42,868 bases of DNA from an uncultured Bacilli bacterium (GTDB lineage Bacteria; Bacillota_I; Bacilli_A; RF39; UBA660), in contig CANQGF010000005.1 in NCBI GenBank assembly GCA_947601485.1, positions 1 to 42,868 of the forward strand. The letters run 5' to 3'. Positions 1-42,868 of the stretch are shown piece by piece. How positions within the stretch are numbered: the stretch's first letter is position 1; each line of letters begins with the position of its first letter. Under the pieces are notes generated by a model. The model did not search any database. It had not been told where the DNA came from and saw only the letters and a list, made by a program, of their open reading frames with translations. The translations under genes and the position numbers were made by a program.

Positions 1-20
1 TCATATTTTACCTCACCTCC
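1..20 (-). promoter_or_regulatory. RBS and start codon of a gene leaving the window
   Basis: A minus-strand ATG lies at 4-2. It is preceded at 20-11 by GGAGGTGAGG, whose proximal GAGG is 6 nt from the ATG. A protein therefore starts here and runs off the left edge, with only its first codon visible. Upstream at about 34-59 a short imperfect hairpin (arms TAGTAG...AGT and ACT...CTACTA) would lie in its leader. I cannot say what the gene is, and no clear promoter is visible. Confidence 0.55.
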
Positions 21-130
21 GTTTCATTTTAATAGTAGGAAGTTTTACTCCCTCTACTAATATATATCGCGCTTAAAGACCGATTTCCTTCTTTTTGAAT
101 GAAATTTGTTTAAAAAAATTACATCAAAAA

Positions 131-160
131 GAAAAGATATACTTTCAAATATATCTTTTC
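131..160 (-). terminator. Rho-independent terminator of the surface-protein gene
   Basis: The arms at 131-141 and 150-160 form a perfect 11-bp inverted repeat (GAAAAGATATA) around an 8-nt loop. On the minus strand it is followed by TTTTT and later by a second T run. It sits about 50 bp beyond the stop of the minus-strand gene at 208-1773. The stem is AT-rich, so it is not a very strong terminator. Confidence 0.55.
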
Positions 161-207
161 CAGGATTAAGTTTATGATGGTTTTTATGACTTTTCCTTGT
201 CAAGTTA

Positions 208-1773
208 TTAACCTTTAGTTGCTGCACGATAACATTGGAGAGAACTCCCACTTCCAGAATAAGCATACCAACCGGAAGGACAATAATATTCAGAACTTGT
301 CCCCGAGGAAACCGAGCCTGAACTATAACAGTTTTGCCGACATCCGAGGGAGTCTTCAAATTCCAATCCAGTAAGATCACAGACATAGACATTCACGCCA
401 TCAACGTACTTTCGAGCATTACAGTCAACCTCACATTCGCTTTTTTCCTCAAATTCAACACCAGCTGGTTTTTGCTCGCAACTCCCTGATTTACAGCGAA
501 AACATTCCCAAACACCCCTTATAAAAAATTGACATAAAAATGTATATCCCGAGGATTCGCATTGTTGGGCAGCTTCAATTTCGGTAGAATAAGTTCCACC
601 ATCCAAGATACACTTATATCCACTAGATTTACTCGAACAGTTTCCTGTTTTAGCATTATTGCAAGCAGATTCAGCCGCTGATTTAGTACTATAATGAACA
701 CTAGATTCGCTACATGTATAATATGTAGTTGTATTATACCATCCTTTACTTGATGCGCTAGCTTTACATATATATCCTCCAGAGGATGAGCCTTTTTGAG
801 CATCTTGCACTAATTCTTCTCCAGCTGAACAACTATATGCCGCTTCTGTACTTTGGGTTGTACTTACACTATTTGTTGATACTCTTCCTGATGCATCAGT
901 TACTCTTCCTTCAATAGTATACTCTGTTCCATCATTTAGTCCTGTTACTGTACATGTATCTCCAACTTGGGTAAACCACACACCTTTTTCTTTGGCACTA
1001 CATTCATATTTGACTATACCACTTCCTGTCGTTTCATCACTTCCTGTTACATTGACTGTGATACTACTTGTATCTTTACTTTTATATGTTACATTACTTA
1101 CTGTTGGGTTATTTAAATCTAATGTTATGGATGCTTCTTTACCTACTGATATATTATTCGCTTTATCTTTTAGAAAAGCATATTTTGTTTTTTTACCTTC
1201 TGTACTATCTAACACTGGTTCTGTTGGACTGACATTTGTACCACTTACATTTACCCAACTTCCATTACATGAGCTTTGACTTGTACTTATACAATAACTT
1301 ACTACATCACTCGCTGTCCATCCTATGTTGTATGTTACATTTACTTTATGTGTGTAACCACTATTTAAGGTTTCATTATTTTCTTTGGTTCCGGTTATAC
1401 TAAAGGTAGTTACTTCTGGTACATCATCATCTTTGGTAAAATACAAATCACAATATGATGCTTGGGTAGCTTGCAATGTTATTTTACCATCTAAACTTTG
1501 ACTTACGATATTATTAGATATTCCATTATTATTAGAATCAAAACATTTAGTTTTGTCCATATTAAGAATGTAACCTTTAGTAGGAAATGATGTATCATTA
1601 GATATTACATAATTACCGGATGCATCTTGTTTATAAATGGCAAAACTATTCTGTTCCTTTTCTTCACTAATAACGTTAACTTCTTGTTTTTTATTTGGTT
1701 TAATTATTACAAATAATGTTAATACTATTAACAACACAAGAGTTAAATATAAATATTTCTTCTTACTTCTCAT
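208..1773 (-). CDS. Membrane-anchored, Cys-rich surface protein with Ig/FN3-like domains
   Basis: The protein has 521 residues. The start is supported by AGGAG 7 nt upstream. Residues about 6-25 form one hydrophobic segment after KKKYLYL, an uncleaved anchor or signal peptide, so the rest is probably outside the cell. Residues 67-110 carry a cassette ending in YCDLYF, which I associate with surface proteins of uncultured gut Bacilli. Residues about 118-310 look like two Ig- or FN3-type beta domains, the second ending VTGLNDGTEYTIEGRVTDASG. The last about 200 residues are extremely rich in Cys, Ser and Tyr, with small repeats such as YXCXXG. This distal DNA (about 208-620) is visibly richer in G and C than the rest of the gene. 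The gene has its own promoter and three operator-like sites. No enzymatic motif is seen; an adhesin or ligand-binding role is possible but unproven. Confidence 0.7.
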   Translation of the reverse strand: MRSKKKYLYLTLVLLIVLTLFVIIKPNKKQEVNVISEEKEQNSFAIYKQDASGNYVISNDTSFPTKGYILNMDKTKCFDSNNNGISNNIVSQSLDGKITLQATQASYCDLYFTKDDDVPEVTTFSITGTKENNETLNSGYTHKVNVTYNIGWTASDVVSYCISTSQSSCNGSWVNVSGTNVSPTEPVLDSTEGKKTKYAFLKDKANNISVGKEASITLDLNNPTVSNVTYKSKDTSSITVNVTGSDETTGSGIVKYECSAKEKGVWFTQVGDTCTVTGLNDGTEYTIEGRVTDASGRVSTNSVSTTQSTEAAYSCSAGEELVQDAQKGSSSGGYICKASASSKGWYNTTTYYTCSESSVHYSTKSAAESACNNAKTGNCSSKSSGYKCILDGGTYSTEIEAAQQCESSGYTFLCQFFIRGVWECFRCKSGSCEQKPAGVEFEEKSECEVDCNARKYVDGVNVYVCDLTGLEFEDSLGCRQNCYSSGSVSSGTSSEYYCPSGWYAYSGSGSSLQCYRAATKG

Positions 1774-1791
1774 AACTTTACTCCTTTTGCT

Positions 1792-1869
1792 TACATCTAT
1801 TTGGATGTATTATGTAATACTATTTTACATCCATTTAGACTTTAAGTCAATACATCTTATTAGATGTAT
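1792..1869. promoter_or_regulatory. Three operator-like sites between divergent genes
   Basis: Two sites fit TACATC-N6-GATGTA exactly: 1792-1809 and 1851-1868 (the latter extends to a palindrome at 1850-1869). A third, 1826-1843, has an intact left half TACATC and a degenerate right half. Their centres lie 34 and 25 bp apart. One overlaps the -35 of the surface-protein gene, one fills the spacer, and one lies in its early transcribed region. The right-hand site is 30 bp before the XRE gene. The natural reading is autoregulation and control of both genes by the adjacent XRE protein; that link is inference from position. Confidence 0.6.
1822..1850 (-). promoter_or_regulatory. Sigma-70-type promoter of the surface-protein gene
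   Basis: On the minus strand the -35 TTGACT (1850-1845) and -10 TAAAAT (1827-1822) are separated by exactly 17 nt. The start codon at 1773 would follow about 40 nt after transcription begins. The spacer is almost entirely occupied by the central operator-like site (1826-1843), so a bound repressor would block RNA polymerase. Confidence 0.65.
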
Positions 1870-1898
1870 GCAATCATAAAATATGAAAGGAAGTTTAT

Positions 1899-2129
1899 AT
1901 GCAAATATTAAGATTAAAAGAAATAAGAGAAGATCGAGATATTTCTCAAAAAAAACTAGCTGAAATTCTTCACACCACTCAACAACAATATTCAAAATAT
2001 GAATTAGGTGTAAGATTAATACCCATAGATAAATTATGTATTTTAGCTGACTATTATAATGTTAGTTTAGATTATTTAGTATGTCGTACTGATGAAAGAA
2101 AAATGTATCCTAAAAGCAAATTAGACTAA
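1899..2129 (+). CDS. Small XRE/Cro-CI family transcriptional regulator
   Basis: This 76-residue protein is essentially one helix-turn-helix domain. LKEIREDRDISQKKLAEIL forms the first helices, TTQQQYSKYELG the recognition helix and turn, and the closing helices contain LCILADYYNVSLDYLV, a standard HTH_3 ending. There is no effector or peptidase domain, so it resembles compact phage-type or toxin-antitoxin-type repressors. AAAGGAAG lies 5 nt before the ATG. Operator-like palindromes lie immediately upstream, shared with the divergent surface-protein gene, suggesting negative autoregulation. No clear plus-strand promoter could be picked in the gap, and no terminator follows before the flippase gene. 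Confidence 0.85.
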   Translation: MQILRLKEIREDRDISQKKLAEILHTTQQQYSKYELGVRLIPIDKLCILADYYNVSLDYLVCRTDERKMYPKSKLD

Positions 2130-2134
2130 AGGAC

Positions 2135-2164
2135 TTGTAAAATATTGAGAAAATAAAATATAAT
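2135..2164 (+). promoter_or_regulatory. Promoter of the flippase-LemA operon
   Basis: TTGTAA (2135-2140) and a perfect TATAAT (2159-2164) are separated by 18 nt, just after the XRE stop codon and 18 nt before the flippase start. The spacing and the perfect -10 support an independent promoter; readthrough from the XRE gene is also possible. Confidence 0.5.
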
Positions 2165-2181
2165 ATAGTTAAGGTGTAGAA

Positions 2182-3792
2182 ATGAAAAAGAGTGGATTTA
2201 TTGATGGCGCAATAATAGCTATTATAGCAATTTTTTTTACTAAATTTTTAGGTATTATATATGCTATTCCTTTTAACAGTATGGTAGGAAGTTCTGGGGG
2301 AGCTTTATATGGTTATGCATATAATATATATAATTTATTTTTAATAATTTCTAGTGCAGGGATTCCGCTTGCTATGAGTAAACTTGTTAGTGAATTTAAT
2401 GAACAAGGAAAATATCAAGAAAAGAAATTTTTATTTAAATCAACTAATTTTATTATTTTAATATTTTCTATTATTTCTTTCTTAATTTGTTTCTTTTTTG
2501 CTAAAGATTTAGCTACTTTAATAATTGGTAACAAAATAGAAGGTAATACTATTAGTGATGTTACTTATGTTATTAAAGCTATCTCTTTTGCTATTTTAGT
2601 AGTTCCCCTTCTATCGGTATCAAGAGGTTACTTACAAGGTCATGGTTATATTAGTGCTCCATCTATTAGTCAAATTATTGAGCAAATAATAAGAATTATT
2701 GTTGTATTATTAGGTAGTTATTTAGTTTTATATGTTTTTAAATTAGATATTAAAAGTGCTATTGGCGTTGCTTGTTATGCTGCCGCAGTTGGAGCTATCA
2801 TAGCATATATTTATTTAACATTTAAATTATTTAAAATTAAAGATAATAAAAAATATGATAAAGTTTTAAATAAAAATGATAAAATAGTTATTATTAAAAA
2901 GATGATTATTTATGCTATTCCTTTTGTTTTTATAAATATAGCTAATAATTTATATAATACTACTGATATGATTTTATTAAATAGAACCCTTTTTAATATT
3001 GGCTTTAACGGTCATGATATTGATGCCATTAGTAGTGTATTTACTACTTGGGGAGTTAAAATAAATACTATTATCACGAGTATTGCAACAGGACTTGCCA
3101 TTAGTTTAGTACCAAACATTGCTAAAGAAAAAGCTAAAAACAATATAGAAGGTATTAAAAATAGTTTTATTAAAGTAATACAAATATTTCTATATATAGC
3201 ATTACCACTAGCTATCTTTATTAGTATCTTTGCAAGTAAAGTTTGGTTAATTTTCTTTGGAAGTAATAATACCTATGGACCTAGTATTATTAGATATTCC
3301 ATTTTAGTTGCATCATTTGATGCTTTATATATTATGATTAGTAATGGCTTACAAGGATTAGGCAAAACCAAATTAATCTATACATCAGTTATATTAGGTT
3401 TAGGTATTAATTTAGCCTTAGATGTTCCTTTAATGTATTTATTTAATTATTTAAATTTATATCCATATTATGGAGCCATTACGGCTACTTTAATTGGTTA
3501 TATAATATCTTTATTAATTCCATTTATTGCCTTAAAAAAAGAACTAAATTTAGACTATCATATTATATATAATAAATTACCTAAATTAATAATAATTTAT
3601 TTAGTAATGATATTTTTATCTTTAATATCTTGTGTTATAATTAATAATGTTCAAAGTAGATTATTACTAATATTATTAATTGGTATTATAGGATTAATTT
3701 TATTAATAATCTATTATTTATATAATAAAAAAGAATTTAATAATATATTTGGTAAAGATATAGGTAAGAAGTTAAAAAGGGAGGCTAAATAA
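2182..3792 (+). CDS. MurJ/YtgP-SpoVB family lipid II flippase-like membrane protein
   Basis: This is a 536-residue, very hydrophobic protein with about 14 predicted membrane segments. The N-terminal pattern KKSGFIDGAIIAIIAIFFTKFLGIIYAIP and the later SSAGIPLAMSKLVSE are typical of the YtgP/SpoVB branch of the MOP superfamily. That branch includes the Bacillus lipid II flippase and stage V sporulation proteins. The full family length is present. It probably flips undecaprenyl-linked cell-wall precursors, though another polyprenyl-linked saccharide cannot be excluded. AAGGTG lies 5 nt before the ATG. Its TAA directly abuts the ATG of the LemA-like gene, so the two are co-transcribed and probably translationally coupled. 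No sporulation genes are nearby, favouring the housekeeping flippase over SpoVB. Confidence 0.8.
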   Translation: MKKSGFIDGAIIAIIAIFFTKFLGIIYAIPFNSMVGSSGGALYGYAYNIYNLFLIISSAGIPLAMSKLVSEFNEQGKYQEKKFLFKSTNFIILIFSIISFLICFFFAKDLATLIIGNKIEGNTISDVTYVIKAISFAILVVPLLSVSRGYLQGHGYISAPSISQIIEQIIRIIVVLLGSYLVLYVFKLDIKSAIGVACYAAAVGAIIAYIYLTFKLFKIKDNKKYDKVLNKNDKIVIIKKMIIYAIPFVFINIANNLYNTTDMILLNRTLFNIGFNGHDIDAISSVFTTWGVKINTIITSIATGLAISLVPNIAKEKAKNNIEGIKNSFIKVIQIFLYIALPLAIFISIFASKVWLIFFGSNNTYGPSIIRYSILVASFDALYIMISNGLQGLGKTKLIYTSVILGLGINLALDVPLMYLFNYLNLYPYYGAITATLIGYIISLLIPFIALKKELNLDYHIIYNKLPKLIIIYLVMIFLSLISCVIINNVQSRLLLILLIGIIGLILLIIYYLYNKKEFNNIFGKDIGKKLKREAK

Positions 3793-4314
3793 ATGATAAT
3801 AGCACTAGTTATTTTATTATTAATTATATCAATATTAGTTTTTATATATTTTATAGGAATTACTAAATTTAAAAAATATAATACTAAAATAGAACGAGCA
3901 GAAGAAATAATTATTAGCAATTTAGATAAAAAATTAGATACTATTATCGATATAAATACTAATATTAAAAAAATAGATGATAAAAAAGAATATTTAAAAG
4001 AATATATAGAAATAAAGAATAAAAAAATAACCAATATGGAGAAAGATTTAAAATTAGATGAAGCTTCTAAATTAATTAGTAATCTTGCTCGAGATTATAC
4101 TAAATTATCTAAAGATAGTGATTTTAATAAGAAAAGACAAACATTAAGGGAATTAGATGAATTAATTGTATCAGCTAAAAATATTTATAATGAAAATGCT
4201 ATTTTAAATAATAAATTAATAAAATTATTCCCTTATAATATAATAGGTAAAATATCTAATTATAAAGTAGTTACTTTATATAATAATGATAAAACTGAAG
4301 AAAATGAAGAATAA
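3793..4314 (+). CDS. LemA-like membrane protein
   Basis: The 173-residue protein has one N-terminal membrane segment (residues 1-23) followed by a long, highly charged helical region. Near the C-terminus, IYNENAILNNKLIKLFPYNI matches the most conserved LemA stretch (YN..V..YN..I..FP.NI). LemA proteins are anchored with a short outside tail and a helical bundle; their role is unsettled. The first helix lacks the usual W and RR residues of typical LemA, so this is a divergent member. It starts immediately at the flippase stop, with GGGAGG just upstream inside the flippase gene. Its own stop codon lies in the terminator stem. Confidence 0.6.
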   Translation: MIIALVILLLIISILVFIYFIGITKFKKYNTKIERAEEIIISNLDKKLDTIIDINTNIKKIDDKKEYLKEYIEIKNKKITNMEKDLKLDEASKLISNLARDYTKLSKDSDFNKKRQTLRELDELIVSAKNIYNENAILNNKLIKLFPYNIIGKISNYKVVTLYNNDKTEENEE

Positions 4315-4353
4315 AAAAATCTCTTAAGTTATATAAGCTTAAGAGATTTTTTT
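4313..4353. terminator. Bidirectional terminator with a perfect 16-bp stem
   Basis: The arms at 4313-4328 and 4338-4353 are perfectly complementary (core ATCTCTTAAG) with a 9-nt loop and seven A/T on each flank, so it can end transcripts from both sides. It overlaps the stop codon of the LemA-like gene (4312-4314) and the stop codon of ung (4354-4352). Confidence 0.9.
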
Positions 4354-5014
4354 ATTCAATACGCCAATCAATAGGTTTTATGTTATTTTTAATTAAGAAA
4401 TTATTAGTTTTGGAAAAAGGTTTTGAGCCAAAGAAACCATAAGATGCTGAAAAAGGAGAAGGATGAGCAGATTCAATAACTAGATGTTTGGGATTAGTAA
4501 TATATTTCTTTTTTTCTTTAGCAAAGGCTCCCCATAAAATAAAGACAACTGGGGTTTCTTTAGCATTTATTGATTTAATTATGTAATCAGTAAGTAATTC
4601 CCAACCAAGACCACGATGAGAGGCAGGCTTATCTTTTTCTACTGTTAAAACAGCATTAAGCATTAACACTCCCTCTTTAGCCCATTTAGTTAAATCACCT
4701 GATGAAGAAATAGGAATACCTAGATCACTATTTAATTCTTTATAAATATTTTGTAAAGATGGCGGAATTTTAATGCCTTTTTGAACACTAAAAGAAAGTC
4801 CATGGGCTTCTCCTTCACCATGATATGGATCTTGACCCACAATAACAACTTTAACATTTTCATAACTAGTTAATTTTAAAGCATTAAAAATTAAATTTTT
4901 AGGGGGATAACAAATAGTTTCATTATATTTATTATTAACTACTTGTAAAAATTTTTTAAAGCCCTCACTTTCTTCAATTACTTTTAAAATATTATCCCAA
5001 TCATTTCCAATCAT
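4352..5014 (-). CDS. ung: Uracil-DNA glycosylase
   Basis: The 220-residue protein matches family 1 uracil-DNA glycosylases, which excise uracil from DNA to start base-excision repair. It has the water-activating motif GQDPYHGEGEAHGLSFSV near residue 60-80, LLMLNAVLTVE-like sequence in the middle (VLMLNAVLTVEKDKP) and the DNA-intercalating loop HPSPFSA near residue 185. Length is normal. AGGAG 6 nt before the start overlaps the end of rlmH, so it is the last gene of the rplI-dnaB-M23-walJ-rlmH-ung run. It ends in the shared terminator. Confidence 0.97.
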   Translation of the reverse strand: MIGNDWDNILKVIEESEGFKKFLQVVNNKYNETICYPPKNLIFNALKLTSYENVKVVIVGQDPYHGEGEAHGLSFSVQKGIKIPPSLQNIYKELNSDLGIPISSSGDLTKWAKEGVLMLNAVLTVEKDKPASHRGLGWELLTDYIIKSINAKETPVVFILWGAFAKEKKKYITNPKHLVIESAHPSPFSASYGFFGSKPFSKTNNFLIKNNIKPIDWRIE

Positions 5015-5023
5015 TTTATACTC

Positions 5024-5461
5024 CTACTTATGATATGATTCATTATTCATTATTTTAAATGAACGATATATTTGCTCTAATAAAATACCTCTAAATAATC
5101 CATGCGGAAAAGTTAGATTAGAAAAGCTAATCTTTTCATGGCATAAATCTAAAATACTTTGATCTAGACCATTAGATCCTCCAATTATAAAAGCAATATT
5201 ACTATGATGAATAAATAATTCTTCTATGTGATGGGAAAAAGATAAACTATCAAAAGTTAATCCATTAATTGATAGAGCAATATTATAATCTTTAGGATTA
5301 ATTACTTTTAATAAATTACTTGTTTCCATTTGAAAATTATCATTATCTTTAACTTCAATAATTTCTAATTTATGATATTTATTTATTCTTTTTTGATAAT
5401 CATTAATTAATTCATTTAAATAATTCTCTTTAATTTTACCAACACATATTATCTTAATCAT
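5024..5461 (-). CDS. rlmH: 23S rRNA (pseudouridine1915-N3)-methyltransferase RlmH
   Basis: This 145-residue SPOUT-class methyltransferase modifies pseudouridine 1915 of helix 69 in 23S rRNA. The start MIKIICVGKIKE, the SAM-site glycine run FIIGGSNGLD and the C-terminal LTFPHGLFRGILLEQIYRSF...YHK are all diagnostic. It is slightly shorter than the usual 155-160 residues because of small internal gaps, but both ends are intact. Its ATG overlaps the walJ stop by 4 nt (ATGA). In Bacillus rlmH also lies at the end of the wal cluster, so the order is ancestral. Confidence 0.96.
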   Translation of the reverse strand: MIKIICVGKIKENYLNELINDYQKRINKYHKLEIIEVKDNDNFQMETSNLLKVINPKDYNIALSINGLTFDSLSFSHHIEELFIHHSNIAFIIGGSNGLDQSILDLCHEKISFSNLTFPHGLFRGILLEQIYRSFKIMNNESYHK

Positions 5462-6222
5462 AAATACATCACTTCGCTAATTTCATTTTGTTTAGCACAT
5501 TCTATATTATCAAAAGAAATTTCATATTCCTTTAAAGTTTTTTTAACGGTTTTTAAAGCTACATCAGGACGATTATTTTCTTCACTCAAGTGCATTAAAT
5601 AGACTTTTTTTGTTTTATCACCAATTAATTTGGATAGATAAAAACCAGTTGCTTCATTTGATAAATGGCCTTCATCACTTAATATTCTTCTTTTAAGCCA
5701 ATCAGGATATGGTCCATGAGTAAGCATTTCAACATCATGATTACTTTCAATAAAATAAATATCACGATTTTTAAGTAAATTAAAATATTTACTTTTAATA
5801 TAACCCGTATCGGTTATTTGTACAAGAGATACACCGTCTTCTTCGATGATGAAATTACGAGATGCCACGGCATCATGGCTTGATTTAATTGCATATATTT
5901 TTAAATCAGAAAAATTAATTTCATCATCGTAGATTTTAATATGTTCATAATTTTGTAAACTTTCTAGGGAGGCAAACATTTCTTTTGGCATACATACTGT
6001 AGCTTTGATACTTTTAATAAAAGTATCTAAAGCCGATATATGATCATTATGGGTATGACTTATTAAAATAATATCAATTTCTTTAGGATCAACCCCAATA
6101 CTTTTTAAAGAATCGGTTATATATTTTTTATTTTTACCCATATCAATTAAAATTTTATGATTTTTGGTTTCTACATAGGTAACATTACCTTTAGAACCAC
6201 TTGCTAATATACAGGCTTTCAT
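5458..6222 (-). CDS. walJ: WalJ/YycJ-type metallo-beta-lactamase-fold hydrolase
   Basis: This 254-residue MBL-fold protein has the metal motif H56-T-H58-N-D60-H61 and the family start MKACILASGSKGN. A later conserved segment, SNHDVEMLTHGPYP, is typical of YycJ/WalJ, as is the LSEENN ending. WalJ proteins are linked to the WalRK cell-wall system and to coordination of replication with division, and a nuclease activity has been suggested. Here walR, walK, walH and walI are absent from the cluster. The start overlaps the end of the M23 gene by 4 nt and the end overlaps rlmH by 4 nt. Confidence 0.92.
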   Translation of the reverse strand: MKACILASGSKGNVTYVETKNHKILIDMGKNKKYITDSLKSIGVDPKEIDIILISHTHNDHISALDTFIKSIKATVCMPKEMFASLESLQNYEHIKIYDDEINFSDLKIYAIKSSHDAVASRNFIIEEDGVSLVQITDTGYIKSKYFNLLKNRDIYFIESNHDVEMLTHGPYPDWLKRRILSDEGHLSNEATGFYLSKLIGDKTKKVYLMHLSEENNRPDVALKTVKKTLKEYEISFDNIECAKQNEISEVMYL

Positions 6223-7787
6223 TTACGATACAACTCCCATGGATCTCTAAATGTTCCACCATTTATAGGATCCCCAATCGAATAACCAAAGTGTAAGTGA
6301 CGACCAGTTGTTGATCCGCTGTTACCCATGAATCCTAAATAATCACCCATGGAAACCGTATCACCAACTTTAACTAAAACATTTTGTAACAAATGGCCAT
6401 AAAGGGTATAAATATTATTACCATGATTAATAACAACATAATTACCATAACCATGTCCACAACGATCAGAAAGGTGAGATCCAGCATAACTCTTACATGA
6501 TGTATTAACCTCAACTACTACACCATCATTGGCAGCGATAATATGAGAATCAGCTGGTGTACCTGAAATATCCATTCCGTTGTGCATTTTTCCCCAACGC
6601 CATTCGTAATTACTAGTAACAGTATATGGAACTTCAGTGGGCCAAATCCAACCGGAGCCAATGTAGGTTTCTGTTTGTTGACCCCATCCGGTACTTTCTT
6701 GTTGTTTACCTTTGACTACAATACGATCAATTTTTTCTCTAATAACTGTTGGTGTACCAATTAATTCAACATCACTCATAGTTTCACCATTAACTACATT
6801 ATATCTTTTAGTTTGTAAAGATAAGCCCGTAACACCAGGGAATTTTATTTCTTCATAACTTGATGATTTAGATGAATCTCTTTCAATAACTGTACCATAA
6901 GTTTCTTCAGTTTCAGCCATTTCTAAAACGACAGTTGAGAAAGAAATTTCGGGGTTAATTAAGGTAATGTTAACTTTATCACCAATAGTTAAAAGCGCAT
7001 TTTCACTAGTATATTCAGGATTAGCTATTAAAAATTCTTTATTATTTAATTTATTAGCTTTAGCAATGGATGCAATAGTATCTCCTTCTTTAACAGTATA
7101 ACTTTTTTCATCATAATCAAAACCAAATAATAAATCTCTTGTTAATTCATCACTTTTTTCATAAATTTTTTCATTAATGCTAATATATTTTTGCCTTATT
7201 GTTATATCTTCTAAAATATCTAATTTTTCATAAATAGTACCAATCTCATCAAGTGTTTTTTGAGTTCCCTTTAAATAATTTTGATAACTTTCGTCATCAA
7301 CAAATGGTAAAATAAAATCATTTAAAGCATCTTCTAAAACTTTTTTATCTAAAATATAGATACTAAAAGCTTCATGACTATTATCAGTATCGTCATCTTC
7401 ACCTGATGAATTAGTTCCCTCATAAGCTGAAAAAGTAACTTCATAACCTAAAATAGTAAAATCTTGCAATTTCTCAATTTTAGCATATATGTCATCAATA
7501 CTACTAGTATTAGTATTATAAGCATAATTTTCAACTATTTTTAAATTTTCAGGGGGATAAACATTATCAACATGATATTTTTCTTTAATTGAAGATTGTT
7601 TTTCATTAATTATATTATATAATTCATCTTCATTAGTTATTGCCCCGATAACATCACCATTAATATAAATATTATATATATGTTTTACTTCATTATTATA
7701 ATTATCTTTATAGATATTAATTACAAAGTAAAAAGTGATAATTATTAAACAAATAACAAATGTTACTACTTTATCTTTTAACTTCAT
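6219..7787 (-). CDS. Membrane-anchored M23 peptidase with LysM and G5 domains
   Basis: The 522-residue protein probably cuts peptidoglycan cross-links or stem peptides outside the membrane. Residues about 8-25 form an N-terminal membrane segment. Residues 30-215 are an unassigned extracellular region. A LysM wall-binding repeat lies at about 229-275 (YTVKEGDTIASIAKANKL) and a G5-type domain at about 283-360 (ending RIVVKG). The peptidase M23 domain spans about 395-520, with zinc and catalytic residues H402...D406, H465 and H497-L-H499. All catalytic positions are present. It starts 2 bp after the dnaB stop and overlaps walJ, so it is embedded in the dnaB-walJ operon where Bacillus has purA and walRKHI. 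Confidence 0.93.
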   Translation of the reverse strand: MKLKDKVVTFVICLIIITFYFVINIYKDNYNNEVKHIYNIYINGDVIGAITNEDELYNIINEKQSSIKEKYHVDNVYPPENLKIVENYAYNTNTSSIDDIYAKIEKLQDFTILGYEVTFSAYEGTNSSGEDDDTDNSHEAFSIYILDKKVLEDALNDFILPFVDDESYQNYLKGTQKTLDEIGTIYEKLDILEDITIRQKYISINEKIYEKSDELTRDLLFGFDYDEKSYTVKEGDTIASIAKANKLNNKEFLIANPEYTSENALLTIGDKVNITLINPEISFSTVVLEMAETEETYGTVIERDSSKSSSYEEIKFPGVTGLSLQTKRYNVVNGETMSDVELIGTPTVIREKIDRIVVKGKQQESTGWGQQTETYIGSGWIWPTEVPYTVTSNYEWRWGKMHNGMDISGTPADSHIIAANDGVVVEVNTSCKSYAGSHLSDRCGHGYGNYVVINHGNNIYTLYGHLLQNVLVKVGDTVSMGDYLGFMGNSGSTTGRHLHFGYSIGDPINGGTFRDPWELYRK

Positions 7788-7789
7788 TT

Positions 7790-9136
7790 CTACGCTTCCT
7801 CTATACTAGGTGCTACACTTCTAAAAGCACTCATATTAAGTTCAAACAATAATGGAACTGTCCCAAGACTCCCCTTACGATGTTTAGCAATAATTAAATC
7901 AGCTGGCACGATTTTTTCTTTTTGATCTTTTTTAGCTTCATGATAATCAGCTCGGTTAATAAATAAAACTAAATCGGCATCTTGTTCAATAGAACCTGAC
8001 TCTCTTAAATCGGTTAAAACTGGTGTATTATTTTCTCTTTTATTATTAACACTACTACGATTTAATTGGGCACAAGCTATAACAGGCACATTTAATTCAA
8101 GAGCCATTGTTTTTAAATTTCTTGAAATTTCTGATACTTCAACTTGTCTTGATTCAACTTTTTTATTACCAGTGGTAACAAGTTGTAAGTAATCAATTAC
8201 TACTAATCCTAAACCTTCAGCCATATTTGCAAGTCTTCGACATTTAGCTTTAATATCACCTAAAGTAAGGTTTAAATTATCTTCAATGTATAAATTAGTA
8301 GAAGCTAGAGCATTCATTGCTTCATTATAACGTTTCCAATCTCTTTCACCCATAGCTCCTGTTTGAAGTTTATAACCTTCAATACCTCCTTGAGCACTAA
8401 TAATTCTATTTACAATTTGTTCTGATGACATTTCCAAATTAAAAATAGCAACTGCTTTTTGGGTTTTAGTCGCAGCATAAGTAGCCATATTTAAAGCAAG
8501 AGCAGTTTTTCCCATACCAGGACGAGCCGCTAAAATAATTAGTTCTCCCGGTTGAAACCCCGTAGTTATTTTATCAAAATCATAGAATCCTGTTTCTACT
8601 CCGGTTATTAATTTTTTATTTTTAGCAAGTTCTTCTAATTTAGCTTGAGCTCTTCTTAATATTTCTCCAATCGGAACAAAATCTTTAACTTCTCTAGTTT
8701 TTACCACATTTAAAATATTACGTTCAGCATTATCAAGTAGACTTGGTAAATCTTCTTCTTCATAACTTTCATTAACTATTTCTGTTGCGGCATTAATTAA
8801 ATTTCTTCTAGTCGCGGTATCTTTTAATATAGCAAGATAATAATCTAAATTAGCTTTAGTTTCTACAGAATCAACAACTTCGCTAATATAAGATAATCCT
8901 CCAATTTGATTAAGTCTTTTCTTTTTATCAAGTTCTTCTTTAACCATCCCTACATTAATAGGTAAATGACTATCATGAAGATTAGATATAGCTTCAAATA
9001 AAAATTTATTACGTTCATCATAGAACATATCAACATTAACTGTATCACATATTGTATCAGCTAAAGTGTTATCAATAAACATTACCCCTAAAATGCTCAT
9101 TTCAGCTTCTTTGTTGGAAGGCATTGTTCTTGCCAT
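7790..9136 (-). CDS. dnaB: Replicative DNA helicase DnaB
   Basis: The protein is the hexameric 5'-3' helicase of the replication fork. The chosen ATG at 9136 has AGGTGG 5 nt upstream; an in-frame GTG three codons earlier (9145) overlaps that RBS and is less likely. The N-terminal DnaB domain (MPSNKEAEMSILGVMF) is followed by the RecA-like domain with Walker A AARPGMGKTALALN, Walker B VVIDYLQL and the arginine-containing DLRESGSIEQDAD. It ends near FRSVAPSIEEA. Length (448 residues) is normal. It starts 10 bp after the rplI stop, the same order as in Bacillus (where this gene is named dnaC). Confidence 0.97.
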   Translation of the reverse strand: MARTMPSNKEAEMSILGVMFIDNTLADTICDTVNVDMFYDERNKFLFEAISNLHDSHLPINVGMVKEELDKKKRLNQIGGLSYISEVVDSVETKANLDYYLAILKDTATRRNLINAATEIVNESYEEEDLPSLLDNAERNILNVVKTREVKDFVPIGEILRRAQAKLEELAKNKKLITGVETGFYDFDKITTGFQPGELIILAARPGMGKTALALNMATYAATKTQKAVAIFNLEMSSEQIVNRIISAQGGIEGYKLQTGAMGERDWKRYNEAMNALASTNLYIEDNLNLTLGDIKAKCRRLANMAEGLGLVVIDYLQLVTTGNKKVESRQVEVSEISRNLKTMALELNVPVIACAQLNRSSVNNKRENNTPVLTDLRESGSIEQDADLVLFINRADYHEAKKDQKEKIVPADLIIAKHRKGSLGTVPLLFELNMSAFRSVAPSIEEA

Positions 9137-9145
9137 AACTACCAC

Positions 9146-9586
9146 CTACTTTTCTAAAATTATATTTATATTAAATTTAACTCTTTTGTGTAATTCTACT
9201 AATATTTTATGTGTTCCTAAAGTATCTAAAGAATTATCAATCTTTAAACATTTTTTATCAATATTATAACCCATTTTTTTAAGTTCATCACAAATAGCTT
9301 TAGATGAAATATTACCAAAAACTTTATCATTTGTTCCTGTGGCTACTTTAAACTTAATATTTTTATTTTCTAATTTATTTTTTATTTTTTCTAATTCACT
9401 TACTAAATTATCTTCTTCTTCTTTTCTTTTGCTAATTTCTTTATCTAATACTTTCTTACTACCAGAAGTATATAAAACACCTAATTTATTTTTAATTAAA
9501 AAGTTATTACCATAACCATCACTAACTACAATAATATCATCTTTTTTTCCTTTTCCTTTAACATCTTGAAGTAATATAACTTTCAT
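9146..9586 (-). CDS. rplI: Ribosomal protein bL9
   Basis: This 146-residue protein binds domain V of 23S rRNA and extends from the L1 stalk base. The signature is clear: MKVILLQDVKGKGKKDDIIVVSDGYGNNFLI. A long central helix (KRKEEEDNLVSELEKIKNKLE) connects the two RNA-binding lobes. An excellent RBS, AGGAGG, lies 6 nt before the ATG, and a perfect -10 TATAAT lies at 9616-9611 with only a weak -35. It leads the dnaB operon. The DHH phosphodiesterase gene (gdpP) that often precedes rplI is absent here; a small winged-helix gene precedes it instead. Confidence 0.97.
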   Translation of the reverse strand: MKVILLQDVKGKGKKDDIIVVSDGYGNNFLIKNKLGVLYTSGSKKVLDKEISKRKEEEDNLVSELEKIKNKLENKNIKFKVATGTNDKVFGNISSKAICDELKKMGYNIDKKCLKIDNSLDTLGTHKILVELHKRVKFNINIILEK

Positions 9587-9636
9587 AAGTAACCTCCTAA
9601 AACAATACTAATTATATCATATTTTTTATCTAAACA

Positions 9637-9837
9637 CTACTTATATACTTTCCAACACCTTTTTTTACCAGTTCCTATTAAGATGATTTTTTTCTTCTTT
9701 TTTAAAATATTAATATATCTTCTAATAGTTCTTTCACTATAAAAATATTTAGAGGCTAAATATATTTCCGTTATTTGATTATTCTTTTCCATCTCTTCAA
9801 TAATATTATTTAGTAGGGTTTCATTAATTGATAACAT
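9637..9837 (-). CDS. Small winged-helix DNA-binding protein
   Basis: The 66-residue basic protein is a single DeoR/HTH_11-like winged helix. A first helical pair is followed by TEIYLASKYFYSERTIRRYI as the helix-turn-helix, then a lysine-rich turn and a short beta wing (IILIGTGKKRCWKVY). No effector domain is present. AGGAGG lies 5 nt before the ATG. It is on the same strand as rplI with a 50-bp gap holding the rplI -10, so it may be transcribed separately. The target is unknown. Confidence 0.6.
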   Translation of the reverse strand: MLSINETLLNNIIEEMEKNNQITEIYLASKYFYSERTIRRYINILKKKKKIILIGTGKKRCWKVYK

Positions 9838-9888
9838 TTTTATCCTCCTACTATATATATAGAACTTTTTTCTTCGATTTCCTTTTTT

Positions 9889-9919
9889 TCAAAAAAAAAT
9901 TCACATCAAAATGTGAATT
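9889..9919 (-). terminator. Terminator of the 1171-residue protein gene
   Basis: The arms AATTCACAT (9898-9906) and ATGTGAATT (9911-9919) form a perfect 9-bp stem with a 4-nt loop. On the minus strand it is followed by nine consecutive T. It starts 5 bp after the stop codon of the large gene. Confidence 0.85.
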
Positions 9920-9924
9920 AATTT

Positions 9925-12900
9925 TTATCTTCCTCGATTGATTGAAGTTCGTAAATTTTTATTGATATCAGCAATTAAATCTTCTATAGCTCTTTTTTTA
10001 GCTAACTCTTCTGAATCCCATTTATTAACATTTAATTCAGCTAAACTTTTAGGATTAATATCACAAATGATATCTTCATCTATTTCATCATAATGAAAAG
10101 TTATAGAACTTAAATTGGTAAAGATTTTAAGTAACAAACAATTTCTCGTATAAGGCTTTATATAATTATCTAAAATAGAATATAAAATGCCATAATTATT
10201 TGAATCGTAATTGTTTAAAGTAATATTACTTAATTTATCTTCATCTTTACCAGTTACTTCTTTAACTGTTGATGGTATAGTAAGTGAAGAAATATTTTGC
10301 TTTTGTAACATATTTAAATCTATTTTTTCTAATCCTTCATTTAAAATTAAACCATTTATCGATGTTCCTTTAAATATATCACCATTTATTCTTTTTAAAG
10401 TTTTAGGCATTACTACTTCTTTATCTTGTGCATCTCTTCTAATGCCCTCTAAAATTCTCTTACTAATGGAGTCATCCAAATTATCATCTACAACAATTTC
10501 TGTAATGTCCTCTGGCATAAAAAAGAAATTTTCCGGTTTAGAATAATAAGCATCTTTAGCATCATCACTAATTAAATTTTCTCTGTCTTTTAAATAGACA
10601 TTATTACTAATTAAATGATATAAATTATAAAAATCTTGACTAATTAAAAATTCTCTATCTTCATAATATAGCTTAACTTCTTTATCACTACCAATATAAT
10701 AATTTAACATACTAAATGTTTTTAAAGATATTTCTTTGGAAAATTTAAATGTCGATTCATCTACAATAGAAGAAGGAATTTTAAAGTTTTCACAAAACTG
10801 AAATATACTATTAGGATTTTGTAAAATAAATAGCATATTTAATAAATAATCATTTGATAATATTTCTTTTTTATCAAAATCAGAATGATTATTTTTTAAT
10901 ATATCTCTAATTAATAATTTAATCTTTTCTTTTACAACATCTTTATAAGTAAATGCCTTACTATTATTAGGTTTATTAAATGCTAAAATATCATCTACAA
11001 TATCATAATAACATTGTAACTCTTCATTAGTCATCTCATCATTTATGAAAGACTTTCTAATCCCATTTTGTTCACTTGTTAAAATAGTAAATTTTATTTC
11101 ATAAAAATATTTCAATACATCAGAATTAATTAAACCATAATATGAATAAACAACTAATTTATTTTCTAAATCTTCTAAATTAGCAGTAAATTCTTTCGGG
11201 TTATTAGCTAAATTCATTAAGTAATCTTCATTTAATTTTTCTCTTTCATCTTGATGACTATTAATATAATTTTTAAGTTTTAAATCAATATTACTTAAAT
11301 CAATTAATAACTCGGGAATATCACTTCTTAACTCCATTCTATCTTCTTTAGGTAAAATATTTTGTAATCTTTGAAATTTTTTTCTTTTATCTTGTAAAAT
11401 ATCATTAATATGTTCCACAATAGTTAAAGCATATATTTGTTCATTATTTAAATCACTATTTAATTTAGAAACTTTAATATTAGATAAATTAATATTAATA
11501 TCAAATAAATTATCGATATGAATAACGAGTTCTTTAAAATTGCCATTTTTAAATAACAAGTGATTTTCATCTTCCGCTACATTATTATTTAAAATATTTA
11601 ATAAATTTTCTTTATCTAATAAATGATAATTAGTTGGATTAACATTCAAAATAATTTTTTCTAATTGATAATAATCAAAAGCATAAGGTCCAACTTTCTT
11701 AACTGATGAAGGAAGAGAAACTTCTTTAATTTGTTGATATAGAAAAGCTTCATCTTTTATTTCTTCTAATCCATCATTTAGAACAATGCCTTTTAAAGTA
11801 TTATCATAAAATAATTTATGAGTTCCAGAAATTGATTTTAAACTTTTTGGAGTATATAAAACTTTACCTTTACAATCATCATTTATTTCTTCAACTAAAC
11901 ATTTTTCAACCGTAGTTAAGGTAGCATTTTTAGTATCTTTTAAAGCTGTTATACCAAGAGGCATAAAAAATTTCTCTTCATCAATTACATATTCACCATC
12001 AACTAAATTTTTAAATAATAAATATAAATTATAATATTCATTATTGTTAAAATCTTCATTTGCATCAACTTTTTGACTATTTTTAATGGCACTTTCTAAA
12101 TAACAAAACATCTCCATCGTAATTTGATCTTCTAATTCAATTAAATGATCAGGATAAAAATTACGAGAAACTTGTAAGTTACGATAAAACTCTAAAAATC
12201 TTTTTTTAGAATTAAATGAACATAATAAATTTATTAAAACATAATCTTTTAAAATAATTTCATAATCAATTTTTTCTACTTCATTTAATTTATAAATTCT
12301 TTTAATTATTTCGATATATTCTTCAATATTATCACTATATAACTTATTAAAAATACGATTCTTTTTGGTAATAATTTCTTCAAGTAAATCTTCCACTATT
12401 CTTTCATAATATAATAATTCAAGTTCATCAGTTTGTTCATTAACAAATAAAGGAAATAGTCCATTAGAAGATATTGTTAAAGCTTGAAACTTTATAGAAT
12501 ATAAACTATATAAATCATTATCATTAATAATGTTACGCCCATAATCTGCAAAAAGACGAAATCTAGTTTCAACTTGTTTAATTTGCTCTAATAAATAATC
12601 TTTATTTTCTAAAGTTGGAGATATACTTGATAATTTATTTAATTCATCATCTTTTTCTTTTAAAATAGACTCTTTATTTTGATAAGCAAATATTTCAATT
12701 TTTCTTTCAAGTGTAGCTAAATCTTGGTAAATACTTTCACTATTTTTATTTAATTCAATTTGTTCTTCTTCTGGTAAAAAAGTTTGTAATAAATTTAAAT
12801 CAAAGATTTTTTCTTCTAAACTTTCATTTATTTCTAAATTAGCTTCTTCTTGTAAATTACGTCCTTTCATAGCATTTTCTAAATATAGAGCGTATTCATT

Positions 12901-13440
12901 TAAATCAGCATATTTATTTTTATCAATAAATCGATATACACTTTCTATAGTATTAATTTCTTCCGTATCTAAAGTATCAAGAGATAAAGATAAACTATTT
13001 ATAGCGCTTGTTATCATAGTTTTTTTTCTGCCATTTAAAATAGAATATTCTTTTTTAATTTCTAATAGGGCAATTAATCTAGCACTAGCTTCTTCTTGTA
13101 ATTTATCGATATCACTTTTATATAATTTAAGTTTTTCTATATTTATGGTGAAATCTACTTTATCATCAAAACCTTCATCATCTAAAAGATCTTCTTCAAA
13201 AGAAATTCTTAATAAAAGTTCAGTAAGCATATTTATATCTTCATTTAATTTTTTATCTTCCAAAGCTAATATATCATAAGACTTCATATTCTTTAAAATA
13301 TTTAAATATCTATCTTTATAAAAATCAACTAAAGTATCATTATGAAATTCTTTTCTAGTGATGTTTCTCAATGGCTTATTTATGGTATTTGCATTATTAT
13401 TAGGAATGTCATCTTTACTTTTTTTAGAAAAAATACTCAT
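9925..13440 (-). CDS. Giant cytoplasmic protein with two helical + leucine-rich units
   Basis: This 1171-residue protein has no signal peptide or membrane segment, so it should be intracellular. It contains an internal duplication with an offset of about 473-482 residues. Unit 1 spans about 211-665 and unit 2 about 685-1135. Paired landmarks are LLQTFLPEEEQIEL (218) with RLQNILPKEDRMEL (691), FFMPLGIT (491) with FFMPEDIT (973), and GIVLNDGLEEI (551) with GLILNEGLEKI (1030). SLPSSVKKV (575) also pairs with TIPSTVKEV (1054). Each unit has a long charged helical part followed by a short block resembling BspA-type leucine-rich repeats (LRR_5). BspA-type repeats are usually on secreted proteins, so a cytosolic example is odd. 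It has its own promoter and terminator. No enzymatic motif is seen and I do not recognise the family; a scaffold or binding role is only a guess. Confidence 0.8.
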   Translation of the reverse strand: MSIFSKKSKDDIPNNNANTINKPLRNITRKEFHNDTLVDFYKDRYLNILKNMKSYDILALEDKKLNEDINMLTELLLRISFEEDLLDDEGFDDKVDFTINIEKLKLYKSDIDKLQEEASARLIALLEIKKEYSILNGRKKTMITSAINSLSLSLDTLDTEEINTIESVYRFIDKNKYADLNEYALYLENAMKGRNLQEEANLEINESLEEKIFDLNLLQTFLPEEEQIELNKNSESIYQDLATLERKIEIFAYQNKESILKEKDDELNKLSSISPTLENKDYLLEQIKQVETRFRLFADYGRNIINDNDLYSLYSIKFQALTISSNGLFPLFVNEQTDELELLYYERIVEDLLEEIITKKNRIFNKLYSDNIEEYIEIIKRIYKLNEVEKIDYEIILKDYVLINLLCSFNSKKRFLEFYRNLQVSRNFYPDHLIELEDQITMEMFCYLESAIKNSQKVDANEDFNNNEYYNLYLLFKNLVDGEYVIDEEKFFMPLGITALKDTKNATLTTVEKCLVEEINDDCKGKVLYTPKSLKSISGTHKLFYDNTLKGIVLNDGLEEIKDEAFLYQQIKEVSLPSSVKKVGPYAFDYYQLEKIILNVNPTNYHLLDKENLLNILNNNVAEDENHLLFKNGNFKELVIHIDNLFDININLSNIKVSKLNSDLNNEQIYALTIVEHINDILQDKRKKFQRLQNILPKEDRMELRSDIPELLIDLSNIDLKLKNYINSHQDEREKLNEDYLMNLANNPKEFTANLEDLENKLVVYSYYGLINSDVLKYFYEIKFTILTSEQNGIRKSFINDEMTNEELQCYYDIVDDILAFNKPNNSKAFTYKDVVKEKIKLLIRDILKNNHSDFDKKEILSNDYLLNMLFILQNPNSIFQFCENFKIPSSIVDESTFKFSKEISLKTFSMLNYYIGSDKEVKLYYEDREFLISQDFYNLYHLISNNVYLKDRENLISDDAKDAYYSKPENFFFMPEDITEIVVDDNLDDSISKRILEGIRRDAQDKEVVMPKTLKRINGDIFKGTSINGLILNEGLEKIDLNMLQKQNISSLTIPSTVKEVTGKDEDKLSNITLNNYDSNNYGILYSILDNYIKPYTRNCLLLKIFTNLSSITFHYDEIDEDIICDINPKSLAELNVNKWDSEELAKKRAIEDLIADINKNLRTSINRGR

Positions 13441-13467
13441 CTATTCACCACCTCTTATCATAGATTA

Positions 13468-13496
13468 ATTATAATAATTATCTTGGACTTTGTAAA
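13468..13496 (-). promoter_or_regulatory. Strong promoter of the 1171-residue protein gene
   Basis: On the minus strand TTTACA (13496-13491) and a perfect TATAAT (13473-13468) have an exact 17-nt spacer. Transcription would begin about 20 nt before the start codon, leaving room for the GAGGTGGTG ribosome-binding site. Confidence 0.75.
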
Positions 13497-13511
13497 GAAA
13501 AGCAAAATAAA

Positions 13512-13530
13512 TGACTGGTAAAACCAGTCA
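13512..13530 (-). terminator. Terminator of the tilS-ftsH-secG operon
   Basis: The arms TGACTGGT (13512-13519) and ACCAGTCA (13523-13530) form a perfect 8-bp stem with a 3-nt loop. It starts 6 bp after the secG stop and is followed by a T-rich stretch on the minus strand. Confidence 0.8.
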
Positions 13531-13535
13531 AATTA

Positions 13536-13760
13536 TTATATTAAAAATAGCGCTAGTGAAATAACAAAGAATAATATTCCAAGAACTAAAGTAAAACGAC
13601 TAATGAATAATTCAAATCCTCTTTCTTTCATATTTTGGAATAATTCTTGATTTCCTCCGGTAATGATACCAGAACCATCTGTCGCTTTATTACTTTGTAA
13701 TAAAACAATAGCAATAAGAAGAACAGATACTACTAATAAAATCACTTCAAATACTGTCAT
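13536..13760 (-). CDS. secG: Preprotein translocase subunit SecG
   Basis: This 74-residue protein has two hydrophobic segments (about 3-22 and 52-73). The loop between them contains the conserved LLQSNKATDGSGIITGG. SecG joins SecYE in the inner membrane and helps SecA-driven export. Its ATG overlaps the ftsH stop by one base (TAATG), so translation is coupled. In many Bacilli secG instead sits with rnr and smpB, so its place behind ftsH is a local arrangement. A terminator follows at once. Confidence 0.95.
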   Translation of the reverse strand: MTVFEVILLVVSVLLIAIVLLQSNKATDGSGIITGGNQELFQNMKERGFELFISRFTLVLGILFFVISLALFLI

Positions 13761-15757
13761 TATTTATTTTCTTCCTTTCTGATGGCATCTTCTAATTCGT
13801 TTTCACTCATTTTAGTATAACCTTTTATTTTTAACTCTTTAGCTTCAGCTTTAAGTTTATTAATCTTATCCTCTTCATTTATTGATTTATTTTGGTCGTC
13901 TTCATTTGTTTTATCAAAATCAATATTACCATTTTTAACAATATATTCGATTTGTTCTTTTGTAATAGTTTCGTATTTCATTAAAGCATCAGATAAAAGC
14001 ATAATTAAATCTTTATTTTCACTAATAATCTTTTTAGCTTTTTCATAACATTCTTCAATAATTTTACGAGTTTCTCTATCAATTTCAAGAGCTACTTGAT
14101 CACTGAAGTTTTTCGTTTTACCATAGTCTCTTCCTAGAAAAACACTACCAGTTTCTTCTTCATATTGCATAGGTCCTAAATCACTCATACCATATTCAGT
14201 AACCATGCTTCTTGCAATTTTAGTTGCTTTCTTAAAGTCATCAGATGCTCCGGTAGATACTTCATTTAAGAATAATTCTTCACTTACTCTTCCACCTAGA
14301 AGACCAGTAATTTGAGCAAGTAATTCTCTTTTAGTTGCTACTAACATTTTTTCTTCTTTAGGAAGCATCATTGTATAACCACCAGCTACCCCTCTAGGTA
14401 TAATAGTGATTTTATGAACTTCATTAGCGTCTTCTAATTTTATACCAATAACGGCATGTCCAGCTTCATGAAGTGATACAAGTTTCTTTTCTTTTTCTGT
14501 AATTTGTTTACTAGTTTTAGCAGGACCCATTAAAACACGGTCCGTTGCTTCATCAATTTCAGCCATACTGATAGCGTCTTTATTACGTCTTACGGCAAGT
14601 AAAGCAGCCTCATTAAGTAAGTTTTCCAAATCGGCTCCACTAAAGCCAGGAGTTCTTTGACTTAAATTACCTAAATTAACAGATTTATCTAATATTTTAT
14701 TTTTAGCATGAACTTTTAATATTTCTTCTCTAGCTTTAGCATCCGGTAAATTGATTGTTACTTGTCTATCAAATCTACCTGGACGAAGTAAAGCAGGATC
14801 CAATACATCTGGACGGTTAGTCGCAGCAATTATAATAATTCCTTCATTTTCACCAAAGCCATCCATTTCTGTAAGTAATTGGTTTAATGTTTGTTCACGT
14901 TCATCATGGCCTCCACCAAGACCAGTACCACGTTCACGACCAACAGCATCAATTTCATCAATAAAGATTAAGCAAGGAGCACTTCTTTTAGCTTCCTTAA
15001 ACATGTCTCTTACACGAGATGCTCCGACACCTACGAATAATTCAACAAAATCGGAACCACTAATATAGAAGAATGGTACATTAGCTTCACCCGCTACAGC
15101 TTTAGCAAGTAAAGTTTTACCTGTTCCTGGAGGGCCTACTAATAAAACACCTTTTGGAATTCTAGCTCCAAGTTTTTGAAATTTTTTAGGATTTTTTAAG
15201 AAATCAATTAATTCAGCAACTTCTTGTTTTTCTTCAGTTAATCCTGCTACATCATTAAAGTTTTTCTTATCGCTATCACTAGATAGTCTTGCTCTGCTAT
15301 GTCCAAAATCAACTGAATTTTTATTAGTCATTGCTAATTTCTTAATTAAAACATAACCTAAAACAATCATTAAAACAAAAGGTAGAACATTAACTAAAAT
15401 ATAAAGGAAAGCACTACTACCTGGATCACTATTAGTATCAAATTCTTTTATTTGTTGTTCCTTAACATATTCAGTAATTTCATAAATGTCTTCAGGTACT
15501 ATTTTAGCTTTAAAACTTTCATTATCATTATAATCTTTTAATTTACCTTCGACATAGTAAACATTTTCATTACTATTTGGTGTAATAACAATTTCTGTTA
15601 CTTCTTCATTTCTTAAATATTCAAATAATTCACCTGTTTTTAAATTATTAACTTTGTCGCCTTGAAAAGTAAATATTAATAGAATTACCCCAATTACAGC
15701 GACTAAAATAACATAAGGTAATGTATTTTTCATTTTATCATTTGGATTTTTATTCAT
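13760..15757 (-). CDS. ftsH: ATP-dependent zinc metalloprotease FtsH
   Basis: This 665-residue membrane-bound AAA+ protease degrades misassembled membrane proteins and short-lived regulators. Two membrane segments, about 13-30 and 115-138, flank a small extracytoplasmic domain. The AAA domain contains Walker A GPPGTGKT, Walker B LIFIDEID and the pore motif [15 protein letters not shown]. The second region of homology includes [21 protein letters not shown]. The zinc site HEAGH is intact. A charged tail of about 60 residues ends the protein. It overlaps the end of tilS by 8 bp and secG by 1 bp. The tilS-ftsH order is common in Bacillota, but the hpt gene that often lies between them is missing. 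Confidence 0.98.
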
Positions 15758-17066
15758 CTTTTTCCTCCGTGTACTTAAGTATTATATCATATTTTTCAGA
15801 AAATTCCTTATCAAATGTTGATTTTTTTAATCCTGGTAGCCAAATTATGTTATTTTTGCTATCAGTTACTACTGGATAAGTCTGACGCTTTTTGATATCA
15901 ACCTTTGAATTTTTAAAAATATCATTAACTTTTTTAAAAGTTTTCATATTCTTAACTTGGATTAAATCATCCTTATTCATGCATCTTACATGAATTGGTA
16001 AGGCAATTTCTTTACTATTAATTCTTAATACATTATTACTTTTTAAAGAACATTCTTTTACTTTAGCAATAACATATCTATCTAATATTTTCAAATAATC
16101 ATTAAAAATATAATCATATTTATTGTTTAAATTATTATTATTCTTTTCAATTATTAAAGAGTTATAACTACGTCTTCCAATAAAACCATTGCCTAAATCA
16201 ACTGCTTTATTTTTTTGCTCTTTGGTTAACTCCATTAAAGCCATCTTATTTTTATCGTTAATATCTAATAAATAATCTTTTTGAATATCTTCAATAACAT
16301 ATTCAATAATCTTTTCTTGAATAAAACTATCTTCTTTTTTTAAATTATCAATATTAATAACACCATTTATATATATATTATTTATTTTATTTTTAATTAC
16401 TTTATTTATATAATCATTATATTTACTTAATTCTTCACTAAATTTAATAAACTTTTTATGAACATTGGAATCTTCTTTTTCCAATAAAGGAATAATTTGT
16501 TTACGAAATCTATTTCTAGTATAGTTTATATCATCATTAGTATAATCATTAAAATAAGGAATATTATGTAATTTGTTGTAATTAATAATTTCTTCTTTAG
16601 TTAATGATAAAAGAGGTCTTACTAAATTATTATTAATTCTAGAAATGCCAAGATAACCTTTTAAATTACTTCCTCTTACTAAACGCATAAGGATAGTTTC
16701 TTCTAAATCATTAGCGTGGTGGGCTGTCATAATATATTTAGCATGGTATTTATCTAACAGTTCATTAAAAAAAGCATATCTTTTTCTTCTTCCCTCACTT
16801 TCACTAAATTTGTGATTAGAATATTCTTTTATTTCCATATATTCAAAAATGATGTTATTATTTAGACAATATTTTTTTAAAAAATTAGCTTCTTTAATTG
16901 ATTCACTTCTGACACCATGATTAACATGAGCACAAATTATTTTATTTTTGAAGTTGTTATTTAAAATATGTAAAAGACACATTGAATCAGGGCCAGTTGA
17001 TGTTGCCACGATTAAAGTATCATCATCATTTAACAAATTATTTAAAAACGAAATAACTTCTTTCAT
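15750..17066 (-). CDS. tilS: tRNA(Ile)-lysidine synthase TilS
   Basis: TilS attaches lysine to C34 of the AUA-reading isoleucine tRNA. The N-terminal PP-loop is present as ATSTGPDSMCLLHIL, followed by CAHVNHGVR, TAHHANDLEETILMRLVRGS and the conserved LVRPLLSLTKEEI. A TilS substrate-binding region and C-terminal domain follow, giving the normal length of about 440 residues. The P-loop reads STGPDS instead of the usual SGGxDS. The start is uncertain: ATG at 17066 has no ribosome-binding site, and an in-frame GTG lies at 17075. The predicted transcription start is about 17076, so the mRNA would be nearly leaderless. It is the first gene of the tilS-ftsH-secG operon. Confidence 0.94.
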   Translation of the reverse strand: MKEVISFLNNLLNDDDTLIVATSTGPDSMCLLHILNNNFKNKIICAHVNHGVRSESIKEANFLKKYCLNNNIIFEYMEIKEYSNHKFSESEGRRKRYAFFNELLDKYHAKYIMTAHHANDLEETILMRLVRGSNLKGYLGISRINNNLVRPLLSLTKEEIINYNKLHNIPYFNDYTNDDINYTRNRFRKQIIPLLEKEDSNVHKKFIKFSEELSKYNDYINKVIKNKINNIYINGVINIDNLKKEDSFIQEKIIEYVIEDIQKDYLLDINDKNKMALMELTKEQKNKAVDLGNGFIGRRSYNSLIIEKNNNNLNNKYDYIFNDYLKILDRYVIAKVKECSLKSNNVLRINSKEIALPIHVRCMNKDDLIQVKNMKTFKKVNDIFKNSKVDIKKRQTYPVVTDSKNNIIWLPGLKKSTFDKEFSEKYDIILKYTEEKDE

Positions 17067-17082
17067 AATAATCACAATGCCT

Positions 17083-17111
17083 ATTTTATATTAAAGTTTA
17101 CTATATAGCAA
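17083..17111 (-). promoter_or_regulatory. Promoter of the tilS-ftsH-secG operon
   Basis: On the minus strand TTGCTA (17111-17106) and TAAAAT (17088-17083) are 17 nt apart. Transcription should begin near 17076, only about 10 nt before the ATG at 17066. Confidence 0.6.
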
Positions 17112-17200
17112 GTAATATCACCAAATTATCACAAATTTAATGGAAATAAAGCAAGTTATATTCAAATCAAAAGTATTTTAAAAAACATTGTTAAAATTTA

Positions 17201-17229
17201 TTGACAAATATATGTTCGTGTTATATTAT
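17201..17229 (+). promoter_or_regulatory. Promoter of the BRO-N/ORF6N gene
   Basis: A perfect -35 TTGACA (17201-17206) and a -10 TATTAT (17224-17229) are separated by exactly 17 nt. The start codon lies about 42 nt after the expected transcription start. This is one of the best promoters in the window. Confidence 0.8.
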
Positions 17230-17277
17230 TAGTTTATCAGAGAACAAAACATAATTGAGTGACAAGGGGGAATATGT

Positions 17278-18510
17278 ATGAATAATGGAACAATTATGAA
17301 AGAATACGAAGGAAAAACTATAAGATGTATTTATGAAAATAATAAATGTTACTATAGCATTATAGATATCATTGGCATATTAAATAATAGTAAAGATAAT
17401 AGAAAATATTGGAATAAATTAAAACAACGTTTAAAGGAAAACTGTAACGAGTTGGTGACGAAATGTCACCAACTCAAGTTAAAAAGTAGCGATGGCAAAT
17501 ACTACTTAACCGATGTAATTGATAGTAAAAAATTAATAGAATTAATAAATTATATTCCTAGTAAAAAGAAAGAAAAATTTATAAGATGGCTAAAGAATGA
17601 AAACGAAATAGAAAAAGTTGAAAATGTCGAAATTGTCCCATATAATGGGCAAAAAATCACTAATTTAATTTATGAAATAAGAGGAGTTCAAGTAATGTTA
17701 GATAGTGATTTAGCTATTCTTTATAACTGTAAAAATGGTACCAAAACTATCAATTTAGCAGTCAAAAGAAACATCGAAAGATTCCCCGAAAAGTTTATGT
17801 TTCAACTCACTTTGGATGAAATAAAGTGCCATTCAAGGTTTCAAATTGAAACCTTGAATCGTCTAGGACACAATATTAAATATTTGCCATATGCTTTTAC
17901 CGAAGAAGGTGTTGCAATGCTTTCTGCAGTGTTAAGAACAGATGTTGCGGCGAAAATAAGTGTGGCTATAATGGAAGCTTTTGTTTTAATGCGCAAATAT
18001 CTTTCAAAAGAATTATTAGAGCAAAGACATATTTATAATCAAGTATTTAAAAATACTGAAGATATAAAATTATTACAAGAATCATTTAATAGTTTTAAGG
18101 AAGAAAAGAAAAATAGTGAAATCTATTTTCAAGGTCAAATATATGATGCTTATTCAAAAATAGTAGATATTTTTAAAATGGCCAAAGAAGAATTAATAAT
18201 AATAGATGGTTATGCTGATAAAGTAGTACTTGATATGATAAGAGAAATTAAAGTACCAGTAAAAATAATATGTCACAAAAATAAGTTATTAAAAGATATA
18301 GATATTAAAAAATATAATGAACAGTATCATAATTTAAAGATAAAGTATAATGAAGATTATCACGATCGTTATTTTATAATTGATCAAAAAATAATTTATC
18401 ACTGTGGTACCTCTCTTAATCATATAGGAAGTAAAACATTTTCGATTAATTTACTTTTAGATACTGATGTTAAAAATTCTTTACTTAGCAAAATAAAAAT
18501 GAATAATTAA
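17278..18510 (+). CDS. BRO-N / ORF6N / PLD-like three-domain phage-type protein
   Basis: The 410-residue protein joins three parts. Residues about 10-105 resemble the BRO-N domain of phage antirepressors (YYSIIDIIGILNNSKDNRKYW, then CHQLKLKSSDGKYYLTDV). Residues about 128-240 are an ORF6N domain (YEIRGVQVMLDSDLAILYN, then YLPYAFTEEGVAMLSAVLRT). Residues about 280-400 resemble a phospholipase D-like domain with HDRYFIID (362-369) in place of the usual HKD motif and a following CGTSLNHIG. The first two domains bind DNA in phage and mobile-element proteins; the third may be a degenerate or altered nuclease fold. AAGGGGG lies 7 nt before the ATG. It is the only plus-strand gene in a 33-kb minus-strand block, has its own promoter and a shared terminator, and contains two perfect inverted repeats. 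Function is unknown; antirepressor-like or defence roles are possible. Confidence 0.8.
   Translation: MNNGTIMKEYEGKTIRCIYENNKCYYSIIDIIGILNNSKDNRKYWNKLKQRLKENCNELVTKCHQLKLKSSDGKYYLTDVIDSKKLIELINYIPSKKKEKFIRWLKNENEIEKVENVEIVPYNGQKITNLIYEIRGVQVMLDSDLAILYNCKNGTKTINLAVKRNIERFPEKFMFQLTLDEIKCHSRFQIETLNRLGHNIKYLPYAFTEEGVAMLSAVLRTDVAAKISVAIMEAFVLMRKYLSKELLEQRHIYNQVFKNTEDIKLLQESFNSFKEEKKNSEIYFQGQIYDAYSKIVDIFKMAKEELIIIDGYADKVVLDMIREIKVPVKIICHKNKLLKDIDIKKYNEQYHNLKIKYNEDYHDRYFIIDQKIIYHCGTSLNHIGSKTFSINLLLDTDVKNSLLSKIKMNN
17449..17475. repeat. Perfect 11-bp inverted repeat inside the BRO-N domain
   Basis: The arms GAGTTGGTGAC (17449-17459) and GTCACCAACTC (17465-17475) flank a 5-nt loop. In frame they encode ELVT and CHQL of the BRO-N segment. 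It has no T run and lies mid-gene, so it is not a terminator. Confidence 0.85.
17831..17859. repeat. Perfect 14-bp inverted repeat inside the ORF6N domain
   Basis: The arms ATTCAAGGTTTCAA (17831-17844) and TTGAAACCTTGAAT (17846-17859) are perfectly complementary around a single central A. In frame it encodes the segment SRFQIETLN just before the conserved YLPYAFTEEGVAML. It is the longest near-contiguous palindrome I noticed within a coding region here. Confidence 0.9.
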
Positions 18511-18526
18511 ATTAACTATTCATTTT
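18496..18526. terminator. Weak bidirectional terminator between convergent genes
   Basis: The arms AAAATGAATA (18496-18505) and TATTCATTTT (18517-18526) make a perfect 10-bp stem with an 11-nt loop. It spans the stop codons of the ORF6N gene (18508-18510) and the convergent small gene (18514-18512). The AT-rich stem makes it weak, but the position between convergent ends supports it. Confidence 0.45.
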
Positions 18527-18808
18527 GTCAAGCATATCAGATATTCCACTAGCATAATCACAAATAGAAGATTGAATAGAATTAATTAAAACTATTATTG
18601 CTTCTAAAAAATCATCTTCTGTATAATTATCTTTTTTTAAATCTAATAATTCTCTATTTAAGATAATATCATTTTTAATATCTAATTCTTTACAAAGATT
18701 ATTAGAAAATTCTGTTAATAGCATTAATTGTTCATATATAATTTGTTGCTTTTCTTTTAAAGGTTGAGATTTAAAAAAATCCATATATTCATTAAATTCT
18801 TTATTCAT
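18512..18808 (-). CDS. Unknown 98-residue helical protein
   Basis: I do not recognise this protein. It is acidic, predicted all-helical and without a signal peptide or membrane segment. It opens MNKEFNEYMDFFKSQPL and ends DYASGISDMLDKMNS. It begins 3 bp after the stop of the 156-residue protein gene and is the last of three unknown genes, so all three probably serve one function. Its end overlaps the weak terminator shared with the ORF6N gene. Confidence 0.6.
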   Translation of the reverse strand: MNKEFNEYMDFFKSQPLKEKQQIIYEQLMLLTEFSNNLCKELDIKNDIILNRELLDLKKDNYTEDDFLEAIIVLINSIQSSICDYASGISDMLDKMNS

Positions 18809-18811
18809 AAT

Positions 18812-19282
18812 TTACCTAAACATTCCATTAAGTTCATTAGCAATTTTTTGTTGTTCTTCTAAATTTTCTACTGCTGCAGCCTTTCTCCATAAAGTTTCAA
18901 ATTTCTTTTTTTGGCCAGTAATTTTTGCTACTGTTTGTTGTAACTTAGATTTTCCATAAAAACGATCTCTTGTATTATATCTAGCAGCCATTGCGGGATT
19001 TTGGGACTCTCTAAGTTCTCCAGATACTTGATATTCATATTTTGGTGTACTCATATTCTTATTAAACTCTGCAACATTTCTTTCTTCCATAGCTCTTTGA
19101 GCATAAGTTTGAATTTGATATTTAATTTTTGCAAGTTCATCTTTTATAGCGTATGCTCTAGCAGGATTAATATATTCCTCATATGAATATGAAGAAGAAT
19201 CAAATTGATCTTGAATACCAGATGCCCACTTACGTGATTCATCTTTCTTAATTGTTAATGATTCTAATTCTTTTTCTAACAT
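18812..19282 (-). CDS. Unknown coiled-coil protein, start uncertain
   Basis: This is an unrecognised cytoplasmic-looking helical protein of at least 156 residues. It has a coiled-coil N-terminus (MLEKELESLTIKKDESRKWA) and a basic C-terminal part with GKSKLQQTVAKITGQKKKFE. The ATG at 19282 has no ribosome-binding site. The open frame and its heptad pattern continue upstream (VTESLESLKQTQK). An SD-like AGAAAGG lies at 19334-19328, right after the stop of the preceding gene. No ATG, GTG or TTG sits at the right distance after that SD; the candidate codons are ATA (19324), GTT and ACG. Either a rare start codon is used or the ATG at 19282 depends on coupling. It is the middle gene of the three-gene set. 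Confidence 0.6.
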   Translation of the reverse strand: MLEKELESLTIKKDESRKWASGIQDQFDSSSYSYEEYINPARAYAIKDELAKIKYQIQTYAQRAMEERNVAEFNKNMSTPKYEYQVSGELRESQNPAMAARYNTRDRFYGKSKLQQTVAKITGQKKKFETLWRKAAAVENLEEQQKIANELNGMFR

Positions 19283-19332
19283 TTTTTGAGTTTGTTTTAA
19301 ACTTTCTAAGCTTTCCGTAACTATTTTCCTTT

Positions 19333-19872
19333 CTAAATAGATCTTCCTATATCACTAACACGATTAATATTTTCTATAGTAACTCTTATATTAGTTTGTA
19401 ATCTGTTAAATTCTTCAGGACTAAATGAAGACTTATAAATTTCCAATTCTTCACTATATTGTCTTAAAGCATTTTCTATTTGAACCATTTGTTCACTATC
19501 CCAAACTCTACCATTTTTAAGTTCAAAAACCAAATTATCAATTTTTTGAGTTAAAACATTTGGATTAAAAGTATTTCCTAGATTATTATTTTCTTCAATT
19601 AAATTATCTGTTTCTTTAGGATTAATTAAATCTTCAACAAAACCACTTAAACTTGGATTATTATTTGCAATATCATCAACTACTTCAAGTGCATCAGCCA
19701 AAGTGAAAAAATCAGCCCCACTATGCATAATATCATCATAAATAGCGTATAAATCAGCCCATTGGTCTACAAATTTAAAATATTCATCTTGAGAAAATTT
19801 AGAAACATCACCAATATTATAAAAATTTTTGGCCATTTCTTGTAATTGTCTTAATAATTCACTAACATCCAT
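19333..19872 (-). CDS. Unknown 179-residue acidic protein
   Basis: The protein is unrecognised, acidic and predicted helical, with no signal or membrane segment. Features are MDVSELLRQLQEMAKNFYNI at the start, an aromatic WADLYAIYDDIMHSGADFF segment and a C-terminal helical half. GGAG lies 8 nt before the ATG. It is the first of the three unknown genes and starts 83 bp after the prfB stop. The length and helical style are vaguely reminiscent of small type VII secretion partners, but there is no WXG motif or secretion ATPase nearby, so I make no functional call. Confidence 0.6.
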   Translation of the reverse strand: MDVSELLRQLQEMAKNFYNIGDVSKFSQDEYFKFVDQWADLYAIYDDIMHSGADFFTLADALEVVDDIANNNPSLSGFVEDLINPKETDNLIEENNNLGNTFNPNVLTQKIDNLVFELKNGRVWDSEQMVQIENALRQYSEELEIYKSSFSPEEFNRLQTNIRVTIENINRVSDIGRSI

Positions 19873-19955
19873 GATATCATCTCCACTTAAATTTTAGCAT
19901 AAAATCTATTTATTATCATTATTTAACTCATATAAAAGTAAACACAATGTAAATT

Positions 19956-21006
19956 TTATATATTTTTTAAATTATATTCTAGCATTTCTAAAATATCCCC
20001 ATCTAATAATTTATCAGGATCATTATTTTCATAATTACTGCGATTATCTTTGACAAGTTTATAAGGTTCTAAAATATAACTTCTTATTTGACTACCAAAG
20101 GCCATATCTTTAGATGTATCTTTTAAAGCACTTTTCTTTTTATCTTCTTCTTCTAAAAATTTCTCATATAATTTGTTTTTTAATATTTTAATAGCCATTT
20201 CTTTATTTTTTAATTGACTACGTTCATTTTGACAATTAACAACAATTTTAGTTGGTAGATGGGTAATTCTTACAGCTGAATTGGAAGTATTGACTGATTG
20301 ACCACCTGCTCCGCTAGAATGAAAGACATCAATTTTTAAATCAGCTTCATTTATTTCGATATTAGGTGTATTAGTGAATTCAGGTGTAACAATAACTGAT
20401 GCAAAAGAAGTATGACGTCTTTTATTACTATCAAAAGGTGATATTCTTACTAAACGATGAACTCCACTTTCATTTTTTAAATAGCCATAAGCCATATATC
20501 CTTTAATAAGAATAGATACAGCTTTAAGCCCGGCTTCATCACCCTTATTTTCATAGATGACATCATAAGTATAATTGTTTTTTTCACAAAACTTTTCGTA
20601 CATCCGAAGAATCATACTAGCCCAATCACAAGATTCAGTACCTCCTGCTCCGGGATGAATTTCTAAATAACAATTTAAACTATCATAAGGACCATTTAAA
20701 TGAACAATTTTTTCTAAATCACTAATTTCATTACTTAAACTATCTAATTCTTTAGTTAATTCTTCTTCAGTTAATTCGTTTTTTAATAATTTAATCATCT
20801 TAAGTTTATCATTTAATTCTTCATAATTATCAATCGTTTTTTTAATATTAGTATATTCTTTATTAACATTATTAGCGTTATTTATATCTTGCCAAAAATT
20901 ATCCCTATTAATAGTTTGGTTTAAAGCTTCTAACTTATCTTTTAATTTAGGGATGTCAAAGTGACCTCCCAATACTTACTAGATTTTCTTCTAATTTTTC
21001 TATCAT
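19956..21006 (-). CDS. prfB: Peptide chain release factor 2, programmed +1 frameshift
   Basis: RF2 releases nascent chains at UGA and UAA. The gene begins at ATG 21006, preceded by AAAGGATGG. It reads 16 codons (MIEKLEENLVSIGRSL) to an in-frame TGA at 20958-20956, then shifts +1 into the main frame at DIPKLKDKL. Stop recognition uses the tripeptide SPF (in RISPFDSNKRRH), and the hydrolysis motif GGQ is present in SSGAGGQSVNTS. After the shift the protein has normal length, about 350 residues. The frame read without the shift would have to start at a TTG next to the shift site and lacks a proper start. The frameshift lets low RF2 activity raise RF2 production. It follows the membrane protein gene by 12 bp. 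Confidence 0.96.
20955..20970 (-). promoter_or_regulatory. RF2 +1 frameshift signal
   Basis: On the minus strand the order is GGGAGG (SD-like), TCA, then CTTTGAC at 20961-20955. The CTT codon slips into the TTT frame when the UGA is read slowly, and the upstream SD-like element stimulates the shift. This is the classical arrangement of bacterial RF2 autoregulation. Confidence 0.95.
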
Positions 21007-21018
21007 AAATACCATCCT

Positions 21019-22614
21019 TTATTTTAATCTGATACTTGCTATTTCAGATACTTCCCCTTCACTATAAGTAATTGTTACTACATCATTTTTATTTAAGAAT
21101 GGGAATAAAGTCTTATTAACTATTATACTACCATAATATAAATGATTACCAGAATCAGTTAAATAATAATAAGTATTGCCTTCAACAACAGCAGTGGTAA
21201 TTTCTTTAATAGTTATGTCTTTAGTTAATAAATTATCTTTATTAATATTACTGTCTTTTAAATATTTAGATGCTGCAGCCTCAATACCTAATGAAGCCTC
21301 ACTAACTACTACTTTTTGATAATCAGCTACATCAATAAAGGCATACATTTTAACTAACCCAGCAGCATCCTTTAAACTTAATAAATAAGTTGGCTTATTA
21401 TTTAAATTGATTAAAAGTGGGAATGATGCAACATATTCTTTTTCTTGAACTAAACCTTCAGCCGATGCCATAGCACTAAATTCTTCTGCTCCAGGTACTA
21501 AATAATATTTAGTTTCCTTTGTTCTTAAGTTGACTAAAATAAAACCTAAATTGGATTCATCACTAGATACTGAAGTAATACCGGTATAAAGATATACATC
21601 ATCATCCATAACTAAATAATTATATCCAAGGGTAGTATTAATAACATCTTTTTGACCAAAAATAGAGTTTAAGAAGCCATTACGATATTCACCCCAATTA
21701 TCAACTTGTTCAATAATTAAATCAGCACTATAAACATGGTCTACCCAATTAGGTACTTCATTAATAGAGTATTTTTGTGATTTTCCGGTAATTGGATCTA
21801 ATATTATGATACCGTTAATTTCTTTTTTAAGGCCGACACCACTATATTTAACTGTAGGTACAATCCAATAAGGATTACCTTCATTATCTATTTCAAATGA
21901 TTCTTCATCGAAAATAGTAAATGGATAACTTATTCTAAGCTTACGATATAAGTTTTCAAAAAATAAAGCACTTGGCATATAACGCATACCATGATCTAAT
22001 GTTTTAAGAGTTGAAGTTCCATCAACTGAATTAACCATGATATATCCTTTAATACCATCATCACGATTAGTAAAATATTTAATAATACTAGCATATTCCA
22101 AAGGTGTTACTCTTACTATTTCATTATTGTAATTAATTTGAGTATATAAATCACTAACATAAAATTGGCTAACCCAAGAAGTAAATTCACCCATTTTTCT
22201 GTCCCCAAGTTTTTCACTACTATCCTTATCAATTAGAGGAATTTTATTAAAATCAACCGGAGCCACATCTGAAGTAAAGTCATTACCTTCAATTACACTA
22301 ATTCTCTTACTATAGCTTTTAGCATTAAATAAAGGTGACATAACAAAATTAATAAATATAATTAATACAAAAGCACTCCCCATAAAACCAAGTAATATCA
22401 TATTAACTTTATTTAATCTTCTGTTATGATTTAAAAAACCACCAAGCTTAAATATACCACCGAAAATTGAGGAAATAAAAATATAAATAATTATGATAGT
22501 AAATAGATATGTCCAAAATAAAGGACTACTTAAATTAAGTGGAGGTAACATAAAATAAAATAAAAGTAAAGCAAGTACTAAACACGATAAAATAGATAAA
22601 ATATTTTTCTTCAT
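21019..22614 (-). CDS. Uncharacterised multi-domain membrane protein
   Basis: The 531-residue protein opens with three or four membrane segments: about 5-24, 33-56 and 73-95. A large, probably extracytoplasmic domain follows with repeated beta-rich blocks, such as YLVMDDDVYLYTGITSV, GFILVNLRTKETKYYLVPGA and YAFIDVADYQKVVVSEA. No catalytic motif is seen. I have seen similar architecture in conserved Bacillota proteins without an established role, but cannot name the family. GGAG lies about 9 nt before the ATG. It is followed after 12 bp by prfB, so they are probably co-transcribed. Confidence 0.7.
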   Translation of the reverse strand: MKKNILSILSCLVLALLLFYFMLPPLNLSSPLFWTYLFTIIIIYIFISSIFGGIFKLGGFLNHNRRLNKVNMILLGFMGSAFVLIIFINFVMSPLFNAKSYSKRISVIEGNDFTSDVAPVDFNKIPLIDKDSSEKLGDRKMGEFTSWVSQFYVSDLYTQINYNNEIVRVTPLEYASIIKYFTNRDDGIKGYIMVNSVDGTSTLKTLDHGMRYMPSALFFENLYRKLRISYPFTIFDEESFEIDNEGNPYWIVPTVKYSGVGLKKEINGIIILDPITGKSQKYSINEVPNWVDHVYSADLIIEQVDNWGEYRNGFLNSIFGQKDVINTTLGYNYLVMDDDVYLYTGITSVSSDESNLGFILVNLRTKETKYYLVPGAEEFSAMASAEGLVQEKEYVASFPLLINLNNKPTYLLSLKDAAGLVKMYAFIDVADYQKVVVSEASLGIEAAASKYLKDSNINKDNLLTKDITIKEITTAVVEGNTYYYLTDSGNHLYYGSIIVNKTLFPFLNKNDVVTITYSEGEVSEIASIRLK

Positions 22615-22884
22615 TGAAAAATCACTCCTTTCCTATATTTTAACACATTAAATATTATCTTTAAATAACCACTTTATATTATTTATCTTCTTTTCCTTAT
22701 AGGTATTGCTGCCACTTCCTATTCATTAATTATTTCTTGAGGTTTTTAAATAGTTTCTTTAAACTGTTATTTATAAAATAATTATTTTTTTCAAGTGGTA
22801 ACATATGTTATTGTGTTTTAAATTTTTACTTTCTTATATTGAATATTGCAATAAATAATTTTTAATTTATCAAATAATAATCAA
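22615..22884. other. AT-rich 270-bp intergenic region
   Basis: I see no gene here. Next to 22614 it holds the RBS and a -10-like TAAAAT on the minus strand for the membrane protein gene. Farther left are only low-complexity A/T runs and weak hairpins. Near 22718-22690 a minus-strand ATG opens only a 9-codon frame, without an obvious RBS. No strong terminator for the NlpC/P60 gene was found. Confidence 0.5.
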
Positions 22885-24138
22885 TCATTGCCCAACTAAA
22901 ACCAATTTATCGATTTGCTTTATATAGGTTGAATCTTCCAAAACGCTTACCATAACTTTACCACTACCAGATGCATGAATAATATAATGTTTGTCATTTT
23001 TAGTACCAATATACAACATAACATGTCCATCCATATAAAGCAAACTTGGATCTTTTTTATCAATTAACTTTAATTTTTCTTCATCAGTCATACCACTTAA
23101 TGAAATATCCTTTCCAACAGATTTATTTTGACTAGAAGTATTTCTTGGGAAGATAAAACCAAATGTACGGTAAATATTAGCTATAAAGCTTGAACAATCA
23201 ACATTTTTATCGTAACCACCCCAGCTATAAGATACACCCTCATATTTATACGCTTCATTAATAACATTTACTTTCGTATAAGGTAAATAACCAATATTAA
23301 TTTGATCAGAAGGAATTACAACTTCGGTTTTGCCAACATAACCATCACTATTTTTCATAGGTAAAATGAATTTACCATTATAATAAGGTAATTTTACGCT
23401 CATATCTAATGTAACATTTCCAACAATATAACTACTAGATATAATAATACCAAAAGAATCATTATTTATAAAATAGTTATAATCATCATCATTAGCTAAT
23501 CCTATATTAGCACATTCTACCCATCCCATATAAATTGGACTAATTACAAAGTTCCATTTTTGATCACTACTAGTATGTAAAATTAAAACCCCTGTATTAA
23601 CTAATAATTCTGTTTCTTGCAAACGATCAAAAGGACTATTTTTGGCATCATAAAAATTTGTATTAGTTGGGAAACTTCTTAAATTGGCTCTTTTAACTAT
23701 AATACCTTTTTGAATATTATCTAAATCTTTAATATTATCTAAATTACGATTATTTAAAATTTGTTTTTTTTCACTACTAGTAATAACTTTTTTATTATCA
23801 TAATAAGTACCTGATGGTAAATCATACTTTAAAATATATTTTTCAATTTCTTCTTTTGATAATTTTTTAATGTTATTTAAATCATATAATTCATCGGTTT
23901 TACTTTTAATTATTTCATTATATTTCTCAATTTCTTTTAAACTTAACAAGATACTATCATCAGCATCATCTGTATAATTATTTCCATAATTCACATTAAT
24001 TTGTACTTTATCATTAGGTACATACCTAAAAGTATCAATTTTTACATAACGATTGGGATCTCGTATTATTAAATAAGTAAGAAGCAACATAATGATAATT
24101 AAAGCAACTAAAATAAAAACTAATATATTTCTATTCAT
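22885..24138 (-). CDS. Membrane-anchored NlpC/P60 cell-wall hydrolase with SH3-like region
   Basis: This NlpC/P60-family enzyme probably cleaves D-glutamyl-diamino-acid bonds in wall peptides. The ATG at 24138 is preferred because GGAG lies 5 nt upstream; an in-frame ATG at 24153 has no RBS. A membrane segment (about 4-25) anchors it outside. The middle (about 140-285) carries bacterial SH3-like stretches beginning IIVKRANLRSFPTN. The catalytic domain is about 290-417, with Cys315 in VDCSSF, His372 in GHVMLYIG and a third polar residue near His388 in HASGSG. The WGG(Y) element before the cysteine is typical. The architecture resembles YkfC/YgiM-type enzymes. It has 48 bp between itself and the next gene upstream. 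Confidence 0.88.
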   Translation of the reverse strand: MNRNILVFILVALIIIMLLLTYLIIRDPNRYVKIDTFRYVPNDKVQINVNYGNNYTDDADDSILLSLKEIEKYNEIIKSKTDELYDLNNIKKLSKEEIEKYILKYDLPSGTYYDNKKVITSSEKKQILNNRNLDNIKDLDNIQKGIIVKRANLRSFPTNTNFYDAKNSPFDRLQETELLVNTGVLILHTSSDQKWNFVISPIYMGWVECANIGLANDDDYNYFINNDSFGIIISSSYIVGNVTLDMSVKLPYYNGKFILPMKNSDGYVGKTEVVIPSDQINIGYLPYTKVNVINEAYKYEGVSYSWGGYDKNVDCSSFIANIYRTFGFIFPRNTSSQNKSVGKDISLSGMTDEEKLKLIDKKDPSLLYMDGHVMLYIGTKNDKHYIIHASGSGKVMVSVLEDSTYIKQIDKLVLVGQ

Positions 24139-24201
24139 ATTATCTCCATTCATTTTAAAATTTTGTATATATTATATTATAACACTAAATAATATTATTA
24201 T

Positions 24202-24993
24202 TTAATCTTTAAAATACTTTCTTTTTAATTTAGCTGTTTGCAATTTTAATGAATCATCAAGTTCTATAGTGCCATAGTCATGAACAGGTTCTATAAATTC
24301 ACTATTAGAAGTTTTATAAATAGGATAATCTTGGGGATCAGTTACTATTTTTAAAGAAAAATCTTTATTAATACTAAATATATAATCATTAATTACCATA
24401 ATAGAATCTAATGCTACTTGCTTTTGATAATCAATAATAATAGCAAAACAAGAATTATTATTAAGGTCTTTTTTTAAATGAGTTATATATAAATCTAAAT
24501 CACAAAAAGGTAAAGTTGGTTCTTCCAAAGACTTATCTTTTCCTTCTTTTAAATAAAGTTCATAATAAGATTTCCAAAAATGTTTGGATTCACTAAAAAT
24601 TTTAATTAAGTCATCTATTGTATGAGCTTTTTCTTCTTCTAACCCTTTATTATATCTATTTACTAGTCTAAAAATACTCGTTAATCTTCTATTTAATATT
24701 TCTTCAGGAATATTTTCTTTACATTGCAACAAAATTTCATAAAATAATGAAAAATTAAAATATTCTTGACTAATAACCTTTATTTTTGTTGTATCAAGTT
24801 CTAAATTATTTCTTTCAATTAAAGGAAGCCCATAATCATTTAAATAAATGGCCAAAGGTTTATTCTCATCAATAACTATTTTGTTTTCGTTTGCTAGTGT
24901 TTTTATAAAATTAGTTCTTTCTTCACTTTTATAACCATAAACAAATAAATGTCTATTTTGCCCTATTATTTCTTGTTTTATATAATCGTTCAT
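24202..24993 (-). CDS. Unknown protein with P-loop-like fold but no Walker A
   Basis: This 263-residue cytoplasmic protein is not recognised. HLFVYGYKSEERTNFIKTLA near residue 15-35 looks like the first strand and helix of a P-loop ATPase. However, it has GYKSEERT in place of GxxxxGK[ST]. FAIIIDY near residue 185 resembles a Walker B strand. If it is an AAA-type relative, it is probably inactive or altered. AGGAGG lies 5 nt before the ATG. It follows the 206-residue gene by 40 bp and precedes the NlpC/P60 gene on the same strand. Confidence 0.6.
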   Translation of the reverse strand: MNDYIKQEIIGQNRHLFVYGYKSEERTNFIKTLANENKIVIDENKPLAIYLNDYGLPLIERNNLELDTTKIKVISQEYFNFSLFYEILLQCKENIPEEILNRRLTSIFRLVNRYNKGLEEEKAHTIDDLIKIFSESKHFWKSYYELYLKEGKDKSLEEPTLPFCDLDLYITHLKKDLNNNSCFAIIIDYQKQVALDSIMVINDYIFSINKDFSLKIVTDPQDYPIYKTSNSEFIEPVHDYGTIELDDSLKLQTAKLKRKYFKD

Positions 24994-25033
24994 TTAAACC
25001 TCCTACTTTTTTAAATATCTAATATATTGGATA

Positions 25034-25654
25034 TTATTCTTTCAATATTTTTGTTTTCATATTGCTAATATTATTAATTACTTCTTCTATACTACATCCA
25101 TCTATTTCTAACATTTCTTGTGAATCTTTATCAAAAACAAAATAATTATCACTTGTTATTTTAGGAAGTATTAGATAATGTTGCCCATTTACTGCTATTT
25201 CTTCATATGGTATATTATCTGATTCTAAAATTATATTATCTAATATATCATAAAAGGTTGTTTCAGCATCAAATTTTAATAAAATTGGATAGTACTTTTC
25301 ATTTTCTACTTCCCGAAAAAAGCAATTTCCTCCGTGAAAAATAAGCATCACATAAGTTGCATCGTCAACTAAACTTTCAAATACAGCAAAACCAAAATCA
25401 TAGGTAACATGACTATTTAAATTATATGTATTATTCGCATAGGAAAATGCCAAATGTCCTTTTTTTATTTCATTATTTAACCATGTTTCAACATTTTGAA
25501 TATGATCTGGACAAATACCGTCAGGAAACCCATATTCATATTGTCTTAAATAATTCAATATTATATAAGGTGAAACAACTAATTTATTACTATTAGCAAT
25601 ATTCTCTTTTTTTAATGCTTGATATACTTTATCTAATGTCTTTATATTTGCCAT
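25034..25654 (-). CDS. Unknown 206-residue cytoplasmic protein
   Basis: The protein is unrecognised, acidic and without a signal peptide. The first 90 residues are helical and end in a possible DNA-binding-like layout (LDKVYQALKKENI, then VETWLNNEIKKGHLAFSY). The rest is mixed alpha/beta (YVMLIFHGGNCFFREVENE). GGAG lies 8 nt before the ATG. It is the first of a same-strand pair with the P-loop-like gene. The 108-bp gap on its upstream side separates it from the cohesin-like gene and its terminator. Confidence 0.6.
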   Translation of the reverse strand: MANIKTLDKVYQALKKENIANSNKLVVSPYIILNYLRQYEYGFPDGICPDHIQNVETWLNNEIKKGHLAFSYANNTYNLNSHVTYDFGFAVFESLVDDATYVMLIFHGGNCFFREVENEKYYPILLKFDAETTFYDILDNIILESDNIPYEEIAVNGQHYLILPKITSDNYFVFDKDSQEMLEIDGCSIEEVINNISNMKTKILKE

Positions 25655-25744
25655 ATTTAAAACTCCATCAAATTTAATTATATATTATAAAGCATTAGTC
25701 CCAATTAATCAATTTAATCAGAAACTTTTATCTTTCAAAATAAA

Positions 25745-25768
25745 AAGTAGGATGTTTATTTCCTACTT
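25745..25768 (-). terminator. Terminator of the M60-cohesin-like operon
   Basis: The arms AAGTAGGA (25745-25752) and TCCTACTT (25761-25768) form an 8-bp stem with an 8-nt loop, followed on the minus strand by TTTTTATTTT. The stop codon of the cohesin-like gene lies inside the stem. Confidence 0.8.
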
Positions 25769-26902
25769 CTTTCTCTTATTTTTTATAAAAATTAAAGTTC
25801 CAATACCCACTACAATAACAGCAACATAAGCAATTATAAGATATTTCTTATCTTCATTATTTTTTTGTTGATTAGTTTCTTGTGTACTATCTTGTTTGTC
25901 ATCTTCTTTATCATTATCATCTACAACTTGATTGTTATCATTTTCATCATCTTTATCATTTGGTTTACTATTGTTATTAGATGAATTATTATCGTTTTTA
26001 TCTTGACTACTTTGGCCATTATTTGTAGTATTCTCTTTATCATTAGTATTTTCAGAAGAATTATTTTCATCTTTTTTATCTTCTTCAGTATTTCCAGGCT
26101 TATTTTCACTCGGAGTATCTTCCTTATCACTAGGAGTATCTTCGCTTGGTGTTGATGGAGTATCTGGAATTACTGGATTGCTTGGATTTTCTTCTTCTTT
26201 ATCTGATGGCTCACTTGGTGTATTGGGATTTGTTGGTTGTTCTTCTTCACCAGGTTTTGTTTCACTTTCACCAGGATTAGATGGTTTATCTTCACTAGGA
26301 TCTTTGGGTGTATCCGGATCAGTTGGAGTATCTGGTGTATCTGGCGTATCAGGAGTATCTGGTTTACTAGGTGTGTCCGGATCAACTGGTGGATTAGGAT
26401 TGCTTTCTTCTTCTTTACTTACAATATAAGTAAAACTATTTTCTTCTAAAGAAAAATTATCTTTATCTATAATTTGATTTTTCCAATCATTACCAATAAT
26501 AGAAATCTTATTTAATTCAAAATTATATGAAACATTCTCTTTAGCACTTGAAGTAACAACAATATTTCCTAAATTTAATACCTTTTTATTGTTTAATAAA
26601 TTATGTTCAGTACCAACACCACCACAAGTAATCTTAACATTTACAACATTGTTTTTATTAGTAGTTATTACATCACAACCATTAGTTTTTTCATTATATT
26701 TAATTTCTTTAAAATTAACATTATTATTAATTTTAAATTCTAAGTCTAGTCCTCCGACAAAACCGGCATCAAAAGTAATTTCAGCGTTAACTTCCCCATT
26801 ACTAACTTCTTTTAAATTCATTATTGTTTTAGCATAAGCTGAAGAAAAAGGAAGAAGTATAAAACCAGCTAATAAAATTATATAAGTTAAAACACGTTTC
26901 AT
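25763..26902 (-). CDS. Membrane-tethered cohesin-like protein with Pro/Asp-rich stalk
   Basis: The 379-residue protein starts with a signal peptide ending near FSSAYA|KT (residue 24). Residues about 25-155 form a beta-rich domain with cohesin-like features (GEVNAEITFDAGFVGGLDLEFKI; KVLNLGNIVVTSS); the similarity is by pattern only. Residues about 165-345 are a long disordered stalk: first PDT repeats, then Asn/Asp/Glu/Lys-rich sequence. A membrane segment (about 355-374) ends in the stop-transfer KNKRKK, so the N-terminal domain is displayed outside on a flexible tether. There is no LPXTG. It starts 16 bp after the dockerin-bearing M60 gene and shares its transcript. A plain adhesin or carbohydrate-binding domain is the alternative. 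Confidence 0.6.
   Translation of the reverse strand: MKRVLTYIILLAGFILLPFSSAYAKTIMNLKEVSNGEVNAEITFDAGFVGGLDLEFKINNNVNFKEIKYNEKTNGCDVITTNKNNVVNVKITCGGVGTEHNLLNNKKVLNLGNIVVTSSAKENVSYNFELNKISIIGNDWKNQIIDKDNFSLEENSFTYIVSKEEESNPNPPVDPDTPSKPDTPDTPDTPDTPTDPDTPKDPSEDKPSNPGESETKPGEEEQPTNPNTPSEPSDKEEENPSNPVIPDTPSTPSEDTPSDKEDTPSENKPGNTEEDKKDENNSSENTNDKENTTNNGQSSQDKNDNNSSNNNSKPNDKDDENDNNQVVDDNDKEDDKQDSTQETNQQKNNEDKKYLIIAYVAVIVVGIGTLIFIKNKRKK
26325..26360. repeat. Tandem 9-bp repeats coding the PDT stalk
   Basis: Four adjacent 9-bp units of the form GG(A/T/C)GTATC(T/A) encode the PDTPDTPDT part of the stalk. Degenerate copies flank them. Such repeats can change number by slippage and alter stalk length. 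Confidence 0.75.
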
Positions 26903-26918
26903 TTATACTCCCACCGCC

Positions 26919-29900
26919 CTATCTTTGTTCAGTAATGTTAACAGATTCAAGATTTTCATATGTATCTAGGTTAACAGCCATTGAAGAACTTGTAATTCTT
27001 TCACCATCAAGTGTTAAGGCATCAGATACACGATATAATACCGCTCTTATCTTGTTTGTTTCTTTTAACATTTCTTCATATTGTTCTTTACTCATAACGT
27101 AAATCCAAGTTCCTTTAGATACTTCATATACGGTTAAATCATCATTAACTTCTGCAAAAATAACTTGGTATCCGCTATATTTTTCTTCATCATTTGATGC
27201 ATTATTAATTGTTACAATATTAAATGATGGATTACCAGCATAAATACCTTCAAATATTACTGATCCAGCTTCAATTAAACCAATAATATTGCCATCTTCA
27301 TCACGATTATTTTCATTGCAACCATCTTTTAAGTAACAATAAGAAGTTTCTAATTTACCAATAGATGGTTTACCGTTGTTAGTAGCAAAATCAACATTAT
27401 CTCCAGGAGGGGCAATTAAATCAAGTTCAGCTCCTGAAATGCCTGATTTATTACCGACAGATTCAATCTTAATATAAGATACATCATGATATGTCCATAG
27501 TTGAGTTTGACTAGTAGTATTTTCGTTCATAAAGTAAACAGTATTAGTAAATTCATTTTCACTATTTAAATCAAAAGTACCTTCTCTTGCTACTGTCCAA
27601 TGTTCTTTATCACTACTTACAGAAATACGATATTTACTAATTGTATCAATATCAAGTTCACCATCTTTACTGTAGGCACGATATTTGATACCACTTAATG
27701 ACATTTTAGTATTTAAACTAATAATTACATAAGCATCATTATTATCAGTTGTAGTATCAACTTTGTTATTGCTAGAAACTAAAGTTTTAATTCTTTCATT
27801 ACCATTAAACCATGTAGCATTATCACCATCAATCAATTTATTAACACCTAAAGTTTTATAATCAAGATTATCATCTTCAAAATCGACAATCTCACCATCA
27901 ACTTTAAAATTAGATTCGATTGAGAATGTATCTTTTTTAATACTACCATCATGAGCTACTTTAACTTCATCTAAAGTAACTTTATTAGTTTTATTTAATA
28001 ATTTATCGTAAGCCACTACTTCATAAGTAAAGGCACGATTGTTAACAGAACCGATGTTATCAACAAATTCATGAATAGAACCATCTACAAAAGCAATAAC
28101 TTCACCATTACGAATAATTTCATAACCTAAAATTTTATCACTTTCTTTATTAACATCAAATGTTAAAGCAATTCTTTTTTCACTATCATCTTTAGAAATA
28201 ATGCTTGCAGATACTTTGGTGTCATTTGAAATTTTTGTGCCATTATTTAATCTATATCTTCTTGCTTCATCATTTAAATAATATATAGCTTTATCTTCTT
28301 TTGGTAAATTTTTAGATGCTATTTCTTCTTTTAATTCATCAGTTGCTTTAATCCCCCATACTTCGAAATAATCTGTTAAATCCTTACCAGTAGCAATACT
28401 TGCAAATAGAATTAATAAATCATCTTTACTATAATTTTTAGTATTTTTATAAGTTCTTGATTCAATATTTATTCTTGAGAAAACAGAATTAATATCATCG
28501 AAAGTTTTATTATCATCATAAGCTAAATGTAATTGCCAATACATACCTAATGTAACGAAAACATTTTGGTTACGACCTAAAGTATGTGATGTTACTTTAT
28601 CATAAATTTTTTCATAAATTTGACTATTTTCAAGTCTAGATACATCTTTATCATTAGCGGTTTGAGCAAGTAATGAATAAACATTATTTGTAACTTCCGC
28701 AAAAACGATATTACCTTGATTTATTTGGTGTCCAACTTCATGACTAATTCCCCAGCCAAAATAACCAGTTTTAGCATCAGTATTTCTTCTACCTTGAATA
28801 ACACCAGCGATAGAACCATATTCAATACCTATATGATATCCACCAGCATACATAAATGCACCATCAAACATTCTCATATAGCGAATGTTAATTCTTGCTT
28901 TAGGTATTTCATTGGTACTTACAGAGGCATTTTCTTCTAAACCTTTATGACGATAGAACATTTCCATCATTTCATTAAAAGCCTCCGTTGATTCAAATAA
29001 ACGATCAACCATTTCGTCCATATTATTTGTACCAGTTTCCAAAGCATCTAAAACAGCTTCAGCAGAGAATGACCATAAACCATGACGAGTAACAATTTCT
29101 GTTACACCAAATACACCAGTAGTTTTATCATAACTATATGGATTTTCACTATCTTTATATATTTCACTATATAATGTTGGAAGATTAGTTACATATTCTT
29201 TTAATGTTGTAATATATTCTTTAATAGCTTCCTTTTTCTCAGTATCACTTGTAAGTAGAGTTGTATCAAGCATAGGAATTTTAACTCCACCACTTACTCT
29301 TACTTTTATTAAATTATTTTGATCTGGTTTAGAAGTATATCTAATATATACACTTCCACCTCTTTCACTAGTTGCACTTCCAATTTTAGGAACATTAATT
29401 ATATTTTGACCTTTCTTTAAAGATACACTCTTACTCCAAGCATTAGCTTCAGAATAATTTTGTGTAAATAATAATTCAACATTAACGTTACCTTTTGTGC
29501 CAACATAAACAGTTAATTGGTCACCTTCTTTAACAGAAATGCCTAAAGGTTGATAATCATTAATTGTCATAGCAAAACCTAAATGACTATTATAACTATT
29601 AGAAATATTAGGATTTAAGACAATAACATCATTTAATTTTTCATCATTTAAGATTTTTTCAGCATAATCTAAATCATTCAAAATTGATTCACGGTAAGGA
29701 TTATATTCTCCATTACTTTTAATATCCGCTCTTTTTCTTAATTCTTCAATTTCATCTTTAGTTACACCATCAACAAGTTCTACTCTTAAATCATCTTTAA
29801 ATAGGGCTGCAACATCATCAACTAAAGAATCATATTCATATAATTTAAATTCTGATACTTGAATTAAACTACCATTACCAGCAACAGTAAGGCCAAATTG

Positions 29901-32144
29901 TAAAGCATTAGCTTCTATTGGTTCATCTAATTTTAAGACATAGTATTTTCTTTTATTTTCATCTTCTTTAACTGTTATTTTAGCTTGAACTGTTACTCTG
30001 TTACTAGAAGTTTTTTCGCCATCAGTATTCCAATATCTTATAACGGCATCATTATTATTTGTAGATTTATAATTAAATTGATAACTATCGGGAACAGTAA
30101 TAACAAATTCATCCATTAAATAAGTATCATCTAATACAATCATTGGAGCATTCATAGATTCGTAGTGAGCATTTACTTGCCATCCTTGGAATTCCCAATA
30201 TGATGTATAATCATCATCAACTAAAGCCCATTTATCACTATCAGTTACATTATTATCTTTATCTTTGATATATGTTTTACCATCTTTAAAAATAACATCA
30301 TTTATATGGTCAGTTCTTTGTAATGTATCATTATAACCATTAATTAATTTATATTTTGGATATATTGTGGCAGTTTGTTCTAAAGTAGTTGCAGAAACTG
30401 TTTGTGATTTATCACCTTCACCTAAATCATTATTACCAGTTAGATAAGCTTCATATTTAGTTTGGGCTTTTAAACCACGTAATGATTTACTTGTTCCGTC
30501 AATTCTTTCAATAACTTGCCATTCGGTTTCACCAACTTCACGATAATATAAATTATATGATTTGGTATCATCCATAGCTTTCCAACTAAAATCAATACCT
30601 GAATATGTTGGAGTAGCTACAACCATGTCAACTTTAGGTGGTACTCTTGTAGCTTTTGGCTCTGCTGTATAAACTTTACTCCAACCACTACGCCAATCTT
30701 GATTTACTGATCTAACTTGAATTTCATATTTGTTATAATTCTTTAAATCTTCAATCGTAAAATTAGTATAAGTAGTTTGGAAAATGACATTATTCATTTT
30801 ATTACCATTAATTTTAATTTCATATCCAGTTACATTAGGAACACTTTCAAAACTAACAGTAACTTGTTCACTTTTAGAATCATCTATTTCTACATATTTT
30901 GGAGTGTAGAAATTTTCTGGTTCTTTAGCTTCATATTTTACATTATTTAAAAATTCTACTTTAGCAATATCAGCTAAATTATTAGCTCCAGCTTTATTGA
31001 TAACAATCGTTACCTTCTTAACAGCATATTGATTACCAAGTTTAATTTCTCTTGTACCTTCAGTTATTTCATCAGTAAATAAATGAATTTCATTTGTACT
31101 TTCTGCAATACTTTCTTTTGGTATTTCATGTTCAATTAATTTACCATCTTCAGTTTCAATAACTATTTTAGCATCTTCTGGAACATTTGCACCAAAGTTA
31201 ATTCTAACAACACTCATGTCAATATGAGAATCTTTTTCTTTACCTGATAAATCTAAAGCTACTTCAATAGGATCTTCTCCATTTTGTTCAAGAGATACAA
31301 CACCATCATCAGAAAAAATGGTATCAAGACTACTACTACCTTCAGCTAAAGTGGCAGAACTTACTTCTAAAGAAACATTATCATTAGATAAAATAACATC
31401 AGTATTTTCTAATTTAGCTTCTTTTTTATTGCCTTTCATAATGGCAGTAATATAGTTTAAATCAGCTATATCAACAGATCCATCTAAATTTAAATCTTTA
31501 GATATGTCACTTTCTTCCATTGCTTTAAGCATAGCTGTAATATCTTCTTCATTAACTACATTATCTTTAGTAACATCGCCAATTTCAAATAAACCTTTTT
31601 CATTAGTTATACTTAATCTTTTAGAATAATCATCAAGTGTTACATCTTTACTATAAGTTACAAAATTAGTACCACTTAATTCAATTTTATATGTTCCTCT
31701 TATAAGTTCATATAAATTTACCGCAAAGTATACTACATTGGCATTATGATCAATTCCAGATAATAAATTACCTTTTTCGTCACGTTTTTTAGCTGTTACG
31801 CGAATATTTTGTTCACCTAAAGTTATATTAGTGTCTAAATATCCATCAATAGATGCTAAAACATCTTTCAAACCAACGGAAGCATGATTACCACTGGCAT
31901 CATAAATAGTTAAGGAGATATCACTAGTTCCTGTATTTCTAATTGGTAATAATAAATGAGTTTCTACTTCAATATTACCTTTAGGAACGATACCATTATC
32001 TTCTAATTTTGTTGTATTAGAAATAGGTAATGTTTTTTCAACTTTTCCATCTGTTAAAGTTAAAGCTACCGCAACCGGAGAGAAATAATTAAAGGTTACT
32101 GCCCCAACTAAAATAGATGATACAACTTTTTTAATTCTTTTCAT
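26919..32144 (-). CDS. Secreted M60 mucin-type metallopeptidase with dockerin
   Basis: The 1741-residue secreted protein has a signal peptide at about 1-28 and an N-terminal beta region. A type I dockerin follows at about 188-240, with two Ca-binding loops, D190-x-T-x-D194...D201 and D217-x-N-x-D-G...D228. After a beta region at about 245-405 come two FN3 domains (about 410-497 and 502-590) and a discoidin/CBM32-like domain (about 600-774). The M60 (enhancin-like) catalytic domain spans about 855-1240, with zinc motif H1135-E1136-V-G-H1139 and downstream E1150. A further FN3-like region (about 1320-1410), a discoidin-like domain (about 1425-1590) and an unassigned C-terminus end it. M60 enzymes cut O-glycosylated mucin-type proteins, and the discoidin-like domains would hold the glycans. 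No cell-wall anchor is present. AAGGA lies 8 nt before the ATG. The cohesin-like gene follows after 16 bp. Confidence 0.9.
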   Translation of the reverse strand: MKRIKKVVSSILVGAVTFNYFSPVAVALTLTDGKVEKTLPISNTTKLEDNGIVPKGNIEVETHLLLPIRNTGTSDISLTIYDASGNHASVGLKDVLASIDGYLDTNITLGEQNIRVTAKKRDEKGNLLSGIDHNANVVYFAVNLYELIRGTYKIELSGTNFVTYSKDVTLDDYSKRLSITNEKGLFEIGDVTKDNVVNEEDITAMLKAMEESDISKDLNLDGSVDIADLNYITAIMKGNKKEAKLENTDVILSNDNVSLEVSSATLAEGSSSLDTIFSDDGVVSLEQNGEDPIEVALDLSGKEKDSHIDMSVVRINFGANVPEDAKIVIETEDGKLIEHEIPKESIAESTNEIHLFTDEITEGTREIKLGNQYAVKKVTIVINKAGANNLADIAKVEFLNNVKYEAKEPENFYTPKYVEIDDSKSEQVTVSFESVPNVTGYEIKINGNKMNNVIFQTTYTNFTIEDLKNYNKYEIQVRSVNQDWRSGWSKVYTAEPKATRVPPKVDMVVATPTYSGIDFSWKAMDDTKSYNLYYREVGETEWQVIERIDGTSKSLRGLKAQTKYEAYLTGNNDLGEGDKSQTVSATTLEQTATIYPKYKLINGYNDTLQRTDHINDVIFKDGKTYIKDKDNNVTDSDKWALVDDDYTSYWEFQGWQVNAHYESMNAPMIVLDDTYLMDEFVITVPDSYQFNYKSTNNNDAVIRYWNTDGEKTSSNRVTVQAKITVKEDENKRKYYVLKLDEPIEANALQFGLTVAGNGSLIQVSEFKLYEYDSLVDDVAALFKDDLRVELVDGVTKDEIEELRKRADIKSNGEYNPYRESILNDLDYAEKILNDEKLNDVIVLNPNISNSYNSHLGFAMTINDYQPLGISVKEGDQLTVYVGTKGNVNVELLFTQNYSEANAWSKSVSLKKGQNIINVPKIGSATSERGGSVYIRYTSKPDQNNLIKVRVSGGVKIPMLDTTLLTSDTEKKEAIKEYITTLKEYVTNLPTLYSEIYKDSENPYSYDKTTGVFGVTEIVTRHGLWSFSAEAVLDALETGTNNMDEMVDRLFESTEAFNEMMEMFYRHKGLEENASVSTNEIPKARINIRYMRMFDGAFMYAGGYHIGIEYGSIAGVIQGRRNTDAKTGYFGWGISHEVGHQINQGNIVFAEVTNNVYSLLAQTANDKDVSRLENSQIYEKIYDKVTSHTLGRNQNVFVTLGMYWQLHLAYDDNKTFDDINSVFSRINIESRTYKNTKNYSKDDLLILFASIATGKDLTDYFEVWGIKATDELKEEIASKNLPKEDKAIYYLNDEARRYRLNNGTKISNDTKVSASIISKDDSEKRIALTFDVNKESDKILGYEIIRNGEVIAFVDGSIHEFVDNIGSVNNRAFTYEVVAYDKLLNKTNKVTLDEVKVAHDGSIKKDTFSIESNFKVDGEIVDFEDDNLDYKTLGVNKLIDGDNATWFNGNERIKTLVSSNNKVDTTTDNNDAYVIISLNTKMSLSGIKYRAYSKDGELDIDTISKYRISVSSDKEHWTVAREGTFDLNSENEFTNTVYFMNENTTSQTQLWTYHDVSYIKIESVGNKSGISGAELDLIAPPGDNVDFATNNGKPSIGKLETSYCYLKDGCNENNRDEDGNIIGLIEAGSVIFEGIYAGNPSFNIVTINNASNDEEKYSGYQVIFAEVNDDLTVYEVSKGTWIYVMSKEQYEEMLKETNKIRAVLYRVSDALTLDGERITSSSMAVNLDTYENLESVNITEQR

Positions 32145-32173
32145 ATTCTAGTCCTTTCTTCTTTATTTTTTTC

Positions 32174-32235
32174 ATTATAGCACACAAAAAAACTCCCTTC
32201 ACTTACATTATATTTAATACTTTGATTTTAGTCAA
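32174..32235 (-). promoter_or_regulatory. Tandem promoters of the M60-cohesin-like operon
   Basis: The distal promoter has TTGACT (32235-32230), exactly 17 nt, and a perfect TATAAT (32212-32207). A second -10 TATAAT (32179-32174) has the extended TGC just before it (32182-32180), so it may act without a good -35. Two strong promoters fit high expression of a secreted enzyme. Confidence 0.75.
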
Positions 32236-32286
32236 TCAAATTAGTGGAGATTATTGTAAAAAAAGCTATATTTGTAAATTGATCTT

Positions 32287-32781
32287 TTAGTTAGCTAATT
32301 CACTAACTTTTTTAATAATATATGCTTTTGTATCTTCAAAACTCATTCCAAGTGAAATAGATAATTCATTATATAAATATTTTTCGGCTTGCAAAAAATA
32401 ATGAACATCTTTATCACTTAATTTTTTATTATTATTTGCTCTATTTTCATTTCTCAAATAAGAGGTTTTAATTATTTTAATTAAATCTTCATGTTTTCCG
32501 TTAGATAATAGTTCTTTATATGTTTTTTCAATATATTTATCGTCAATATTTTCTAAAGGTTTAATATTAGATATTTCTTTAATTAATTGCTCAGCTTCTT
32601 TTTTAGAAATAATATCTCTAATATACCCCATTCTATTATCAGTTGGAACGCTAATTATAAGGGATTCATCATCTATAGGATTTAAAATATAATAATTTAA
32701 ACCATTCATTTTATTCAGCTTTACTTCTTTTACCTTACAAACATCTTTTTTATAAACTAAATAATCATTTGCTTTATACAT
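32287..32781 (-). CDS. CarD/CdnL-family transcription regulator
   Basis: The 164-residue protein begins with a CarD_CdnL_TRCF domain: MYKANDYLVYKKDVCKVKEV, then NYYILNPIDDESLIISVPTD, which binds the RNA polymerase beta subunit. A helical C-terminal DNA-binding part follows. Such proteins stabilise open promoter complexes. The ATG at 32781 is chosen because GGGAGG lies 8 nt upstream; a longer in-frame reading (32811) runs over that RBS. It starts 16 bp after the MATE gene and is probably co-transcribed with it. A similar protein in Bacillus would be YdeB-like. Confidence 0.88.
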   Translation of the reverse strand: MYKANDYLVYKKDVCKVKEVKLNKMNGLNYYILNPIDDESLIISVPTDNRMGYIRDIISKKEAEQLIKEISNIKPLENIDDKYIEKTYKELLSNGKHEDLIKIIKTSYLRNENRANNNKKLSDKDVHYFLQAEKYLYNELSISLGMSFEDTKAYIIKKVSELAN

Positions 32782-32797
32782 TTTTAATTCCTCCCTA

Positions 32798-34198
32798 TTA
32801 ATTTTTCTCACTTAATTTATCTATTCTTTTAAATTCACTTTTTAATAAAATCACTCCCGTTATAAATGCTAGTACGTCAGCAATTATGGCACTCCATAAC
32901 ATTGTTACAACACTATGACTAACTGATGAAATTACTATAATTGCCGGAACAAAGAATATAACATCTCTTGCTAAAGCTAAAAAGGTTGACTTTATACTTG
33001 AACCCATAGATTGCAATAAAATTGACATTGATTTAATTAAGCAAGTTAGTACTATGCCACTTAAAAAGATTCTTAAGCAATAATTAGCATATTCCAGATA
33101 TTCTTTAGAATTACCATTACCAAAGATGTTAATAATAAATGATGGAAATATTTCAAATAACAAAAAGGCACATAACCCTATAATAAAATTTATTATTAAT
33201 ATATATTTGATAGTTTCTTTTACTCTTTTAATATTACCCGCACCCATATTATAACCAATTATAGGCATACCACCTAGGGAAACTCCTATCACTATCGATA
33301 CGACAATGCCAAATACTTTCATACATATTCCAATAACGGCAAACGGGATTACAACACCATAAGGTTCATTTGTTGATGCTAATGTTTCATACCCATATTT
33401 AGCCACTAAATTATTTGCAACCGCTATAATTATTACTATTGCAAGTTGAGTTATTAAAGAAGCTAATCCTAAAGATACTACTTTCTTACAAACTCCATAG
33501 TTAGGTTTCATTGATTCTTTAGTTATTTTAAAATTTTTAGCTTTTTTAAAATAATAAATACTTACTAAAAACGTTAATATTTGCCCAATTATTGTTGCAA
33601 TAGCAGCGCCTTTAACCATCATTTTAAATCCAAATATAAAAATGGGATCTAATATTATATTCATTATTGCTCCTATAAGAGTAGCAAACATTGCATATTT
33701 AGGACTACCATCACTTCTTATCAAAGCATTTAATCCTTGTCCTATAATATAAAATGGTAATCCATAACTTATTATTCGTAAGTAATCGCTTGCATATTGA
33801 TAACATTCAATTTCTTTAGGATTACCACCAAATAAACGTAATATTTGATTGTTAAAAACTAATCCTATAAGTGTTAATATACTTGATATTATAATAAGTA
33901 AAATTAAACCATTTCCTATCGCTTTATTTGCTGTTTCTTTATTTTTAGCACCTAAAGATAAATTAAATAAAGCTGCAACTCCATCACCCACCAATAAGGC
34001 AAAGGCAAGAGAAATTACTGTAAATGGATAAACAATATTGGTAGCGGCATTACCATAAGCTCCAGCATCACTCCAACCTATAAATATTTGATCGACTATA
34101 TTATATAAAGCCGCAACAATCATACTAATTACACATGGAATAGCAAATTTTTTAATTAACTTGGAAATTTTTTCTTTACTTAAATCTAATTCTTTCAT
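32798..34198 (-). CDS. MATE-family multidrug efflux transporter
   Basis: The 466-residue membrane protein has about 12 segments. The N-terminus KFAIPCVISMIVAALYNIVDQIFIGWSDAG and the pattern NIVYPFTVISLAFALLVGDGVAALFNLSLGA are typical of the MATE (NorM/DinF-like) family, which exports cationic drugs using Na+ or H+ gradients. GAGG lies 5 nt before ATG 34198. A longer in-frame start (TTG 34237) is possible but would read through the leader hairpin. Upstream are a good promoter, a 17-codon leader peptide ending at this ATG and an attenuator-like hairpin, suggesting regulation by translation of the leader. CarD follows after 16 bp. Confidence 0.9.
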   Translation of the reverse strand: MKELDLSKEKISKLIKKFAIPCVISMIVAALYNIVDQIFIGWSDAGAYGNAATNIVYPFTVISLAFALLVGDGVAALFNLSLGAKNKETANKAIGNGLILLIIISSILTLIGLVFNNQILRLFGGNPKEIECYQYASDYLRIISYGLPFYIIGQGLNALIRSDGSPKYAMFATLIGAIMNIILDPIFIFGFKMMVKGAAIATIIGQILTFLVSIYYFKKAKNFKITKESMKPNYGVCKKVVSLGLASLITQLAIVIIIAVANNLVAKYGYETLASTNEPYGVVIPFAVIGICMKVFGIVVSIVIGVSLGGMPIIGYNMGAGNIKRVKETIKYILIINFIIGLCAFLLFEIFPSFIINIFGNGNSKEYLEYANYCLRIFLSGIVLTCLIKSMSILLQSMGSSIKSTFLALARDVIFFVPAIIVISSVSHSVVTMLWSAIIADVLAFITGVILLKSEFKRIDKLSEKN

Positions 34199-34251
34199 TA
34201 TAACCTCACAAAATAAAATACGTAAGCCCTTATACAACTGGACTTACGCAT
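34198..34251 (-). CDS. 17-residue leader peptide of the MATE gene
   Basis: A frame from ATG 34251 to TAA 34198 encodes MRKSSCIRAYVFYFVRL. Its stop overlaps the MATE start by one base (TAATG). The promoter predicts transcription starting about 8 nt before this ATG, so the leader would be read from a very short 5' end with only a weak SD. The frame contains the hairpin at 34221-34248. The MATE RBS lies in its last codons. Short leader peptides that control drug-efflux genes are a known arrangement; whether this one is translated is inference. Confidence 0.5.
   Translation of the reverse strand: MRKSSCIRAYVFYFVRL
34221..34248 (-). terminator. Attenuator-like hairpin in the MATE leader
   Basis: On the minus-strand RNA CGUAAGUCC (34248-34240) pairs with GGGCUUACG (34229-34221), 9 bp with one U-G wobble, around a 10-nt loop. 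UAUUUUAUUUUG follows, resembling an intrinsic terminator. The wobble makes the stem complete only on this strand. It lies inside the leader peptide frame, between promoter and gene, so it could stop transcription unless a ribosome or ligand prevents folding. Confidence 0.6.
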
Positions 34252-34265
34252 TTAGCTACTCATTG

Positions 34266-34294
34266 ATTATAATTGACTTAATATTTTTCTTCAA
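34266..34294 (-). promoter_or_regulatory. Promoter of the MATE-CarD operon
   Basis: TTGAAG (34294-34289) and a perfect TATAAT (34271-34266) are 17 nt apart. The predicted start near 34259 leaves a leader of about 60 nt before the MATE ATG. Confidence 0.75.
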
Positions 34295-34348
34295 CGCCTT
34301 TGATTATAGCACTTTTTTTATTTTTTTGTAAGTTTTTTATTAAAATTT

Positions 34349-34741
34349 TTATTTGGCAAATGTTAAAATTCTTTTGGTGGATTTTTTAACATCTTGATAT
34401 TCATTTGTTTTTGATTGTATATATTCATCTAAGCATTCAAGCTGATACTCAAATAATTTGATACTATTACTCAATGATTCAAAATTGGAAGAATCTAATT
34501 TCTTTTTCATATCATCAATTTTACTTTGGAGGCAAAATCTTTCATATTCTAATTCTTCCTCATCTTTATTTTCTAAATCTTCTAATTTCAATAACCAATT
34601 TGCATTTAGTATTGCAAAAATTAAAGACTCATTACCTTTTTTATATTTAGATATATTTATATAATCATCTTCACTATATCCATTATTAAAATTATATTGC
34701 GCATAGAGTGAAATTAATAAAGGTGAATTTGAATATATCAT
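34349..34741 (-). CDS. Unknown 130-residue helical protein
   Basis: The protein is unrecognised, acidic, without a signal peptide, and mainly helical with a coiled-coil-like stretch (DEEELEYERFCLQSKIDDMKK). No clear SD precedes ATG 34741, which lowers confidence. It lies on the same strand between the MATE promoter and the DUF84 gene, with 147 bp of apparently empty DNA on its upstream side. Confidence 0.5.
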   Translation of the reverse strand: MIYSNSPLLISLYAQYNFNNGYSEDDYINISKYKKGNESLIFAILNANWLLKLEDLENKDEEELEYERFCLQSKIDDMKKKLDSSNFESLSNSIKLFEYQLECLDEYIQSKTNEYQDVKKSTKRILTFAK

Positions 34742-34888
34742 ATATCTTATATCTTTTATTTGAATATCAATACTTTAATATTAATTAGTTGAGCATTTCT
34801 TTGTTGACGATGATACCATGCAATGATAGACTTTTTATGGTTAAAATTTGGTGCTTTCTTAACATTATATTGTTCAATTTTTTCTTTT

Positions 34889-35497
34889 CTATTTATAATT
34901 ATCATTTGTGTTACCTTTTTTCGTCTTTTCATGATTGGATAATAATTTTCTTTCCAATTTTTCATAAGATTTTCTATAGTTTTTCATAGCTTCATAAGCG
35001 CTTATTATAGATGTTGAATCAAAAATACTTCTATAATAATAGCCATCGGTTAAGTATCCACTTATTCCATTACTCTTTTTATTATCTTTGTTATCTAATA
35101 ATTCTTCAATAACTTTATTTAAAGATTGTCCATTTTTTACCCATTCAAACATATTTTTAGTAATTTGCAATCCTTGTGATTTACCTATAAATTCGTACCC
35201 TTCTTTATCTATAATCGAAGCATAAGTAACGATAAAATAATAGTCTTCTACTTGTTCATATCCACCTTCAATACTTATTAACAAGTCATATTCGATATTA
35301 TTTTCTAAACAATATTTCATAACTTCGCGATTTCTGTTATGAGCTCCGATTAATGTTTCACCATTTAAGGGTTTTGAACTAACATGAGAAGGAACATCTA
35401 TAGATAGAATTTCATAATCACTAATGTTTAATGTATTTAACGCAATTTCTATTGCTTCCTTTTTAGATTTATTTTTAGAACCAAGAATAATTTTCAT
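34889..35497 (-). CDS. DUF84/YjjX-family non-canonical purine NTPase
   Basis: The 202-residue protein starts MKIILGSKNKSKKEAIEIAL, the NTP-binding loop of ITPase-like DUF84/YjjX proteins. LNGETLIGAHNR and DLLISIEGG follow as expected. The family hydrolyses inosine or xanthosine triphosphate and so cleans the nucleotide pool. The ATG at 35497 has GGGGG about 7 nt upstream; the frame extends farther but without an RBS. The last about 30 residues are lysine-rich and look degenerate. No close partner gene is seen. Confidence 0.8.
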   Translation of the reverse strand: MKIILGSKNKSKKEAIEIALNTLNISDYEILSIDVPSHVSSKPLNGETLIGAHNRNREVMKYCLENNIEYDLLISIEGGYEQVEDYYFIVTYASIIDKEGYEFIGKSQGLQITKNMFEWVKNGQSLNKVIEELLDNKDNKKSNGISGYLTDGYYYRSIFDSTSIISAYEAMKNYRKSYEKLERKLLSNHEKTKKGNTNDNYK

Positions 35498-35608
35498 AAA
35501 TGCCCCCACTTTTAAATTTTTTTTCAAAAATTAATTACAATTTAATTATATAGTCTTTTTATTATTCAATCAACTTTTATTAACATTTTTTGTTCTAATT
35601 TAAAATTA

Positions 35609-37399
35609 TTAAACGCATGGATGTGGACAATCACTACATTTATATACTTCTTTTTTCCTAACTAATTTTAAACTTTCTCCTTGATTTAATATAACTGGTT
35701 TCTCTTCACCATGACATAATAAAACATCATCCAAATAATTATACATTGACATATATTTTAGATGATTTTTTACTAATTCCCATCCCTTTTTCGTTATAAT
35801 ATGAACAGGTATTTTTATTCCCACTTGCGCTATAGCGTTAGGTTCTATATATTCCTTTACATATTTGGAAGCACAAGACCAAATAATATCAGCGTTATTT
35901 AACATGGTTAATGCCGTCTTTTCATCAATTCCCGTAGAACATAAACCAAACTTATAAATAGTTATATTATCTTTTTCTAATTCTTTAAGTTTTTCCATAA
36001 ACTCATTATCTTTAGAAGCTAATGTAACCGCAATTCTTTTATATCCCCTACTTATTGCTTGCTTTACTCCTTCAATTTGGTTTATTTCGCCAGTGTAAGG
36101 AAATACAGGAATAATGCCAGCTGCTATAGCAGTCTTTGTAATTTCTTCAGATGGACTTGTATAAAATAATCCTGTCATTCTTTTAACAGCACCTTGCGTA
36201 TTTGAATCCGTAGTGGTAATTATCGATCCCAAATTATTTGATACTATAACAGCAGCATCTAATAATCCAGATTTAAAAGCGGAAGATATTGTTTCACTAG
36301 CTCCAAATAACACATTGGTTTCACAAGAATTAAGAGGGCGACTAGTATCAAAATATCCGGCTTTAATTACAATTTGATTTATTAAATTACACATTAACTC
36401 ACTTTGCTTATCTTTATCAATAACATCCAAGCTACTTAATAATTTTTCTGCCACCTCCCCTCCAACTTCTTTTAAAAGTTTTACAATGAGAGGACAATAC
36501 TTAATAGGTATAGGGGTGGCTTTTACTGCGGTTAAATTACCATCTATTTTTTGGATGATTACAAAACTACCAAACATTCTAGTAATATGCATTTCTCTTT
36601 CAGAATAAAAATCTCTAATAATTGAATTTATGCCTTTAGCAACTTCAAAATTATTCCAATTATGCCAATCATTTAAATATAATACTAATTCATCATTAAT
36701 AATTTTTATATCTAATATTTCCGAATCAAAATGCAAACCAAAACTAAATTTTTTATCATCAAATTTAGTTAGAAAATACTCCACTAAACCTCTTTGTTGA
36801 AAATAATTATAATAATCTCTTTCTTCTTTATTCATATCAAAATATTTTTCAACATGCGGATTTTTTAGTGGGATAGAATATTTATATACTCTTCCTGTTT
36901 TAGAATAAAAATGCTTTAAAGTCCCCTCTAAAACTTTGGTATCTTCCTCATTTGTTTGATATAGAAGTAAAGATTCATTACTTGAATTTAAAACTTGTGA
37001 AGTTTTTCGTTCTCGATAATAATCTAAAACTTTATTCTTTAATTTTTCTTCATATTCAAAAATATTATCATTATTATATAAGTTGTAACGACTATAATCA
37101 CTTCTTGCCTGATAGAATGCTCTTTCATAATCATAATCCATTAGTAAGTAATACTCAATACCGATTCCATCTCTTGCTTCATAAGCAGGAAATACTGTAT
37201 GTTCTGTTACTCCAGATAAAATAACTTCTGGATCATTGAACCCCAATTTTTTATAAATCTTTATTGGATCATCTACCCAACCAAAATCCCAAAGATCAAT
37301 AAGCAATGCTTCATTTATCAAATTTGTAAAGCTACCATCTTCCTTGACATATCCCTTTTTAGTCTCTAAAACATATTTCAATCCATCATGGCTTGCCAT
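35609..37399 (-). CDS. DUF2099 (methanogenesis marker 8)-like fusion protein
   Basis: This 596-residue cytoplasmic protein has two halves. The C-terminal half (about 365-565) carries LFGASETISSAFKSGLLDAA, GAVKRMTGLFYTSP, AISRGYKRIAVTLAS and ADIIWSCASKYVKEYI. By memory this is the layout of DUF2099, known as methanogenesis marker 8 in archaea; I could not search it. The N-terminal half (about 1-330) is unassigned, with DFGWVDDPIKIYKKLGFNDPE near the start and a small beta segment near 215-260. The protein ends in a cysteine cluster, CSDCPHPC, which could hold a metal or an iron-sulfur cluster. GAAGGA lies 6 nt before the ATG. It is divergent from a LysR gene, with a palindrome between them. 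The substrate is unknown. Confidence 0.55.
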   Translation of the reverse strand: MASHDGLKYVLETKKGYVKEDGSFTNLINEALLIDLWDFGWVDDPIKIYKKLGFNDPEVILSGVTEHTVFPAYEARDGIGIEYYLLMDYDYERAFYQARSDYSRYNLYNNDNIFEYEEKLKNKVLDYYRERKTSQVLNSSNESLLLYQTNEEDTKVLEGTLKHFYSKTGRVYKYSIPLKNPHVEKYFDMNKEERDYYNYFQQRGLVEYFLTKFDDKKFSFGLHFDSEILDIKIINDELVLYLNDWHNWNNFEVAKGINSIIRDFYSEREMHITRMFGSFVIIQKIDGNLTAVKATPIPIKYCPLIVKLLKEVGGEVAEKLLSSLDVIDKDKQSELMCNLINQIVIKAGYFDTSRPLNSCETNVLFGASETISSAFKSGLLDAAVIVSNNLGSIITTTDSNTQGAVKRMTGLFYTSPSEEITKTAIAAGIIPVFPYTGEINQIEGVKQAISRGYKRIAVTLASKDNEFMEKLKELEKDNITIYKFGLCSTGIDEKTALTMLNNADIIWSCASKYVKEYIEPNAIAQVGIKIPVHIITKKGWELVKNHLKYMSMYNYLDDVLLCHGEEKPVILNQGESLKLVRKKEVYKCSDCPHPCV

Positions 37400-37426
37400 A
37401 AACAGTCCTTCTTTCCTATTAATTGT

Positions 37427-37472
37427 ATTATAGCTTACTTTGTGATATAAATATAATATATATTATTTATAT
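37427..37472 (-). promoter_or_regulatory. Palindrome and -10 element of the DUF2099-like gene
   Basis: ATATAAATA (37445-37453) and TATTTATAT (37464-37472) form a perfect 9-bp dyad with a 10-nt centre. On the minus strand a perfect TATAAT (37432-37427) follows, but there is no good -35 at the expected place, which the dyad overlaps. This fits a LysR-activated promoter. The dyad is pure A/T, so its specificity is uncertain. Confidence 0.45.
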
Positions 37473-37494
37473 TAATTATAAGGAGTTTTTATAT

Positions 37495-38382
37495 ATGAAT
37501 ATTAACTATGAGTTATACAAAATATTTTATTATGTAGCTATTGAAGGGAGCATTTCTAAAGCCGCAATTAAATTACATATTTCCCAACCTGCTGTTACGT
37601 GGCAAATAAAGGCATTAGAAAATCAACTAAACATTACATTATTTACCCGCACTAAAAAAGGCGTCCTTTTAACTGAAGAAGGAAAAGTCTTGTTTGAATA
37701 CGTAAAGCAAGGTGTTGAAAATTTTACTAATGGTGAAAACATGTTAACTAATATTAAAAATTTAGATTATGGTATTATTTCAATCGGCGCCAGTACAACA
37801 GTAAGTAAGTATGTTTTAATGCCATATTTAGAAAAATTTCACGAAAAATATCCCAATATAGAAATAAATATTGTTAATGCTTTAACAGAAAATTTAATAA
37901 AAGATCTTAGAAATGGCAATTTAGATATGCTCGTTCTTAATTTGCCTATGAAAGAAAACAAAGATTTAAAAATTCAAAAGATTATGGATGTCCAAGACAT
38001 CTTTGTTGGAAATAAAAAATACTATGAATTAACTAAAGGCCATATTAGATTAGAAGAATTAAACAATTACCCTTTACTATTTCAAAAAAGCCCGTCTAAC
38101 ACGAGGGCATTCCTTAATAATTATTTAAGTGAAAACAAAATCAAATTAACTCCTAAAACTGAAATAGTTAGTTATAATCTAATTATGGATTTCGTTAAAA
38201 GTGGCTTTGGGATTGGCTACGCTACAAGAGAATTTGTTAAAGATGATTTAAATAAAACTTTATTTGAAATAAAAGTTACGCCAAATATTCCTCCAAGATA
38301 TATTGGAATTGTCACTCTAAATAAGACAATACCAAATTATAGTGTTAAAAAATTGGTAGATATTATGATAAATAATTTATAA
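37495..38382 (+). CDS. LysR-family transcriptional regulator
   Basis: The 295-residue protein has the LysR winged HTH at residues 1-60 (YELYKIFYYVAIEGSISKAA, HISQPAVTWQIKALEN, LFTRTKKGVLLTEEG). The effector-binding domain follows (about 88-290) with IGASTTVSKYVLMPYLEKFHEKYPNI and GIGYATREFV. AAGGAG lies 9 nt before ATG 37495; an in-frame extension to 37423 runs through the promoter region and is rejected. The divergent DUF2099-like gene is the likely target, with the dyad between them. The ligand is unknown. Confidence 0.92.
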   Translation: MNINYELYKIFYYVAIEGSISKAAIKLHISQPAVTWQIKALENQLNITLFTRTKKGVLLTEEGKVLFEYVKQGVENFTNGENMLTNIKNLDYGIISIGASTTVSKYVLMPYLEKFHEKYPNIEINIVNALTENLIKDLRNGNLDMLVLNLPMKENKDLKIQKIMDVQDIFVGNKKYYELTKGHIRLEELNNYPLLFQKSPSNTRAFLNNYLSENKIKLTPKTEIVSYNLIMDFVKSGFGIGYATREFVKDDLNKTLFEIKVTPNIPPRYIGIVTLNKTIPNYSVKKLVDIMINNL

Positions 38383-38446
38383 CAATTATATTTATTAATT
38401 TATCTTTTTTATAAACAAAAAATTAAAACTATCTTCCCCCAAATGA

Positions 38447-38560
38447 CACAAAATAAAAGAAGATGAGTTATTTGATTATGCCGAAGTACCTAGTTATTTA
38501 AAAACTAGCAAAAAAACTTATCAGGAAAAAGATAAAGATGATGTTGAAATGAGTTTATAG
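38447..38560 (+). pseudogene. Possible C-terminal remnant of an unknown gene
   Basis: Between the LysR and ABC genes an open frame of 37 codons runs from after a TGA (38444) to TAG (38558-38560) and reads DELFDYAEVPSYLKTSKK, then a charged tail ending VEMSL. It has no start codon or RBS, but its amino-acid composition looks protein-like. It may be the leftover end of a deleted gene. It could also be chance. The ABC-gene -10 (TATAAT, 38581-38586) follows without a convincing -35. Confidence 0.3.
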
Positions 38561-38605
38561 AAAAAACAGCATTTTTAGTGTATAATTGATATAGTGGGTG
38601 GTATT

Positions 38606-40363
38606 ATGAAATTATTTAAATCAACAATTGAAAATTTGTATAAGGTAATTTTAATGATAGTAATTTCGTCAGCAATAATTTCTTTCTTTAATGTTGTTAT
38701 TGCTAAGTTTATTGTTTATATAGTTGATGGAATTGTTATGAATGATATTGATTTACCAAATTATTTAACTATATTTTTTTATAATGATAATACATTATCA
38801 AAAATATTGGTAACTTCTATTTTTATGATTATTATGGCATTAATTATTTCATTGTTTAATTATATTAGAAGTAAGTACAATACTAAATTAAGATTAGGAA
38901 TGAATAAAAACATTAAAAATATATTGCTAGAACACACAACGTATTTAGATTATAATGAATATGTTGGTTATGAAAATAGTCAAATATTACAAAGAGTTAG
39001 TGGAGATTCAAGTAATTATATTGCTTATATAAATGATAAGCTAAATTTGATTCTTAATACAATTTTTTATACTTTCTTTTCATTAAATGTAATTATTGAG
39101 TTAAATTTTAAAGTTTGCTTAATTTTATCAATAATTATTTTAATTATTGTATTGATGTCGATTTGGTATTGTATTAATACCAAAACAATTGTAAATAAAA
39201 AAGTTATATTATCAGAAGGATTAATACAAAAGACTATGAATTCAATATATAATCCTAAAATGATAAAAATGACAAATAATCAAACCAATGAAATAAACAA
39301 ATTTAATGATAATAGTGAAGAATATTTAAAATATGATATAAAAGAAATTGACTATTTAATATATTACGAATTAATTGCTAGTGGCATAAAGGCTTTAAGT
39401 TCTCCAATTATATATTTGGTTTGTGGAATCATGATAATTAATGGTAATATGCAAATTGGTGGATTAATGGCAATTTTGACTTATTCAACGACAATGTTAA
39501 ATTATTTTCAAAATGTAATTTATGCAGTTGAAGGAATTAATAGTTTTTTAGTACCTGCTAAAAGAATAAAAGAATTTTTAAATTTAGATGAGGAAAATTT
39601 AATATGCAAAAATATTGTAGCAACTGATTATAAAAAAATTGAATTTAGAAATGTTAATATACAATTTGATAATCAAGTTTTATTTGAAAATCTTAATTTT
39701 ACTATCAAAAAAGGAGAAAATGTGTATTTAGTGGGATCAAATGGTAGTGGAAAAAGTGTTTTAACAAAATTATTTTTAGGATTTATCCCATATGAAGGAA
39801 ACATTTTCATAGATGATGTTGAATTAAGAGATTTACATAAAACTAAACTTCGTGAAAATATAGGATTATGTTTTCAAACACCTTATATCTTTTCTGATAC
39901 GATAAAAAATAATATTGATTGTTTTGAAAATAAAAAGTTAGATGAAATAAGAAATATATGTAAAATATGTGAATTAGACGAAGAAATAGAAAACTTTTCT
40001 AGTAGTTATGATGAATTACTAGGAGAAAGAGGTATTAATTTATCTGGAGGTCAAAAACAAAGAATTAATATCGCTAGACTATTAATACAAAATAAGAAAG
40101 TTTTAATATTTGATGATGTATTAAGTAAACTTGATAATAAGACAAAAAATAAGATAGTAGATAATTTAAATAAAAATTATCCAAATAATATAAATATTTT
40201 TATTACACATGATTTACTTAAAATTCCAAAAGGATGTAGGGTTTTATTTATAGACAATAAAACTATTATTGATTCAACAAATACAAAGTTAAAAAAAGAT
40301 AATAAAAACTATAAAAAATTAATTGATATTTGTGAGAATGTTGTAGGAGGTTCATATGAATAG
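38606..40363 (+). CDS. ABC exporter half-transporter, first subunit
   Basis: The 585-residue protein has a six-segment ABC exporter membrane domain (residues about 1-300) and a nucleotide-binding domain. Walker A GSNGSGKS begins at G377, the intact signature LSGGQ is at 479-483, and Walker B is FDD with D503. The residue after Walker B is D504 instead of the catalytic glutamate, so its own ATP site is probably poorly active. ATG 38606 has GGGTGG upstream. The gene overlaps the second subunit by 8 bp. It is probably one half of a heterodimer exporting a peptide, lipid or drug; the substrate cannot be read from the sequence. Confidence 0.92.
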   Translation: MKLFKSTIENLYKVILMIVISSAIISFFNVVIAKFIVYIVDGIVMNDIDLPNYLTIFFYNDNTLSKILVTSIFMIIMALIISLFNYIRSKYNTKLRLGMNKNIKNILLEHTTYLDYNEYVGYENSQILQRVSGDSSNYIAYINDKLNLILNTIFYTFFSLNVIIELNFKVCLILSIIILIIVLMSIWYCINTKTIVNKKVILSEGLIQKTMNSIYNPKMIKMTNNQTNEINKFNDNSEEYLKYDIKEIDYLIYYELIASGIKALSSPIIYLVCGIMIINGNMQIGGLMAILTYSTTMLNYFQNVIYAVEGINSFLVPAKRIKEFLNLDEENLICKNIVATDYKKIEFRNVNIQFDNQVLFENLNFTIKKGENVYLVGSNGSGKSVLTKLFLGFIPYEGNIFIDDVELRDLHKTKLRENIGLCFQTPYIFSDTIKNNIDCFENKKLDEIRNICKICELDEEIENFSSSYDELLGERGINLSGGQKQRINIARLLIQNKKVLIFDDVLSKLDNKTKNKIVDNLNKNYPNNINIFITHDLLKIPKGCRVLFIDNKTIIDSTNTKLKKDNKNYKKLIDICENVVGGSYE

Positions 40364-42062
40364 CATAAGATATATGTCAAACTATGGTAATTTTAAAAAA
40401 AGAATTATATTTGCCTTTAGTGAGTATTTTTTATCATGTGCAATATGGCTATTCATAGATCAATACTTAACATATTCAGTTTTTGATAATGCAATTGCAA
40501 AAAATAGTGCGAGAACACTAATATTTGTAACAATTCTAGTTATTGTAAAACAAATATTTAAAACAAGTGAAGGAATATTTCATTGCATGGTAAGACACCA
40601 CTTACAAAGAGAATATGCTAATTATGCAAGAAAAGATTTATTTTATAAATTTATTAATACCAAAATTTCTTATTTTGATAATGCTAATACTGGAGAAATG
40701 CTAGAATTAGTTATGAACGATACAGGAAATGCATCGACGCTTTTTACTCAAAATGGTTTAATTTCCTTTGGAAATTTATGTGCAAAGTTACCATTATTAT
40801 TAATAATATTGTTTTTTATAAATTTTAAATTAACTACAATTTTAATTTTAATTTATTTAATAGGTTATTTATCTTTAATTATATCCAATAAGAAAACTTT
40901 GAAGATGATTTCAGAAATTAGAGAACTTAATATATCTATTACAAAATGGATTACAGAACAAATTAATAATTTTGAACTTATAAAATCTATAAGTATTGAG
41001 AATGTAAGATTAAATAAAATGAATGAGTTGATAGAAAAATACACTAATGAAAGTGAAAGTCTTGATAAATTAATTAGAAAATATAATTTTGCATATACTC
41101 TATTTTCCTTTCTTGCTAGTATAGCAACAACTTGTATAGGTGGATATGATTTATCAGCTTCAATTTTATCATATGGAACATTAATGCTATTTATAAATGG
41201 AACAACTTCTATAAAAGGATATTGTGATGATTTAGTTACTCATTTACCAAGATTAAATAAATCATTTGTTTCAATGAAAAAAATATATAATTATTTAAAT
41301 AAATATGATCCTGAAATTGAAACAGGAAATGTTCAGTTGAATAAAATAAATAATATTAAATTTGATAATGTATGTTTTTCTTATAGTGTAGATAGACAAA
41401 TATTAAATAACATTTCAATTGAAGTTAACAATAATGACAAAATAGCAATTGTTGGAAGGACAGGATGTGGAAAAACAACTTTAGTAAATTTATTATGTCG
41501 ATTTTATGAAGTTTCCAAAGGAAAAATTATAATAAATGGGAAAAATATTGATAATTACACATTAGAAAGTTTAAGAGATAATATAGGTTATGTTATGCAA
41601 GATGTTGTAATATTTGATGGTAATATTTATGAGAATATTAATTACGCTAAAAATAATGTATCTAAAGAACAAATTGAAGAAATCTGTAAAACACTAAAAT
41701 TACATGATAAAATAATGTCCTTTAGTGAAGGATATGAATTAAATTTAAGCAAAAATCAAGATTTATTTTCGCAAGGAGAAAAGCAAATGATAAATTTTGC
41801 TAGAATTATGGTCGAAAATCCAAGCGTTATAATATTAGATGAAATAACTTCTTCATTAAGTTATGAAAATGAAGAACTTGTAAAAAATGCGATAAAAGAA
41901 ATAACAAAAGATAAAATATGTTTTATAATTGCTCATAGATTAACAACGATTAAAAGTTGTAATAAAATTATTTATATGGAACATGGAAATATATTAGAGA
42001 ATGGAACTCATCAAGAATTAATGAATAGAAAAGGAAATTATTATAATTTGGTAAAAAATTAA
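40356..42062 (+). CDS. ABC exporter half-transporter, second subunit
   Basis: The 568-residue protein has six membrane segments and a nucleotide-binding domain. Walker A GRTGCGKT begins at G367, the signature is the altered FSQGE at 471-475, and Walker B is LDE with D495 and catalytic E496. AGGAGG lies 6 nt before the ATG. Combined with the first subunit, the good site would use this protein's Walker A/B and the other's LSGGQ. The second site would pair D504 of the first subunit with FSQGE and be degenerate. That is the pattern of heterodimeric exporters such as TM287/288 and BmrCD. No precursor peptide gene was seen nearby. Confidence 0.92.
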   Translation: MNSIRYMSNYGNFKKRIIFAFSEYFLSCAIWLFIDQYLTYSVFDNAIAKNSARTLIFVTILVIVKQIFKTSEGIFHCMVRHHLQREYANYARKDLFYKFINTKISYFDNANTGEMLELVMNDTGNASTLFTQNGLISFGNLCAKLPLLLIILFFINFKLTTILILIYLIGYLSLIISNKKTLKMISEIRELNISITKWITEQINNFELIKSISIENVRLNKMNELIEKYTNESESLDKLIRKYNFAYTLFSFLASIATTCIGGYDLSASILSYGTLMLFINGTTSIKGYCDDLVTHLPRLNKSFVSMKKIYNYLNKYDPEIETGNVQLNKINNIKFDNVCFSYSVDRQILNNISIEVNNNDKIAIVGRTGCGKTTLVNLLCRFYEVSKGKIIINGKNIDNYTLESLRDNIGYVMQDVVIFDGNIYENINYAKNNVSKEQIEEICKTLKLHDKIMSFSEGYELNLSKNQDLFSQGEKQMINFARIMVENPSVIILDEITSSLSYENEELVKNAIKEITKDKICFIIAHRLTTIKSCNKIIYMEHGNILENGTHQELMNRKGNYYNLVKN

Positions 42063-42084
42063 CCTATAAGAGAAAGGTGATATC

Positions 42085-42800
42085 ATGCGATTAATATTTG
42101 AAGATTATTTTAATAATCTAGATAATTGGAATTTTGAACAAGGATTTATAAGAAATTATGAATTACAATATTATACAAATCAAAATGTAGAACTCATAAA
42201 TAGACTAAGGATTTATGGTAAAAAAGAGTATATAAAAAATAATTTATATGATTCATCTAGCAATGATTGGAAAAAAATAGAGAATATTCAGAATTTACTT
42301 CATCATCTATTAATACAAAAGGAAAATTTGAGTTTAAATACGGAATATTAGAAGTAAAAGCTAAAATTTCAACAGCAGACGGATCATGGCCTACAATATG
42401 GTTATTAGGTAGTGAAGAAGAATATCCATTTTGTGATGAAGTAGATGTAATGGAATATTATATGTCTGAGGATAGCCCATCAATATTAGCAAATTTTATG
42501 TAGTCAAATAAAGGTGAATATAATTGGTCAACTAAACAAATTTCTATTGATTATTTTATAAATAAAGATAGTAATTGGACAAATAAATATCATATATGGA
42601 AATTGGATTGGCAAGAAGATTATATGCGAATATATATTGATAACGAATTGATTAACGAGATCAACATAAAAAATATAAAAAGTAATAAATTTAAGAAAAA
42701 GTATTACATATTATTAAATTTAGCAATCGGTAGAAAGGGATTAAAGCCCAAAGATAGCGATTTACCTCTTATTTATGATGTTGAATATGTAAAGTGTTAA
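42085..42800 (+). pseudogene. GH16-family beta-glucanase gene with two lesions
   Basis: The three reading segments together form a complete GH16 glycoside hydrolase (laminarinase/lichenase type) of about 237 residues. Segment 1 starts MRLIFEDYFNNLDNWNFEQG and has NYELQYYT; segment 2 has INTKGKFEFKYG, ADGSWPTIWLLG and the catalytic motif EVDVME at 42438-42455. Segment 3, after a TAG, has YHIWKLDWQ, LLNLAIGR and ends VEYVKC. The first break is in a run of seven A at 42271-42277, where eight would restore the frame (DWKKNREYSEF). The second is TAG at 42501-42503, where relatives have Trp (TGG). A good RBS (GAAAGGTG) precedes the start. It follows the ABC genes by 22 bp and has no signal peptide. 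Confidence 0.85.
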
Positions 42801-42868
42801 TTTTAATGATATTATAACCAACGATTTAAAAATTAAAATAGTCTAAAAAAAACATAGAAATACAATAT

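Follow-up and report, generated by a model that had tools for sequence, protein, structure and literature searches.

The M60 gene and its neighbour

The window, that is the whole stretch of 42,868 nucleotides analysed, comes from an uncultured Bacilli bacterium that probably has its origin in the rabbit gut. It carries on its minus strand an M60 metallopeptidase gene directly followed by the gene of a small membrane-anchored protein, hereafter called the partner (Table 1). The original prediction had described a pair of genes spanning 25763..32144, and both open reading frames lie exactly there. The spacer between them is 16 nt long and holds a ribosome-binding-like GGTGGGAG. The promoter-like site upstream of the M60 gene has the top score in the region (11/12), but is weak evidence because such sites are common in AT-rich DNA (61 found vs 47.8 expected). 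The partner gene ends in a hairpin, a weak terminator candidate that was listed for the plus strand only (1 found vs 1.0 expected) and is followed on the minus strand by a T-rich run, as read by eye. We infer from this layout that the two genes are co-transcribed. A single frameshifted gene was rejected, since aligned relatives show a separate start and a signal-like N-terminus for the partner.

Table 1. Features of the gene pair, in window coordinates
Feature	Position	Strand	Residues	Remarks
M60 metallopeptidase gene	26919..32144	-	1741 aa	ORF; PF13402 67.1 bits
Putative signal peptide of M60	32061..32144	-	1-28	sequence reading; N-terminal 19-aa hydropathy 1.63
N-terminal X-like module	31587..31988	-	53-186	precedes dockerin; aligned in window and 33 relatives
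Dockerin	31425..31586	-	187-240	two EF-type loops; profile match to solved dockerins
Fibronectin type III domain	30666..30902	-	415-493	PF00041 40.7 bits over two stretches
M60 catalytic region	28353..28985	-	1054-1264	PF13402
HEVGH zinc motif	28728-28742	-	1135-1139	motif position
F5/8 type C (CBM32-like) region	27537..27836	-	1437-1536	PF00754 22.8 bits, under Pfam cut-off 28.2
Membrane-anchored partner gene	25763..26902	-	379 aa	ORF; adjoins M60 gene downstream
Putative signal peptide of partner	26831..26902	-	1-24	sequence reading
Putative dockerin-receptor domain	26414..26830	-	25-163	motifs GFVGGxD, HNLLNxKKExLG; no known family
Disordered stalk	25853..26413	-	164-350	187 aa, 97% D/E/N/K/P/S/T/Q/G
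C-terminal transmembrane anchor	25781..25843	-	354-374	basic tail NKRKK; no LPXTG
Promoter-like TTGACT-17-TATAAT	32207..32235	-		upstream of M60 gene
Hairpin, possible terminator	25745..25768	-		partner-gene end; weak

The enzyme belongs to the M60 family by a PF13402 match (E 2.4e-18) far above the cut-off of 25.8 bits, and by the zinc motif that we take to define the family, HExxH with a downstream Glu, which is present as HEVGHQINQGNIVFAEV at aa 1135. Membership of this family suggests that the enzyme would cleave O-glycosylated mucin. Fibronectin type III and CBM32-type domains, as found in the window M60, are known companions of M60-like/PF13402 peptidases (PMC3267712); that paper gives dockerin with counts of 2 and 2 only, and the word "cohesin" is absent from its main text (PMC3267712). 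Beyond the N-terminus, a hydropathy scan found no strongly hydrophobic, transmembrane-type stretch in the enzyme (best 19-aa hydropathy 1.19), in agreement with the earlier claim that it has no anchor of its own.

The same prediction had assigned to the enzyme a type I dockerin with two calcium loops. By motif the loops are D190-D201 and D217-D228; loop 1 carries T as its third residue, a position usually taken by N in relatives, and loop 2 reads mostly DLNLDGxVDIADLNY among relatives. The Pfam dockerin profile PF00404 stays below its cut-off of 22.9 bits in the window, both on the whole protein (15.1 bits, E 0.028) and on the dockerin region alone (18.6 bits), and a PF00404 search of the own genome (E <= 0.001) missed the window dockerin and listed only another contig. 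The M60 of relative L175 clears the cut-off with 26.4 bits. Moreover, a profile of 34 sequences (window and 33 relatives) matches solved dockerins, namely 5lxv_B (E 1.9e-6) and 1daq and 2mte (both E 1.6e-4), and when the X module is included with the dockerin, the profile weakly matches the XDoc chains 4wi0_B (E 0.01 / 0.0089) and 4u3s_B (E 0.031 / 0.018). The dockerin thus stands by its loops and by profile comparison, although in the window it is not recognised by Pfam.

The partner was described as having a beta-rich, cohesin-like domain on a long disordered stalk with a C-terminal membrane anchor; composition and a hydrophobic segment agree with the stalk and the anchor. Its putative receptor domain of 139 aa shows beta-type hydrophobic periodicity when averaged over the alignment, but such evidence is weak and does not identify the fold.

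Conservation of the pair

An M60 gene lies directly upstream of the partner domain at 58 of 60 distinct loci, on which ground chance adjacency was rejected. The 60 loci consist of 54 with an N-terminally complete M60, four with a contig-cut M60, one with a fragmented M60 and one (L065) that has no upstream DNA and is the only locus where the partner domain is seen away from an M60; the contig-cut and fragmented M60s were verified by blastp against the window M60. All 36 strong partner-domain matches (E 8e-12 or better) of a search of 385 genomes of the order are included, some of them represented by a second copy of the contig that was recognised by its equal length, and all 60 partner sequences are distinct, loci found twice (L140, the same as L097, and L018-L023 and L025, the same as loci in L060-L097) being counted once. 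One further genome, G108, stands outside the 60, with the start of an X-dockerin M60 on a contig that ends before the partner's place. Another family of the class also has the pair. Among same-genus genomes, only 8 of 38 have the receptor domain, in one copy each, and in seven of these eight the X-dockerin is likewise single, the eighth (G018) being contig-cut; G012 has one additional weak X-dockerin match (E 0.012). Weak matches of the X-dockerin profile to dockerin-type stretches (five places, E 1.6e-6 to 2.3e-4) also occur in different open frames in the genomes G074, G080 and G120, none of which appears among the partner-domain matches listed.

Several weak partner-domain candidates were discarded. 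L146, L147 and L148 (order search, E 0.001-0.007) and L180 and L181 proved unrelated when their open reading frames were read, and weak order-search matches in G218 and G210 are interrupted by stops in the frame that matched. The eight weak places at E 5e-4 or worse were judged to be other proteins by reading of the frames, not by search.

Two dockerin loop motifs are found in 53 of the 54 N-terminally complete M60s and a single loop in the remaining one. At locus L179 loop 1 has been lost, yet the gene pair is retained, and position 9 of loop 2 is neither D nor N at L139, L141 and L143.

A possible exchange of anchors

In 117 genomes of the order, M60s were found at 15 places, ten with an X-dockerin in the same open reading frame, one contig-cut and four with none seen. 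These four carry their own C-terminal stalk and transmembrane segment (hydropathy 2.25-3.14). In the dockerin M60s of a 49-pair set, which leaves aside L151 and L182-L185 and was also used for the loop and co-divergence tests, the hydropathy maximum is at most 1.53, and 48 of the 49 partners reach 1.74-3.49. Two of these four M60s (L154, L156) are cut at the N-terminus and the other two are seen whole. Identity to the window M60 is only 22-23% for each of the four (blastp), so the comparison is not one between close relatives.

This distribution bears on whether the partner might serve the M60 as a membrane-bound chaperone, inhibitor or maturation factor and not as its anchor. A helper of this kind would also be expected to sit strictly next to the M60 gene, but it would not explain why the enzyme has a dockerin and lacks an anchor; a low-complexity stalk of 187 residues is better suited to a spacer, and M60s without a visible dockerin bear the same stalk and anchor parts themselves. 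Furthermore, the partner-domain matches listed include none of three genomes with such an M60 (G089, G149, G166); G169 is included, but with the domain beside its other, dockerin-bearing M60. A helper role is, in our judgement, highly improbable.

A mirror-tree test compared the divergence of the partner domain with that of 83 M60 windows. L143 and L178 were excluded first, followed by pairs below 8% M60 divergence, so that 45 of the 49 pairs remained. The dockerin ranked 24th with 45 pairs and 20th with a set of 34 pairs, thus giving no special signal. In the 34-pair set, the largest values fall just after the dockerin, at aa 231-330.

A putative docking unit

We consider it likely, on the evidence of sequence and gene order, that the two genes form a surface-attachment unit in which the partner holds the dockerin-bearing M60 at the cell surface. 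The M60 protease would be secreted without an anchor, carrying the N-terminal X-like module and the dockerin; the N-terminal domain of the partner would bind this dockerin, as the gene pairing suggests, and the disordered stalk with its transmembrane segment would hold that domain out from the cell membrane. Because the partner would both bind the dockerin of the M60 and be anchored itself, anchoring would take place in trans and one-to-one, with one dedicated socket per enzyme and not a scaffold for many enzymes. The two proteins would bind each other physically, presumably in a calcium-dependent way. The original prediction of an anchorless dockerin enzyme held by an anchored neighbour is strongly backed by comparison, given the conserved adjacency, a dockerin in all 54 N-terminally complete M60s, the anchors of the M60s in which none was seen, and an equal gene order with Pfam-recognised cohesins in the own genome and in the order; its cohesin label is not backed by sequence.

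Is the putative receptor domain a cohesin?

To our knowledge, dockerins have so far been known with cohesins as their partners. The cohesin assignment, made for residues 25-155, found no confirmation in profile searches. Pfam and NCBIfam searches gave no cohesin match to the window partner, and the cohesin profile PF00963 gave none to 8, 39 and 13 members of the partner-domain family at a threshold of E 10, at which HMMER filters nevertheless drop most matches above about 0.1. PDB searches with the partner domain (phmmer and profile) found no cohesin either; a Pfam-recognised cohesin of the order likewise misses the PDB cohesins in a single-sequence search, and such misses therefore mean little. 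The most divergent relative, taken alone, matches DUF3153 with 20.8 bits, just under the cut-off of 21.4.

In profile-profile comparison with four cohesin sets, P values were 0.0064 to 0.46 for the partner domain and 0.0058 to 0.25 for a reversed control. The best forward comparison is that with the order's cohesins taken as one set (P 0.0064); it is colinear across some 70 columns and ahead of decoys made of M60 segments and the X module (best P 0.034). However, the reversed alignment scores P 0.0058 with one cohesin set and 0.013 with the combined set. Comparisons between the order's own cohesin subfamilies give values of 4.4e-6 to 2.1e-17. Another profile comparison with the order cohesins gave a local P of 0.0066 forward vs 0.023 reversed and a global P of 0.24 forward vs 0.012 reversed. 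With no Pfam or PDB match and a score equalled by its reversed control, the cohesin name is unsupported by sequence.

The domain may thus be a cohesin diverged past sequence recognition, or another dockerin receptor with a different fold. We lean slightly towards the former, the full reading of the original prediction, in which the receptor is a homologous jelly-roll cohesin beyond sequence detection: its length of about 140 aa, counted from the end of the signal peptide, is suitable, its beta-type periodicity resembles that of order cohesins (97/133 vs 91/129 windows), the comparison with all order cohesins tops every forward comparison, decoys included, and the PDB misses say little. Against this, the reversed alignment is as good, order cohesins score far better among themselves, and PF00963 matches 0 of 39 and 0 of 13 members. 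It is rather unlikely that the domain instead founds a non-cohesin family of dockerin receptors, a second and independently evolved socket that goes one-to-one with M60 in at least two Bacilli families.

Comparison with known dockerin systems

As in cellulosomes, the enzyme bears a dockerin with two calcium loops, and its proposed receptor is a surface protein without catalytic function. The window pair differs in consisting of one enzyme and a single-domain receptor encoded by neighbouring genes, with no cohesin repeats, and the receptor has a membrane anchor and a domain not recognisable as a cohesin. Several cohesins together with several dockerin enzymes, as in a cellulosome or mucinolysome scaffold, were not found in the own genome (94.7% complete), which has one receptor domain and one X-dockerin; other dockerin and cohesin modules were found only in a gene pair on contig C48.

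There, the gene of an SH3 and dockerin protein, presumably glucosaminidase-like, lies directly upstream of a PF00963 cohesin gene, a layout like that of the window, but the double dockerin sits at the C-terminus, Pfam recognises the cohesin, and a cadherin-like domain follows the latter where the window partner has its low-complexity stalk. The order of dockerin then cohesin holds at 9 of 28 cohesin loci of the order by motif, or at 13 if four degenerate tails recognised by eye are counted; the 28 are 30 loci taken from a listing of many more places, less L100 and L116, which lie at contig ends.

The C48 cohesin, the only one that Pfam recognises in the genome, is on a protein with a transmembrane-like segment and might itself receive the M60 dockerin; the partner, whose stalked beta-type domain could be an adhesin, would then be a separate glycan- or mucin-binding protein sharing the operon. 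We regard this as improbable, since a double-dockerin gene of its own immediately precedes the C48 cohesin gene, and G078 (94% complete) has the dockerin M60 and partner, yet the listing shows no PF00963 match for it at E 0.001. Three more genomes with the pair (G105, G138, G169) are absent among the PF00963 matches listed, and the partner domain stays beside the M60 except at L065.

Among published systems, the Limousia mucinolysome likewise belongs to a gut bacterium with dockerin-bearing enzymes, peptidases included; it comprises 21 dockerin CAZymes and five scaffoldins, of which two bear tandem cohesin repeats, as well as six dockerin-containing peptidases in strain ET540, and growth on mucin was shown (PMC12997984). 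Its modules were identified with the Pfam profiles for cohesin and dockerin, in part on weak signals, and "M60" is absent from the main text of the paper (PMC12997984). The single-cohesin (X82) complexes of Clostridium perfringens likewise have single cohesin modules and pairwise complexes of host-glycan enzymes, but the cohesin there is on another glycoside hydrolase (PMC12997984); in the window the putative receptor is on a stalked, enzyme-free membrane anchor.

Implications

What we favour as new is cohesin-dockerin-type anchoring reduced to one enzyme, one receptor and one operon. If true, plugging of this type would serve also as a simple attachment of single enzymes, beyond scaffolds for many enzymes, and scans with cohesin profiles would overlook such systems. 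The pair would also offer a new plug and socket for protein display, and bacteria with small genomes would be using single-enzyme plugging for a protease family linked to mucin.

Organization of the Gene Pair

The pair occupies exactly two open reading frames on the minus strand at 25763-32144, separated by a gap of sixteen bases that contains GGTGGGAG. Besides its tabulated modules, the M60 enzyme has a signal-like start, fn3 domains and an F5/8 type C region (below cut-off), and the stalk of the small protein consists to 97% of D/E/N/K/P/S/T/Q/G over its 187 aa. Flanking the pair are two features that are weak by count, a promoter-like site ahead of the M60 gene and, 3′ of the small gene, a hairpin accompanied by a T-rich run. 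Elsewhere in the window, the 1171-aa product of 9925-13440, with leucine-rich repeats of the BspA type (PF13306), is likely a surface protein, an SH3 and NlpC/P60 protein (PF12913, PF00877; 22885-24153) is likely a cell-wall hydrolase, and a 596-aa protein (35609-37399) matches DUF2099 (PF09872, 178 bits), a domain described as conserved in archaea.

Features of the M60 pair and of another docking pair encoded elsewhere in the genome
Feature	Location	Strand	Remarks
M60 metallopeptidase, 1741 aa	26919-32144	minus	upstream gene; PF13402, 67.1 bits
M60 N-terminal module	aa 53-186		directly before dockerin
M60 dockerin	aa 187-240
Small protein, 379 aa			signal-like start, 139-aa domain, 187-aa stalk, transmembrane segment, NKRKK tail
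Second docking pair, contig C48 of own genome	L024:4889-8170		SH3 and double-dockerin protein, then cohesin protein

The Dockerin of the M60 Enzyme

The dockerin originally noted on the M60 is borne out by the presence of both calcium loops and by a 34-sequence profile that hits dockerins of known structure, at best with E 1.9e-6; the window's own PF00404 score (15.1) lies below the Pfam cut-off of 22.9, which one relative passes. A dockerin search of the own genome at E 0.001 gave matches on another contig only, the window dockerin not being among them. The preceding module matches XDoc chains weakly by profile. Loop 2 (DLNLDGxVDIADLNY in most) is better conserved than loop 1, hinting that the dockerin might present a single binding face; the helix following loop 2 differs in distant relatives, three of which (L139, L141, L143) have no D/N at position 9 of this loop. 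In another distant pair (L179:4533-9728) loop 1 is lost, loop 2 is kept (YDLNSDNVVNLLDL), and the partner domain is strongly diverged.

Conservation and Spread of the Pair

Of 38 genomes searched in the genus, 8 have the partner domain (aa 25-163 of the small protein); in the order it turned up in 41 of 385 at E 0.01, 36 of these matches being strong (E 8e-12 or better). The domain is also present in a second family within the class, and in samples of 395 and 392 genomes no true match fell outside that class. It also occurs in 38 named contigs of genome_contigs, a sample biased by search patterns taken from the window's own clade. All 38 (L060-L097) are titled "uncultured Bacilli bacterium isolate Lapin-...", and since "Lapin" is a French word, rabbit gut is probably the source.

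We inspected 60 distinct loci with upstream DNA, comprising the window, L060-L097 (38), L136-L139, L141-L145 and L150-L152 (12), L175-L179 (5), and L182-L185 (4). An N-terminally complete M60 gene stands directly upstream of the partner at 54, and the dockerins of these enzymes have two loops in 53 cases and the second loop only in one (L179). At four further loci (L062, L066, L067, L073) the M60, 56-60% identical to that of the window, is cut by the contig start, and the L065 contig starts shortly before the small gene. The remaining locus, from genome G405 (L142:963-2546), keeps the partner gene with M60 fragments alone adjoining; this partner might persist after losing its enzyme, or serve a different one. 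Two cysteines of the window partner domain (aa 76 and 93; window:26624-26677), absent from the other 48 aligned partners, would make a private disulfide possible.

Placement of the Membrane Anchor

An enzyme with no anchor of its own beside a small protein that has one is the rule among 49 pairs compared: none of the dockerin M60s has a 19-aa stretch past aa 70 with a hydropathy above 1.53, and a C-terminal stretch of that length reaches at least 1.74 in 48 of the 49 partners. The exception, L079 (7908-8354), has a partner frame that stops at 149 aa with neither stalk nor anchor, adjoining a full-length dockerin M60. In a survey of 117 order genomes, 15 M60 places were found, ten with an X-dockerin in the same frame, one contig-cut, and four (L153-L156) without a visible dockerin, its absence being established for L153 and L155 only as the other two are cut at the N-terminus. 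With 22-23% identity to the M60 of the window, these four form a distant branch, and all carry their own low-complexity stalk and C-terminal transmembrane segment. Taken with the anchorless dockerin enzymes and their anchored partners, this indicates that anchor parts in the order come in one of two arrangements, as a fusion with the M60 itself or on a small protein whose companion enzyme bears a dockerin. Such either/or placement is the strongest argument for a model in which the partner domain binds the dockerin and holds the enzyme at the cell surface, and a real, conserved trans-anchoring pair is well supported. Partner-domain distances track dockerin distances no better than those of other M60 segments.

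Is the Partner Domain a Cohesin?

The proposed cohesin identity did not find support in the sequence: no member scanned has a Pfam match, no PDB cohesin matches the domain, and profile-profile P values against same-order cohesin sets (0.0064 to 0.46) find their equal in a control with the alignment reversed (0.0058 to 0.25), the cohesin sets reaching 4.4e-6 to 2.1e-17 against each other. Counting toward a cohesin are the top forward value of 0.0064, against all order cohesins, with decoys at 0.034 or worse, and a beta-type hydrophobic periodicity. The cohesin label is unproven. The domain likely works like a cohesin; that it represents a new dockerin-receptor family has a minority chance.

A single Pfam-recognised cohesin is encoded in the own genome, and it offers a precedent for this gene order: on C48 it lies in a protein directly downstream of the double-dockerin gene. 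Besides the cohesin, this protein carries a transmembrane-like segment and a cadherin-like domain. Of 28 order cohesin loci considered, out of 30 fetched, nine are preceded directly by a gene with a dockerin motif; visual reading adds four degenerate tails, for a count of 13. The M60 pair seems independent of canonical cohesins, since it is present in genome G078, listed without a PF00963 match, and in G105, G138 and G169, which are not among the matches listed. In many order genomes cohesin domains lie in very long open frames of about 2200-4000 aa (L098, L102, L106, L109 and similar), which suggests large surface proteins.

Relation to Known Docking Systems

Among the literature matches listed, judged by title and abstract start in a search with most subscription papers and preprints outside it, none deals with a dockerin receptor dedicated to one M60 enzyme, or with cohesin-dockerin pairs in the window's order. 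An M60 survey lists dockerins with counts of 2 and 2 (PMC3267712). The nearest system among these matches is the Limousia mucinolysome, described as a many-enzyme system with scaffoldins (PMC12997984). What would be new here is a variant of known docking, in which an M60 enzyme and its probable receptor form a trans-anchoring pair.
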